Under the pieces are notes generated by a model, which was not told the DNA's origin, did not search any database, and saw nothing but the letters and a program-made list of their open reading frames with translations. A program made the translations under genes and the position numbers. Of a stretch of 64,000 nt of DNA, positions 1 through 64,000 are shown one piece after another; positions within the stretch are counted from its first letter, which is position 1, and each line of letters begins with the position of its first letter. This DNA is from Pseudomonadota bacterium. Its GTDB lineage: Bacteria; Desulfobacterota; Binatia; UBA9968. The stretch is from the NCBI GenBank assembly GCA_021324155.1, contig JAJPJQ010000028.1, forward strand, positions 62,001 through 126,000, written 5' to 3'.

Positions 1-49
1 GCGTCTCGAGCACGCTTCCGGTAACTTCGATCGCGTCGTCTTTGGGCAT
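1..49 (-). CDS. infA: Translation initiation factor IF-1, N-terminal fragment
   Basis: The reverse complement begins with ATG and reads MPKDDAIEVTGSVLET before the window edge. This matches the opening of bacterial IF-1 (M-A-K-E-D-x-I-E-V-E-G-x-V-x-E), the OB-fold factor that binds the 30S A site during initiation. It lies 52 bases downstream of map in the same orientation, the usual secY-adk-map-infA order of the spc operon. Only 16 residues are visible, so the assignment rests on this short match plus synteny. The rest of the gene lies outside the window. Confidence 0.8.
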   Translation of the reverse strand, partial: MPKDDAIEVTGSVLET

Positions 50-101
50 AAACGTCTATTCTAGCACAAGGAATTTGAAAGCCGAAGCCTTCACATCCCG
101 T

Positions 102-860
102 CTATAATCGGCTCAAAATATACGGCCCGTTCTCCGTGATCGCGACGGAATGCTCGAAATGCGCCGAGAGGCTTCCGTCCTGCGTCACCGCCGTCCACCC
201 GTCTTCTTTGATCGTGACGTCGTAGCCACCTACGTTGACCATCGGCTCGATGGCGAGCACCATGCCCTGGCGCAGCCTCAGGCCGCTTTCCGGCTGGCCG
301 TAATTCGGCACCGGCGGCTCCTCGTGCAGGCGCCTGCCGATGCCGTGTCCGACGAACGAGCGGACGACGGAAAAACCGGCGTCCTCGGCCGTGTGCTGAA
401 TCGCCGAGGAAAGCTTTCCCATGCGCTCGCCGTCTTTCAACTGCTCGATGCCGCGGTAGAGCGCCTGTTCCGTCACACGCATCAGCCGCTCCGCCTCCTC
501 GCTTACCTTTCCGACGCCGACCGTCACGGCAGAGTCGCCGTAATAACCCTGGTAAATGACGCCGTAATCAAGCCCGATGATATCGCCTTCTTTCAGCGCC
601 CGCGCCGACGGAATACCGTGGACGATCTCGTCGTTGATCGAGGCGCAAAGCGAGCGCGGATAAATCCGTCCCGCTACCTGGTATCCTTTAAACGCCGGCG
701 TCGCGTTTTTCTTAAGCGTCAACTCCTCGGCAATTTCATCGAGCTCGAGCGTCGTAACTCCAGGCCTGAGGACTCGTCTCAGCTCCTGGAGCACTTCGGC
801 CACGATCACGTTCGCGCGGCGCATCACATCGATCTCGCGCGCGGATTTGATCGTGATCAT
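102..860 (-). CDS. map: Methionine aminopeptidase, type I
   Basis: This cytosolic metallo-enzyme removes the initiator methionine from nascent proteins. The 252-residue length matches bacterial type Ia enzymes. All five metal ligands can be placed at Asp98, Asp109, His172, Glu205 and Glu236, one position beyond E. coli numbering. The active-site histidines fall at His81 and His179, within GHGIGRRLHEEP. There is no type II insertion and no N-terminal SH3-like extension. The ATG start overlaps the adk stop by four bases (ATGA), which suggests translational coupling. The order secY-adk-map-infA is standard for the end of the spc operon. Confidence 0.97.
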   Translation of the reverse strand: MITIKSAREIDVMRRANVIVAEVLQELRRVLRPGVTTLELDEIAEELTLKKNATPAFKGYQVAGRIYPRSLCASINDEIVHGIPSARALKEGDIIGLDYGVIYQGYYGDSAVTVGVGKVSEEAERLMRVTEQALYRGIEQLKDGERMGKLSSAIQHTAEDAGFSVVRSFVGHGIGRRLHEEPPVPNYGQPESGLRLRQGMVLAIEPMVNVGGYDVTIKEDGWTAVTQDGSLSAHFEHSVAITENGPYILSRL

Positions 861-1519
861 TTTGCTCCGTCTCCGACCGCGCGGAAAACGCGCTTGCGAA
901 CCTCCTCGACCGTACCGACGCCGTCGATCTCCCTGAGGAGGCGTCGCTTCCGATAATAATCTTTCAGCGGCGCCGTCTGTTGCTCGTAGACGCGAAGCCG
1001 CGCGGCGATCTGCTCCTCGCGGTCGTCTTCGCGCTGATACAGCTCGCCGCCGCAGCGATCGCAGACACCGTCCTTCGCCGGCGGATTAAAGACGGCATGG
1101 TACATGGCGCCGCAGTTCCTGCACGTCCGCCGCCCCGACAGCCGCTTGATGAGGACGTCATTCGGGGCCTTCAGCCCCAACGCATGCTCCAGCGGCAGGC
1201 CTCCCTTTTTCAGTATCCGTTCGAGGTCGTCGGCCTGGGCGATTGTCCGCGGAAAACCGTCGAGAATAAATCCCGCCTTGCAATCCGGCTCTTTCAGCCG
1301 TTCGGCGACGAGCTTGACCATGACGTCGTCAGGGACAAGATCGCCGCGCGCGAGATAGCCGGAAGTCTGCTTCCCGAGCGGTGTTTCGGCGCGCGCCGCC
1401 TTGCGCAAAATGTCTCCCGTCGAAACCTGGCACGCGCCGAACTTCTGCTCCAGAAGCTTGGCCTGTGTTCCCTTACCGGCCCCCGGAGGACCAAAAAAAA
1501 CGACGCGCAAAACGTCCAC
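857..1519 (-). CDS. adk: Adenylate kinase, zinc-LID type
   Basis: This cytosolic nucleoside monophosphate kinase interconverts ATP plus AMP with two ADP. The P-loop GPPGAGKGT lies at residues 10-18, the AMP-binding segment includes STGDILR near residue 33, and DGFPRT lies near residue 87. The 220-residue long form has a LID domain carrying four cysteines (Cys133, Cys136, Cys153, Cys156), the structural zinc site seen in many Gram-positive and deltaproteobacterial enzymes but missing from E. coli Adk. The gene starts five bases after the secY stop and overlaps map by four bases, so all three are probably co-translated from the spc transcript. Confidence 0.97.
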   Translation of the reverse strand: MDVLRVVFFGPPGAGKGTQAKLLEQKFGACQVSTGDILRKAARAETPLGKQTSGYLARGDLVPDDVMVKLVAERLKEPDCKAGFILDGFPRTIAQADDLERILKKGGLPLEHALGLKAPNDVLIKRLSGRRTCRNCGAMYHAVFNPPAKDGVCDRCGGELYQREDDREEQIAARLRVYEQQTAPLKDYYRKRRLLREIDGVGTVEEVRKRVFRAVGDGAK

Positions 1520-1524
1520 TCGCG

Positions 1525-2835
1525 CTAGCCTCTTCTACCTCTCAAGCGGCCCCGCTTCATAAAGCCTTCGTAATTCCGCGTGATCATGTGCGTCTCTACC
1601 TGAGCGATGGTATCCATCGCGACGCCAACGACGATCAGAAGCGCCGTGCCGCCGAAATAGAATGGCACGTTGAACTGCCGGATCAAAAGCGTCGGCAGCA
1701 GTGCGACGACGGATAGATAGATCGCCCCGCCCAGCGTGATGCGCGAGAGCACGCGGTCGATAAACTCTGCTGTTTTCTGCCCCGGCCGTATGCCGGGAAT
1801 ATAGCCGCCGAATTTCTTCATGTTCTCCGAAACGTCCACCGGATTGAAGACGACGGCGGTATAGAAATAACAAAAGAAAATAATGAAGCCGACGTAAAGC
1901 ACGTCGTGCAGCCACTGCCCGGGCGCGAGATAGCCCGCCATCGCCTGAGCCCAGGGCTGCTGGACGAACTGCGCGATGGTCGCCGGAAAGATCAAGATGG
2001 ACGAGGCGAAGATCGGCGGTATGACCCCTGCCGTGTTGATCTTGAGCGGAAGGTGCGACGTCTGCCCGCCGTACATCTTCCGGCCGACGACGCGTTTTGC
2101 GTATTGCACGGGAATTCTTCGCTGCCCCCGTTCCATGAAGATAACGACGGCGACGGTCGCGATGACGATCGCCACGACCAAAATGACGATCAACAGGCCG
2201 AGTTCGCCTTCATTGATGAACTGATATGTGGTGGTTACTGCCGAAGGCAGCCGCGCCACGATGCCGGCGAAGATGATGAGCGAGATGCCGTTGCCGATGC
2301 CGCGCTCGGTGATCTGCTCGCCGAGCCACATGATGAACGCCGTCCCGGATGTGAGCGTGATGATCGTCATGATGCGGAAGCTCCAGCCGGGATTGAGCAC
2401 GATCGCCTCGCCGCCGGCGCCGCGCGTCCCCTCCATGCCGACGGCGATCATGAGACCCTGGACAATCGACAGCACAATCGTGCCGTAGCGCGTATATTGC
2501 GTGATTTTTCGCCGCCCCGCTTCCCCCTCTTTCGACAGCCGCTCGAGATAAGGGAAGACGACGGTCAGCAGCTGGAGGATGATCGACGCGCTGATATACG
2601 GCATGATGCCGAGCGAGAAGACGGAAAACTGTTCGAGCGCGCCTCCGGAGAACAGATTGAAGAGGCCGAAGATCGTGTTCTTGACCTGGTCGAAAAAGGA
2701 GGCGAGCGCGATGCGATCGATGCCGGGGGTCGGAATATGCACGCCGACGCGGTAGACGGCGAGCATAGCCAGCGTGAAGAAAATCCGCCGCCTCAGCTCG
2801 GGAATTTTTCCTGCGTTTTGAAAACCTTCAATCAT
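1525..2835 (-). CDS. secY: Protein translocase subunit SecY
   Basis: SecY is the central pore of the SecYEG translocon in the inner membrane. The 436 residues contain about ten hydrophobic helices. The protein opens with a family-typical cytosolic segment ([14 protein letters not shown]) followed by TM1, and the conserved loop [18 protein letters not shown] lies in the middle. The C-terminus is basic ([11 protein letters not shown]). Its partner SecE is encoded at 25993-26208 in the same gene run. The gene follows rplO by 25 bases and precedes adk by five, the normal spc operon position. No duplication or accessory SecY2 features are seen. Confidence 0.98.
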
Positions 2836-2860
2836 ATATTACAGCCAAGCTTAGAGTCCG

Positions 2861-3343
2861 TTATTTTCCGGCCGCGGCCTCACGCTTCCCTTCGGTTACC
2901 GTCTGGATTACTTCCGCCTTGCCGCCGAGCGACTCGATCTTTTCTTTCGCTTTGGCGGAAAAGGCATGCGCGCGGATCGTCAGTTTCTTCGTGAACTCGC
3001 CGTCGCCGAGCACCTTCACGGGCTCTCCTTTGCGCCGGACCAAGCGGCGCTCGTGCAGCGCCTCCGGCGTCACCTCGGTGCCGGCGGCGAAGGATTCGAG
3101 CTGGCCCAGGTTGACGACGACCCAGGTACGGCGAAACGGATTGTGAAACCCGTGCTTCGGCAAGCGCCTCTGGAGCGGCATCTGGCCGCCTTCGAAGCCG
3201 GGCGCGATATTGCCGCCCGAGCGCGAGCCTTGTCCTTTGTGGCCGCGGCACGCGGTCTTCCCATGTCCCGAGCCGTCTCCGCGCCCGACGCGCTTTCTCT
3301 TTTTATTTGACCCGGGGGCCGGCTTTAAATCGCTCAAATTCAT
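2861..3343 (-). CDS. rplO: 50S ribosomal protein L15
   Basis: L15 is a 23S-rRNA-binding protein needed late in 50S assembly. The 160-residue product has the family-defining Gly/Lys/Arg-rich N-terminal extension ([19 protein letters not shown] near residues 20-39) and a globular C-terminal domain ending in an alanine-rich stretch. It begins 15 bases downstream of rpsE. In most bacteria rpmD (L30) lies between these two genes. There is no room for it here, so L30 is absent from its usual place. Confidence 0.97.
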
Positions 3344-3358
3344 TTCAGACCTGTCTTT

Positions 3359-3856
3359 CTAACGAATCTCCTGCAACGGTTTGCCTCTGCGCCCGGCGAT
3401 CTCTTCAGGAAGCTTCAAGTCTCTCAGCGCTTCGAACGTCGCCTTGACGCTATTGTGCGGATTCGACGAGCCGATGCATTTCGTCAGCACATTCTGAATG
3501 CCCGCGGCCTCGACGACGGCGCGCACGCCGCCGCCGGCGATCACGCCCGTGCCGTCGGAGGCGGGCTTTAAAACAACATAGCCGGCACCAAAGCGGCCGG
3601 TGACTTCGAATGGAATAGTGCCGTCGATGATCGGGACGCGAATGAGGCTCTTTTTCGCCTGTTCGAGACCCTTGCGAATCGCCTCGGGAACCTCCTTGGC
3701 TTTGCCGAGCCCGTACCCCACCACCGCACGGCTGTCGCCGACCACGACGAGCGCATTGAAGCTGAAGCGGCGCCCGCCCTTGACGACTTTCGCCACGCGG
3801 CTGATGTGCACGACCTTTTCTTTGAGCTCCAGTCCCTGAGGATCGATTCGTTCCAT
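3359..3856 (-). CDS. rpsE: 30S ribosomal protein S5
   Basis: S5 sits at the 30S mRNA entry site and contributes to decoding accuracy. The 165-residue protein has the N-terminal double-stranded-RNA-like domain ([18 protein letters not shown] near residue 25) and the C-terminal domain containing [18 protein letters not shown], the usual S5 signature. It follows rplR with a one-base gap and precedes rplO by 15 bases. No ram-type or spectinomycin-resistance change can be called without alignment. Confidence 0.97.
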
Positions 3857-3857
3857 A

Positions 3858-4223
3858 TTAAAATTTCATTCCCGCTTCCCTCATCGCATCGGCAAGCGCC
3901 TTCACCCGCCCATGATAGAGAAATCCGTTGCGGTCAAATATGACGTTGGAGATATTTTTCTCCTTGCACGCCGCGGCGAGCGCTTGCCCCACCTGTTTGG
4001 CCGCGTCGACGCCTTTGGTGCTTTTGACTTTCCCTTTCAGCGACGGTGAGAGCGTCGAGACAGAAATCAACGTCGCGCCCTTCTCGTCCGAAATCACCTG
4101 CGCGTAAATGTGCTTGTCGCTGCGATAGACGCAAACGCGCGGTCGATCGTCCGTGCCGCGAACCTGCTTGCGCACGCGCTTCTGGCGCCGGATGCGCGCG
4201 ATCACTCTATGATTGCCGAGCAT
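3858..4223 (-). CDS. rplR: 50S ribosomal protein L18
   Basis: L18 binds 5S rRNA together with L5 and links the 5S particle to the 50S subunit. The length is 121 residues, with a basic N-terminus ([13 protein letters not shown]) and the conserved motif [18 protein letters not shown]. The C-terminus carries the family signature [23 protein letters not shown] in slightly divergent form. The gene lies between rplF and rpsE with gaps of about 12 and one base. Confidence 0.97.
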
Positions 4224-4235
4224 AAATCGTCCCTT

Positions 4236-4784
4236 TTAGGAGCCCGCCGCGCCGACCGCCTTGCCGGCCTTACGCTTAATGACTTCTTCTCGGTATTTGA
4301 CGCCCTTGCCTTTGTACGGCTCCGGCGGGCGGAAGCCGCGGATCGCCGCCGCCGTCTCGCCGAGAAGTCTGCGGTCCGCGCTGGTCAGCGTAATAATGAT
4401 CTGGCGCTCGACGCTCGCCGAGACGCCCTTCGGCAGAGGATAAACGATCGGGTGCGAATAGCCGAGTGCGATATGCAGGTCGGATCCTCTGACCTCGGCG
4501 CGGTAACCGACGCCGTTGATCTCGAGCACGCGGGTAAAACCCTTGCTGACGCCTTCGACCATGTTCGCGATCAGCTTGCGCGCGAGGCCGTGGAGGGCCT
4601 TCTCTTTGCGCTCTTCGCCGCTACGCGTGACGCGGACGGTCTTGCCGTCGACCTGGACATCGATTCCAGGAGGAATCGCGGCCTCGAGTTTTCCTTTCGG
4701 GCCTTCGACTTTGACCGCCTTATCGGCCATCGCGATCTTGACTCCATCAGGAACGTTAATGGGTAATCTTCCTATGCGCGACAC
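4236..4784 (-). CDS. rplF: 50S ribosomal protein L6
   Basis: L6 has two tandem RNA-binding domains and lies near the factor-binding centre of the 50S subunit. The 182-residue length is normal. The start MSRIGRLPINVPDGV and the C-terminal signature GFRPPEPYKGKGVKY are both diagnostic. It lies between rpsH and rplR in the canonical spc order. A short basic, alanine-rich tail (KAGKAVGAAGS) ends the protein. Confidence 0.97.
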   Translation of the reverse strand: MSRIGRLPINVPDGVKIAMADKAVKVEGPKGKLEAAIPPGIDVQVDGKTVRVTRSGEERKEKALHGLARKLIANMVEGVSKGFTRVLEINGVGYRAEVRGSDLHIALGYSHPIVYPLPKGVSASVERQIIITLTSADRRLLGETAAAIRGFRPPEPYKGKGVKYREEVIKRKAGKAVGAAGS

Positions 4785-4795
4785 GTTCGTTACCT

Positions 4796-5197
4796 CTACC
4801 AGACCGAACAGATGAGCTCGCCGCCGACTTTGGCCTTTTTGGCTTCGCGGTCGACCAAAATGCCTTTAGGCGTCGAGAGAACATTGACGCCGAGCCCCTT
4901 GCGGATCGGCGCGATTTCGTCGATGCCGACGTAGATTCTACGCCCCGGCCGGCTGATCCGCCGCAAGCCGGTGATCACCGGGCGCTTCTGCTTGTCGAAT
5001 CTAAGCTGGATCTTCAGCAGCTCGCCGGCGCCTTCCTTCGGTTTGACTTTCTTGACGTCCTGCAAATAGCCCTCGGAGATCAGAACCTTGACGAGCGACT
5101 CCTTCACGCGCGAGGCCGGCACTTCGAGGGTGTCCTTGCCGGCACGCATGGCGTTGCGGATGCGGGTGAGGAGATCTGCGATCGGATCGGTCATCAT
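4796..5197 (-). CDS. rpsH: 30S ribosomal protein S8
   Basis: S8 is a primary 16S rRNA binder of the central domain and, in E. coli, the translational repressor of the spc operon. The 133-residue protein starts MTDPIADLLTRIRNA after one extra methionine and ends with the family-conserved GGELICSVW. The mRNA structure used for S8 autoregulation in enterobacteria was not recognised near rplE, so regulation is unknown here. Confidence 0.97.
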   Translation of the reverse strand: MMTDPIADLLTRIRNAMRAGKDTLEVPASRVKESLVKVLISEGYLQDVKKVKPKEGAGELLKIQLRFDKQKRPVITGLRRISRPGRRIYVGIDEIAPIRKGLGVNVLSTPKGILVDREAKKAKVGGELICSVW

Positions 5198-5206
5198 ATT
5201 TAAATC

Positions 5207-5392
5207 CTACCAGCTCGCCTTGATGAGTCCGGGGATATGCCCTTTGCGCGCGTGATCCCGGAGGCAGATGCGGCACATGCGAAAACGGCGGAAAAATGCT
5301 CGCGCGCGGCCGCACAAAGGACAGCGGTTGTACTGCCGCACTTTGAATTTATTCGGCCTCTCCGCCTTCACCCGAAGACATGTCTTAGCCAA
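5207..5392 (-). CDS. rpsN: 30S ribosomal protein S14, zinc-binding type (type Z)
   Basis: S14 is needed for assembly of the 30S head. The 61-residue product is the short C-plus form, with two zinc-ligand pairs at Cys24/Cys27 (CPLCG) and Cys40/Cys43 (CRIC). This contrasts with the roughly 100-residue zinc-free form of E. coli. It lies 15 bases downstream of rplE and about 10 bases upstream of rpsH. Type Z S14 is known from many non-gammaproteobacterial lineages. Confidence 0.97.
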
Positions 5393-5406
5393 TGAATACC
5401 TCCGAT

Positions 5407-5949
5407 TTAAGCCGCGAACGGCATCCCGAGATGCTTGAGCAGCGCCCTGCCTTCGTCGTCGCTCTTCGCCGTCGTCACGATCGAAACCGTCAGGCCGCGG
5501 GTCTTGTCGACCTTGTCGGCCACGATTTCGGGAAAGATGACTTGGTCCCGCAGCCCGAGCGAATAATTGCCGCGGCCGTCGAACGACTTCGACGGAATGC
5601 CCTTGAAATCGCGCACGCGCGGCAGCGCCGCGTGAATCAGACGGTCGAGGAACTCGTACATGCGGTCGCGTCTGAGAGTCACCATGCAGCCGATCGGCAC
5701 GCCCTGGCGCAGCTTGAAGTTGGCGATCGCCTTTTTCGCTTTGGTGATGACCGGCTTCTGCCCGGTGATTGCCGCGAGCTCCGCCGCCGCGGAGTCCAGG
5801 ACTTTCACGTTCTGCGTCGCCTCGCTGAGCGCCATATTCAGCGTGATGCGCTCGATGCGCGGAACTTGATGGGTGTTCTTATAATTGAACTCCTTCATCA
5901 TCGCCGGGACGACTTCGTCGTCGAATTTCTTTTTAAGTCTCGCAGCCAT
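5407..5949 (-). CDS. rplE: 50S ribosomal protein L5
   Basis: L5 anchors 5S rRNA in the central protuberance and contacts P-site tRNA. The reading frame is open further upstream into rplX, but the ATG at 5949 ([18 protein letters not shown]) is preferred. It gives 180 residues, the family length, and avoids overlap with rplX. Diagnostic segments are [13 protein letters not shown] and the loop [20 protein letters not shown]. The gene lies between rplX and type Z rpsN. Confidence 0.95.
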
Positions 5950-5962
5950 TCGAAAACTCTTT

Positions 5963-6274
5963 TTAGTCAAGCGGGTCGCCGCATCTGCGGCAGACACGCG
6001 CCTTTTCCTCGCCGGTCATCTGTTTACGTCCAATGCGCACCGGCGCATTGCACTTGTCACACATCAGCATGAGATTGGAGAGCGGGATCGGCGCCTCTTT
6101 CTCGACGATACCACCCGTCTGCTGGGGTCCGCGCGCGCGCTGATGGCGTTTCACGATGTTGATACGCTCGATGATCGCGGCGCCTTCCTTCGGCAGAACG
6201 CGCAGGACCTTGCCGGTTTTGCGCCGCTCGCGCCCCGAGATCACCATCACGCTATCGTTTTTCCTGATATGCAC
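5963..6274 (-). CDS. rplX: 50S ribosomal protein L24
   Basis: L24 starts 50S assembly by binding the 5' domain of 23S rRNA. The 103-residue protein has the N-terminal KOW motif ([19 protein letters not shown]) and a C-terminal region with two cysteine pairs (CDKC and CRRC), found in the zinc-type L24 of many bacteria. The gene starts 27 bases after rplN. Confidence 0.96.
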
Positions 6275-6300
6275 TGTTTTTCTCTCTGCTTAAAGCTGTT

Positions 6301-6669
6301 TTACAACACCTCGGGGGCGAGCGAGATGATCTTCATGAACTTCTTCGCCCTCAGCTCGCGGGCCACCGGCCCGAAGATGCGCGTGCCGATCGGCTCTTTC
6401 TGATTGTCGATCAGCACCGCCGAATTCGTATCGAAGCGGATGTAGCTGCCGTCGGAGCGGCCGAGCTCTTTCGCCGTCCGCACCACGACCGCCTTGGTCA
6501 CTTCGCCTTTTTTCACTTTGGCGTTGGGAATCGCTTCTTTCACCGACACCACGATGATGTCGCCGATCGAAGCGTATTTCCGCTTGCTGCCGCCCAAAAC
6601 CTTGATGCACTGGACCTTGCGCGCGCCCGAGTTGTCGGCCACGTCCAGAACGGTTCTCATTTGAATCAT
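6301..6669 (-). CDS. rplN: 50S ribosomal protein L14
   Basis: L14 lies at the subunit interface, forming bridge B8, and is the docking site for the silencing factor RsfS. The start at 6669 ([18 protein letters not shown]) is chosen because it aligns with other L14 proteins. An upstream GTG-type extension in the same frame would add 36 residues that resemble nothing in the family. The resulting 122 residues end in the universal [12 protein letters not shown]. Confidence 0.96.
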
Positions 6670-6691
6670 AATTCGGTTCCGCGGCGAAAGC

Positions 6692-6988
6692 TCACGCCGT
6701 AAGCGCGGCGTCCGGCGCCGCCGTCGTATCGGCCACCGCCCGCTCGACGATCTTCGAGACGCGCCAGCGCTTGTCACGGCTGAGCGGCCGGCACTCGACG
6801 ATCAGCACCCGGTCGCCGATGCGGCATTCGCTTTTCTCGTCGTGCGCCTTCACCTTCGTCCGCCGCTTGAGATATTTCTTATACTTCGGGTGCAGCACGG
6901 TGCGCTCGACCGCGACGATCACCGTCTTTTGCATCTTGTTGCTGAGCACCACGCCCTGGCGCTCCTTGTGCATCCGTCTCGCTTCCAT
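6692..6988 (-). CDS. rpsQ: 30S ribosomal protein S17
   Basis: S17 is an OB-fold protein binding the 5' domain of 16S rRNA. The core [18 protein letters not shown] and [18 protein letters not shown] are typical. The product is 98 residues including a short C-terminal tail rich in Ala and Thr ([11 protein letters not shown]). An internal ATG at residue 6 is an alternative start. The gene follows rpmC by one base. Confidence 0.96.
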
Positions 6989-6989
6989 G

Positions 6990-7187
6990 CTATTTCCCGC
7001 CCTTGGATTTCTCTTTCAAAACCGTCTCGATGCGCGCGAGATCGCGCCGGTCTTCCCGGAGCTTCATCGCGTTCTCGAGCCGGCCGGTCGCCTTGCGCAG
7101 CTTGAGATGAAAAATCTCCTCTTTGAGCTCACGGCGTTTCTGCGTCAGCTCCTCCTCGCCCAAATCCCTCAGTTCTTTAGCCTGCAT
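6990..7187 (-). CDS. rpmC: 50S ribosomal protein L29
   Basis: L29 is a small helical hairpin at the peptide exit tunnel and part of the docking site for SRP and trigger factor. The 65 residues include the signature [20 protein letters not shown]. The start codon overlaps the end of rplP by 11 bases, implying translational coupling within the S10 operon. Confidence 0.96.
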
Positions 7188-7596
7188 GAGGCCTCCGCTC
7201 GATGAACATCGTCGGGAGCGAGAGCTTGTGCGCCGCGAGGCGAAACGCCTCGCGCGCGAGATCCCGCTCGACGCCTTCCATCTCGTAGAGGATGCGCCCC
7301 GGCTTGATCACCGCGACCCACGCTTCCGGCGAGCCCTTGCCCTTGCCCATGCGCGTCTCGGCGGGTTTTTTGGTGATCGGCTTGTCAGGAAAAATGCGGA
7401 TCCAGACCTTGCCGCCGCGCTTGAGATACCGTGTGAGCGCGATGCGCGCCGCCTCGATCTCGCGCGCGCCGAGCCAGCCTCGCTCCAGCGCCTTGAGGCC
7501 GTAGTCGCCGAAAGCGAGCGTCGAGCCACGCAGAGCCATACCCGCGCGGCGCCCCTTCTGTTGTTTGCGATATTTTACTTTTTTCGGTTCGAGCAT
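7177..7596 (-). CDS. rplP: 50S ribosomal protein L16
   Basis: L16 helps position A-site tRNA. The 139-residue protein starts [19 protein letters not shown] and contains [14 protein letters not shown] and [15 protein letters not shown], the two family signatures. It is separated from rpsC by 93 bases filled by a heptad-repeat hairpin. In most bacteria the rpsC-rplP junction is nearly gapless, so the junction is unusual even though the protein is ordinary. Confidence 0.97.
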
Positions 7597-7604
7597 TTTT
7601 AACC

Positions 7605-7684
7605 AAGCTTTCAGCTGTAAGCTTTCAGCATTCAGCTCCGGATTTCAGTTTTGGCTGAAAGCTGATCGCTGATTGCTGACCGCT
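7605..7684. repeat. Heptad-repeat inverted arms, site A (AGC-N4 / GCT-N4)
   Basis: Left arm: the triplet AGC occurs at 7606, 7613, 7620, 7627 and 7634, exactly seven bases apart. Right arm: GCT occurs at 7654, 7661, 7668, 7675 and 7682, again exactly seven apart. The arms are reverse complements in register around a loop of about 17 bases (7637-7653), so an RNA copy could fold into an imperfect hairpin. The element lies between rpsC and rplP inside the S10 operon and contains no gene. It is the cleanest of five such sites in the window. Confidence 0.85.
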
Positions 7685-7689
7685 ATTTT

Positions 7690-8352
7690 CTATGCGCCCA
7701 TCGCCTGTTTCTGCTGCTGCTCTTCTTCGGTCAGCACCTCGCCGCGGAAGATCCACACCTTGACGCCGATGACGCCGTAGGTGGTCTTCGATTCGGCGAA
7801 GCCGTAGCTGATGTCGGCGCGCAGCGTGTGCAGCGGCACCCGGCCCTCGCGGTACCATTCGGTGCGCGCGATTTCCGTCCCGCCGAGCCTGCCCGCGCAC
7901 TGAATTCGTATTCCTTGCGCGCCCATGCGCATGGCCCGCGAGACGCTTTCCTTCATCGCGCGGCGAAACGCGACGCGTCTCTCGAGCTGCAGCGCGACGT
8001 TTTCCGCCACGAGCTGCGCGTCGAGGTCGGGCCGGCGCACTTCGATGATGTTCAAATAAATCTCCCGCTGCGTCAGGCGCGACAGCTCCTTTTTCAATTT
8101 CTCGATCTCTGCGCCTTTCTTGCCGATGACGATGCCGGGACGCGCCGTGTGAATGTTGATCTTCGCTTTGGCGGCCGCGCTCTCGATCTCGATCTTCGAG
8201 ACGCCGGCGTGATAGAGCCGGCTCTTCAGGAAATTCTTGATCTTAAAATCTTCGTGGAGGAGCTTCGCGTACTCGTGGCGCGCGAACCATTTGGAGTCCC
8301 AGGAATCGATGACTCCCACGCGAAAGAGTTTGGGATGCGTCTTCTGGCCCAT
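7690..8352 (-). CDS. rpsC: 30S ribosomal protein S3
   Basis: S3 lines the mRNA entry channel and contributes to ribosomal helicase activity. The 220-residue product has the type II KH domain with the GxxG-type loop ([14 protein letters not shown] near residue 72) and the C-terminal signature [20 protein letters not shown]. The acidic, glutamine-rich end ([12 protein letters not shown]) is slightly longer than the core. It follows rplV with a three-base gap. Confidence 0.97.
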
Positions 8353-8355
8353 GCG

Positions 8356-8694
8356 CTATTTGCTCCTCTCGTCTACGACGACCGTAATATGCGCCAGCCG
8401 CTTGCGGATCTTCGTCGCGCGGCCCATCGCGCGCGGCATGAAGCGCTTCCACATGCCCGCGTCGCCGACCTCGACCGACTTGATGTATAGATTGTCGACA
8501 TCGACGCTCTGTGTATTCTCTGCGTTGGCCACGGCCGAGCGCAGTGTTTTCGCGACCAGATCGGCCGCGCGTTTGGGCGTGAACTTGAGCGTGTTCAACG
8601 CCTCTTCGACGCCCTTGCCGCGGATCTGATCGACGACCAGCCGCACCTTGCGCGGCGAAAGCCGCACGAATTTCGTGACTGCGCGCGTTTCCAT
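8356..8694 (-). CDS. rplV: 50S ribosomal protein L22
   Basis: L22 has a long beta-hairpin that lines the peptide exit tunnel and influences macrolide binding. The 112 residues include the N-terminal FVRLSPRKVRLVVDQIRGK and the hairpin tip region MPRAMGRATKIRKRLAHITV. No deletion in the hairpin tip is obvious. It sits between rpsS and rpsC with gaps of two or three bases. Confidence 0.96.
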   Translation of the reverse strand: METRAVTKFVRLSPRKVRLVVDQIRGKGVEEALNTLKFTPKRAADLVAKTLRSAVANAENTQSVDVDNLYIKSVEVGDAGMWKRFMPRAMGRATKIRKRLAHITVVVDERSK

Positions 8695-8696
8695 TC

Positions 8697-9086
8697 TTAT
8701 GCTCCGGGTTTACCGCCGGGCGCGGGAGCCCGCGGAGCGGCTCCGGGCGCGGCGACAGGCGCGCGCGGGGCGGCTCCAGGAGCGCCGGCCGGCGCGCCCG
8801 CGACTCCTTCTTTCGCCTCGCCTTTGCGATCGCCCGAGTGCATATAAAAAGTCCGGGTCGGCGCGAACTCGCCGAGCTTGTGGCCGACCATGTTCTCGGT
8901 CACGAACACGGGGATGAACTTGCGCCCGTTATGCACCGCGAGAGTCAGGCCCACCATTTCCGGCGTGATCGTCGAGCGGCGCGACCACGTCTTGACCGCC
9001 CGTCGGTCTTTCGTCTGGGCCATCTTCTCGACTTTTTTCATCAGATGCTGATCGATGAAGGGACCTTTTTTAACCGAGCGCGCCAT
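8697..9086 (-). CDS. rpsS: 30S ribosomal protein S19 with C-terminal Ala/Pro/Gly tail
   Basis: S19 lies in the 30S head next to S13 and contacts the A-site finger. The ATG at 9086 ([18 protein letters not shown]) is the family start and avoids overlap with rplB. The core (residues 1-88) ends with [15 protein letters not shown], as in other S19 proteins of about 92 residues. This protein continues to 129 residues with a low-complexity tail of Ala, Pro, Gly and a few Arg. Within the tail APGAAPRAP occurs twice, 11 residues apart. No stop codon interrupts the tail and rplV follows two bases later, so it appears genuinely encoded. Confidence 0.94.
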
Positions 9087-9088
9087 CG

Positions 9089-9916
9089 TTATCTCGCCTC
9101 TCTCCGCTTGATAATGTATTTGTCCGTCGTTTGATTTTTTCTCGTCTTGTAGCCCTTGGTCGGCTTGCCCCACGGCGTCATCGGATGGTTGCCCTTCGAG
9201 CGTCCTTCGCCGCCGCCGTGCGGGTGATCGACAGGATTTTTTGCAATGCCGCGCGTCCAGCCGCGCCTGCCGAGCCAGCGGCTGCGCCCCGCCTTGCCGA
9301 GGGAGATGTTTTCCTGCTCGAGATTGCCGACCTGGCCGATCGTTGCGGAGCACTCCGCGAGCACGTTACGGAGCTCACCCGAGGGCAGCTTCAGCAGCGC
9401 ATAGCCGGCTTCCTTCGCCATCAGCTGCGCGCCGGCGCCGGCGCTCCGGACCATCTGACCGCCCTTGCCGAGCTTCAATTCGACGTTGTGGATGACGGTG
9501 CCGACGGGGATGAATTTCATCGGCAGGCAGTTGCCGGGTTTGATGTCGACGCCATCGCCGCCGGCCATGACTTTGTCTCCAACCTTCAGCTGGTCGGGCG
9601 CGAGGATGTAGCGGCGCTCGCCGTCGGCGTAGCAGAGGAGTGCGAGGCGCGCCGAGCGGTTCGGGTCATATTCGATCGCCTGAACGCGCGCCGGAATACC
9701 GCGCTTATCGCGCTTGAAGTCGATCAGCCGGAATCGGCGCTTGTGGCCGCCGCCGCGATGATGACTTGTGACGCGGCCGGTGTTATTGCGGCCGCCGCTG
9801 CGTCGCAGCGGCTCGACGAGGCCCTTCTCGGGCTTCGTCTTGGTGATTTCTTCGAAGCCGAGGCCCGTGCGGAAGCGGATGCCGTGCGAGGTCGGGTTAT
9901 AAGTTTTTATCGCCAT
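9089..9916 (-). CDS. rplB: 50S ribosomal protein L2
   Basis: L2 is one of the most conserved 50S proteins and is needed for subunit association and peptidyl transfer. The 275 residues include the C-terminal active-region signature [16 protein letters not shown] with the conserved histidine, and the N-terminal [13 protein letters not shown]. It lies between rplW and rpsS in S10 operon order with short gaps. Confidence 0.98.
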
Positions 9917-9930
9917 GATTCAATTTCCGA

Positions 9931-10221
9931 TTAAGCGCCGCCGAAAAAATCGATTTTGTCCCCTTCTTTTAATGTAACGTAAGCCTTCTTCCACATCGGC
10001 AGCCGGCCGGCGCTGCGTCCGACGCGCTTAATTTTGCCGAGATAGCGCGTGAGGCGGACTTTCGTCACCTTCACCTTGAACAGCGTCTCGACCGCCTGCT
10101 TCACCTCGATCTTGTTCGCGTCACGCTTGACGCGGAACAGGACCTGGTTGGTTTTCTCGCCGAGGAGGCTCCCCTTTTCCGTAACGAGCGGCGCCTGAAT
10201 TATTTCCTGCGGTTCTCTCAT
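9931..10221 (-). CDS. rplW: 50S ribosomal protein L23
   Basis: L23 sits at the tunnel exit and docks trigger factor and SRP. The 96-residue product has the typical IIQAPLVTEKGSLLGEKTNQ start and the loop GKIKRVGRSAGRLPMWKKAY. It overlaps the rplD end by four bases (ATGA). Trigger factor itself is encoded at 42240-43538. Confidence 0.96.
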   Translation of the reverse strand: MREPQEIIQAPLVTEKGSLLGEKTNQVLFRVKRDANKIEVKQAVETLFKVKVTKVRLTRYLGKIKRVGRSAGRLPMWKKAYVTLKEGDKIDFFGGA

Positions 10222-10811
10222 GCCGCGAGCCTCTCTTCGATCGCGCGGAGCGCCTGCTCGGTCAGGATGAGGTGCTCGTAGCGGAGCAAATCGTAAACGT
10301 TCAGGCCGTCGACACGGAGCGCCTTCACTTTGGGCAGATTGCGCACGGACAGCATCACCTTGGCGTCGTTCTCCGGCAGCACGATGAGCGCGCTCTTGAC
10401 CTGGAGTTCCTCAAGTAACTGCCGCGCAAGCTTCGTCTTCGGCTCGGCGAAATCGAAGGAGGCGAGGACAATGATCTTGCCTTCTTTATGCTTTAAGCTC
10501 AGCGCCGAGAGGAGCGCCTCGCGCCGCGCCGTTTTCGGCATGCGGTACGAGTAGTCGCGCGGCGTCGGGCCAAAGATCGTGCCGCCGCCGACCCATATCG
10601 GGGAGCGGATCGAGCCGGAGCGCGCACGTCCAGTGCCTTTCTGGCGCCACGGTTTTTTACCGCCGCCGCGAACAAATCCCTTGCTTTTGGTCGCGGCGCT
10701 GCCGGCGCGGCGATTCGCCTGCTGCATGACGACCGCCTGGTGCAGCAGATGCGGCCTCGGGTGGACGCCGAAGATTTCTTCTTTGAATTCCGGATTAACG
10801 ACCTGAGCCAT
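10218..10811 (-). CDS. rplD: 50S ribosomal protein L4
   Basis: L4 has an extended loop at the tunnel constriction and, in E. coli, represses its own S10 operon. The 197-residue protein contains the loop signature GGGKKPWRQKGTGRARSGS. The internal PIWVGGGTIFGPTPRDY is also typical. The S10 leader hairpin used for L4 autoregulation in enterobacteria is not apparent upstream of rpsJ, where fusA overlaps directly. Confidence 0.97.
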   Translation of the reverse strand: MAQVVNPEFKEEIFGVHPRPHLLHQAVVMQQANRRAGSAATKSKGFVRGGGKKPWRQKGTGRARSGSIRSPIWVGGGTIFGPTPRDYSYRMPKTARREALLSALSLKHKEGKIIVLASFDFAEPKTKLARQLLEELQVKSALIVLPENDAKVMLSVRNLPKVKALRVDGLNVYDLLRYEHLILTEQALRAIEERLAA

Positions 10812-10814
10812 GAT

Positions 10815-11495
10815 TTATTTTTCTTTTTTCGCTTTTTCGTCCACCGGCGGCTGGGCCTTCTTGCGCGGCTTCGACGCCCGCTTGATAACCACTACGCTGC
10901 GCTGCGCGCCGGGGACTGAGCCTTTAATAAGGAGCAAATTCTCCTCGGGCCTGACCTCGACGATTTCGAGATTTTGCACGGAGATGCGCTCGTCGCCCCA
11001 GTGGCCGGCCATGCGCTTGCCTTTGAAAACGCGGCCCGGGTACGACCGGTTGCCGATCGAGCCGCCGTGGCGGAAGTATTCGTGTGTACCGTGCGATCCC
11101 GGAAAGCCCGCGAAGCTCCAGCGCTTGATGACGCCGCTGAAGCCGTGGCCTTTGCTGATGCCGGCGACGTCGACGAAGTCGCCCGACTTGAAGAGGTCGC
11201 CGGCCTTGATCTCCTGGCCGAGCTCGTACTCGCCGGCCTTCTCGGTGCGAAACTCGCGCAGCACTTCAAACGCGCCCTTGCCGGCTTTTTTGAAATGTCC
11301 CTGCTGCGGCTTGTTGACGCGCTGGGCCTTGCGGCTGCCGAAACCTACCTGTACCGCATCGTAGCCGTCGCGCGCCGCGTCTTTCTTTTGCACTACGACG
11401 CACGGTCCGGTCTGGATGACGGTCACAGGCACAACCGCGCCGTCCGCGCCGAAGACCTGCGTCATGCCGATTTTTTTTCCCAATAAGCCGTTCAT
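10815..11495 (-). CDS. rplC: 50S ribosomal protein L3
   Basis: L3 is one of the two initiators of 50S assembly, and its loop reaches the peptidyl transferase centre. The 226 residues include [19 protein letters not shown] and the loop [18 protein letters not shown], followed by [16 protein letters not shown]. The position methylated as glutamine by PrmB in E. coli (MAGQMG) is histidine here, as in many bacteria. A Lys-rich C-terminal tail ends the protein. Confidence 0.97.
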
Positions 11496-11511
11496 GATTT
11501 TCTACTTGAAG

Positions 11512-13925
<2,414 letters not shown>

Positions 13926-13939
13926 TGCCGATTTTTCCG

Positions 13940-13966
13940 AAAAAAAGGAGGCGGTGGGCCGCCTCC
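13940..13966 (-). terminator. Intrinsic-terminator-like hairpin between rpsG and fusA
   Basis: On the minus strand an 8-base-pair perfect stem (GGAGGCGG / CCGCCTCC) with loop CCCA is followed directly by seven T residues. This is a textbook Rho-independent terminator. It lies between the rpsG stop and the fusA ATG, within an operon that must be read through to express fusA and the ribosomal genes. It may act as an attenuator or set stoichiometry. The hairpin also contains the only strong GGAGG in the region, too far from the ATG to be a normal ribosome binding site. Confidence 0.75.
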
Positions 13967-13988
13967 TCTCGAACACTCCTAACCGAAA

Positions 13989-14459
13989 TTACCAGCGGTA
14001 ATGCGCGAAGGCGCGATTCGCCTCCGCCATCCGGTGGGTATCTTCCTTTTTCTTGATCGCGCCGCCGCGGCTCTGCGCCGCGTCGATGAGCTCGGCGGCG
14101 AGCTTTTCCTCCATCGATTTGCCTTCGCGCGCCGAAGCCGACTGCACGAGCCAGCGCATGCTGAGCGATAAACGCCGCTGTGGCCTTACTTCGACGGGCA
14201 CCTGATACGTCGCGCCGCCGACGCGCCGGGAGCGGACCTCGACTGCGGGCTTGGTGTTCTCGACGGCGCGCTTGAAGATGGCGAGCGAATCTTCCTTCGT
14301 CCGCGAGCCTACGAGATCGAGCGCGCGGTAAAAAATGCCCTCAGCCACGCTCTTCTTGCCGCGCGTCATGACCGTATTGATGAACTTGGCCACCTGCTTG
14401 TCCCCGTACTTGGGATCCGGCAGCCCTTCTCTTTTCTTGACTTCGCCTTTACGCGGCAT
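13989..14459 (-). CDS. rpsG: 30S ribosomal protein S7
   Basis: S7 nucleates assembly of the 30S head and lines the E site. In E. coli it represses the str operon. The 156-residue protein starts [20 protein letters not shown] and carries [23 protein letters not shown] in slightly variant form, ending in NRAFAHYRW. It follows rpsL by nine bases and is separated from fusA by a terminator-like hairpin. Confidence 0.97.
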
Positions 14460-14468
14460 GATTCATCT

Positions 14469-14840
14469 CTACTTCGGTTTTTTCGCGCCGTATTTGGACC
14501 GGCTCTGGCGCCGCTCTTGGACGCCGATTGAATCGAGCGTGCCGCGAATAATGTGGTAGCGCACGCCCGGCAGGTCCTTGACGCGCCCGCCGCGAATCAA
14601 CACGACCGAGTGCTCCTGCAAGTTGTGGCCGACGCCGGGAATGTATGACGTCACCTCGATGCCGTTGGTAAGCCGAACGCGCGCGACTTTGCGCAGCGCG
14701 GAGTTCGGCTTCTTCGGAGTCGTTGTATAAACGCGGATGCAAACGCCGCGCTTCTGCGGACAGCCCTGCAGCGCGGGCGCCGTGTTTTTGCGCCGCTGTT
14801 TCTCGCGTCCTTCGCGTACCAGTTGACCGATCGTGGGCAT
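14469..14840 (-). CDS. rpsL: 30S ribosomal protein S12
   Basis: S12 monitors codon-anticodon pairing in the decoding centre. The 123 residues contain [19 protein letters not shown] with lysine at position 43 and [13 protein letters not shown] around position 90. These are the streptomycin-sensitive wild-type residues at the classic resistance positions. An 82-base gap after rpoC holds a possible promoter, so rpsL may head its own transcript as well as being read through from rpoC. Confidence 0.97.
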
Positions 14841-14888
14841 AATTTTGCGTGTTCTTCCTAGTTAGTCCTAGTCCTGGCAAAAACCATA

Positions 14889-14917
14889 TAGATAACAGAC
14901 GCTCGCGCGCTTGTCAA
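14889..14917 (-). promoter_or_regulatory. Possible sigma-70 promoter upstream of rpsL
   Basis: On the minus strand TTGACA (14917-14912) is followed, after a 17-base spacer, by TATCTA (14894-14889). The -35 is perfect and the -10 matches the consensus at three of six positions. It lies in the 82-base gap between the rpoC stop and rpsL, where an internal str-operon promoter would be expected. Confidence 0.35.
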
Positions 14918-14922
14918 AACGC

Positions 14923-19050
<4,128 letters not shown>

Positions 19051-19110
19051 TATTCACCTCGTTTGAGCGTTCAGGAGCCGAATCCAGAAGTATAGCATCT
19101 GAATTCTCAA

Positions 19111-23271
<4,161 letters not shown>

Positions 23272-23320
23272 GATACTCCTCTTTCGACTGAAGTTCGGAA
23301 CCTAAGAACGCGCGCGCGAG

Positions 23321-23698
23321 TTACTTGATCTCGACTTTTCCGCCCACCTCCTCGATTTTCTTTTTCATCGTTTCCGCCTCCGCTTTGGCGACGCCTTCCT
23401 TGACCGGCTTCGGCGCCCCGTCGACGAGATCCTTCGCTTCTTTGAGTCCCAGGCCGGTCAGTTCGCGCACGACCTTAATGACCTGAATCTTCTTGTCTCC
23501 GGCGTCCGCCAGGATGACGTTGAACTCCGTCTTTTCCTCGGCCGCCGCCGCCGCGGGAGCCGCGCCGCCCGCCGCCACGGCCACCGGCGCCGCCGCCGAT
23601 ACGCCGAGCTCCTGCTCGAGCTCCTTCACCAAGGCCGCGATCTCCATGACGGAGCTCTGCTTGATGAATTCCTTAACCTGATCTCTCGTTACTTCCAT
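23321..23698 (-). CDS. rplL: 50S ribosomal protein L7/L12
   Basis: L7/L12 forms the flexible stalk that recruits translational GTPases. The 125 residues show the N-terminal dimerisation domain, an Ala/Gly/Pro hinge (about residues 37-53) and the C-terminal GTPase-contact domain with [19 protein letters not shown] strong GGAGG ribosome binding site precedes the ATG, as expected for a protein made in several copies per ribosome. Confidence 0.97.
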
Positions 23699-23713
23699 GA
23701 CGTCCTCCTGTTT

Positions 23714-24268
23714 TTATGAACCCTGAGACTCTTTTTGTTTGCGAACCGACTCCAACAACCGGGCGAACATCGCCGCGGGCTCCTGCATCAAACGAACCAA
23801 CTGCGTCGCGGGCGCCTGCATCAGCGCGAGAAGCTTCGCCTGCAGCTCGGGCTTGCTCGGCATCTGCGAGAGGACCTTAACTTTCGCCTGGTCCATAAAC
23901 TCGCCTTCGAAGAGCGCGCCCTTGACCTTGAGCTTTTCGTTTTCCTCGATGAATTTGATGAGCGTCTTCGAGACCGCAACGGGGTCTTCATAGCCGAAAA
24001 CCCAGCCGTTCGGTCCGTCGAGAAGACGATCGAGCGGGCCGTACTCGGTATCTTTCAGCGCCCGGCGCACGAGCGTGTTCTTGATCACGTTGTATTCGCC
24101 GGAGGCCTGGCGCATCTGAAGCCGCAGTTTCGTCATCTGCGCGACTGTGAGGCCGCGATACTCCGTCACGATCGCGACCTTCGCCGCTTTGAGCTTTTGA
24201 TGGACCGCGTCGACGGTCGCGGCTTTCTCCGCCTGGATCTCGGCGTTGGTCGATAATAATTCACCCAT
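23714..24268 (-). CDS. rplJ: 50S ribosomal protein L10
   Basis: L10 is the stalk base that binds 23S rRNA and carries L7/L12 dimers on its C-terminal helix. The 184-residue protein contains VAIVTEYRGLTVAQMTKLR and VIKNTLVRRALKDT. It ends in a helical region followed by the tail VRKQKESQGS. The upstream gap to rplA is only 27 bases, too short for the long L10-binding leader known in E. coli, so autoregulation there is not evident. Confidence 0.96.
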   Translation of the reverse strand: MGELLSTNAEIQAEKAATVDAVHQKLKAAKVAIVTEYRGLTVAQMTKLRLQMRQASGEYNVIKNTLVRRALKDTEYGPLDRLLDGPNGWVFGYEDPVAVSKTLIKFIEENEKLKVKGALFEGEFMDQAKVKVLSQMPSKPELQAKLLALMQAPATQLVRLMQEPAAMFARLLESVRKQKESQGS

Positions 24269-24295
24269 ATCGCTCTCCAGCTAATCTCCTCTTAC

Positions 24296-25000
24296 TTACG
24301 CCGCCATCGCGCGGATCTGGTTGACATCGATCTTGATGCCAGGCCCCATCGTCGTCGAGACAGTGACGCCCTGGACATAGTTGCCCTTTGCCGAGGCGGG
24401 CTTCGCCCGCAGGATCGCCGTCAACACGGCGCGGGCGTTTTCGACCAGCTTGTCCATGCCGAACGAGGCTTTGCCCACGGGGATATGGACGATGCCGGCT
24501 TTGTCGACGCGGAACTCGAGCTTGCCGGCTTTGATTTCCTTGACCGCCTTGGCGATATCCATCGTCACGGTGCCGGTCTTCGGGTTCGGCATCAGTCCGC
24601 GCGGGCCGAGTATCTTGCCGATACGGCCGACGGCTCCCATCATGTCGGGCGTCGCGACCGCGTTATCGAAGTCGAGCCAGCCTTCGGTGATCTTTTTGAT
24701 CAACTCGTCGGAGCCGACGAAGTCCGCGCCGGCATCCTCCGCCTCTTTAACTTTGTCGCCCTTGGCGAACGCGACGACGCGGACGGTTTTCCCCATGCCA
24801 TGCGGCAATGCCACGGTGCCGCGGATATTTTGATCCGCCTGCTTGGGATCGACGCCCAAGCGCACCGCGAGCTCGACGGTCTCGTCGAACTTCGCCCGCT
24901 TGGTCTCCTGCACGAGCTTGAGACCTTCTTCGAGCTGATAGCGCGTGCCGCGATCCACTTTCGCGAGAGCGTTGTTATAGCCTTTTCCGTGCCGCTTCAT
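24296..25000 (-). CDS. rplA: 50S ribosomal protein L1
   Basis: L1 forms the mobile stalk that helps eject deacylated tRNA and, in many bacteria, represses the L11 operon. The length is 234 residues. Diagnostic segments are [17 protein letters not shown] near the start and [17 protein letters not shown] near residue 130. It lies between rplK and rplJ with short gaps. Confidence 0.97.
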
Positions 25001-25014
25001 GATTCTGTCCTCGA

Positions 25015-25440
25015 TTATCCTTCGATTTCGAGACCGAGACTGCGTGCGGTTCCTTCGACCGTCTTTACCGCCGCATCGAGATCCTTCGCGGTAAGATCGC
25101 GCAGCTTCACCTCGGCGATCTGGCGGATCTGGGCCTGCGTCACGCGGCCGACTTTCACCTTGCCGGGCTCGCCGGAGCCTTTCTCCAAGCCGGCCGCTTT
25201 CTTGAGCAGCACCGACGTCGGCGGCGTTTTCGTGATGAATGTGAACGAGCGGTCCGCATAGACCGTGACAATCACAGGTATAATCATCCCGGGCTGCCCC
25301 TGCGTCGCCGCGTTGAACGCCTTGCAGAACTCCATGATGTTGACGCCGCGCTGACCGAGCGCCGGCCCGACCGGCGGGCTCGGGTTCGCCTGACCCGCGG
25401 GAATCTGCAGCTTAATCTCTCCGATGACCTTCTTGGCCAT
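25015..25440 (-). CDS. rplK: 50S ribosomal protein L11
   Basis: L11 binds the GTPase-associated centre and is needed for RelA activation and thiostrepton binding. The 141 residues include the proline-rich linker [20 protein letters not shown] and the C-terminal RNA-binding domain. It starts one base after the nusG stop. Confidence 0.97.
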
Positions 25441-25441
25441 T

Positions 25442-25972
25442 TTAATTGCGCTCCACTTGAACGAAATCGAGCTCGACCGGAGTCGCGCGTCCGAAGATGC
25501 TGATCAGCACCCGGAGCTTGCCTTTGTCCGGCCGCACTTCTTCCACAATACCGTTAAAGTCGACGAACGGGCCGTCGACGACCTTCACGCTTTCGCCGAC
25601 GGAAAAAAGCACGCGCGGCTTCGGCTTGACCGCGCCTTCCTCCATCTGCTGCGTGATCGTCCTGACCTCTTCCTCGCTCACCGGCGCCGGATTGGTGGTG
25701 CCGCCGACGAAACCGGTGACCTTCGGCGTCTCCTTGACGACGTGCCACGTGTCGTCGTCAAGCTCCATCTGAACGAGGATGTAGCCGGGAAAGAATTTTC
25801 TCGAAGAGGTCTTCTTCTTTCCCTTCACGAGCTCCATGACTTTTTCGACGGGCACGAGGATCTCGCCGAATTTCTCGGCTTTACCCATGCTCCGGATGCG
25901 CTCTTCGAGCGCCGCCTTCACTTTCTGCTCGTAGCCGGAGAAAGTGTGGACGACGTACCATTGCTTAGCCAT
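25442..25972 (-). CDS. nusG: Transcription termination/antitermination factor NusG
   Basis: NusG binds RNA polymerase through its N-terminal NGN domain and Rho or S10 through its KOW domain. The frame is open upstream into secE, but [18 protein letters not shown] at 25972 matches the family start and gives 176 residues. An ATG four codons upstream at 25984 is possible. Neither has a clear Shine-Dalgarno sequence, so translation may be coupled to secE, which ends about 20 bases upstream. The KOW motif is in [18 protein letters not shown]. Confidence 0.95.
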
Positions 25973-25992
25973 AGGGTCGATCATCCCGGAAG

Positions 25993-26208
25993 TTAGCTGA
26001 CTATGGCCTGAATGGCTCGGGTCAGGCCGAAATCGACGACAGCAAGAAAGACACCCAGAATCAAAACCACGATGATAACGACGACCGTGGCCGCATACGT
26101 TTCCTTTTGCGACGGCCAGTGAACTTTTTTGAGCTCCTGCCATGCCTCCTTGAAGAATTCCACGGAGGAGGCGGCGCCGTCCTTTAGCTTACGAATCCAT
26201 TCATCCAT
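25993..26208 (-). CDS. secE: Protein translocase subunit SecE
   Basis: SecE clamps the two halves of SecY. The 71-residue product is the short single-helix form: an amphipathic segment with the conserved ELKKVHWPSQKET, then one transmembrane helix (about residues 41-63). E. coli SecE has two extra helices. The gene lies between tRNA-Trp and nusG, the usual arrangement. Confidence 0.96.
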   Translation of the reverse strand: MDEWIRKLKDGAASSVEFFKEAWQELKKVHWPSQKETYAATVVVIIVVLILGVFLAVVDFGLTRAIQAIVS

Positions 26209-26228
26209 GAGAATGCCGAACGATGAGA

Positions 26229-26306
26229 TGGCGGGTCAGGCAGGAGTCGAACCTGCAACAACCGGATTTGGAGTCCGGCGCTCTAGCCAGTTGGAGCTAC
26301 TGACCC
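26229..26306 (-). tRNA. tRNA-Trp (CCA anticodon)
   Basis: The transcript folds with acceptor GGGTCAG/CTGACCC, anticodon stem CCGGA/TCCGG around CTCCAAA (anticodon CCA), and TTCGACT in the T loop. The 3' CCA is encoded. It lies between rpmG and secE, a position conserved in many bacteria. Confidence 0.95.
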
Positions 26307-26316
26307 CGGCGTCTCT

Positions 26317-26469
26317 TTATAATTTCACCTCTTTGTGCTGCGTATGCGTCCGGCAAGAGGGACAGAATTTTTTGAACGCGAGCTTTTCCGTCGTCGTCTT
26401 GCGATTTTTGCTCGTCGTGTAATTTTTCCGCTTGCACTTATCGCAGGCGAACCCAACCAGTTCCCGCAT
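26317..26469 (-). CDS. rpmG: 50S ribosomal protein L33, zinc-binding type
   Basis: This 50-residue gene was found by translating the minus strand between tuf and tRNA-Trp. It starts MRELVGFACDKCKRKNYTTS and carries two cysteine pairs, Cys9/Cys12 and Cys36/Cys39 (CPSC), the C-plus form of L33. It ends THTQHKEVKL. L33 lies near the E site of the 50S subunit. The tuf-rpmG-trnW-secE-nusG order is widespread. The start lies 14 bases after the tuf stop. Confidence 0.95.
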   Translation of the reverse strand: MRELVGFACDKCKRKNYTTSKNRKTTTEKLAFKKFCPSCRTHTQHKEVKL

Positions 26470-26482
26470 GTCCGTCTCCCAC

Positions 26483-27673
26483 TTACTTTAAGATTTTCGT
26501 GACAACGCCGGCGCCGACAGTCTTGCCGCCTTCGCGGATAGCGAACTTCAGACCCTCTTCCATCGCGATCGGCGTGATCAACGTGATCTCCATCGTGATG
26601 TTGTCGCCGGGCATGACCATTTCCGTTCCCTCCGGGAGCTTGACCACGCCCGTGACGTCGGTCGTGCGGAAGTAGAACTGCGGGCGGTAGCCGTTGAAGA
26701 ACGGCGTATGCCGGCCGCCTTCCTCTTTCGTGAGCACGTACGCCTCGGCGTTAAAATGCGTATGCGGCGTGATGCTGCCGGGCTTGGCCAAAACCTGTCC
26801 GCGCTCGACATCCTCGCGCTTGGTACCGCGGAGCAAGGCGCCGATGTTGTCACCCGCGCGCCCTTCATCCAGCAGCTTGCGGAACATCTCGACGCCGGTC
26901 ACGACCGTCTTGGTGGTGTCGCGGAAGCCGACGATCTCGACTTCTTCGCCTACCTTGATGACGCCGCGCTCGACGCGGCCGGTCACGACCGTGCCGCGGC
27001 CACTGATCGTGAAGACATCTTCGACCGGCATTAGGAATGGCTTGTCGACCGCCCGCGTCGGCTCCTTGACGTAGGAGTCGACCGCGTCCATCAGCTTCAT
27101 AATCGAGGCCTCGCCCATGTCGGAGCCGTCGCCTTCGAGCGCTTTCAAGGCGCTGCCGATTACGATCGGCGTGTCGTCGCCGGGGAAATTATATTTCGAG
27201 AGCAGCTCGCGAACTTCGAGCTCGACGAGATCGAGGATTTCTTTATCGTCGACCATGTCGGCTTTGTTGAGATAGACGACGATCGCGGGAACGCCGACCT
27301 GGCGCGCGAGCAGGATGTGCTCGCGGGTCTGAGGCATCGGGCCGTCGGCCGCGGATACGACGAGAATCGCGCCGTCCATCTGCGCCGCGCCGGTGATCAT
27401 GTTCTTGACATAGTCGGCGTGGCCCGGACAATCGACGTGCGCGTAGTGGCGGTTGTTCGTCTCGTACTCGACGTGCGCGATGTTGATCGTGACGCCCCTT
27501 TCTCTCTCCTCAGGCGCCTTGTCGATCTGATCGTACGCCAGGAACTTCGCCCAGCCTTTCTTCTCCAGGACTTTGGTTATCGCGGCGGTCAGGGTCGTCT
27601 TTCCATGGTCGACGTGACCGATCGTCCCGATATTCAAGTGCGGCTTTTTCCGCTCAAATTTCTGTTTACTCAT
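26483..27673 (-). CDS. tuf: Elongation factor Tu
   Basis: EF-Tu delivers aminoacyl-tRNA to the ribosome. The 396 residues include G1 [10 protein letters not shown]3 DCPGHADY and G4 NKADM, with all three domains intact to the C-terminal [12 protein letters not shown] strong AGGAGGAAGAG ribosome binding site precedes the ATG. This is the only tuf in the window. The usual second copy between fusA and rpsJ is missing. It sits directly after four tRNAs in the same order as E. coli thrU-tyrU-glyT-thrT-tufB. Confidence 0.98.
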
Positions 27674-27734
27674 CTCTTCCTCCTGTTATTCCTGTTCAGT
27701 TATGGTCACCCTGCCGCCGACGCCGGGGCGAAAA

Positions 27735-27807
27735 AGCCCAGGAGCGGGATCGAACCGCCGACCTCGTCCTTACCAAGGACGTGCTCTACCGACTGAGCTA
27801 CCTGGGC
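27735..27807 (-). tRNA. tRNA-Thr (GGT anticodon)
   Basis: Acceptor GCCCAGG pairs with CCTGGGC. The anticodon loop is CTTGGTA with anticodon GGT, and the T loop is TTCGATC. The discriminator is U and, unlike the other nine tRNAs here, the next bases are TTT rather than CCA, so CCA must be added by the CCA-adding enzyme. Confidence 0.95.
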
Positions 27808-27830
27808 GTCAGTCGGGACTAGAACGCAAT

Positions 27831-27906
27831 TGGAGCGGGAAACGGGACTCGAACCCGCGACCCCGAGCTTGGAAGGCTCGCGCTCTACCAACTGAGCTAT
27901 TCCCGC
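27831..27906 (-). tRNA. tRNA-Gly (TCC anticodon)
   Basis: Acceptor GCGGGAA pairs with TTCCCGC. The anticodon stem GAGCC/… encloses a loop with TCC, and the T loop is TTCGAGT. The 3' CCA is encoded. It is the third of four tandem tRNAs upstream of tuf. Confidence 0.95.
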
Positions 27907-27910
27907 AGGA

Positions 27911-27996
<86 letters not shown>

Positions 27997-28061
27997 AGCG
28001 CTGTCTAAGAAACGACCTTCGAAAACGTCCACGAAAAAAAATCTTTTCTGAGTCTCTAGTC

Positions 28062-28136
28062 TGGAGCTGGCGATAGGATTTGAACCTACAACCTGCTGAT
28101 TACAAATCAGCTGCTCTGCCGTTGAGCTACGCCAGC
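28062..28136 (-). tRNA. tRNA-Thr (TGT anticodon)
   Basis: Acceptor GCTGGCG pairs with CGCCAGC, the anticodon loop is TTTGTAA with TGT, and CCA is encoded. It is the first gene after the likely promoter of the tRNA-tuf-secE-nusG-ribosomal supercluster. Confidence 0.95.
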
Positions 28137-28270
28137 CTCGATTCGAAACAAATCTTACCGCACGCCAACGCGAACTCGCTTGCCGGCTTAGAAAAGGAAC
28201 TCGTCAGAAAGTGTTACGGAACACGGCTTTCAGACAGATGACACACCTATACAAGGCAGCTACCGAAACT

Positions 28271-28303
28271 CTTATATAAAACATGTATGGAAAACCGTGT
28301 CAA
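28271..28303 (-). promoter_or_regulatory. Likely promoter of the tRNA-tuf supercluster
   Basis: On the minus strand a perfect TTGACA (28303-28298) is followed by an AT-rich stretch. The -10 could be TTTATA at 17 bases or TATATA at 19 bases, in the segment TTTATATAAG (28280-28271). It lies in the 184-base gap between rlmB and tRNA-Thr, which otherwise holds no gene. A small inverted repeat, GTGTT-ACGG-AACAC, lies downstream at 28211-28224 and may be regulatory. Confidence 0.5.
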
Positions 28304-28320
28304 TAGTAATTCGAACGATT

Positions 28321-29094
28321 TCAGCGATTTTTCCCACTTTTGCTCTCGGCCGTTCGCGTTTGACGCGCGAGCTCGTAAAGGAAGACGGCTCCGGCAACCG
28401 AGACGTTGAGCGAGGCGATCTGACCTAGCATCGGGATCGACGCGAGATAGTCGCACTCACGTCGAATGAGCGGCCGCATCCCCTTGCCCTCCGACCCCAG
28501 CACGACAGCCAAGGCGAGCGGGTATTCGCGGTCATAGATGGTCTCTGTAGCCTCGGCGTCCAGTCCGACCACCCAGCAGCCCTGCTCCTTGAGCTCCGAA
28601 AGCGTCCGCGCAACGTTGGTAACCCGGTAAATTTGCAGGTGATTCGCCGCGCCGGCCGAGCTTTTGACGACGACGGGAGTTACCCCTACCGCGCGGTCCT
28701 TGGCGATGACGACGTCTCGGACGCCCGCGGCTTCCGCCGAGCGCAGCAGCGCTCCGAAATTCCGCGGGTCGGTAATGCCGTCGAGCACCAGTACCCGCCG
28801 GGGCTCCGCTTTGAGCGTTTCGACAAGCCGGTCGAAATCCGCGTAAGCCGGCGCCGCGATGGCGGCGGCGACGCCTTGATGGATCATCCCGTCTGCTAAC
28901 GCCGTTAGCTTCTGCCAATCGACGTTGCGGACCGGCACGCCGCAGCGGCGCGCATCTGCGGCGAGCAGCGCGAGACGCGGCGCGCGGCCGTCGGCGGCGA
29001 CCATTAACTCCAAAATTTCACCGGGCGCGCTTTTCAGCTTCTCGGCCACGGGATTGATGCCGCAGATAATGAGCGGCTTTGACTTATCGTCCAT
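28321..29094 (-). CDS. rlmB: 23S rRNA 2'-O-ribose methyltransferase, RlmB/TrmH family
   Basis: This is a SPOUT-class S-adenosylmethionine enzyme. RlmB methylates Gm2251 of 23S rRNA. The 257-residue length fits RlmB: an N-terminal substrate-binding domain (about residues 1-85), then a knotted catalytic domain. Motif 1 is DPRNFGALLRSAEAAGV, motif 2 is VLGSEGKGM and motif 3 is IPMLGQIASLNVSVAGA. Substrate specificity within the family (RlmB, or another rRNA/tRNA Gm enzyme) cannot be fixed from sequence alone. It is encoded upstream of the tRNA-tuf cluster, divergent from lptF. Confidence 0.9.
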   Translation of the reverse strand: MDDKSKPLIICGINPVAEKLKSAPGEILELMVAADGRAPRLALLAADARRCGVPVRNVDWQKLTALADGMIHQGVAAAIAAPAYADFDRLVETLKAEPRRVLVLDGITDPRNFGALLRSAEAAGVRDVVIAKDRAVGVTPVVVKSSAGAANHLQIYRVTNVARTLSELKEQGCWVVGLDAEATETIYDREYPLALAVVLGSEGKGMRPLIRRECDYLASIPMLGQIASLNVSVAGAVFLYELARQTRTAESKSGKNR

Positions 29095-29132
29095 TACTCT
29101 TCATTATGTTTTCATCTTTCGCGAGCGGCCGT

Positions 29133-29161
29133 TTTACAAAAATCTCGCCAGCAGTTAACAT
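29133..29161 (+). promoter_or_regulatory. Possible promoter of lptFG
   Basis: TTTACA (29133-29138), a 17-base spacer and TAACAT (29156-29161) match the sigma-70 consensus at five and four of six positions. The implied start site falls within a few bases of the lptF GTG at 29171, and no Shine-Dalgarno sequence precedes that GTG. Both points fit a leaderless or nearly leaderless mRNA. Confidence 0.4.
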
Positions 29162-29170
29162 ACCACTATC

Positions 29171-30367
29171 GTGAAGCGGACGCTGACGTTATACCTCACC
29201 TCGGAAGTGCTCCCGCCGTTCCTCTTCGGTTTGATGACGTTCACGCTGATCCTGCTCGTCGGCCGTATCCTGAAGCTGGTCGAGCTGGTCGTCAACCGCG
29301 GCGTGCCGGTCCTCGAAATCGCCAAGCTCTTCGGGCTGATCCTGCCGACGTTCCTCGAGATGACGGTGCCGATGGCGCTGCTTCTCGGCGTGTTTCTCGG
29401 CCTCGGGCGGCTTTCCAGCGATCACGAGCTGGTGGCGCTTAAGGCATCGGGCATAAGTCCGCTGCAGATCCTCGTGCCGATCGGCATTATCGCCGTTATC
29501 ATATCGCTGATCACACTGGTGATCACGATACAGATCCGGCCCGCCGCCAACGGCGCGCTACGCAAAGCGCTCTACAATATAGCAAAAAATCGCGTCGCGA
29601 GCGGCCTCAAGGAGAAGGTCTTCAATGACGATTTTCCCAAGATTCTAATCTACATCGAAGAGCTGGTGCCGCCCGGCGAAACCGGCAAAGGTGTTCTGAT
29701 CGTCGACCGGCGCAACCCCGAGCGCGAGCAGGATATCTTCGGCAAGGTCGCATTTATCGTCACGGACGAGGAAAAGCAGACGATCAACTTCAAGCTCTAC
29801 GAGGGCACCGTCTACGAGAGGCAGCCGAAAAAGCCGGGCTTCAGCCGCACGCGTTTCAACACCTACGATTTCCGTCTCGATCCGGAGGACATCCTAGGTC
29901 CCACGCGCCAGAAAGACCCCGAGCCGAAGGAGTTGCCCTACCACAAATTACGCAAGACGATCGACGTCAAACGGGCGGAGGGCTCGCGCTTCACGCCCGA
30001 GCTTTTCGAACTCTACCAGAGGTTCGCGTTCGCATTCGCGCCGCTGACGCTCTGCTTTCTCGCGGTCTCTCTGGTCATGGTGCCGTCGCGCTCTCGCGCG
30101 AGCCGCTCCTGGGGATTTGCGCTGTGCGTCGCCTGGCTGCTCGCATACTATGCGCTTCTATCGCTCGGCAAAGCGCTGGGCGAGCGCGAGGTCATCCCGG
30201 CGTTCCTCGGGGCGTGGCTGCCGAACATCGTGCTCTCGCTCATTGCGCTCCACTTCTTCCGCAAGGCACTGAGAGAATCGCCCTTTCTGCTCCAGTCAAA
30301 GCTCGAGGAGTTCTCGTTCTTCCTCACGCGCCGGATGGCGCTCTTCCGCCAGGGTAGGCCCGTCTGA
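29171..30367 (+). CDS. lptF: LPS export ABC transporter permease LptF
   Basis: LptF is one of two permeases of the LptB2FG complex, which extracts lipopolysaccharide from the inner membrane and feeds it to the LptC-A-D bridge. The 398 residues show two N-terminal membrane helices, with PFLFGLMTFTLILLVGR in the first, a helix near residue 100, and a large periplasmic beta-jellyroll (about residues 130-265). Three C-terminal helices follow. The start is a GTG whose MKRTLTLYLTSEVLPPF matches family starts. The stop overlaps the lptG ATG (TGATG). Confidence 0.93.
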   Translation: MKRTLTLYLTSEVLPPFLFGLMTFTLILLVGRILKLVELVVNRGVPVLEIAKLFGLILPTFLEMTVPMALLLGVFLGLGRLSSDHELVALKASGISPLQILVPIGIIAVIISLITLVITIQIRPAANGALRKALYNIAKNRVASGLKEKVFNDDFPKILIYIEELVPPGETGKGVLIVDRRNPEREQDIFGKVAFIVTDEEKQTINFKLYEGTVYERQPKKPGFSRTRFNTYDFRLDPEDILGPTRQKDPEPKELPYHKLRKTIDVKRAEGSRFTPELFELYQRFAFAFAPLTLCFLAVSLVMVPSRSRASRSWGFALCVAWLLAYYALLSLGKALGEREVIPAFLGAWLPNIVLSLIALHFFRKALRESPFLLQSKLEEFSFFLTRRMALFRQGRPV

Positions 30368-31479
30368 TGGAAAAGCTGAAAGCCATTGCAAGCTGGCCGA
30401 GCGGAGGCATCCTCGACCGCTACATCATCGTCGGCTTTTTAAAGGTTGTAGCCCTAAGTCTTCTGTGTACTACGGCGCTGTATCTCATCGTCGACTTTTT
30501 CGACCGCATCGACGGCATCCTGAAGGCCGGCGCGCCGGTGTGGTCGGCAATCAAGTACTTTCTGTACAAGCTGCCGGTTTTGATGTCGCGCGTCTTCGGC
30601 TTCGCCGTGCTTTTTTCCACGCTGTTCTCTGTCGGCATGCTGTCGCGGACTCAAGAGATCACCGCGATGCGCGCAGCCGGTATCAGCGTTTACCGCATCT
30701 CGATGCCGCTCTTCGTCACCGCGATCGTAATCTGCGCGTTGAATTTCGTTTGGAACGAGGCTCTGGTGCCCGTCTTTACGCGCGAGTCGCAGTACATCTA
30801 CAAAACCGAGGTGCGAAAGAAAGAGCCCAAGAGCTTGCTCGGCACCAAAGATATGTGGATGCGTTCCGAGGAGGCGTTCGTCAGCGTCGATCGATTCGAT
30901 CCCAAGACGAGCACACTCGAGGGCGTGACGGTCTTCCTCTTGAACCGCGACTTCACGCTGCGCGGCCTGGTCGAGGTGCCTTCAGCGCGCTGGAACGGCA
31001 ACCGCTGGCAGCCGGTGCGCTCGGTCGAATGGGTCATGCAGCCGAACGGCGGCCTCACCGCGCGCGAAGGGAACACCACGATCCCGCTTTCGGAAACGCC
31101 CGAGGATCTAAAGCTCCTCGCCCGCGATCCGGAGGAGTTCAGTTTCCTCGATTTGAAAAAACAGATCTCCGATCTCCAGGGTAAGGGCATCGATGCGACC
31201 GAGCAGAAGGTCGACCTGCACGTGAAGATGGCGGTGCCGTTCGTCTCGCTGATCATGGTGCTGCTCGCGATGCCTTTCGCCGTGCGCCACACCCGAAGCG
31301 CCAGTCTTGCGCTCAGCTTCGGCCTTACGATGCTGATCGGCTTCGGCTACTGGTTCCTCCTCGCCTTCAGCACCTCCCTCGGCCACAGCGGCGCGATCCC
31401 TTCCTGGGCGGCCGCCTGGATTCCCAACGCCACCATCGCCATGGTGGGACTGTTCTTCTACTCGACGGCGGAAGAGTAG
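30367..31479 (+). CDS. lptG: LPS export ABC transporter permease LptG
   Basis: LptG is the partner permease of LptF. The 370-residue protein has the same architecture: an N-terminal membrane helix after ILDRYIIVGFLKV, the conserved MRAAGIS motif near residue 100, a periplasmic domain in the middle and C-terminal helices beginning near LHVKMAVPFVSLIMVLLAMP. Its ATG overlaps the lptF stop by one base, so the pair is co-translated. LptB, LptC and LptA are not in the window. Confidence 0.93.
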   Translation: MEKLKAIASWPSGGILDRYIIVGFLKVVALSLLCTTALYLIVDFFDRIDGILKAGAPVWSAIKYFLYKLPVLMSRVFGFAVLFSTLFSVGMLSRTQEITAMRAAGISVYRISMPLFVTAIVICALNFVWNEALVPVFTRESQYIYKTEVRKKEPKSLLGTKDMWMRSEEAFVSVDRFDPKTSTLEGVTVFLLNRDFTLRGLVEVPSARWNGNRWQPVRSVEWVMQPNGGLTAREGNTTIPLSETPEDLKLLARDPEEFSFLDLKKQISDLQGKGIDATEQKVDLHVKMAVPFVSLIMVLLAMPFAVRHTRSASLALSFGLTMLIGFGYWFLLAFSTSLGHSGAIPSWAAAWIPNATIAMVGLFFYSTAEE

Positions 31480-31498
31480 CCGCGGCTTCGCCGTCCCC

Positions 31499-31527
31499 TT
31501 GACAAAATTCACCTGGGTCGCAATAGT
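31499..31527 (+). promoter_or_regulatory. Likely promoter of the secreted hydrolase pair
   Basis: A perfect TTGACA (31499-31504), a 17-base spacer and AATAGT (31522-31527, four of six) lie in the 95-base gap between lptG and the metallo-hydrolase gene, in the same orientation. They suggest that gene and the alpha/beta hydrolase form their own transcription unit. Confidence 0.45.
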
Positions 31528-31574
31528 CGCGCAACCTAGCTATACGCACGTCGACTCCGGAATGTGAGGTCGCT

Positions 31575-32654
31575 ATGCGCTTCGTTCCGCTTTGCTCGCC
31601 TGTTACTTTTCTAGTTTTCTTCCTATCAGTCGTCGGCGTGATGGTATTGATGGCCAGCATATCGCCGGCCCAGCAGCAGCCCGCCCAAAGAAACTACGAA
31701 GCCGAGATTCAGTCCGCACTCGAATCGGCCAAGAGCGCGGCCGGCTTCGAATTTCTCGGCACGCTGGCGCGCAACTGTCTGTTGCCGCAAAGCGGGGGCG
31801 AAAACCTGAGCGACAATGTGCCGGAGTATGTAAAGGATCCCGCCAAGGCGCCGCCGCGCGCCGCCTGGTATGCCGAGCCGGCGAAGGTCTTCGACAATTT
31901 CTACTTCGTCGGCGGAAAAATCCATTCGTCGTGGGCCCTCACCACCAGCCAAGGAATTATCCTGATCGACACGATCTATCCCTATAACTCAGAGGAGCTG
32001 ATTCTCGGCGGCATGAAAAAACTCGGCCTCGATCCGAAAGACATCAAGTATGTTCTAATCTCGCACGCGCACAGCGATCACATCGGCGGCGCCGAGATGC
32101 TGCAAAGCCGGTATCATCCACGCATTGTCATGGGCGGGCCCGATTGGGAGTGGGTCGAAAAATATCCCAACCGCTACAAAACCATGGCGCCGAGACGCGA
32201 CATCGTCGCGACCGACGGGATGAAAATTACCCTCGGCGAGTCGACCGTGACGATCTGGCTCACACCCGGACACACGCCGGGCACGGTTTCCTATACATTT
32301 ACCGTTCTCGATCGCGGCAAGCCGGTGAACGTGGCCTATTCGGGCGGCACCGCTTTCAATTTCGTGAACAATACCCCCAACCCCGGCATCAGAAATTTTC
32401 AGATTTATATCGACTCGCAAAGGCATCTCGCCGCCAAAGCCGCCGCGACCGGCGCAACGGTCCTACTCTCGAATCACTCCGAGTTCGATAACGCGTACAG
32501 CAAGAATCGCATGCTCGCCGGGCGCGGCAGCGGTCCGCACCCGTACGACATCGGAGCCGACTGGGTGCAGCGCTATTTCAAAGTGACGGAAGGCTGCGCG
32601 CGGGCGGCGCAGATCAGGCTGGAGCAAAAGGCCGCAGAGCGAGGTATGCCTTAA
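31575..32654 (+). CDS. Secreted metallo-beta-lactamase-fold hydrolase, subclass B3-like
   Basis: This is a periplasmic or secreted zinc hydrolase. The N-terminus has a Sec-type signal (hydrophobic residues 10-28, then Ala/Gln-rich). The mature region has the HxHxDH motif SHAHSDHIGGAE (His164, His166, Asp168, His169), His233 in PGHTPGTVSY and His301 in SNHSEFDN. This set matches the B3 pattern (His116, His118, His196; Asp120, His121, His263). The roughly 80 residues before the fold are an unusual extension. It could be a true beta-lactamase or a hydrolase of other substrates. The downstream gene starts 19 bases later in the same direction. Confidence 0.8.
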   Translation: MRFVPLCSPVTFLVFFLSVVGVMVLMASISPAQQQPAQRNYEAEIQSALESAKSAAGFEFLGTLARNCLLPQSGGENLSDNVPEYVKDPAKAPPRAAWYAEPAKVFDNFYFVGGKIHSSWALTTSQGIILIDTIYPYNSEELILGGMKKLGLDPKDIKYVLISHAHSDHIGGAEMLQSRYHPRIVMGGPDWEWVEKYPNRYKTMAPRRDIVATDGMKITLGESTVTIWLTPGHTPGTVSYTFTVLDRGKPVNVAYSGGTAFNFVNNTPNPGIRNFQIYIDSQRHLAAKAAATGATVLLSNHSEFDNAYSKNRMLAGRGSGPHPYDIGADWVQRYFKVTEGCARAAQIRLEQKAAERGMP

Positions 32655-32673
32655 GCCTGGATAGGAGATCGGT

Positions 32674-33744
32674 ATGCGCTTCTCGTTTTTGTCGCGACTT
32701 TTTAGCTTCCTGTCTTTTGTCCTGATCGCCGCTGCAAGCTCGGCCGCCGACTATCCGGCGCCCAAAGAGGGCGACTGGATCGCGCGCGATTTCAAGTTTC
32801 ACACAGGCGAGGTCCTGCCCGAAGTAAGGCTCCATTACACCACAGTCGGCGCGTCGACCGGTGAGCCGGTCCTGGTCCTGCACGGAACGGCCGGCAGCGC
32901 GGCGAGCATGCTGACCGCCGATTTCGCCGGCGAGGTTTTCGGCCCCGGGCAGCCGCTCGATGCGACCCGTTACTTCATCATCCTGCCCGACGCGCTCGGC
33001 GGCGGAAAATCGTCGAGGCCGTCCGACGGGCTGCGCATGCGCTTTCCCAAATACAATTACGACGACATGGTGCTCGCGCATTACCGGCTTTTAACCGAGC
33101 ACCTCGGCGTGCGGCATCTCCGTCTCATTATCGGGCAATCGATGGGCGGCATGCAGGCGTGGCTTTGGGGCATCGCGCATCCGGATTTCATGGACGCGCT
33201 GGTGCCGATGGCCTGCCAGCCGGTGGAGATCGGCGGCCGCAACTGGATGGCGCGGCGCATGCTTATCGACTGGATCAAGAGCGACCCGGAATGGAACGGC
33301 GGCAATTACGCCAAGCAGCCGGCGAGCGTGCAGAAGGCGCAGGCCTATTTCAGCATGCTCACGAGCGGCGGCGAGCGGGCGCTCTATAAAGCCGCGCCGA
33401 CCTGGCAAAAGGCGGATCAATACGTGAACGAGCGCCTCAAGCGCCCGGCATCGGTCGACGCAAACGATCTCATCTATCTCTACGAGTCCTCACGCGACTA
33501 CAATCCGGCGCCCAAGCTCGAAAGCATCAAAGCGCGCCTACTCGCGATCAACTCCGCCGACGACGAGCGCAATCCCGCCGAACTCGGCATCCTCGAGCGC
33601 GAGATCAAGCGCGTTAAACAAGGCCGCTATCTGCTTATCCCAGCCAGCGACCAGACGCGCGGCCACGGCACGACCGGCAGCGCGAAATGGTGGAAGCCGC
33701 ATCTCGTCGAGCTGCTTCAGCCCGCGGTCCAGGCGGCGAAATAA
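32674..33744 (+). CDS. Secreted alpha/beta hydrolase, homoserine acetyltransferase (MetX)-like fold
   Basis: The product has a signal peptide (residues 1-24, ending SSAAD) and an alpha/beta hydrolase domain resembling MetX. The oxyanion region is VLHGTAGSA and the nucleophile elbow is IIGQSMGGMQAW with Ser156. A likely catalytic Asp lies in AINSADDERNP and a likely His in RGHGTTGSAKWW. Export argues against a role in methionine synthesis, so I read it as a hydrolase or esterase of unknown substrate. A GGAGA ribosome binding site precedes the ATG. It is probably co-transcribed with the metallo-hydrolase upstream. Confidence 0.8.
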   Translation: MRFSFLSRLFSFLSFVLIAAASSAADYPAPKEGDWIARDFKFHTGEVLPEVRLHYTTVGASTGEPVLVLHGTAGSAASMLTADFAGEVFGPGQPLDATRYFIILPDALGGGKSSRPSDGLRMRFPKYNYDDMVLAHYRLLTEHLGVRHLRLIIGQSMGGMQAWLWGIAHPDFMDALVPMACQPVEIGGRNWMARRMLIDWIKSDPEWNGGNYAKQPASVQKAQAYFSMLTSGGERALYKAAPTWQKADQYVNERLKRPASVDANDLIYLYESSRDYNPAPKLESIKARLLAINSADDERNPAELGILEREIKRVKQGRYLLIPASDQTRGHGTTGSAKWWKPHLVELLQPAVQAAK

Positions 33745-33751
33745 GCCGGTC

Positions 33752-33778
33752 AAACGAGCTCGACGTGTTCGAGCGTTT
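33752..33778. terminator. Hairpin between convergent genes
   Basis: AAACGAGCTCGA (33752-33763) pairs with TTCGAGCGTTT (33768-33778) with a two-base bulge, giving a symmetrical hairpin flanked by short A and T runs. It lies between the stop codons of the convergent alpha/beta hydrolase and the small CxxC protein, where a bidirectional terminator is expected. A second short stem, GGCGAG/CTCGCC, overlaps the end of the minus-strand gene. Confidence 0.4.
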
Positions 33779-33787
33779 GGCGAGCCG

Positions 33788-34123
33788 CTAGGACTCGCCT
33801 TCAGGTTTTCCGGTTTCTTCTCTTAAATCCACCGAACGGTGCATTTCGCTGCGGATACCGGCGTGGCGGGTCGGCGGATGCGCGCGGCAGTGCGGGCACG
33901 GTTCCCACGCGATGAAGCCGACTTTGTCGGCGGTGAGGCCCGTCAGCGTGAAGAGGCGGTTGCAGGCGTAGCACTGAAGCACCGCCGTCCAGGTCTTTTG
34001 CCGCGACTGCACGGGCCGCAAGGTACGGCAGGGAGCGCGAAATTGCAAGAAATTTCTACACTTGTCTGCATCGGCCGCATCGCCGGCGGCTTGACACGGA
34101 TTTAGGCCCCGTGCCAAGGTCAT
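33788..34123 (-). CDS. Small protein with two CxxC pairs, unknown function
   Basis: I do not recognise this family. The core reads VLQCYACNRLFTLTG and then WEPCPHCRAHPPTRH. The two CxxC pairs are about 22 residues apart, a likely zinc ribbon of the rubredoxin or zinc-finger type. A charged tail follows. The ATG at 34123 gives 111 residues, but the first 37 look unstructured. A GTG at 34013 (reading MQSRQKTWTAVLQ) would give a compact protein of about 74 residues. Neither start has a good Shine-Dalgarno sequence. It is convergent with the hydrolase and divergent from the binding protein. Confidence 0.5.
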   Translation of the reverse strand: MTLARGLNPCQAAGDAADADKCRNFLQFRAPCRTLRPVQSRQKTWTAVLQCYACNRLFTLTGLTADKVGFIAWEPCPHCRAHPPTRHAGIRSEMHRSVDLREETGKPEGES

Positions 34124-34164
34124 GCAGGCTGAGCGGCACGCTAATTCCCCGAAATGGAGGCGGT

Positions 34165-35184
34165 ATGAACTCCCAAGGCGGATTTTTCACACGCGCGGCG
34201 GTTTTCGCGACCGCCATTTCGTTCGTCTGCTTGTTTGCCGCCCCGAGCGCGGCGCAGACAGAGGCCACGCTGGGTGTCGTCTTCACGAACGTGCGCGTCG
34301 CGCCCGTCTGGGTCGCCGAGAAGGAAGGTTTTTTCAAGAAGAACGGCATCGACATCAAGATCGTCACGATCCCCGGCGGCACGCAGGGCGCGCAGGCGCT
34401 TTTGAGCGGCGGCATCGACGTCTCCTTCACCGATCCGACCTCGACGATCTCGGCGATCGCCGCCGGCGCGCCGCTCGTCGAAGTGATGGCGATCACCACG
34501 ATCATGCCGTATTACCTCATCGGCGCGCAGGACGTGAAGTCGGTCAAGGACCTGAAGGGCAAGCGCGTCGGCTCCTCGGGGCTGGGACTTTCCGCGTCGC
34601 GGCTCGCGCTGCTCGTCGCGTTCGGCACGCTCGGCCTCGATCCGGCGCGCGACAACATCACGCTGGTCGCGGCCGGCGCGGAGCCGGAGCGCATTGCCGG
34701 CGTCGGCGCGGGGGCGATCGGCGGCACCGTCGTCGGCCCCGAGTTCAAGACCAAGATCGAGGAGCTTCACCTCAACATTCTCGCCGATCTCCGCACGATC
34801 AAGATTCCCTGGGAGCAGGACGCGCTCGAGACCTCGCGAAAATTTCTCGAGACCAAGCGCGACGTGCTCGAGCGGGTGATGAAGTCGCTGCTCATGGGCA
34901 ACGCCTACGTGCTCAACCCGGCGAACAAGGCCGCGGTCATCGAGCTTCTGCGGACGAAGCTCGGCTTGAAAACTCCGCAGGAGGGCGAGAGCGCCTACAG
35001 CGATCTCACGAAATTCTACGTGCTGAAGAAGCCCTATCCCTACAAGGACGGGCTCAAGTCGATCATTACCGAGGTTGGCAAAGTCGTGCCCAAAGCGGCG
35101 AGCTTAAAGCCGGAAGACGTGATCGACACGAGCCTGATCGAGAAGCTCGACAAGAGCGGGTTTATCGACGGCCTATACAAGTAA
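34165..35184 (+). CDS. ABC transporter substrate-binding protein, NMT1/THI5-like
   Basis: The product is a predicted periplasmic solute-binding protein of the SsuA/TauA/THI5 fold. The signal peptide covers residues 1-31 (ending PSAAQ). The mature start TLGVVFTNVRVAPVWVAEKE and the segment GGTQGAQALLSGGIDVSF are typical. Upstream in-frame codons exist, but the ATG at 34165 has GGAGG six bases before it and opens the signal peptide, so it is preferred (339 residues). No permease or ATPase gene adjoins, so this is an orphan binding protein. Its ligand could be an aliphatic sulfonate, taurine, a pyrimidine precursor or something else. Confidence 0.88.
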   Translation: MNSQGGFFTRAAVFATAISFVCLFAAPSAAQTEATLGVVFTNVRVAPVWVAEKEGFFKKNGIDIKIVTIPGGTQGAQALLSGGIDVSFTDPTSTISAIAAGAPLVEVMAITTIMPYYLIGAQDVKSVKDLKGKRVGSSGLGLSASRLALLVAFGTLGLDPARDNITLVAAGAEPERIAGVGAGAIGGTVVGPEFKTKIEELHLNILADLRTIKIPWEQDALETSRKFLETKRDVLERVMKSLLMGNAYVLNPANKAAVIELLRTKLGLKTPQEGESAYSDLTKFYVLKKPYPYKDGLKSIITEVGKVVPKAASLKPEDVIDTSLIEKLDKSGFIDGLYK

Positions 35185-36255
35185 TCAGGGCACCAGCGCC
35201 AATTCTCTTAGCGCCTCGTCTTCCGGCCAGCCGCACATGACGTTCATGTTCTCGACCGCCTGGCCGGCGGCGCCTTTGACGAGGTTGTCGAGCGCGGTGA
35301 CGACGACGAGCCGGCTCGTGCGCGCGTCGTAGCGGAGCCCGATCGCGATATCGTTCGAGCCGCGCACGTCCTTCGCCTGCGGGAGTTGGCCTGGCGGCAC
35401 CAGCCGCACGAACGGCTCGCCGCGGTAGAATTCGCTGTAAAGTTTTTCGAGCTCGCCGTCGGCGGGCGCGCTTTTCAATTCCACGTAGATCGTCGAGAGG
35501 ATTCCCCGGTTCATCGGCACGAGATGCGGCGCGAAGAGCACCGTAACGCGCTCGCCGGCAACCTCCGAGAGCTCCTGCTCCATCTCCGGCGTATGGCGGT
35601 GAACGCCGACGTTGTAGGCTTTGAAGTTTTCGTTGACCTCGCTGAAAGACAAATCGACCGAGGCACTGCGGCCCGCGCCGGTAGTGCCGGACTTGGCATC
35701 GACGACGATGTTATTGCGCGCGAGCTTCTTCGCGAAGAGCGGCGCCACGCCCAAAATCGCGCCGGTCGGATAGCAGCCGGGATTGGCGATCAGGCGCGCA
35801 CCGGCGATCTCTTTCCGATGCAGCTCGGTGAGACCGTAGACTGCGTCCTTAAGCAGATGCGGCGCCTTGTGGCCTTTGTACCAGCGATCGTAATCTTTAG
35901 CATCGTGCAAGCGAAAATCGGCGGAGAGGTCGATCACGCGCTTGTCGCGCGTTAGCAGCGACGCGACCGCATCGGCGGAGGTCTCGTGCGGCAGCGCGGC
36001 GAAGACGATCTCAGCGGCCGCGGCGGCTTTCTCGGGCTCGAGCGTTTCGAGAACGACATCGCATTTGCCGGCGAGCGACGGATAGACGTCGCTCACGCGC
36101 TTACCCGCGTATTGCTGCGATGTGACGGAAGTTAGCTTGACCTTCGGATGGCGCGCGAGGATGCGCAGCAGCTCGACGCCCGCGTAGCCGGTCGCGCCGA
36201 GCACCGCGACGGGAAGCGTCCCGCCGCTCCCCTTTTTCGCAGGATCGGATTTCAA
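35185..36255 (-). CDS. argC: N-acetyl-gamma-glutamyl-phosphate reductase
   Basis: ArgC is the NADPH-dependent third step of arginine synthesis, reducing N-acetylglutamyl phosphate to the semialdehyde. The Rossmann motif is [14 protein letters not shown] near residue 18. The active-site cysteine is Cys161 in [14 protein letters not shown]. The 356-residue length fits type 1 enzymes. The start is a TTG that overlaps the rpsI stop (TTGA), giving an N-terminus about 14 residues longer than usual. Pairing with rplM-rpsI is known in several lineages. Confidence 0.95.
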
Positions 36256-36644
36256 CGCTTGGAGTACTGCGGGCGCTTGCGCGCTTTGTGGCGGCCGTAC
36301 TTCTTGCGCTCGACGCCGCGCGGATCTCGCGTGACGAAGCCCGCCTTCTTGAGCGGCCCGCGGTAGTCGGCGTTGACCAGCATGAGCGCGCGGGTGATGC
36401 CGTGGCGAATCGCGCCCGCCTGTCCCGAGATGCCGCCGCCGGTGACGTTGATGTCGACGTCGAAACTGCCGGTCGTCTGCGTGAGTTGGAACGGCTGGAG
36501 CACGACCATGCGCGCGGTCTCGCGGCCGAAGTATTCTTCCAGCGTGCGGTCGTTGATCCTGAGGCCGCCTTTGCCTTCCTTCAAATTGACCCGGGCGACC
36601 GAGGTCTTGCGGCGGCCCGTAGCGGAAAATATTTTTTGCGCCAT
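36252..36644 (-). CDS. rpsI: 30S ribosomal protein S9
   Basis: S9 has a C-terminal tail that reaches the P-site tRNA. The ATG at 36644 ([20 protein letters not shown]) gives 130 residues. A longer in-frame extension into rplM has no family resemblance. The C-terminal signature [20 protein letters not shown] ends in YSKR, with the universal terminal Lys-Arg. Its stop shares four bases with the argC start. Confidence 0.96.
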
Positions 36645-36654
36645 GATTTTGCTC

Positions 36655-37095
36655 CTAAGCTCGAATCGTAAGCGGCTGCGGCTTCTGCGCCGTATGCGGA
36701 TGCTCGGCGCCGGAATAAACCTTGAGTTTGGTGCGAAGCTTGCGGCCGAGGCGGCTCTTCGGCAGCATGCCCTTGACCGCGAGCCACACAAGCGTCTCCG
36801 GCTTTTCCGCGAGCATCTTTTCCGCGGCCGTCAGGCGAATGCCGCCGGGGTATTCCGAATGCCGCACGTACACTTTCTTTTCCGGCTTCGTGCCCGTGAG
36901 CCTCACTTCACGCGCATTGATCACGATGACGAAGTCGCCCGTGTCCTCATGGCGCGTGAAGCCCGGCTTGTGCTTTCCGCGCAAGACCTTGGCGACCTCG
37001 GAAGCGAGGCGCCCGAGCACCTTGCCCGACGCGTCGACGACGAACCACTGGCGCTGCGCCAGCGCGTCGCGCTTTTTCATCTGAAACGTTCCCAT
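36655..37095 (-). CDS. rplM: 50S ribosomal protein L13
   Basis: L13 is an early 50S assembly protein. The ATG at 37095 ([20 protein letters not shown]) gives 146 residues, near the family length. The frame extends 19 codons further upstream, but that part is not conserved. Key segments are [19 protein letters not shown] and [19 protein letters not shown]. It heads the rplM-rpsI-argC unit downstream of tRNA-Asp. Confidence 0.95.
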
Positions 37096-37167
37096 GGCAC
37101 CCAAGAAAGCGAGGCGCGAAGATGCGCGAGCCATCCTCTCCTCGGCCCTCATCCTTTCCCAAAAATA

Positions 37168-37244
37168 TGGCGGGGCCGACGAGACTCGAACTCGCGACCT
37201 CCGGCGTGACAGGCCGGCGTTCTAACCAGCTGAACTACGACCCC
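37168..37244 (-). tRNA. tRNA-Asp (GTC anticodon)
   Basis: Acceptor GGGGTCG pairs with CGGCCCC (one G-U), the anticodon loop is CTGTCAC with GTC, the T loop is TTCGAGT, the discriminator is G and CCA is encoded. It lies between rplM and the site C heptad repeat. Confidence 0.95.
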
Positions 37245-37264
37245 GATAAGTAATTAGTCTCAAA

Positions 37265-37386
37265 TTTCGCGTTTCAGGTTTCAAGTTCCGGAGCGAAACG
37301 CTAAACCCAACCATATAGCACGCAACTTTGGAAGTTGCGAGCCCCTGCTTCTCTCTTTCGTGAAACTCGAAACTTGAAATCAGAAA
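37265..37386. repeat. Heptad-repeat inverted arms, site C (TTTC-N3 / GAAA-N3)
   Basis: TTTC occurs at 37265, 37272 and 37279 with TTCC at 37286. The opposite arm has GAAA at 37362, 37369, 37376 and 37383. Both arms keep an exact 7-base period and are complementary. The roughly 70-base loop contains a perfect inner hairpin, CGCAACTT-TGG-AAGTTGCG (37321-37339). The element fills the 151-base gap between tRNA-Val and tRNA-Asp and holds no gene. Confidence 0.8.
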
Positions 37387-37395
37387 CTATTTGAG

Positions 37396-37470
37396 TGGTG
37401 GGCGGTACAGGATTTGAACCTGTGACCCCCGGCTTGTAAGGCCGATGCTCTCCCGCTGAGCTAACCGCCC
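37396..37470 (-). tRNA. tRNA-Val (TAC anticodon)
   Basis: Acceptor GGGCGGT pairs with ACCGCCC, the anticodon loop is CTTACAA with TAC, the T loop is TTCAAAT and CCA is encoded. It lies 42 bases downstream of hup on the same strand. Confidence 0.95.
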
Positions 37471-37512
37471 TTCTCGGACGAAAACACCGGCCTCCGAGTT
37501 ATCCGGCGGGAA

Positions 37513-37794
37513 TTAACCCGGCTGACCGAGGGACTCTTTCAATATTTTGCCGGCCTTGAACTTCGGCGCCCGCGAGGCGGCGATCTGAATCGCCTCGCCG
37601 GTCTTCGGATTTCTCCCCGTGCGCGCCTTGCGCTCGGAGACCGAAAACGTGCCGAAGCCGGATATGTTGACCTTGTCGCCGTTTTTGAGCGCGCCGACGA
37701 TGTCGTCGAAGAGCCCGTTGACGATCTCCTCGGCCTTCTGCTTGGGCAGCTCGGCCTTGTTCGCCACCGAATCGATCAATTCTGCTTTGGTCAT
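37513..37794 (-). CDS. hup: HU family DNA-binding protein
   Basis: HU is a nucleoid protein that bends DNA as a dimer. The 93 residues include the N-terminal MTKAELIDSVANKAELPKQK and the signature GFGTFSVSERKARTGRNPKT, with the conserved intercalating proline in GRNP. It follows lon on the same strand, as in many Proteobacteria. The 84-base gap after lon contains a strong GC-rich hairpin. Confidence 0.95.
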   Translation of the reverse strand: MTKAELIDSVANKAELPKQKAEEIVNGLFDDIVGALKNGDKVNISGFGTFSVSERKARTGRNPKTGEAIQIAASRAPKFKAGKILKESLGQPG

Positions 37795-37815
37795 GATGCT
37801 CCAGTCATAGACCGG

Positions 37816-37850
37816 CGTCCGCCGGCGGATTGAAAACCCGCCGGCGGACG
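37816..37850. other. GC-rich perfect hairpin between lon and hup
   Basis: CGTCCGCCGGCGG (37816-37828) and CCGCCGGCGGACG (37838-37850) form a perfect 13-base-pair stem with a 9-base loop. No T run follows on either strand. It lies between the lon stop and the hup start on the minus strand. Possible roles are Rho-assisted termination, mRNA 3'-end protection or a REP-like element. Confidence 0.65.
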
Positions 37851-37878
37851 GACGGTCCCAAGAATTTTAGGTAGTGTG

Positions 37879-40332
<2,454 letters not shown>

Positions 40333-40340
40333 TGTTCTCC

Positions 40341-41594
<1,254 letters not shown>

Positions 41595-41611
41595 AAAACC
41601 TCGCTTACTGC

Positions 41612-42205
41612 TTACTTCTTTTCCGGACGGTTTGCGATGACGTCATCGACCAAACCGTATTCCTGAGCCTGTTTGCCGCTCATGAAGAAATCCCGGTCGG
41701 TGTCCTTCTCGATCTTCTTCAGGCTCTGGCCCGTATGTCTCGCTAATATATTGTTGAGCTCTTCGCGCATCCTGAGGATCTCGCGCGCCTGAATATCCAC
41801 GTCGGTCGCCTGGCCCTGAAAGCCGCCGAGCGGCTGGTGGATCATGATGCGCGCATGCGGCAGAGCGTACCGCTTACCCTTGGCGCCGGCGGCGAGAAGC
41901 ACCGCGCCCATGCTCGCCGCCTGGCCGACGCAGACCGTCGAGATCTGCGGCTTGACGTATTCCATCGTATCGTAGATCGCGAGACCGGCGGTGACCGATC
42001 CCCCCGGCGTATTGATGTAGAAATAAATATCGCGTTCGGGGTCTTCGGACTCGAGGAACAGGAACTGTGCCGTGATGAGGTTGGCGACGTCGTCGTTAAC
42101 GACGGTGCCGAGAAAGACGATCCGGTCCTTGAGCAGCCGCGAATAGATGTCGTACGCCCGTTCGCCGCGCCCGGTCTGCTCGACGACCATCGGAATAAAG
42201 CTCAT
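41612..42205 (-). CDS. clpP: ATP-dependent Clp protease proteolytic subunit
   Basis: ClpP forms the barrel-shaped tetradecameric serine peptidase used by ClpX and ClpA. The 197 residues contain the triad Ser98 ([11 protein letters not shown]), His123 (MIHQPLGG) and Asp172. The N-terminus [19 protein letters not shown] is the usual propeptide and axial-loop region. It follows tig by 34 bases and precedes clpX by 17. Confidence 0.98.
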
Positions 42206-42239
42206 GTTTTACCGTAACCCCCTATCATCCGAGGCCATT

Positions 42240-43538
42240 TTAGCGTTTTTTCTCGGGTGCATCAACGGTTGGCTCGACTTCTTTCGTCACCGCGCGATCC
42301 AAAAGAAACTCTATGGTTCGATCCAGGATCATTTGGGACTTTAGGGACTCACGAGCCTCCGGCCGGCCATAATATTGCCGGACCGCGGAGGCCTGCTGGC
42401 CCGCTCCGCGCGCGGCGTCTTCGATGCGTTTTTGCACGTCCGCGTCCGGGACGTCGACTTTTTCGTTGTCGGCGATCTTCTCGAGCAGCAGCGTCGCCTT
42501 CACCTGCCGCTCGGCATGCGGCCGCAGCTCTTTTCGAAGATCGTCGAGCGACGGCTGCTCGCCGCCCGCCGCGTTTCGCTGCTGGCGCTCGATGAGATAG
42601 CGGACTTGCCGGTCGATCAGGCTCTCGGGGAGATCGAAAGAGTGCTTCTCGACGAGCCGCTCCATGAGCTGCTCCTTCAGCGCCTCCTTGCGGAACTCGC
42701 CGAGCTCGACTTCGAGCTGGGAGCGGATCTTGTTCTTGAGCTCTTCGAGGCTGGCGGAAGCGCCGTGGTCTTTGGCGAACTCGTCGTCGAGCGGAGGCAG
42801 GACCTTTTTCTTGATTTCCTTGACCGTGACCGAGAACAACGCCGACTTACCTGCGAACTCCCGTTTGAAATAATCCTGCGGGTAAGGAACGGTCATAGTC
42901 GCTTCCTCGTCTTTTTTCAAGCCGACGAGAGCGTTTTCAAACTCCGGCAGCACGCCGCCGCCGCCGACTTCGACGGAATAGTTTTCGGTCTTGCCCCCCG
43001 GCATCGGCTGACCGTCGATGGTGCCCGAGAAATCGATCGTAACGAAATCGCCGCGCTCGACGATGTCGCGATCTTCGACCGGCACAAGCTGCGCGTGCGC
43101 ATCGCGCAGCCGGCCGAGCGCATTCTCCACCTGCTCGTCGCTGACGGAGAGCTTCACCGCGTTGAGCTCGACGCCGATATAATCCTTGGCGTCGACGTCG
43201 GGCTTTACTTCGACGAGCGCGGAGAACGCGAAGGCACGCCCCTCTTCGAGCGTGTCGGCGTCGACTTCCGGCTCGGAGATGACTTTGAGGCCGCGCTCCT
43301 TGATCGCTTCGCCGAGCGAGCGCTCGACGAGACGCGAGAGTACCTGCCCTTTGACTTCATCGCCATAGATCCCCTCGAGAACCGAGCGGGGGACTTTTCC
43401 GGGACGGAAACCTTTGATTTTCGCGTGGCGGCCGAGGTTTTCGTAAGCGCGGACGAATTCCTTGTCGACCGCGTCGCCGGGAAGCTCGACGCGGATCTTT
43501 CTCTGCGTCGAGCTCAGGTTATCGACATCGATCTTCAT
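42240..43538 (-). CDS. tig: Trigger factor
   Basis: Trigger factor is the ribosome-bound chaperone and peptidyl-prolyl isomerase that meets nascent chains at L23. The 432 residues show the ribosome-binding domain with the signature loop GFRPGKVPR (near residue 44), the FKBP-type domain (about 150-245, with GDFVTIDFSGTIDG), and the C-terminal arm domain. A Lys/Arg end (APEKKR) closes the protein. It heads the tig-clpP-clpX-lon set and lies 22 bases downstream of tRNA-Leu. Confidence 0.96.
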   Translation of the reverse strand: MKIDVDNLSSTQRKIRVELPGDAVDKEFVRAYENLGRHAKIKGFRPGKVPRSVLEGIYGDEVKGQVLSRLVERSLGEAIKERGLKVISEPEVDADTLEEGRAFAFSALVEVKPDVDAKDYIGVELNAVKLSVSDEQVENALGRLRDAHAQLVPVEDRDIVERGDFVTIDFSGTIDGQPMPGGKTENYSVEVGGGGVLPEFENALVGLKKDEEATMTVPYPQDYFKREFAGKSALFSVTVKEIKKKVLPPLDDEFAKDHGASASLEELKNKIRSQLEVELGEFRKEALKEQLMERLVEKHSFDLPESLIDRQVRYLIERQQRNAAGGEQPSLDDLRKELRPHAERQVKATLLLEKIADNEKVDVPDADVQKRIEDAARGAGQQASAVRQYYGRPEARESLKSQMILDRTIEFLLDRAVTKEVEPTVDAPEKKR

Positions 43539-43560
43539 CGAAGATCATTCACGTCAGGGT

Positions 43561-43643
43561 TGGTGCGAGAGGGGGGACTCGAACCCCCATGGTTGCCCGC
43601 TGGATCCTAAGTCCAGTGCGTCTGCCAGTTCCGCCACTCTCGC
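43561..43643 (-). tRNA. tRNA-Leu (TAG anticodon)
   Basis: This is a class II tRNA. Acceptor GCGAGAG pairs with CTCTCGC, the anticodon loop is CTTAGGA with TAG, the T loop is TTCGAGT and CCA is encoded. It lies upstream of tig on the same strand and may share its promoter. Confidence 0.95.
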
Positions 43644-43680
43644 ACGTCGACAGCGGCGAAAAAACTCGGGCCAAAATGAA

Positions 43681-43709
43681 AGAGTAGGGAACAACAGTGG
43701 GCAAGTCAA
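43681..43709 (-). promoter_or_regulatory. Possible promoter for tRNA-Leu and tig
   Basis: On the minus strand TTGACT (43709-43704), a 17-base spacer and TACTCT (43686-43681) match at five and three of six positions. The expected start site is about 30 bases before tRNA-Leu. A second TTGACA lies about 50 bases further upstream but lacks a good -10. Nothing else was seen in the 178-base gap. Confidence 0.35.
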
Positions 43710-43821
43710 GGCTAAAGTTGCCGCGCTTCAAAGGAGACGAGCCGTTGTCGTAATTTGTCAAGTAATCGGCGCTTAAAGACAATCTCGCGCGCGATTCGCA
43801 GGCTCGCTTTCTCACCGCCCT

Positions 43822-45654
43822 CTAGCGCTGATCGGCTGAGATCGGCGCAGCCGCCTCTTCGGCTTCGTAGATCGCGACCATGACGCGAAATTCTTCACTC
43901 GTTCGAAGGAGGTGATCGAAATCGCCGTCGGCTTCGATGCGTCCATGCCGGAGAAAAACGATGCGCCGGCAGCGGCGCACCGTGCTCAGGCGGTGGGCGA
44001 TCACGATCAGCGTCCGGCCGCCTTGAAGCGCATCGATCGCGATCGCGAGCTCGCGCTCGGTGCGATTGTCGAGCGCCGAGGTCGCCTCGTCGAAGACCAG
44101 CAGCTCGGGGTCGCCGTAGAGAGCTCGCGCGATCGCGACGCGCTGCCGCTCGCCGCCGGACAAGCGGATGCCGCGCTCGCCCACGACGGTATCGAGCCCG
44201 AGCGGCAGCCCGGCCACGACATCTTCGAGCTGCGCCATGCGGATCGCCGCGGCGAGCTTGCCCGTGTCGATCTCCGCGTCTTCCAGCCCGAGCGCGATGT
44301 TTCGCCGCAGCGTGTCGTCAAACAGATAAATCTCCTGCGGCACATAGCCGATCTTCGACCGCCATGCCGGCAGGTTTTGAAAAAGATCGCGGCCGTCGAC
44401 CGTAACGGCGCCCGCCGTGGGCTTAAGCAGCCCCAGAACGATATTGATCAACGTGCTTTTGCCGGCGCCGGTCGATCCGACGATCGCGACCGATTCGCCG
44501 CGCCGGATGACGAGAGACAGATGCTCCAGCGCGGGCGCCGCCCCGGTTTCATAAACGTATTGTACGCCCGTCAGGGCGATCCGATCGTTGAACGAGAAAG
44601 CTCCGCCGGACGGCGCCCCATCGAGCGCGTCGGTGAAAAGGCGCAAATCGTCGGCGAGGTGATCGACGGCGGGCGCGCCGAAGCGAATGCTGTTCCAGCC
44701 CATAATGATTCGGTTAACGGAAGGAACGATTCGGAAGCCGCCGTATGCGCAGAGTCCGAGCACGGGAAGCACGTCTGCCCTTCCCATTCCCGCCGTCACC
44801 AGCAAAATAACCAGCAGCATGCCGAGCACGAACACCGTCTCGACGATGAGCCGCGGCACTGCGTTGAGAGTTTCGAATTGGCACATCACGCGCGCGAGCG
44901 ACTCTTGCAGCGCGGAAAAACGCTCGTAAAAAAACCGCTCGCGCCCCATCACGCGAATTTCCTTAAGTCCGCCGAAGCTCTGTTGCACGCTTTGCAGCGT
45001 TTCTTTTTTCAGGATGTGCTCTTCGTGCCCCCAGCGGCTGACGTGGCGGCGCGTGATCTTCAGCATCAGCGCGAGCGAAGCGAATAGCACTCCGATGGCG
45101 AAAATGGTCGGCAACGGAGCCGTCCACATCAGCACCGCCACGATGCCGAAGATCACGAGAGTTTCGGTGGCGATGAAAAACATCGGCCCGAGGACGCGGT
45201 CGAACACGCGATACGCCGACTCGGAGACATTGCGGGCGAGCTCCGCAGTGTTTCGTCGGAGGTGAATCGCGTAAGGCAGCGCGAGATAGCCGCGCATGAG
45301 GCGGCGTGAGAGCGCGACTTGCGATTCGCCCATGAGCCTCCGCTGCAAATAAACGAACAGCGCCAGCAGCGCGTTCTTGGTCACATAAAAAAAAGCGACT
45401 CCGAGCGTCAGCCATGGCAGCGCCGGCGCTCCGCCGACAGCCGCCAGCCGCTGTGATAGAGGAGCGGGAAGCGGCAACTCCACGACCCGCGCCGGATCGC
45501 TGACAACTTTGATGAGAAAGAAGACCGCCGCGGCCCCGACGGTCTCGAGCACCGCCGCCATGAGGGCGAGAGGAAGCTGCGCCGCCCAGCGCCAGCGCAG
45601 CCGCACCGGCAGAAAAGCTAAACATTTGCGGACGTGCTCGATCATGAAGTCCAC
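43822..45654 (-). CDS. ABC flippase, PglK-type, for lipid-linked oligosaccharide
   Basis: This is a half-transporter fusing a six-helix membrane domain (about residues 20-320) to one ATPase domain. The first helix region LETVGAAAVFFLIKVVSDP resembles the start of Campylobacter PglK. The ATPase has Walker A GSTGAGKST (393-401), signature LSGGERQ (498-504), Walker B LLVFDE (518-523) and switch His554 in IAHRLST. It overlaps the ALG2-like gene by 13 bases. Its place downstream of glycosyltransferase genes and near two STT3 genes suggests it flips a completed glycan-PP-lipid to the periplasm. An MsbA-like lipid flippase is the alternative. Confidence 0.8.
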   Translation of the reverse strand: MDFMIEHVRKCLAFLPVRLRWRWAAQLPLALMAAVLETVGAAAVFFLIKVVSDPARVVELPLPAPLSQRLAAVGGAPALPWLTLGVAFFYVTKNALLALFVYLQRRLMGESQVALSRRLMRGYLALPYAIHLRRNTAELARNVSESAYRVFDRVLGPMFFIATETLVIFGIVAVLMWTAPLPTIFAIGVLFASLALMLKITRRHVSRWGHEEHILKKETLQSVQQSFGGLKEIRVMGRERFFYERFSALQESLARVMCQFETLNAVPRLIVETVFVLGMLLVILLVTAGMGRADVLPVLGLCAYGGFRIVPSVNRIIMGWNSIRFGAPAVDHLADDLRLFTDALDGAPSGGAFSFNDRIALTGVQYVYETGAAPALEHLSLVIRRGESVAIVGSTGAGKSTLINIVLGLLKPTAGAVTVDGRDLFQNLPAWRSKIGYVPQEIYLFDDTLRRNIALGLEDAEIDTGKLAAAIRMAQLEDVVAGLPLGLDTVVGERGIRLSGGERQRVAIARALYGDPELLVFDEATSALDNRTERELAIAIDALQGGRTLIVIAHRLSTVRRCRRIVFLRHGRIEADGDFDHLLRTSEEFRVMVAIYEAEEAAAPISADQR

Positions 45655-46883
45655 GCGGCTAATCTGCGCCTGTCCGCCGGCGATACGACGTCGCGGACGA
45701 TCGCTTCGAGCCGCTCAGCGAAGGCGGCGAGCGAAAACTGTCCGCGAACGCGGCGCCGTCCGGCCTCGCCCATGTGATCGGCCGCGGCGGGGTCCGAGAC
45801 CAGGCGAGCGATGGCGGCGGCGAACGCTTCCGCAGCGGGAGGCGCGAGAAAGCCGGTCACTCCGTCGACGACGATTTCGAGCGGGCGGCCGCTTTTCACC
45901 GCGACGACCGGCCGGCGCGCGGCCATCGCTTCGACGATGCCGTAACCGAAGTGCTCCGCGTCGGCGGTGTAGACAAGGCAGCGGCACGTCGAAAGCAGCC
46001 GCAGACGCTCGGCTTCGCTGCACGAAGGCTTGAAGACCACCCGCGCGGCGATTCCGAGCTCGCGCGCGCGGCTTCGAAGCTCCTTCAATACCTCCGCATT
46101 TTCGTCAACGCACGGATCCATACCGCCCGCCAGAACGAGTGTCACCCGGTCGAAGAGAGCCGGCGAGACGCTCGATCGGAGCGCGGCCAGAGCTTCGAGA
46201 GCGAGACCGATATTTTTATACCGGACGAAGCGATTGAGCGACAGCAGCATGACTTCGTCGCCCGAGTTTGTGGTGCGCGTCCGCTCGGCATAAACCGCCG
46301 GGTCGACGCCCGGATAGAGAAGTTCCGTAGCAACGTCGCGCAGCCCAGGATAGGCCTTGCGGAATTGTGCGGCGGTGAAGCGGCTGTTGACGAGAATGCG
46401 GTCTGCCAGTCTGAGCCCGGCTTCCTCCAAGCGGTCGAGCGGCGCGCGATAGAGCCGCCGGCGCAAATTCATCGTCTCGCCGATGCGTCGGTCGGGATAA
46501 TGACAGTAGTAAAGAATTTTCGCACGGCTCAAGAGCTTCAGCGCGGGAATCGCGTGCGGTATCAGGTCGGAGAAGACGACGTCGAATCGTCCGCCGAGCG
46601 CCGCGCCCGCCGCGAGCGTCGACATGCGCGCGACATTGCATGGGATGCGCGCGCGCTGAAACAGATGGTCGGGAAAGACGGTCGGGCGAACCCGCACATC
46701 GAGCGTGCCGTCGCGCGCCTCCTCGAAGCTGTGGCCGGGGTCGTGATGACCGGCGAAAAGAGTCACGCGATGCCCGGCGCGTTGCAAAGAGCGCGCGGCG
46801 TCGATCACCAGGCGCTCGCCCCCGCCGATGCCGAGATCGCGATGGATGAACGCGACGTCAAGCTCGCTCTTATTCGTGGGCAT
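45642..46883 (-). CDS. GT4 mannosyltransferase resembling eukaryotic ALG2
   Basis: This predicted cytosolic-face glycosyltransferase of the GT-B fold has 413 residues. Segments match eukaryotic ALG2 closely: VAFIHRDLGIGGGERLVIDA (10-29), HHDPGHSFEE (46-55), ILYYCHYPD (123-131), RRLYRAPLDRLEE (142-154), ILVNSRFTAAQF (163-174), LSLNRFVRYKNIGLALEAL (214-232) and EHFGYGIVE (310-318, the EX7E motif). ALG2 adds the second and third mannose to the chitobiose-linked core. It overlaps the ALG1-like gene by 14 bases and the flippase by 13. Acceptor and linkage are inferred; another GT4 specificity is possible. Confidence 0.8.
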   Translation of the reverse strand: MPTNKSELDVAFIHRDLGIGGGERLVIDAARSLQRAGHRVTLFAGHHDPGHSFEEARDGTLDVRVRPTVFPDHLFQRARIPCNVARMSTLAAGAALGGRFDVVFSDLIPHAIPALKLLSRAKILYYCHYPDRRIGETMNLRRRLYRAPLDRLEEAGLRLADRILVNSRFTAAQFRKAYPGLRDVATELLYPGVDPAVYAERTRTTNSGDEVMLLSLNRFVRYKNIGLALEALAALRSSVSPALFDRVTLVLAGGMDPCVDENAEVLKELRSRARELGIAARVVFKPSCSEAERLRLLSTCRCLVYTADAEHFGYGIVEAMAARRPVVAVKSGRPLEIVVDGVTGFLAPPAAEAFAAAIARLVSDPAAADHMGEAGRRRVRGQFSLAAFAERLEAIVRDVVSPADRRRLAAWTS

Positions 46884-48156
46884 GCAGGTAGCGCTTTAAT
46901 GCAGGCCACGCGCAAGCGCGCCATTCATCTTCCCATCGAGGCTCGCGGGAACGAGCGACGTTTCGCCGCAGCGAGCCGAGCAGCCCGGCCGGCTCGGGGA
47001 AATCCTTGAACAGATCGACGATCTGCGCCGCCAGCTCGGCCGCGTCGGCAAAAACGAGTCCGTTCTCGCCGTGGCGGAGCCGCTCGGCGAGGCACGGACC
47101 GTAATCGAACGCCATGACCGGCAGTCCGGACCCCAGCATATCGGCTATTTTCATCGGCAGGTCTACGCGGGAAGACGAGCGATGAAAGCAGAGTCCCAGG
47201 TCGGCGCACCGCAGCAGAAGGGGGTAGTCTTCCGGGCTGAGCCAAACGGTGCGTATCTGAATCCGCCGCAGCCGGATGGCGGCGATTTTACTTTCGTAGA
47301 ATTGCTTCAGCGGCCCCTCGCCGCTGATGACGACGCGCAATTCGGGAAACGCCGATGAAGCGCGCTGCGCGACCGCCGCGTCGACGCGCGAGAGCGCGTC
47401 GAGTAAGAGATCGAAATCTTCGTCCGGCGTCCAGCTCGTCGATGTCACGAGCAGCGCCGGACGCGGCTCGTGGCCGTAACCGTTTCGCCCAAAGATATCG
47501 GCCATAAGCCGGGAAAGCTGCTGACGCGTCTCGGTGCTCGACGGCACGAACGCAGGGGCGGGGCGGTCATAAACGATTTCAACTTCGCGCAGGCCCCACC
47601 CTTCTTGCAGCTCTTTCTGCATGGCGCGCGAGACGCATAGATGGCCGTCGGCGCGCCGGCCGAGCGCGCGCTCGTACCAGCGGGTCAGCCGTACGCGCAC
47701 GCTTTCCGGCGGCGCCTTGAGCGCCAGCATCGTATAACCGAAATTGTGCCAATCGACGACCAGCTTCGCGGAGCGGAGCCGCGCGCACAGCAGCATCACG
47801 GCCAGCGCCGGAATACCGGGCGGACTCTGCAGTAACATGAGATCAGGCCGCCTGACCACGAAAAGCAGCAAGCGGAAGAGCTTGATGGCCTGCACGGCGA
47901 TCCTGAAAATCGATACGGCGCTCGGCAGTGAAGTTCCTATGCGATCGAGCGCCTGCACCGGCCGCGGCGGCAGCAAATGGGTATGAATCCGGGGATGGCG
48001 GGCGATACTTTCCGGCAGAGCGCTGCCGGCGTAGCCCACGAGATCCACTTCGGCGCCGAGATCTGCAAGCGACCGCGCATGGTATTGCATGCGCGGGCTG
48101 CGCCCCAGATCGCCGAGCACGACGACTGTCGCGTTGATACTGCCGTTGGCGCTCAT
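46870..48156 (-). CDS. GT4/GT33-like beta-mannosyltransferase resembling eukaryotic ALG1
   Basis: This 428-residue GT-B enzyme resembles ALG1, which adds the first mannose to GlcNAc2-PP-dolichol. Matching segments are VVLGDLGRSPRMQYHARSLA (12-31), LLQSPPGIPALAV (108-120), AKLVVDWHNFGYT (130-142), STSWTPDEDFDLLLDAL (239-255), GEGPLKQFYE (279-288) and DLPMKIADMLGSGLPV (332-347). The similarity spans the whole length rather than one motif. Eukaryotic ALG1 has an N-terminal membrane anchor, absent here. It is the first gene of a three-gene unit with the ALG2-like gene and the flippase. Confidence 0.87.
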   Translation of the reverse strand: MSANGSINATVVVLGDLGRSPRMQYHARSLADLGAEVDLVGYAGSALPESIARHPRIHTHLLPPRPVQALDRIGTSLPSAVSIFRIAVQAIKLFRLLLFVVRRPDLMLLQSPPGIPALAVMLLCARLRSAKLVVDWHNFGYTMLALKAPPESVRVRLTRWYERALGRRADGHLCVSRAMQKELQEGWGLREVEIVYDRPAPAFVPSSTETRQQLSRLMADIFGRNGYGHEPRPALLVTSTSWTPDEDFDLLLDALSRVDAAVAQRASSAFPELRVVISGEGPLKQFYESKIAAIRLRRIQIRTVWLSPEDYPLLLRCADLGLCFHRSSSRVDLPMKIADMLGSGLPVMAFDYGPCLAERLRHGENGLVFADAAELAAQIVDLFKDFPEPAGLLGSLRRNVARSREPRWEDEWRACAWPALKRYLHAHE

Positions 48157-48220
48157 GGCTCGATCACGGAGTATATGCTAAAGTCGACCGCCGCTTCCAG
48201 CTTTCGTCTCCTAGAATCGT

Positions 48221-49300
48221 ATGCAAAGACGCGTCGCGATCGCGTGCGGAGGAACGGCGGGCCACATCCATCCGGCTCTCGCCGTCGCGGACGCCTACCG
48301 CGAAGCGCATCCGGACACGGATATTCTTTTCATCGGAACGCCCGTCGGCCTCGAATCGACACTGGTCCCCGCGCGCGCTTATCGTCTCGAAATGATTCCT
48401 GGCCAGCCTCTAGCGGGCGAGCCGTTTAGCGGCAAGCTTCGGGCGATCGGCAGTCTCATAGCCGGCATAGCTGCCGCGCGGCGGCTGCTCGTCGAAAATC
48501 GAACCGAGATCGTTATCGGTTTCGGCGGCTACGCCACCGCCGGCACCATCCTCGCGGCGCGCAGCCTCGGCCTCAAGATCGCCGTGCATGAAGCCAACGT
48601 CGAATTCGGCATGACTAATCGCTGGCTCGCCCGTTTGGCGGGCCGCGTTTATTTTGCTTTCGGCCGTACCGCCGCCGGACTTTCCGAGCAGCGCGCGCTC
48701 GTTACAGGAAACCCGGTGCGGCGCGAGATCGTCAGGCTCGCCGAAAGCATCCGGCAGCGCCCAGCCCGCGCGCACGGCACGACGCGATTTTTCGTGACCG
48801 GCGGCTCCGGCGGATCGAATTTCCTCAATCGCGAGACGCCGGCGTTGTTGAGGAAAGTCGCCGCCTGCGGGATCAAACTGGAGGCATTGCACCAGGCCGG
48901 CGGCTTCCCGCTGGCGCCGATCCGCGCCGCCTACGATCGCTGCGGCGTATGCGCTTCCGTCACCGACTATATAAAGGATATCGTAAGCGCCTACGATTGG
49001 GCCGATTTCGTGGTGACTTGCGCCGGCTCGCAGACCTTGTCGGAGATCGCGATCTGCGGCCTGCCGTTTCTCGCCGTCCCGCTGTCGAGCGCCGCCGCAG
49101 GCCATCAAGTCGCTAACGCCGCGGCCTTCGCCGAGGCTTGCGGTGCTTTATGGGTTCCGGAGAACGCTTGCGATACCAGTCGCCTCGCGCGGGAAATCGC
49201 CGCCACGCTCGAGAGAACGGGTCCGCGGCGGATGCCGACGGCGATCGACGCCGCCGGCAAGATCGTCGCCGATTGCGAGCGGATGCTGCGCAACGGCTAG
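48221..49300 (+). CDS. GT28 MurG-like GlcNAc transferase, possible ALG13/14 counterpart
   Basis: The 359-residue GT-B protein starts with a MurG-type loop, ACGGTAGHIHPALAVADAY (9-27). A second glycine loop, VTGGSGGSNFLN, lies near residue 190, and the donor-site end is AGSQTLSEIAICGLPF followed by GHQVANA. MurG adds GlcNAc to lipid I. ALG13/14 is its two-part relative that adds the second GlcNAc to GlcNAc-PP-dolichol. The gene lies with glycosylation genes rather than a division and cell-wall cluster, so I favour the second role. A stand-alone murG cannot be excluded. It is divergent from the ALG1-like gene and ends five bases before the first STT3 gene. Confidence 0.72.
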   Translation: MQRRVAIACGGTAGHIHPALAVADAYREAHPDTDILFIGTPVGLESTLVPARAYRLEMIPGQPLAGEPFSGKLRAIGSLIAGIAAARRLLVENRTEIVIGFGGYATAGTILAARSLGLKIAVHEANVEFGMTNRWLARLAGRVYFAFGRTAAGLSEQRALVTGNPVRREIVRLAESIRQRPARAHGTTRFFVTGGSGGSNFLNRETPALLRKVAACGIKLEALHQAGGFPLAPIRAAYDRCGVCASVTDYIKDIVSAYDWADFVVTCAGSQTLSEIAICGLPFLAVPLSSAAAGHQVANAAAFAEACGALWVPENACDTSRLAREIAATLERTGPRRMPTAIDAAGKIVADCERMLRNG

Positions 49301-49305
49301 TACCC

Positions 49306-52095
49306 TCATTCCCGCCAATCGATCTTAAAAGAGGCGACTTCCTCGCCCGTAAGCGTATTCTTGCGCGCGAAGGGTTTAAAAATCCCGCTGTAACGTCCGT
49401 CGAGAAAAAAGAGCCGAACCAACGTCGATCGAATCATCAGCGGGCTGCCGACCAGGATGCGCCGCCCGGACAAATCGAGCAGCACGCCGATGTCGGCGAA
49501 AACCGCATTGGCATCGAGCCGTTCATCGAGCGCCCGGGCACCGGCGACGATAAGCGCAGCGGCCGTCCCGCTGCGTTCGCCTTGCGTCAGCCGCGCGTTT
49601 GTCGGCGCGGCAGGATCGTAGCGAAATTCGATACGGTTGACGCCAGCGCCGTTCGTAATCGTTATGATGCATTCCATCGCCGGCTGCGATTCGCGACACG
49701 GAATCCATTCCGACGGGATAAGCCGCTGCGGCGGCGCGATAAAATTGTCGATCTGTTCTTGATCCTTCAGCCGCGCGATGTAATCGTAAACCGCCTTCGC
49801 TTCGTCGGGCCGATAATCCAAGCGCGCCAGATCTTGCAGCGCCTGAGGCTGCGGCAGAAGCCGCGTCCGGTGCGCCAGGTAAGCGCGCCGGACATCCCAC
49901 GAGCCGAGCCACATCCAGCCTTCCGCTTTCGCGATCATTTCCCGGCTGATCACGAGAAACGATTCGGCAGGCCGGCAATGCGTTGATGCGAGAATCGCTT
50001 CCCGGCGGTCGGCCGGGAAGCCGCGATCGGCGAGGTAGCGGGCAGCAGCGGCGCGGTCGAATTTGACGAGCTCGCTGAGGATCTCGTATGCCCGGTATTC
50101 GCCGACGCCCATGGCGGTTAGCCTACCGAACGCGCCGTAGCTCCCCTCCGGCAGCGGCGTCGCATCGGACGCGCAGTTGAGCATGCGTAAAATCCCGCGG
50201 CTCTCGACATCGCTCGGCGCCACCAGCGCTTTGGCGAGCCAGTGCGGGATGTGCGTCCAAAGCGTGCCGCCGTCGCTGGTCACCCTCCGCTGAGCCGCGT
50301 ATTTCACCCAGTAACCGTAATCCCACCAGGTATTCACGATCGCGTCGGCCGACGAGCTGCGTTTGATTTCGACGAGCGTGTCCCACCATGCGTCGTTCAT
50401 CGCCGGATAATAGTTTTTCATGGATGCGTAGCCGCGATGAACCGGGTAAAGGACAACGGAAAGCGCGATCAGGCAGCTCGCGGCCCCCGCCCATGCCGCG
50501 CGCCGCGAAAGCGTCCGGGCAAAGAGCGTTTGCAAGACCATGCGCGCGCGCTCGGCGAAGCTGCCCAGGGCGAAGCCGAAAGGGATGGCCAAGAACATAA
50601 CGAAGCGGGCGCCTTCGAACAGCTCATAAAGCGATGCACAACACCAAATCAGGATTAGCAGCACGGCCGCTTCGTCGGTTTCAACCGGTTCGTTTTTCCA
50701 GGCCGAGATCGATAGCTCCGCAGCAAAGGGCGCGCTGAAGAGGAAAAGAAAAATCGTTTTGCGCAAATCCGTCTCGGCGAACAGATAATAATGCACGATG
50801 AAAACGGCAAGAACCCAGACCGACATAACGATGTGGCGAGTCTGCAGACGGCGCAGCGGTAGCACGAGCGAGATCAGCCCGAGCCAGGCGGCGAAAAAAA
50901 CCCCGAATCCTCCCATCGATTGAACTATCTCGACCGGCAGCATTTGTCCCATCTCCGAGACGGCTTTCATGACGAAGGGCCAGATTTCGGCAGCGGCCGG
51001 TGAACCGCTCCAAAGCAACGCAAATATGGATATGAACGGCGTTGAGAACGCCGACGCTCCCGTGAACAAAGTAAAAACGCCCGCAGCGACGTAATAAACA
51101 GCCACGGCACAGGCGATGGCACGAACTTCGGCCGCTCGCCACGCGCTGCGCCAACCCGCGAGCGCGCAGTGCCGCAGCAGCGCGAGCGCCAAGCAGCCTA
51201 CGGCGGCGCAAAAAACAACGGAAAAAGTGAAAACCCAGCCGCGCCACACCGCGGCGTAGATTCCCGTCAGAAACCCGGCCACGAGAGCGAAACTCGCGGC
51301 GCGCGACGCTTTTCCGGCGTTCAATGCGACGAGCAGCGGCCAGGCGATGTACAGAGGCATGACGATATTCCATGCATCGTTGTCGCTGCCGGCGCTGCGG
51401 ATCAAGTAGTTTGGATCCAGCGAGATCGCAAGCGCCGCGACGATGGCGGCGACGTTTCCGCCGAGACGGCGGGCGATAAAAAACGCCGGCAGCACGCCGA
51501 GCGCTCCGAGAATGACCGGCACGAGAAACGCGCTCGCGGGCAAAGGATAACCGGGCCTAAAGAAAGTGATGAGGCGGTGCACCGTGACGATCGCGGCGAT
51601 GTGAAGCGAGCGGTTGTAGACCATCCGATAGCCGACCGGCGCGTTGCCGTAAGTATCGCGGCACTCGTCGCCCACGATGGCATCGCACGTCGTGCCCTTA
51701 CTCAGGTACGTGCGCGCATTGCGCAGCCACACGTAGCTATCGTAATCGCCCAGATGGGTGTAGCTCCGCCCGTCGGCGGCGGTAAAGGTCATCTCCGACC
51801 TGATCTCGGCCAGCGCTCTCTGTTCGGCGGCGGCGACTTGCGCCGGGTTGCGTTGCATCCATTCCTTAGCGGCGCTATCGACTGTCTGCATCCATTGCGC
51901 CGGCGGCAACCGTCGCATGATGTCGCGGCTGAGCTGCTCGCGCACGCGGCGATCGACTACTTTTTGGGCGAGTTCGTCCGCCCCGGGCAGGAAAGCGGGC
52001 AACGAGCGAATCCAGATCACGACGGTGACGCAGACAAACGCGAGAATGAGCGAGACGGCGTTGCCGGAGGTGAGTCGAGCTGCGAGAGCGCGCAT
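49306..52095 (-). CDS. STT3/PglB/AglB-type oligosaccharyltransferase, copy 1
   Basis: This 929-residue membrane protein is predicted to transfer a lipid-linked glycan to asparagine on the periplasmic side. About a dozen hydrophobic helices cover residues 12-550. The first acidic motif is GDYDSY (116-121). A second, GSDNDAW (236-242), follows. The loop motif is AVSE (378-381, TIXE-like) and the catalytic signature WWDYG is at 590-594. A soluble C-terminal domain of about 330 residues follows. The N-terminal loop (40-115) before GDYDSY is long and charged. It is convergent with the MurG-like gene and lies 71 bases downstream of the second copy. Confidence 0.9.
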   Translation of the reverse strand: MRALAARLTSGNAVSLILAFVCVTVVIWIRSLPAFLPGADELAQKVVDRRVREQLSRDIMRRLPPAQWMQTVDSAAKEWMQRNPAQVAAAEQRALAEIRSEMTFTAADGRSYTHLGDYDSYVWLRNARTYLSKGTTCDAIVGDECRDTYGNAPVGYRMVYNRSLHIAAIVTVHRLITFFRPGYPLPASAFLVPVILGALGVLPAFFIARRLGGNVAAIVAALAISLDPNYLIRSAGSDNDAWNIVMPLYIAWPLLVALNAGKASRAASFALVAGFLTGIYAAVWRGWVFTFSVVFCAAVGCLALALLRHCALAGWRSAWRAAEVRAIACAVAVYYVAAGVFTLFTGASAFSTPFISIFALLWSGSPAAAEIWPFVMKAVSEMGQMLPVEIVQSMGGFGVFFAAWLGLISLVLPLRRLQTRHIVMSVWVLAVFIVHYYLFAETDLRKTIFLFLFSAPFAAELSISAWKNEPVETDEAAVLLILIWCCASLYELFEGARFVMFLAIPFGFALGSFAERARMVLQTLFARTLSRRAAWAGAASCLIALSVVLYPVHRGYASMKNYYPAMNDAWWDTLVEIKRSSSADAIVNTWWDYGYWVKYAAQRRVTSDGGTLWTHIPHWLAKALVAPSDVESRGILRMLNCASDATPLPEGSYGAFGRLTAMGVGEYRAYEILSELVKFDRAAAARYLADRGFPADRREAILASTHCRPAESFLVISREMIAKAEGWMWLGSWDVRRAYLAHRTRLLPQPQALQDLARLDYRPDEAKAVYDYIARLKDQEQIDNFIAPPQRLIPSEWIPCRESQPAMECIITITNGAGVNRIEFRYDPAAPTNARLTQGERSGTAAALIVAGARALDERLDANAVFADIGVLLDLSGRRILVGSPLMIRSTLVRLFFLDGRYSGIFKPFARKNTLTGEEVASFKIDWRE

Positions 52096-52166
52096 TTCTT
52101 TTAAGCGGAGATAATGAAGGCCTTCAAATATGTATTTGCGGTAGCATGCCGATGCAAGGCAAGAGC

Positions 52167-54950
52167 TTAATCTTCCCAGCGGATCTTGTACGCAGCGACT
52201 TCTTCCCCCGTAAGCGTGGTCCTGCGCGAAGCGGGCTGGAAGATTCGACCGTAACGCCCTCCTAAATAGAACAGCCGCACCAACGTCGACCGGACCAACA
52301 AAGGGCTGCCGACCAAGATCCGCTGACCGGCGACGTCGAGCAGTACGCCGATGTCGCGAAAAGCGGCGCCGGTGTCGACCCGCTCGCTGAGCGCTCGGGT
52401 TCCGGCTACCACCAGGGCTCCTACCGTTCCCGCTTGCCCGCCCTGCATCAGCCGGGCGCTGTCCGGCGCAGCCGGATCATAGACGAATTCTAGACGGGCG
52501 ACGCCGTCGGGATTCGTGACGGTGATATTACATTTCATCTCGCCCGCCGTCCCACGGCACGGAATCCACTCCGTGGGAATCAGTCGCTGCGGCGGCGCAA
52601 TAAAGTTGTCAATCTCCGCTTGCGTCCGAAGCGGCGCGACGATGTCGTAAAGCGCCTTCGCTTCCACGCTCTTATAGCCCAGGAGCGCCAAGTCCTGCAG
52701 CGCTTGGGGCTCGGGGAGAAGACGGGTGCGGCGAGCGAGATAAGCGCGCCTGACATCCCAGGAGCCGAGCGGCATCCACCACTCGGCCTTCGTGATCATT
52801 TCCTTGCTGAGCACGAGAAACGATTCTGCGGGCGCGCAGTGGGTCGACGCGAGAACGCTCGCGCGGCGCTCGGCATTGAAACCGCGGTCGGCGAGATAGC
52901 GGTCGGCGGCAGCTCGATCGAGCTTTACAAGCTCTGTCACAAATCCATACGCCCGATAGTCGCTCAATCCCATCGCCGTGAGCTTTCCTATGGCGCCGTA
53001 GCGGCCTTCCGGCAACGGCGTCGCCTCGGAAGCGCAATTGAGCATGCGCAAAATACCTCGGCTTTCGACATCGCTGGGCGCGACCAGGGCCTTGGCGAGC
53101 CAGTGAGGCACGTGAGTGTCGAGCGTGCCGCCGTCGTCGCTCACTTTCCGCTCCGCGATATATTTAATCCAGTAGCCGTAATCCCACCAGGCGTTCACGA
53201 TGGCGTCGGATGTGGATCGGCTTTTGATTTCCACGAGAGTGTTCCACCACGCATCGTTCATCGCGGGGTAATACGTTTTCATGGTGCCGTAACCGCGCTG
53301 CACGGGATAAAAAACGACCGCTAGGGCGACGGCGCAGCTTACTGCGGGGGCGAATCTACCGACCCGCGAAGACCACGCGGTCAAAACCGTGCGGGCTATA
53401 GCGCGCAGACGGTCGGCGAAAGCACCCACCGCGAAGCCGAATGGGACTGCGAAGAGCATGATGTAGCGGATGCCCATAAACATTTGAGATAATGAAGCGA
53501 AAAACCAGACGATCACGATGACGACGGCTGCCTCGCCGGTCGGCGATGCCTCCTTCTTCCTGGCACGGATCAAAAGCTCCGCCGCGAACGGCGCGATGAA
53601 CAGAAACAGAAACAGCATCCTCGGTAGCCGCACCGCGGCAAATGAATAGTAATGAACGACAAACAACGCGAGCACGCAGGCGCCGGCCACGATCTGGCGT
53701 CTTTTTACATGCTGGTATGGCACCACCAGCAAGACGAGCCCGAGCAACCCCAACACGAAAAACATCCACCCGCCCATGAATTGCACCACATCCATGGGCA
53801 GCGGCTTTCCCAGCTCGGAAACGGTCGAGAAGGCTGCCGGCCATAGCTCCAAGCCGCGCGAAGCCGCCGCGCGTTTCGCGATGACTTGCGAAATAACGGA
53901 CGATGCGGAGGTGCCTGTGAACGATGCAAATATGGCCGACACAAGAAAATAGACTGCGGTCGCTAGCCCGACGGCGCGCACTTCGGTGGCACGCCAGGCG
54001 CGCCGCCAACCACCGGCTGACGCCTGGCGGACCGCGGCGAGCGCAAAGCAGCCGAGCGCCCCGCAGATAAGGACCAGGTAGGCAAAGACCCAGCCGCGCC
54101 AAACGGCGGCGTGGAGTGCGGTCAAAAGCGCGGCCAAAGCCGCTAATGCCGCAGCGCGCGAAACCTTTCGCGCCGACAAACCGGCGATCAGGGCCCAGGC
54201 GATATAAAGCGGCATGACGACATTCCAAACGTCGTTGTCGCCGCCCACGCTACGCAGGAGATAGACGGAATCAAGCGAAATCGTCAGCGCGGCGACGGTC
54301 GCCGCAACATTTCCTCCCAACCGCCGCGCAATAAAAAACGCGGGCAGGACACCGAGCGCGCCCAGGATGATCGGAACCAAAAATGCGCTCGCCGGCAAAG
54401 GGTAGCCGGCGTGAAAGAGATTGACGATGCGATGGACCGCCACGATGGCGGCGGTATGCAGAGATCGATTGTACAGCATCCGGTATCCGACGGGCGCGCT
54501 GCCGAGATTGTCGCGGCACTCGCCGCGGACGGTCGCGTCGCAGACGCTGCCGTGCTCTAAGTACGAACGCGCATTGCGCAGCCAGAGGTAGCTGTCATAA
54601 TCGCCGAGGTATACATAACGCCGGCCGTCGTCGCCGGCATACGTCAGCTCGGATGTGATTTCGGTCAGAGCTCTTTGTTTTTCGGCGAGGAGTTCTGCCG
54701 CATTCTGTGCCCTCCTTTCCCGGAGCTCGGTTTCGAGTCTGTCTTGCCACTGTTCGGGCGGGAAACTGCGCACGACCTCCGGCGCGATCCGCTCGCGGAC
54801 GCGCTTCTCGGCAATCTTTTCGGCCAGCCCGTCCGCCGCAGGGAGCGCCGAAGGAAGTGCGCGGACCCACGCGACGATGGCGATGCAGGCGAGCGCGAGA
54901 ACGATCGAAACGAGTTCCTGCGAAGCGAGACGAGTCAAAAGGAAGCGCAT
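52167..54950 (-). CDS. STT3/PglB/AglB-type oligosaccharyltransferase, copy 2
   Basis: This 927-residue paralogue aligns with copy 1 from end to end without large gaps. It has GDYDSY (116-121), GGDNDVW (236-242), the TIXE-type loop motif TVSE (376-379) and WWDYG (588-592). Long stretches such as PLPASAFLVP and LGALGVLPAFFIARRLGGNV are identical in both copies. Differences cluster in the external loop around 345-370 and in the C-terminal domain, which might alter acceptor or glycan choice. It is transcribed divergently from the WecA-like gene and reads toward copy 1, so both are probably co-transcribed. Confidence 0.9.
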   Translation of the reverse strand: MRFLLTRLASQELVSIVLALACIAIVAWVRALPSALPAADGLAEKIAEKRVRERIAPEVVRSFPPEQWQDRLETELRERRAQNAAELLAEKQRALTEITSELTYAGDDGRRYVYLGDYDSYLWLRNARSYLEHGSVCDATVRGECRDNLGSAPVGYRMLYNRSLHTAAIVAVHRIVNLFHAGYPLPASAFLVPIILGALGVLPAFFIARRLGGNVAATVAALTISLDSVYLLRSVGGDNDVWNVVMPLYIAWALIAGLSARKVSRAAALAALAALLTALHAAVWRGWVFAYLVLICGALGCFALAAVRQASAGGWRRAWRATEVRAVGLATAVYFLVSAIFASFTGTSASSVISQVIAKRAAASRGLELWPAAFSTVSELGKPLPMDVVQFMGGWMFFVLGLLGLVLLVVPYQHVKRRQIVAGACVLALFVVHYYSFAAVRLPRMLFLFLFIAPFAAELLIRARKKEASPTGEAAVVIVIVWFFASLSQMFMGIRYIMLFAVPFGFAVGAFADRLRAIARTVLTAWSSRVGRFAPAVSCAVALAVVFYPVQRGYGTMKTYYPAMNDAWWNTLVEIKSRSTSDAIVNAWWDYGYWIKYIAERKVSDDGGTLDTHVPHWLAKALVAPSDVESRGILRMLNCASEATPLPEGRYGAIGKLTAMGLSDYRAYGFVTELVKLDRAAADRYLADRGFNAERRASVLASTHCAPAESFLVLSKEMITKAEWWMPLGSWDVRRAYLARRTRLLPEPQALQDLALLGYKSVEAKALYDIVAPLRTQAEIDNFIAPPQRLIPTEWIPCRGTAGEMKCNITVTNPDGVARLEFVYDPAAPDSARLMQGGQAGTVGALVVAGTRALSERVDTGAAFRDIGVLLDVAGQRILVGSPLLVRSTLVRLFYLGGRYGRIFQPASRRTTLTGEEVAAYKIRWED

Positions 54951-54962
54951 TGACGGCGAGTT

Positions 54963-54992
54963 TTGTCCTATCTATTAAGGACGAACTATAAT
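54963..54992 (+). promoter_or_regulatory. Likely promoter of the WecA-like gene
   Basis: TTGTCC (54963-54968), an 18-base spacer and a perfect TATAAT (54987-54992) point toward the WecA-like gene. They lie in the 176-base gap separating it from the divergent STT3 copy 2. The leader would be about 125 bases long. It contains a short inverted repeat, ATGGCA/TGCCAT, around a T-rich loop at 55021-55043. Confidence 0.45.
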
Positions 54993-55126
54993 CGCAAGTA
55001 ACGGTTGCTTCAAATCGGAAATGGCAGATTTTTTTCTTGCCATCGCCGCAGAACTCTTCTACGCTGGCAGCGCCTCATTAAACCCAGCATCGAGAGCTTG
55101 CGAACGCGCCAGGAGTTGTCACCCCG

Positions 55127-56188
55127 TTGGCAAATTATTATACGTTTCTCTTTGTCGCCGCCGCCGCGTTGAGTTTCGCGACGACGCCGGTGGTTCGCGC
55201 GCTTGCTCGCCGCGGCGGGGTTGCCGAGTTTAGCGCGCAGCGGCCGCATGCAGGCCCGATTCCGACGCTTGGCGGCCTCTCGCTGCTCGCGGCGGTCGCC
55301 GGAGCGATTGCCTTGAGCCTCGCTTTTTATCCCGGATTGTCTGTTTTTTTTGTAACGCTCGGCTCTTGGCGCTGGTCGACCGCAGGCGCGCTCCTGATCG
55401 CATGTCTCGGCGTCGTCGATGACGTCGTGCGGGTGCGGCCGGCCACAAAAATCGTCTTTCAACTCGTGGCCGCGCTCTTGGTCGTCGCCGACGGCCACGG
55501 CATCGGACGCGTCATCGACCCGTTTACCGGGACGACTTTGTATCTCGGATGGCTGGCGGCGCCGATCACGCTGCTGTGGATCATCGGGATGACGAACGCG
55601 TTCAATTTGATCGACGGGCTGGACGGGCTCGCCGCCGGCGTCGGCCTCATCGCGGCGCTCACGCTGGCCGCGCTCGCCGCAACCGCGGCCCGTCAGGAAA
55701 TCGCGCTCATCGCGCTTGCGCTCGCAGGCGCGCTGCTCGGCTTTCTGTTCTTCAATTTCTTTCCCGCCTCGATCTTCATGGGCGATTCCGGAAGCATGTT
55801 CGTGGGATACGTCCTCGCCGCGCTATATGTCCGCGGCGCGCAGCAGCCCGAAGGCGTGCCCGTCCTCACGCCGCTGTTGGCGCTCGCCTTTCCGGTCACG
55901 GACGCGATGCTTGCAATCATCCGCCGCGGATTCGGATCGAACGGCCAGGAAGGCCGGCGCGACCTCTCGAGTCGTTTTTTGTCCATTTTTCGCCGCGACC
56001 ATGAGCATATCCATCACCGGCTGATGTCCGCCGGATTAACCGAGAAACACGCCGTGCTTCTGCTTTATGCGGCATCGTTCGTTTCGGCGCTTGCCGCCGT
56101 ACTGACTTTTCATGCGCAAGGCGTACGTCTGGTCACAACTATCGCCGTGATTTCGGGCGCGATTTATTTCGGTTTCCGAAGACGCTGA
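55127..56188 (+). CDS. Polyprenyl-phosphate GlcNAc-1-phosphate transferase, WecA/MraY family
   Basis: This inner-membrane enzyme moves a sugar-1-phosphate (commonly GlcNAc-1-P) from a UDP-sugar to undecaprenyl phosphate, the first step of lipid-linked glycan synthesis. Ten or eleven hydrophobic helices are visible. Motifs are GVVDDV with Asp98/Asp99, NAFNLIDGLDG (157-167), FMGDSGS (217-223) and the WecA-type HEHIHH (292-297). The start is a TTG with AGGAG eleven bases upstream. In this locus it is the candidate ALG7 counterpart, but it could also serve O-antigen or other glycans. A terminator-like hairpin lies beyond its end. Confidence 0.87.
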   Translation: MANYYTFLFVAAAALSFATTPVVRALARRGGVAEFSAQRPHAGPIPTLGGLSLLAAVAGAIALSLAFYPGLSVFFVTLGSWRWSTAGALLIACLGVVDDVVRVRPATKIVFQLVAALLVVADGHGIGRVIDPFTGTTLYLGWLAAPITLLWIIGMTNAFNLIDGLDGLAAGVGLIAALTLAALAATAARQEIALIALALAGALLGFLFFNFFPASIFMGDSGSMFVGYVLAALYVRGAQQPEGVPVLTPLLALAFPVTDAMLAIIRRGFGSNGQEGRRDLSSRFLSIFRRDHEHIHHRLMSAGLTEKHAVLLLYAASFVSALAAVLTFHAQGVRLVTTIAVISGAIYFGFRRR

Positions 56189-56283
56189 AGCGAATTAAGC
56201 GGATGACTTCAGCTGTGCAAAGTTTGACCAGTCCTTATTCGGGCAGGCCGTTGAGGAGGTATGTTATAAGGTGCGCATAACGC

Positions 56284-56329
56284 AAAAAACTCCTGTCACC
56301 CGAGAGCAAGACCCGGACAACCAGGAGTT
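56284..56329 (-). terminator. Probable terminator after the tRNA-Lys array
   Basis: On the minus strand AACTCCTG (56329-56322) and CAGGAGTT (56295-56288) form an 8-base-pair stem around a 26-base loop. It is followed by four further T residues (six in all), downstream of tRNA-Lys. It also lies beyond the convergent WecA-like gene and might serve that gene weakly. Nothing else was recognised in the 158-base gap. Confidence 0.45.
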
Positions 56330-56346
56330 CTTTGCAGTGGAATGTT

Positions 56347-56422
<76 letters not shown>

Positions 56423-56448
56423 ACGTCCGCGGCTGGCGCGGAATAACC

Positions 56449-56563
56449 AATTTAAAATCGCGATATGAGATTTGCCATCGCCATATCCGCGCTGCGCGCG
56501 GAATCACAGATTTAAAATCTCGGATCTCATATGCGATTTGAGATCTGAAATCTGAAATCCCGA
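56449..56563. repeat. Heptad-repeat arms, site D (AT-based)
   Basis: The right arm has AT at 56536, 56543, 56550 and 56557, strictly seven apart, in units such as ATTTGAG and ATCTGAA. The left arm has AT at 56450 and 56457 and again at 56470, 56477 and 56484, with one slip. GCGCGGAAT followed by TTTAAAATC occurs in both halves (from about 56436 and 56496), so part of the element is also directly repeated. It fills the gap between tRNA-His and tRNA-Lys and is the most degenerate of the five sites. Confidence 0.65.
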
Positions 56564-56569
56564 AGGGTT

Positions 56570-56648
56570 TGGGGTGAGTGAAGGGATTTGAACCCTCAAC
56601 CCCTGGAGCCACAGTCCAGTGCTCTAACCTAATTGAGCTACACTCACC
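56570..56648 (-). tRNA. tRNA-His (GTG anticodon)
   Basis: Acceptor GTGAGTG pairs with CACTCAC, with the extra G-1 opposite discriminator C that histidyl-tRNA synthetase requires. The anticodon loop is CTGTGGC with GTG, and CCA is encoded. The range includes G-1 and CCA. Confidence 0.95.
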
Positions 56649-56680
56649 GCAAAACTGTCTCGACAGATCCGTAAACGGCC

Positions 56681-56760
56681 AGTGAGTAGTGAGTAGTGGT
56701 TAGTGAAATCGATCTCGATTCTTCACTACTCACTGCTCACCACTCACTGCTCACTTCTCA
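56681..56760. repeat. Heptad-repeat inverted arms, site B (AGTG-N3 / TCAC-N3)
   Basis: AGTG occurs at 56681, 56688, 56695 and 56702. TCAC occurs at 56723, 56730, 56737, 56744 and 56751, with TCA at 56758. Each arm keeps an exact 7-base period and the arms are complementary around a short loop (56706-56722) that contains the palindrome-like TCGATCTCGA. It lies between tRNA-Arg and tRNA-His and contains no gene. Confidence 0.85.
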
Positions 56761-56762
56761 TG

Positions 56763-56839
<77 letters not shown>

Positions 56840-56844
56840 CGAAT

Positions 56845-56921
56845 TGGTCGGGGCGAGACGATTTGAACGTCCGACCCCCTGCGCCCAAGGCAGGTGCGCT
56901 ACCAGGCTGCGCTACGCCCCG
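56845..56921 (-). tRNA. tRNA-Pro (TGG anticodon)
   Basis: Acceptor CGGGGCG pairs with CGCCCCG, including the C1-G72 pair typical of bacterial tRNA-Pro. The anticodon loop is CTTGGGC with TGG. CCA is encoded. It is only five bases from tRNA-Arg, so the two are surely co-transcribed. Confidence 0.95.
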
Positions 56922-56990
56922 TCAAGCAAAACAATTCATTCTACACAGGCAAGGGGTGAAATCAACCCCGAAATCCGGCGGATTATCGCG

Positions 56991-57596
56991 TCATGGTCGT
57001 TTCGCGAAGACCGGCAGCATCGGCAGAGCCGCCCTAAGCTTTTGCAGCGCGAGACCGCGGTGGCTCACGCGGCTTTTCGCCTCGCGCTCGAGCTCGCCGA
57101 AGGTGCGCCCGAGCGGCGGATAGAAAAACAGCGGATCGTAGCCGAATCCGTTCGCGCCGCGCGGCTCGAAGCCGATCCGCCCCGGACATTCGGCGCGAAA
57201 GAGCCGCTCGGCCTGGGGCGCCGACAGCGCGAGCACGCAGACGAAGCGCGCGCCGCGCCGTGCTTCGGGCAGGCCGGCGAGCTGATCGAGAAGCTTGCGG
57301 TTATTGCGCGCGTCGTCGGCGTCTTCGCCGCTGTAGCGCGCCGAATAAATACCCGGCACGCCGCCGAGCGCGTCGACTTCGAGGCCGGAATCGTCGGCAA
57401 GCGCCGGGACGCCGGAAAACGCCGCGAGCGTCCGCGCTTTTTTCAGCGCGTTCTCTTCGTAAGTCGCGCCGTCCTCAATGACCTTCGGCGCGTCGGGAAA
57501 ATCTCTTAATGAAAGGATTCGGACCGGAAAGTCTTTCAGCGCGGCGGCGATTTCCGCGAGCTTGCCCGCGTTCGTGGTCGCGATGAGAAGATCCAT
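56991..57596 (-). CDS. rdgB: XTP/dITP diphosphatase (RdgB/HAM1 family)
   Basis: This cytosolic house-cleaning enzyme hydrolyses deaminated purine triphosphates to the monophosphates, preventing their incorporation into nucleic acids. The 201 residues include the N-terminal TTNAGKLAEI (residues 7-16), ALADDSGLEVDALGG (Mg and substrate site) and GFGYDPLFFYPP. The gene lies about 30 bases after rph on the same strand, the common rph-rdgB pairing. Confidence 0.96.
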   Translation of the reverse strand: MDLLIATTNAGKLAEIAAALKDFPVRILSLRDFPDAPKVIEDGATYEENALKKARTLAAFSGVPALADDSGLEVDALGGVPGIYSARYSGEDADDARNNRKLLDQLAGLPEARRGARFVCVLALSAPQAERLFRAECPGRIGFEPRGANGFGYDPLFFYPPLGRTFGELEREAKSRVSHRGLALQKLRAALPMLPVFAKRP

Positions 57597-57625
57597 CAGA
57601 ATACCGGAGGACGGAAAGGACCCGC

Positions 57626-58348
57626 TCAGGCGCTTTGCTTCAAAATCGCCTTCTGCGCCTTGATCAGCTCCTTGATCCCCTGCGTCGCAAGGTTCGTGAG
57701 GCTCTGGAGCTTTTTGTCACTGAACGGGGCGTGCTCGGCGGTCCCCTGGACCTCGATAAATTTCCCGCTCGCCGTCATGACGATGTTCATGTCGACTTCG
57801 GCGCGACTGTCCTCTTCGTAATTGAGATCGAGCAGCACACGGCCGTCGACGACTCCGACGCTCACCGCCGCGACGGCGTCGCGCAGCAGCGGCTTCGCGA
57901 TAGTGCCCGCTTTGAGCCAGCGCCCGGCCGCAATCCCGAGCGCGACATACGCGCCGGTGATTGAGGCTGTGCGCGTGCCGCCGTCGGCCTGGATCACGTC
58001 GCAGTCGATCCAGACCGTATTTTCGCCGAGCACCGTCATGTCGGCGACGGCGCGCAGGCTCCGGCCGATAAGCCGCTGGATCTCGTGCGTCCGGCCGCCG
58101 ACCTTGCCCCGCGACGACTCGCGCGCGATGCGCGTTCCCGAAGACGCCGGCAGCATGCCGTATTCGGCGGTGATCCAGCCTTTGCCGGTGCCGCGGAGAA
58201 ACGGCGGCGTACGCTCTTCGAGCTTCGCCGTGCAGATGACGCGCGTATCGCCCACCTCGATCAGCACCGAGCCGTCGGCGGGCTTGGTATAATTAGGGAT
58301 GATGACGAGCGGCCTAAGCTGCTTGTCTTTGCGCCCGTCGGATCTCAT
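57626..58348 (-). CDS. rph: Ribonuclease PH
   Basis: RNase PH is a phosphorolytic 3'-to-5' exoribonuclease that trims tRNA precursors as a hexamer. The 240-residue protein starts [14 protein letters not shown] and contains the phosphate-binding [20 protein letters not shown] and the conserved [20 protein letters not shown]. The C-terminus is complete, unlike the truncated rph of E. coli K-12. A heptad-repeat element separates it from the aldehyde dehydrogenase gene upstream. Confidence 0.97.
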
Positions 58349-58364
58349 AAAAACTTAGAATATA

Positions 58365-58458
58365 GAAGTCACGAGCCAGGAGTCAGAAGTGCAAGAAAAA
58401 AGACCCTCGCATGACAAGTTCCGATATTCTCGCTCCTCGATTCTGTCTCCTGAATTCT
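58365..58458. repeat. Heptad-repeat inverted arms, site E (AG-N5 / CT-N5)
   Basis: AG occurs at 58367, 58374, 58381 and 58388 in units such as AGTCAGA. CT occurs at 58429, 58436, 58443, 58450 and 58457 in units such as TCTCCTG. Both arms keep an exact 7-base spacing and are broadly complementary (CAGGAGTCAGAAG against TTCTGTCTCCTG) around a loop of about 35 bases. The element fills most of the 113-base gap between the aldehyde dehydrogenase and rph genes. Confidence 0.75.
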
Positions 58459-58461
58459 GCT

Positions 58462-59880
58462 TTACGAATTGAGATGAAAGACGACCATTTTTAATTCGGT
58501 CATCTCTTCGACCGCGTAGCGCGGCCCTTCCTTGCCGAAGCCGGAGTCTTTGAGACCGCCGTACGGCATGAGGTCGACGCGCCACTGCGAGCCCCAATTG
58601 ACGTGGAGATTTCCCGCTTCCGCCTCGCGCGCGAACTTCATCGCCCATTCGACATTCTCCGTAAAGATGCCGGCGGCGAGGCCGTAAACGCTGTCGTTCG
58701 CGAGCGCGATCGCCTCGTCGATCGTCTCGAACGGCGTCACGGCGACGGCCGGACCGAAGAGCTCGTCGCGCGAGATGCGCATGTCGGGCCTCACATCGGC
58801 GACCACGGCCGGCAGATAGATCGCGCCGCGCCGGCCGCCGCCCGCCGCCAGGCGCGCGCCGCCCGCGATCGCTTCGTTGATCCAGGAATCGACGCGCTCC
58901 GCTTCGCTCTCCTTCACCATCGGGCCGACTTTGACCTTCTCGTCGAGCTGATTGCCGGTCGCGAGCGCTTCCACGCGCGGCTTGAGGGCGCCGATAAAAT
59001 CGCCATAAACTTTTTTTGCCGTGAGCACGCGCTGCGTCGAGATGCAGGTCTGTCCCGCGTTGCCGTAGCCGGTCATCGCGAGCACGGTCGCGACTTTGTC
59101 GAGATCGGCATCGGGCATGACGATGACCGGGCTGTTCGAGCCGAGCTCCATGGTGACCTTCTTGATGCCGGCCATGCGGCAGATGCGGTCGCCGATCTCG
59201 CGGCTGCCGGTGAAGGTCACCTTGCGCACCCGCCGGTCGCCGACCAGCGCGTCGCCGAGCTCGCCGCCGGGTCCGGTGACGCACTGAATGCCCTCGGGCG
59301 GCAGGCCCGACTCGAGGAGAATCTCCGTGAGCTTGAGCGCGGAGAGCGGCGTGTCGGAGGCGGGCTTGATGACGACGGTGTTGCCGCCCGCCAGCGCCGG
59401 GCCGACTTTGTGACAGACGAGGTTCAGCGGAAAATTGAACGGCGCGATTGCCGCGACGACGCCGCAAGGGACGCGAAGCGTGAAACCCAGCTTCTTCCCG
59501 CCCGTGGGGTCGGCATCGAGCGGCACGGTCTCGCCGTGGATCCGCTTCGCCTCTTCGGCCGAGCCCATCATCGTCTCGACCGCGCGGCTCGCCTCGCCTC
59601 GGCCTTCGGCGATGATCTTGCCCTCTTCGCTCGAGATCGTCCGGCCGAGCTCGTCGTTTCGCGCCGCCATGAGATCGGCGGCTTTGCGCAGGATCTTCCA
59701 GCGCTCGTAACCGGTGAGCTTCGCCATGACTTTGGCGCCGCGCTCGGCGTAGGCGAGCGCGCGGTCGATGTCGCCGGCGTCGCCGCGCGGCACGGTATCG
59801 ATGACAGCGTTGTCGAACGGGTTGCGCACCTCGATCTTCTTGGGCTTGTCGACCCACTGCCCGGCTAAAAACATCTTCAT
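58462..59880 (-). CDS. NAD(P)-dependent aldehyde dehydrogenase
   Basis: This cytosolic member of the ALDH superfamily oxidises an aldehyde to the acid. The 472 residues contain PFNFPLNLV (near 145), the cofactor segment VTFTGSREIG, the general base Glu in MELGSNSPVIV, and the nucleophilic Cys in GNAGQTCIST. The segment DELFGPAVAV and the short C-terminal arm are intact. Overall it looks like the lactaldehyde, phosphonoacetaldehyde or GapN-related branch rather than the betaine or retinal branch. The substrate is not assignable here, and the neighbours give no pathway clue. Confidence 0.88.
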   Translation of the reverse strand: MKMFLAGQWVDKPKKIEVRNPFDNAVIDTVPRGDAGDIDRALAYAERGAKVMAKLTGYERWKILRKAADLMAARNDELGRTISSEEGKIIAEGRGEASRAVETMMGSAEEAKRIHGETVPLDADPTGGKKLGFTLRVPCGVVAAIAPFNFPLNLVCHKVGPALAGGNTVVIKPASDTPLSALKLTEILLESGLPPEGIQCVTGPGGELGDALVGDRRVRKVTFTGSREIGDRICRMAGIKKVTMELGSNSPVIVMPDADLDKVATVLAMTGYGNAGQTCISTQRVLTAKKVYGDFIGALKPRVEALATGNQLDEKVKVGPMVKESEAERVDSWINEAIAGGARLAAGGGRRGAIYLPAVVADVRPDMRISRDELFGPAVAVTPFETIDEAIALANDSVYGLAAGIFTENVEWAMKFAREAEAGNLHVNWGSQWRVDLMPYGGLKDSGFGKEGPRYAVEEMTELKMVVFHLNS

Positions 59881-59909
59881 GGATAAAGCTCCCGCGGAAA
59901 TTTAAAAAA

Positions 59910-60872
59910 TCAGCCGCCGTTTTGCTTCGGCCCGTCGCCACGGAAAAAGCTGCGGCCATAGGTGCGGTGAAAGGAGGTCCAGCGCGACTGCTCTTTCGCC
60001 ATCAGCGCCTGGATGCTCTGGATTTTGCCGTCGAGGTCGTCGAGGTAATGAAGGATCAGCGCCTCGACGGTCTGGGGCAGCTTGGGCGAGCCGAATTCGT
60101 ACTGTCCGTGATGGCTCACGAGCATGTGCTTGACGAGGACCGCGAGATCGTCGGGGAATCCCGGTATCGAGCGGATCTTCTCGCTCACTTTCTCGACCTC
60201 CATCACGAGGTGGCCGAGCAGCTGTCCCTTGTCGGTGTACTCCACCGATCGGTCGAAAGAGAACTCGTAAACCTTTCCCATGTCGTGCAGAAAACCGCCG
60301 ATCAGCAAAAGATCGACATCGACGTCGCGATAGTTCTCGACGACCTTGAGAATCAGTTTAACGAGCGAGAGCGTGTGCTCCAAGAGCCCGCTGAGAAAAG
60401 AATGATGAACGCTCTTTCCGGCCGGCGCACGCTTGAAGAGGTCCATGAACTCTTCGTCGGCGAAAAACGCCTCGGCGAGCGCGAGCAAATGCGGATTCTT
60501 GATGCCGCGGAGAATCGCCATGAGCTCCGCAGCCATGGCTTCGGGATCGTACTGGCTCTTCGGCAGGAAATCGCCGGGCGCGACTTCCGCCTCGGCGACC
60601 TTCATCACGTCGAGCACGCGGATCTGGAGCTTGCCTTGATACACCGTCGCCTGACCGCGCACGCGCACGTAGTCGCTCCTCTCGAAGCGCTTGGCCAAAT
60701 CTTCGGCGCGGTCCCAGACGCGCCCTTCGATCTCGCCGCTCCGGTCGAGGAGCTTCAAGATGAGGTAGCCCGCGCCGCTCTTGGTAACGCCCTGATTCTT
60801 CGCGGCGCACATGAAGACCGTGTCGACCGGCTGGTGCTCCTGAATGTCGGTGACGAATAATTGCTTCATCAT
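59910..60872 (-). CDS. YhaM-like 3'-5' exoribonuclease (OB fold plus HD domain)
   Basis: The 320-residue protein has an N-terminal OB-type nucleic-acid-binding domain (about 5-100; YLILKLLDRSGEIEGRVWD) and a C-terminal HD phosphohydrolase domain (about 155-300). Metal-binding residues fall in HHSFLSGLLEHT and GGFLHDMGKVYEF. This arrangement is that of Bacillus YhaM, a 3'-5' exonuclease of RNA and single-stranded DNA. Its ATG directly follows the yggT stop (TGAATG). Activity is inferred from the family. Confidence 0.87.
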   Translation of the reverse strand: MMKQLFVTDIQEHQPVDTVFMCAAKNQGVTKSGAGYLILKLLDRSGEIEGRVWDRAEDLAKRFERSDYVRVRGQATVYQGKLQIRVLDVMKVAEAEVAPGDFLPKSQYDPEAMAAELMAILRGIKNPHLLALAEAFFADEEFMDLFKRAPAGKSVHHSFLSGLLEHTLSLVKLILKVVENYRDVDVDLLLIGGFLHDMGKVYEFSFDRSVEYTDKGQLLGHLVMEVEKVSEKIRSIPGFPDDLAVLVKHMLVSHHGQYEFGSPKLPQTVEALILHYLDDLDGKIQSIQALMAKEQSRWTSFHRTYGRSFFRGDGPKQNGG

Positions 60873-61181
60873 TCACCCTGCGAGTTGAATCGTGTTAGCG
60901 AGATCGTAAAGCGACCGCACGAGGAACTGCTGCAGAAATAAAATAATGACGAAGACGATGATCGGCGAGAAATCGATGCCGCCGGCAAAAAGCGGCAGAG
61001 CGCGGCGGATCCGCCAAAGCACCGGCTCGGTGGCATTGTAAAGAAATCGCACGATCGGATTGTAAGGATCGGGATTGACCCATGAAAGGATCGCGCGCGC
61101 GATGACGATCCACATGTAAGCCCATAAAAGATAGTCGAGCACCAAGGCGATCGCGCGAATCAAATTGGCTACGATGAACAT
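60873..61181 (-). CDS. yggT: YggT family membrane protein
   Basis: This 102-residue inner-membrane protein has two or three hydrophobic helices (about 5-30, 68-90). The family motif WVNPDPYNPIVRFLYNATEP contains the conserved NPxxP-like turn. Function is not established. The family is linked in some bacteria to osmotic stress and in plastids to membrane insertion. It lies between yggS and the nuclease gene with gaps of under ten bases, the widespread yggS-yggT pairing. Confidence 0.92.
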   Translation of the reverse strand: MFIVANLIRAIALVLDYLLWAYMWIVIARAILSWVNPDPYNPIVRFLYNATEPVLWRIRRALPLFAGGIDFSPIIVFVIILFLQQFLVRSLYDLANTIQLAG

Positions 61182-61187
61182 GGTATC

Positions 61188-61877
61188 CTACGCTTTTCGC
61201 GGGCCGAAGAGCGCCGTGCCGATGCGCACGAGCGTCGCTCCTTCTTCGACCGCGACCGGATAGTCCTGGCTCATACCCATCGAAAGCTCTTTGAGCGCGA
61301 CGCTCGGCGCGTCGAGCTTTTCATACTTCCGCCGCAGGCCGGCGAGGTCGCGGAAGAACGGCCGCATTTTTTCCGCGTCGTCCGAGAGCGGCGGCACGGT
61401 CATCAACCCTTCCACTTTCAACCAACGGAGCTGGCCGATTTCCTCGAGTAGCGCGCCGAGCTGTTGTTTGTCAACGCCGCTTTTGCTCGCTTCTCCGGCC
61501 AGGTTCACCTCGATCAGCGCGCGTACGGCCCGGCCGCGCGCCTCGCCTTGCCGATCCAGCGCCCGCGCGAGTTCCGCGCTGTCGACGGACTGAATGACGT
61601 CGAAAAGTTCGAGCGCGGCCCTCACTTTATTTCGCTGGAGATGGCCGATCATATGCCATTCGACTTCCGGAACGGCGCGTTTTTTCGCAGCCGCTTCCTG
61701 CACGTAATTCTCGCCCAAAAGCCGGACGCCCGCCGCCACCGCGGCGCGAATCTTCTCGATGCTTTGAGACTTGGACGCGGCAAGCAGCCTGACGCCGCCG
61801 GGATGTCGGCCGGACCGCGCCGCCGCCTCGCCGATCCGCTCCACGATCGCGCGGTAATTGGCGGCGATATCCACCAT
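61188..61877 (-). CDS. yggS: Pyridoxal phosphate homeostasis protein, YggS/PROSC family
   Basis: This cytosolic PLP-binding protein of alanine-racemase fold type III controls free PLP and affects amino-acid balance. The 229 residues contain the PLP lysine in LLAASKSQSIEKI (about residue 36), LGENYVQEA, WHMIGHLQRNKVR and the phosphate-binding LSMGMSQDYPVAVEEGATLVRIG in segments. It starts the minus-strand unit yggS-yggT-nuclease and is divergent from the chemosensory operon. Confidence 0.95.
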   Translation of the reverse strand: MVDIAANYRAIVERIGEAAARSGRHPGGVRLLAASKSQSIEKIRAAVAAGVRLLGENYVQEAAAKKRAVPEVEWHMIGHLQRNKVRAALELFDVIQSVDSAELARALDRQGEARGRAVRALIEVNLAGEASKSGVDKQQLGALLEEIGQLRWLKVEGLMTVPPLSDDAEKMRPFFRDLAGLRRKYEKLDAPSVALKELSMGMSQDYPVAVEEGATLVRIGTALFGPRKA

Positions 61878-61939
61878 GTGCGTGAGTCACTGAATAGCAC
61901 ATCCCCGGCGATAAATCACCACGGTTTTCCAGAATGAAT

Positions 61940-61969
61940 TTGACTTCGGAGGGGCTAAAGCCGTATCCT
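61940..61969 (+). promoter_or_regulatory. Possible promoter of the CheR-TPR operon
   Basis: TTGACT (61940-61945), an 18-base spacer and TATCCT (61964-61969) match at five and four of six positions. The expected start site is only about eight bases before the ATG at 61984, and no clear ribosome binding site is present, so the message may be nearly leaderless. Confidence 0.35.
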
Positions 61970-61983
61970 TTGCGGGCAAAACT

Positions 61984-63453
61984 ATGCCTAAACCGTCTCC
62001 GGCGTTTGATCGTGCCGACCTGCCGCGGTTGAGAGACCTGCTGGAAGTCAAAACCGGGCTCTATATTTCCGACGAAAAGCTGCCGCGGCTGAAAGAGCCG
62101 CTCGAGCAGCTGCGGGCCATCGACGGCGCGGCGCCCGAGTCGATCATCGCGGTGATCGAAGGCGGCGGTGACGACGGCGAACGGTACCTTCAGCGCCTGG
62201 TCGCGGCGGTGGCGACCAACGAGACTTATTTTTTCCGCACGACGGCGCATTTCACCGCGCTGAAAGACTATCTCCTTCCGGAGCTGATCGAAAGAAAGAA
62301 AGCTCTCGGCGCGCAGACGCTGACGATCTGGAGCGCGGGCTGCTCCACCGGGGAGGAGCCTTACTCCATTGCGATCCTGCTGCTCGATCATTTCCCGGAG
62401 ATCCTCTCGTGGCGGATCAATATTCTCGCAACCGACGTCGATCTCGACGCGCTCGAAGTCGCGCGCGAGGGCATCTACCGGCCGTGGTCGTTCCGCGGCG
62501 TCGCGCCGGAGCTGATCCGAAAATATTGGCGGCCGCTCGACGGCGACAGCCGGCGCGTCGACGAGCGCGTGCGCGGGCTCATCACGTTCCGCGAGCACAA
62601 TCTGAATATCGACCCCTATCCCTCCGTGGACGGCGTATCGGGCATCGACGTCATCTTCTGCCGCAACGTCACTATTTACTTTCGCCCGCCGACGATTGCG
62701 CGTTTGCTTGCGCGCTTTCATGCCTGCCTCGTCGAAGGCGGATTCCTCATCACCGGCGCGGCGGAGTATTCGCGCGAGGCATACGGCGAGTTTGAGGCGC
62801 GGGTCCTGCCCGAAACTGTTGTCTACGAGAAAGCGCCGGCGCGCCGGCCCGCCGCTTCGCCGCTGCCGCTCCCGTTGATTCTCCCGCAAGCGCTGCCGCG
62901 GCCCGCTTCGCGTCCGGCCGCGCCGCGGATCGCCAAGAGCAGGCCGGATGCGACGCGCGTCGAAGACGACGCCGTGGCCAGAGCGATCGACCTGATCGCG
63001 CGGGACGAGATCGACGCCGCGCTCGTGCTGCTCGCCACGGCGGCGGAAAAAAGCGCCACCGACGCGCGCATCCCTTTTCTCTTGGGCCGGCTTGCCGCCG
63101 ACCGTCAGCATCTGCCGGAAGCGGCGTACTGGCTCGGCCGAGCGCTCGCGCTCGACCCGCTGAATCTCTGGGCGCATTACTTCATGGCGCTTCTCTGGAT
63201 CGAGGAAGGAAGGCTCGCGGACGCGCTGACGGCGCTCAAGAAAACAACCTACATCGATCCGAATTTCGTCCTCGGACATTTTTACCTCGGAACAATTCAT
63301 AAGGCGGAAGGCCGTGCGGACCAGGCGCGCAAAAGCTTCGCGGTCGTGAAAAATCTGCTCGCGGGTCCGGGCGCCTCGGAGGATCTGAGCGGAGCCGACG
63401 GAATCAGCGGCCGCCAGCTGCTCGTGCTGGTGGAGCGGGAACTCGCCTCATGA
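61984..63453 (+). CDS. CheR methyltransferase fused to TPR domain (WspC-like)
   Basis: This S-adenosylmethionine-dependent glutamate methyltransferase modifies chemoreceptors. The CheR N-domain includes VATNETYFFR (76-85). The catalytic domain has WSAGCSTGEEPYS (116-128), the SAM-acidic ATDVD (149-153) and CRNVTIYF (226-233, usually RNVLIYF). A Pro/Ala-rich linker (about 284-315) leads to two or three TPR units (about 330-480; AYWLGRALALDPLNLWAHYF). CheR-TPR fusions are typical of Wsp-type and other alternative-function chemosensory systems. The stop overlaps the cheW start by four bases (ATGA). Confidence 0.93.
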   Translation: MPKPSPAFDRADLPRLRDLLEVKTGLYISDEKLPRLKEPLEQLRAIDGAAPESIIAVIEGGGDDGERYLQRLVAAVATNETYFFRTTAHFTALKDYLLPELIERKKALGAQTLTIWSAGCSTGEEPYSIAILLLDHFPEILSWRINILATDVDLDALEVAREGIYRPWSFRGVAPELIRKYWRPLDGDSRRVDERVRGLITFREHNLNIDPYPSVDGVSGIDVIFCRNVTIYFRPPTIARLLARFHACLVEGGFLITGAAEYSREAYGEFEARVLPETVVYEKAPARRPAASPLPLPLILPQALPRPASRPAAPRIAKSRPDATRVEDDAVARAIDLIARDEIDAALVLLATAAEKSATDARIPFLLGRLAADRQHLPEAAYWLGRALALDPLNLWAHYFMALLWIEEGRLADALTALKKTTYIDPNFVLGHFYLGTIHKAEGRADQARKSFAVVKNLLAGPGASEDLSGADGISGRQLLVLVERELAS

Positions 63454-63926
63454 ATGATTCGCTTCTGCTCACCTTCGCGCTCGAGCCGTCGACCTACGCC
63501 GTACCCATTCAGGACGTTCAGGAAGTGGTGGCGCTGCCGGAGCTCACCGCACTGGCGGATGCGCCGTCGTTCGTCGCGGGGATTTTCAATTTGCGCGGCG
63601 TCGTCGTGACCGTCATCGATATGCGGCAGAGAATGGGCGTCGCGCGCCGACGCTGGGACCGCCGGACGGCGGTGCTCGTCACGCCGTTTCGCGAAAGGCT
63701 GTTCGGTCTCATCGTCGACCACGCGCTGTCGTTGGTAAAGGTCGCGCGCACGGATTTGGAGCCGGCGCCCGATTTCTCGTCGTTTCTCTCCGCGTCTCAG
63801 GGGCAATTCCTGCAAGGAGTCGCCAAGAGCGAAGGCCGGCTCATTCCGGTTATCAACATCGAGCGCATTTTCTCCGTGCTCGAAGCGCATGAGCTGGGCG
63901 ATTGGCGAAAAAACGACGATGGATAA
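63450..63926 (+). CDS. cheW: Chemotaxis coupling protein CheW
   Basis: CheW links receptors to the histidine kinase CheA. The 158 residues form a single CheW domain: LLLTFALEPSTYAVPIQDVQ at the start, the conserved GIFNLRGVVVTVIDMRQRMG near residue 45 and FGLIVDHALSLVKV near residue 90. It overlaps the CheR-TPR gene by four bases and the next gene by eight, so all three are translated as a unit. Confidence 0.94.
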   Translation: MNDSLLLTFALEPSTYAVPIQDVQEVVALPELTALADAPSFVAGIFNLRGVVVTVIDMRQRMGVARRRWDRRTAVLVTPFRERLFGLIVDHALSLVKVARTDLEPAPDFSSFLSASQGQFLQGVAKSEGRLIPVINIERIFSVLEAHELGDWRKNDDG

Positions 63927-64000
63927 ACTGATGCGCAACGGAGCGGCCGACGCCGAGAGCGCCGACGAAGATTTGAGCGAGCTCTTCCGGGAGCGGGCCC
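63919..64000 (+). CDS. N-terminal fragment of a third chemosensory gene, probably a second CheW (WspD-like)
   Basis: The frame from the ATG at 63919 stays open to the window edge (27 codons). It begins MDKLMRNGAADAESADEDLS and continues with ELFRERA. An acidic stretch before an L-R-E-R-A segment is seen at the N-terminus of WspD-like CheW proteins. The overlap with cheW and the preceding CheR-TPR gene fit the order wspC-wspB/D. Too little is present to be sure. Confidence 0.5.
   Translation, partial: MDKLMRNGAADAESADEDLSELFRERA

Follow-up and report, generated by a model that had tools for sequence, protein, structure and literature searches.

We identified a locus of seven adjacent genes in a Binatia-class bacterium (named relatives in the class include 'Candidatus Binatia') that probably directs bacterial N-glycosylation, with Man(1-3)GlcNAc2 assembled as eukaryotes do in the opening cytoplasmic steps of their pathway, flipped, and attached to asparagine. 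The locus lies in a 64,000-nt stretch of DNA, hereafter the window. Our reading draws on computed protein families, orthology of ALG1 and ALG2, the motifs and fold of the oligosaccharyltransferases (OSTs), a recurring gene neighbourhood, and an association between ALG1 and STT3.

Each of the seven predicted genes corresponds to an open reading frame at the position given below, and Pfam assigned to the cluster two STT3 proteins, the N- and C-terminal domains of a GT28, two GT4 proteins, an ABC exporter and a WecA/MraY-type protein, in agreement with a sequence-only reading that had proposed seven adjacent genes here. The overlaps it had noted among three minus-strand genes are present: the end of ALG1 overlaps ALG2 by 14 bases, and an ATGA is common to the ALG2 stop and the ATG of the PglK-type gene. 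Its motifs were also recovered, namely WWDYG in both STT3s, TVSE in STT3b (AVSE in STT3a), GRSPRMQYHA and EHFGYGIVEAM. The cluster is bordered by tRNA genes located with ARAGORN, all on the minus strand: tRNA-Leu on the left (43561..43643) and tRNA-Lys, -His, -Arg and -Pro on the right (56347..56921). The flanks on the same contig are bacterial and include tig, clpP, clpX, lon and rph, named by reading their translations.

The ALG1-like (GT33-type) mannosyltransferase (46870..48156, minus strand) is 39% identical to human ALG1 over 440 aa (E = 6.3e-102) and 37% identical to yeast ALG1, both eukaryotic sequences having been entered by hand. When the whole genome was searched with the hand-entered yeast sequence, this was the sole gene at E ≤ 1e-5 (E = 4.6e-76). 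A profile built from nine bacterial ALG1-like proteins (A1) scored the hand-entered human and yeast ALG1 at 431.9 and 360.1 bits, inside the range of the bacterial family itself (241.7-674.1 bits). According to the A1 alignment and a motif scan, the blocks GD.GRSPRM.YHA, DWHN and SS..DLPMK are kept as in eukaryotic ALG1, whose letters were likewise entered by hand. The match begins at residue 8 or 11 of the bacterial protein and at residue 34 or 43 on the eukaryotic side. Eukaryotic ALG1 is described, in the excerpted text of one study, as having an N-terminal membrane anchor (PMC11048727); since the bacterial protein begins about where the eukaryotic match begins, it is without this anchor. 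No similar chain was found in the PDB at E ≤ 1.

The ALG2-like GT4 mannosyltransferase (45642..46883, minus strand) is 41% identical to human ALG2 over 393 aa (E = 2.2e-93) and 32% identical to yeast ALG2, with both eukaryotic sequences entered by hand. It was the sole gene in the whole genome found at E ≤ 1 with this yeast ALG2 as query (E = 1.7e-52). ALG2 neighbours in related loci scored 110-314 bits against the hand-entered human ALG2, with incomplete copies in L080 (the lowest) and L041; by the same query, a truncated copy in L040/L076 scored 62.8 bits and other GT4 frames at most 58.9 bits. The sequence-only reading had called the two GT4 proteins ALG1-like and ALG2-like, and we checked for the result that it had named as refuting this, namely best matches to O-antigen or capsule enzymes with nothing in favour of ALG1 or ALG2. 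The opposite was found. We rejected assignment as ordinary capsule or O-antigen GT4 enzymes for both, as the best NCBIfam match was 27.1 bits for the ALG1-like protein (cut-off 276) and 79.8 bits for the ALG2-like protein (cut-off 400). On these comparisons, the two genes are full-length orthologues of eukaryotic ALG1 and ALG2.

The two STT3 genes, STT3a (49306..52095, minus strand) and its tandem paralogue STT3b (52167..54950, minus strand), encode proteins that are 61% identical. Both exceed the PF02516 cut-off of 24.5 bits (92.7 bits for STT3a and 83.1 bits for STT3b), contain the STT3/PglB core domain PF21436, and carry the OST motifs WWD, two acidic motifs and an SVSE/TIXE-type loop; for the first acidic motif and the loop glutamate we assume the roles they have in STT3. 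The WWDYG motif aligns with its counterpart in STT3 of archaea and of human; AGS-DND aligned with AGSYDNE of human STT3A, though in a second stretch that was weak (i-Evalue 3.9). An AlphaFold model of STT3a (pLDDT 76.9, pTM 0.71), which is of low confidence in the glutamate loop (362-382) and at the WWDYG end (592-614), was compared with the PDB using Foldseek. The best 18 matches were all oligosaccharyltransferases, and the best among them were PglB, STT3 and AglB. In a structural comparison, 19 OST rows (Z 22.9-29.3) preceded the first other family (Z 20.5). The model thus indicates that STT3a has an OST fold.

The remaining genes supply putative starter, second-sugar and flippase functions. 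The WecA-type UDP-GlcNAc:undecaprenyl-phosphate GlcNAc-1-P transferase (55127..56188, plus strand; Alg7 role) matches PF00953 at 147.8 bits and carries HIHHR, in which we take HIHH to be a mark of WecA-type enzymes; against the WecA model TIGR02380 it scores 127.7 bits, below the cut-off of 326.05. The GT28 (48221..49300, plus strand), a predicted MurG-type GlcNAc transferase paralogue in the Alg13/14 role, contains PF03033 and PF04101 with the motifs GGTAGH and HEAN. When tested as a eukaryotic Alg13/Alg14 of split or non-MurG type, it proved to be a single MurG-type protein, and its strong matches among solved structures were three MurG sequences. It scored 221.8 bits against the murG model TIGR01133 (cut-off 250.25) and a gene on another contig, C34, which we take to be the true murG, scored 305.3, so we rejected the possibility that it is the cell's only MurG. 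The ABC exporter (43822..45654, minus strand; likely ATG start at 45645) had PglK (NF050066) as its best of 188 NCBIfam models, at 280.9 bits against a curated cut-off of 1000; its residues 80-575 match structures of C. jejuni PglK/WlaB (E about 1e-75), but eukaryotic ABCB exporters score higher. We therefore call it PglK-type by sequence and do not assign it to PglK proper, as the cut-off was not reached. The OST, flippase and starter roles proposed earlier hold at the level of family; the PglK, WecA and murG models all score below their curated cut-offs. A possible source of GDP-mannose is a ManC-like protein (283.9 bits, positions 3-345 of 467) that does not reach the fused-enzyme cut-off of 372.95.

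From these families we infer the step order, sugar identities, linkages and asparagine acceptor. The WecA-type protein would place GlcNAc-1-P onto undecaprenyl phosphate, and the GT28 would add a second, beta-1,4-linked GlcNAc. Using GDP-mannose as donor, ALG1 would then attach the first mannose in beta-1,4 linkage and ALG2 one or two alpha-mannoses. The PglK-type transporter would flip Man(1-3)GlcNAc2, still lipid-linked, into the periplasm, where one or both STT3s may attach it to asparagine residues in exported proteins.

This scheme can be set beside four known systems. The locus shares its first-step enzyme families with the cytoplasmic half of the eukaryotic ER pathway (Alg7, Alg13/14, Alg1, Alg2) and STT3. 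In contrast to that pathway, its GT28 is one MurG-type protein instead of an Alg13/Alg14 pair, its flippase is a PglK-type ABC transporter, its genes are clustered and bacterial, and the seven include no Alg11 or lumenal mannosyltransferase. The C. jejuni Pgl system combines a single-protein STT3-type OST, an ABC flippase and assembly on undecaprenyl pyrophosphate, encoded in one locus. Our cluster likewise has a single-protein STT3-type OST and an ABC flippase in one locus, with assembly predicted on the same carrier. However, it carries ALG1 and ALG2 where C. jejuni has PglA/H/J/I, has no bacillosamine gene among its seven, and encodes an STT3a whose aligned structure shares 12-13% identity with PglB. 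In the crenarchaeal pathway, transfer is by AglB/STT3. There, the excerpted account of Agl24 describes an Alg14/13- and MurG-like enzyme that yields lipid-linked chitobiose (PMC8993221). The likeness to the locus lies in chitobiose made by a MurG-like enzyme and in STT3-type transfer, and the difference in a dolichol-type carrier. Finally, in engineered E. coli, the excerpted report has yeast Alg13, Alg14, Alg1 and Alg2 with ManB, ManC and PglB making and transferring Man3GlcNAc2, at <5% conversion in vivo (PMC6043479). To the extent described, this man-made system has practically the same predicted activity chain as the window locus, which is natural and has its own GT28, its own flippase and two OSTs; we count it in favour of our reading.

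We surveyed relatives and other phyla for the same genes. A synteny survey had been proposed earlier, and the neighbourhood indeed recurs. Among 84,980 species, two exact peptide patterns picked out ALG1 orthologues at 55 named loci in bacteria and, within the reach of these patterns, no archaeal title. In the locus DNA examined, 36 of the 55 contain at least one further pathway gene and 19 contain no partner gene (4 of these are <7 kb). STT3 is present in 18, as called by profile and Pfam in a set assembled by hand (the motif regex missed several); one suspected position, in L088, was dropped as there is no frame there. These 18 loci also hold GT28 (14), PglK (14), ALG2 (7) and WecA, counted at ≥100 bits (6). 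Within the class, ALG2 occurs in 6 of 148 genomes, all of which carry ALG1, as one would predict if ALG2 depends on what ALG1 makes. In one close relative (G003), of a different genus in the same family, no ALG2 reaches the profile threshold, and four right-hand flank genes of the window adjoin the cluster there too.

The varying gene set bears on the product. An N-glycosylation locus in which GT28, ALG1 or ALG2 uses other sugars or linkages, giving a glycan unlike the eukaryotic core, is the most serious alternative, though an unlikely one. The incomplete presence of GT28 and ALG2 in related STT3 loci is in its favour, as are the MurG-type, unsplit form of the window GT28 and the other sugars used by known bacterial Pgl systems. 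Set against it are identities of 32-41% with the eukaryotic ALG1 and ALG2 enzymes along almost their entire length, with conserved blocks intact, and the existence of a GDP-mannose pyrophosphorylase-like gene.

We consider it improbable that the lipid-linked oligosaccharide serves exopolysaccharide, lipopolysaccharide or another surface glycan, with the STT3s acting separately. What speaks for such a role is ALG1 without STT3. In an Acidobacteria-type ALG1 clade (17 tree rows), STT3 was over the cut-off in 1 of 14 genomes searched and ALG1 stood without it in 13, and at three loci of this clade, where two or three neighbours were tested per locus, those neighbours are unrelated. Within the Binatia class, STT3 over the cut-off is also lacking in G034 (rated 100% complete), which has ALG1, ALG2, GT28 and a PglK-like gene, and in G121 (85% complete), which has ALG1 and ALG2. 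Such cases speak against a strict coupling of ALG1 to STT3 and, like the 19 loci with no partner gene, the lack of ALG2 in G003 and the STT3 genomes without ALG1, they also weigh against our main reading. However, the same search found STT3 over the cut-off in 22 of 24 other genomes, and the seven genes include no polymerase or ligase of a surface-glycan pathway. Across the class, STT3 exceeds the cut-off in 13 of 15 ALG1 genomes versus 13 of 133 others, the latter being STT3 without ALG1 (Fisher P = 5.9e-10, uncorrected for kinship). ALG1 and STT3 also occur together at shared loci in several phyla (Rokubacteria, Myxococcota, Verrucomicrobia and Acidobacteria) with differing STT3 types. Recent acquisition from a eukaryote or assembly contamination might be suspected from how closely ALG1 and ALG2 resemble their eukaryotic counterparts, but is very hard to credit given bacterial flanks and tRNAs on one contig, the flank genes shared with the G003 cluster, uninterrupted frames, and an ALG1 family that is found across several phyla of bacteria and branches deeply.

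We examined how the bacterial and eukaryotic ALG1 proteins are related, with hand-entered human and yeast rows. In an unrooted tree of 57 rows (7 duplicates and 3 rows covering <340 profile positions removed), human and yeast ALG1 form a group with the window sequence and those of L081 and L041 (88/96, with a bootstrap that had not settled). The same grouping was obtained in an unrooted 36-row tree (96/92), from which 21 long or redundant rows had been removed. A clade of the three Binatia-type rows without eukaryotes was not rejected (p-AU 0.164), and placement of eukaryotic ALG1 with Rokubacteria was marginally rejected (p-AU 0.0458). A 42-row tree, with a further 3 long and 15 redundant rows removed and three distant GT4 outgroup rows included, has very long outgroup branches, and an arrangement of all bacteria versus eukaryotes plus outgroup beats the free tree (p-AU 0.773). 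Because the bacteria-together tree is not rejected and the outgroup branches are long, we claim no direction of transfer.

The sequence-only reading knew of no described bacterial locus with this combination. Our searches of a literature library listed no report of a bacterial Alg1; the combination itself is not confined to the window locus. A search there on Binatota and glycosylation found no paper, and a paper on human Alg2 yielded no catalytic motif. The excerpts available of papers on N-glycosylation in Asgard archaea name STT3 and OST subunits with no mention of Alg1, and the excerpt of a paper on planctobacterial origins has no Alg1 passage. Lombard 2016, in the sections available, could not determine the closest prokaryotic relatives of Alg1 and regarded it as a novelty of eukaryotes whose origin was unknown (PMC4973528). 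We tentatively suggest, as a possibility to be held with some reserve, that eukaryotic ALG1, and perhaps ALG2, came from such a bacterial cluster or shares an immediate ancestor with it, so that the mannosylated chitobiose core would have arisen in bacteria, been taken up before the last common ancestor of eukaryotes and been combined with Alg7 and STT3 of archaeal origin. A bacterium with such a locus would be a natural chassis for core N-glycans of the human kind, which until now, going by the excerpted report, have been made artificially in E. coli. The bacterial ALG1 loci are a candidate source for the eukaryotic core enzyme, and they make it possible to test where this part of the pathway came from.

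We searched the seven-gene cluster at 43822-56188 with Pfam and NCBIfam models, and the domain assignments proposed in the sequence-only reading stood for all seven genes. The PglK-type, ALG2-like and ALG1-like genes overlap one another on the minus strand, which also carries the two STT3 genes; the GT28 and WecA-type genes lie on the plus strand. The seven genes are bordered by a tRNA-Leu on one side and a row of four tRNAs on the other, and have GC contents of 0.62-0.66 (window, 0.61). The genome that contains the window (G000; 4.8 Mb, 98.1% complete, 3.3% contaminated) also encodes a ManC-like GDP-mannose pyrophosphorylase outside the cluster. The cluster GT28 is a second MurG-type protein of this genome, with the better murG match on another contig (C34). 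In a motif scan it retains the GG..GH and HE.N loops, reported for MurG and in part for Alg14 in the Agl24 paper (PMC8993221). For the transporter, PglK was the top family model, at a score below its cut-off.

We compared the two GT4 proteins with human and yeast sequences supplied by a language model. Identity to ALG1 was 39% (human) and 37% (yeast) for the ALG1-like protein; for the ALG2-like protein, identity to ALG2 was 41% (human) and 32% (yeast). Against the whole genome, yeast ALG1 retrieved a single gene at E<=1e-5 (E 4.6e-76) and yeast ALG2 a single gene at E<=1 (E 1.7e-52). In a sample of 148 genomes of the class, yeast ALG1 matched 16, the match in G035 being a weak generic GT4 only (3.4e-8; 34.3 bits on the bacterial ALG1 profile). 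Nine ALG1-like proteins of the class went into that profile, which matched in 15 of the 148; the language-model sequence of human ALG1 scored 431.9 bits on it, higher than 14 of the 58 distinct bacterial rows, and three of those 14 are fragments.

The two STT3 proteins share 61% identity, versus 33-49% between STT3a and ten relatives. Three features are invariant in a 12-row alignment: WWD, the D-x-D in the second acidic motif, and the glutamate of the loop. WWDYG aligned with archaeal and human STT3 (phmmer). An AlphaFold model of STT3a from a 9-row alignment (pLDDT 76.9, pTM 0.71; residues 148-161, 362-382, 592-614 and a few shorter segments modelled with low confidence) returned oligosaccharyltransferases as the top 18 Foldseek matches and the top 19 VIA-align rows (Z 22.9-29.3; a C-mannosyltransferase next, 20.5). 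Motifs are intact in both members of the tandem pair (49306-54950), which possibly differ in acceptor preference; G003, from another genus of the family, has one STT3. G104 has six PF02516 matches and G103 four, so a genus of this class carries several OST-like proteins in each cell.

Across the class, STT3 exceeded the cut-off in 26 of 148 genomes, 13 of them among the 15 with ALG1; all six genomes with ALG2 also have ALG1. The G003 locus holds WecA, STT3, GT28, ALG1 and PglK genes beside the same right-hand flank as the window, and no ALG2 was found there at the ALG2 profile threshold.

A cross-species scan with two ALG1 peptide patterns (84,980 species, one genome each) yielded 96 matching stretches, 57 of which encode relatives, at 55 loci. 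By title, these comprise Acidobacteria or one of its groups (30), Deltaproteobacteria or Binatia (8), Opitutaceae genera or family (3), Rokubacteria (2), Myxococcales (2) and others (10); no title retrieved by the two patterns was archaeal. L054 is titled Bifidobacterium breve, its ALG1 falls within an Acidobacteria clade of the ALG1 tree, and it is probably a mislabelled MAG. STT3 is present in the examined DNA of 18 of the 55 loci: all ten neighbours tested were confirmed by Pfam (Myxococcales, Opitutaceae, Bryobacterales and Terriglobia, Rokubacteria, and L062), L069 is one more, and the other seven were assigned by profile. STT3 kinds vary, with an AglB-core domain over cut-off in Acidobacteria and Rokubacteria loci, an STT3-PglB core in L083, L062 and the window, and PF02516 alone in the Opitutaceae pair. 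Two Rokubacteria loci hold STT3, GT28, ALG1, ALG2, PglK-type and WecA-type genes together. In L076 (~1126-1398; also present in L040), an ALG2 fragment of ~90 residues, apparently a decayed gene, lies between ALG1 and PglK. In L060, a 603-residue frame adjoining ALG1 (~1467-3275) carries the motif WWNAG and is predicted to have eight membrane stretches.

We searched 38 genomes, representing 38 of the 55 loci, for STT3; the other 17 either repeat genomes of the class or are, for the most part, short contigs. STT3 was found in 24 (E<=0.001) and exceeded the cut-off in 23, with at least two overlaps with the class sample (G148 and G173 share gene places with G079 and G104). Because STT3 over cut-off occurs in 1 of 14 searched genomes of one Acidobacteria clade of the ALG1 tree, versus 22 of 24 elsewhere, the ALG1 family accompanies STT3 except in that clade, whose ALG1 may have another role or use a different transferase. 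ALG1 orthologues at L045, L065 and L071 adjoin molybdopterin-dehydrogenase-type, aldehyde dehydrogenase or topoisomerase IB genes; genome searches gave no STT3 match there, and these loci perhaps represent a second use of the family. The 20-kb L099 locus has adjacent ALG1, GT28 and PglK-like genes, with ALG2 ~12 kb off; its genome (G034, rated 100% complete) has no STT3 over cut-off.

In two unrooted trees, whose eukaryotic rows are two of the sequences supplied by a language model, both eukaryotic ALG1s cluster with the window, L081 and L041 (support 88/96 and 96/92). Rooting was attempted and gave no root, and alternative topologies were either not rejected or marginally rejected. Lombard 2016 (PMC4973528) states that the closest prokaryotic relatives of Alg1 could not be determined. 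In the open-access literature searched, no report of a bacterial Alg1 came up; subscription papers and preprints fell largely outside this scope, so priority is not proven.

The simplest account is that the cluster is a bacterial N-glycosylation locus, with a predicted eukaryote-like Man(1-3)GlcNAc2 core built on undecaprenyl pyrophosphate. Engineered E. coli carrying yeast Alg enzymes and PglB demonstrates that a chain of this kind is workable in a bacterium (PMC6043479). STT3 places the locus among the OST/Pgl systems, and its assembly enzymes make it a new form of them; in operation it would correspond to the opening half of the eukaryotic N-glycosylation pathway.
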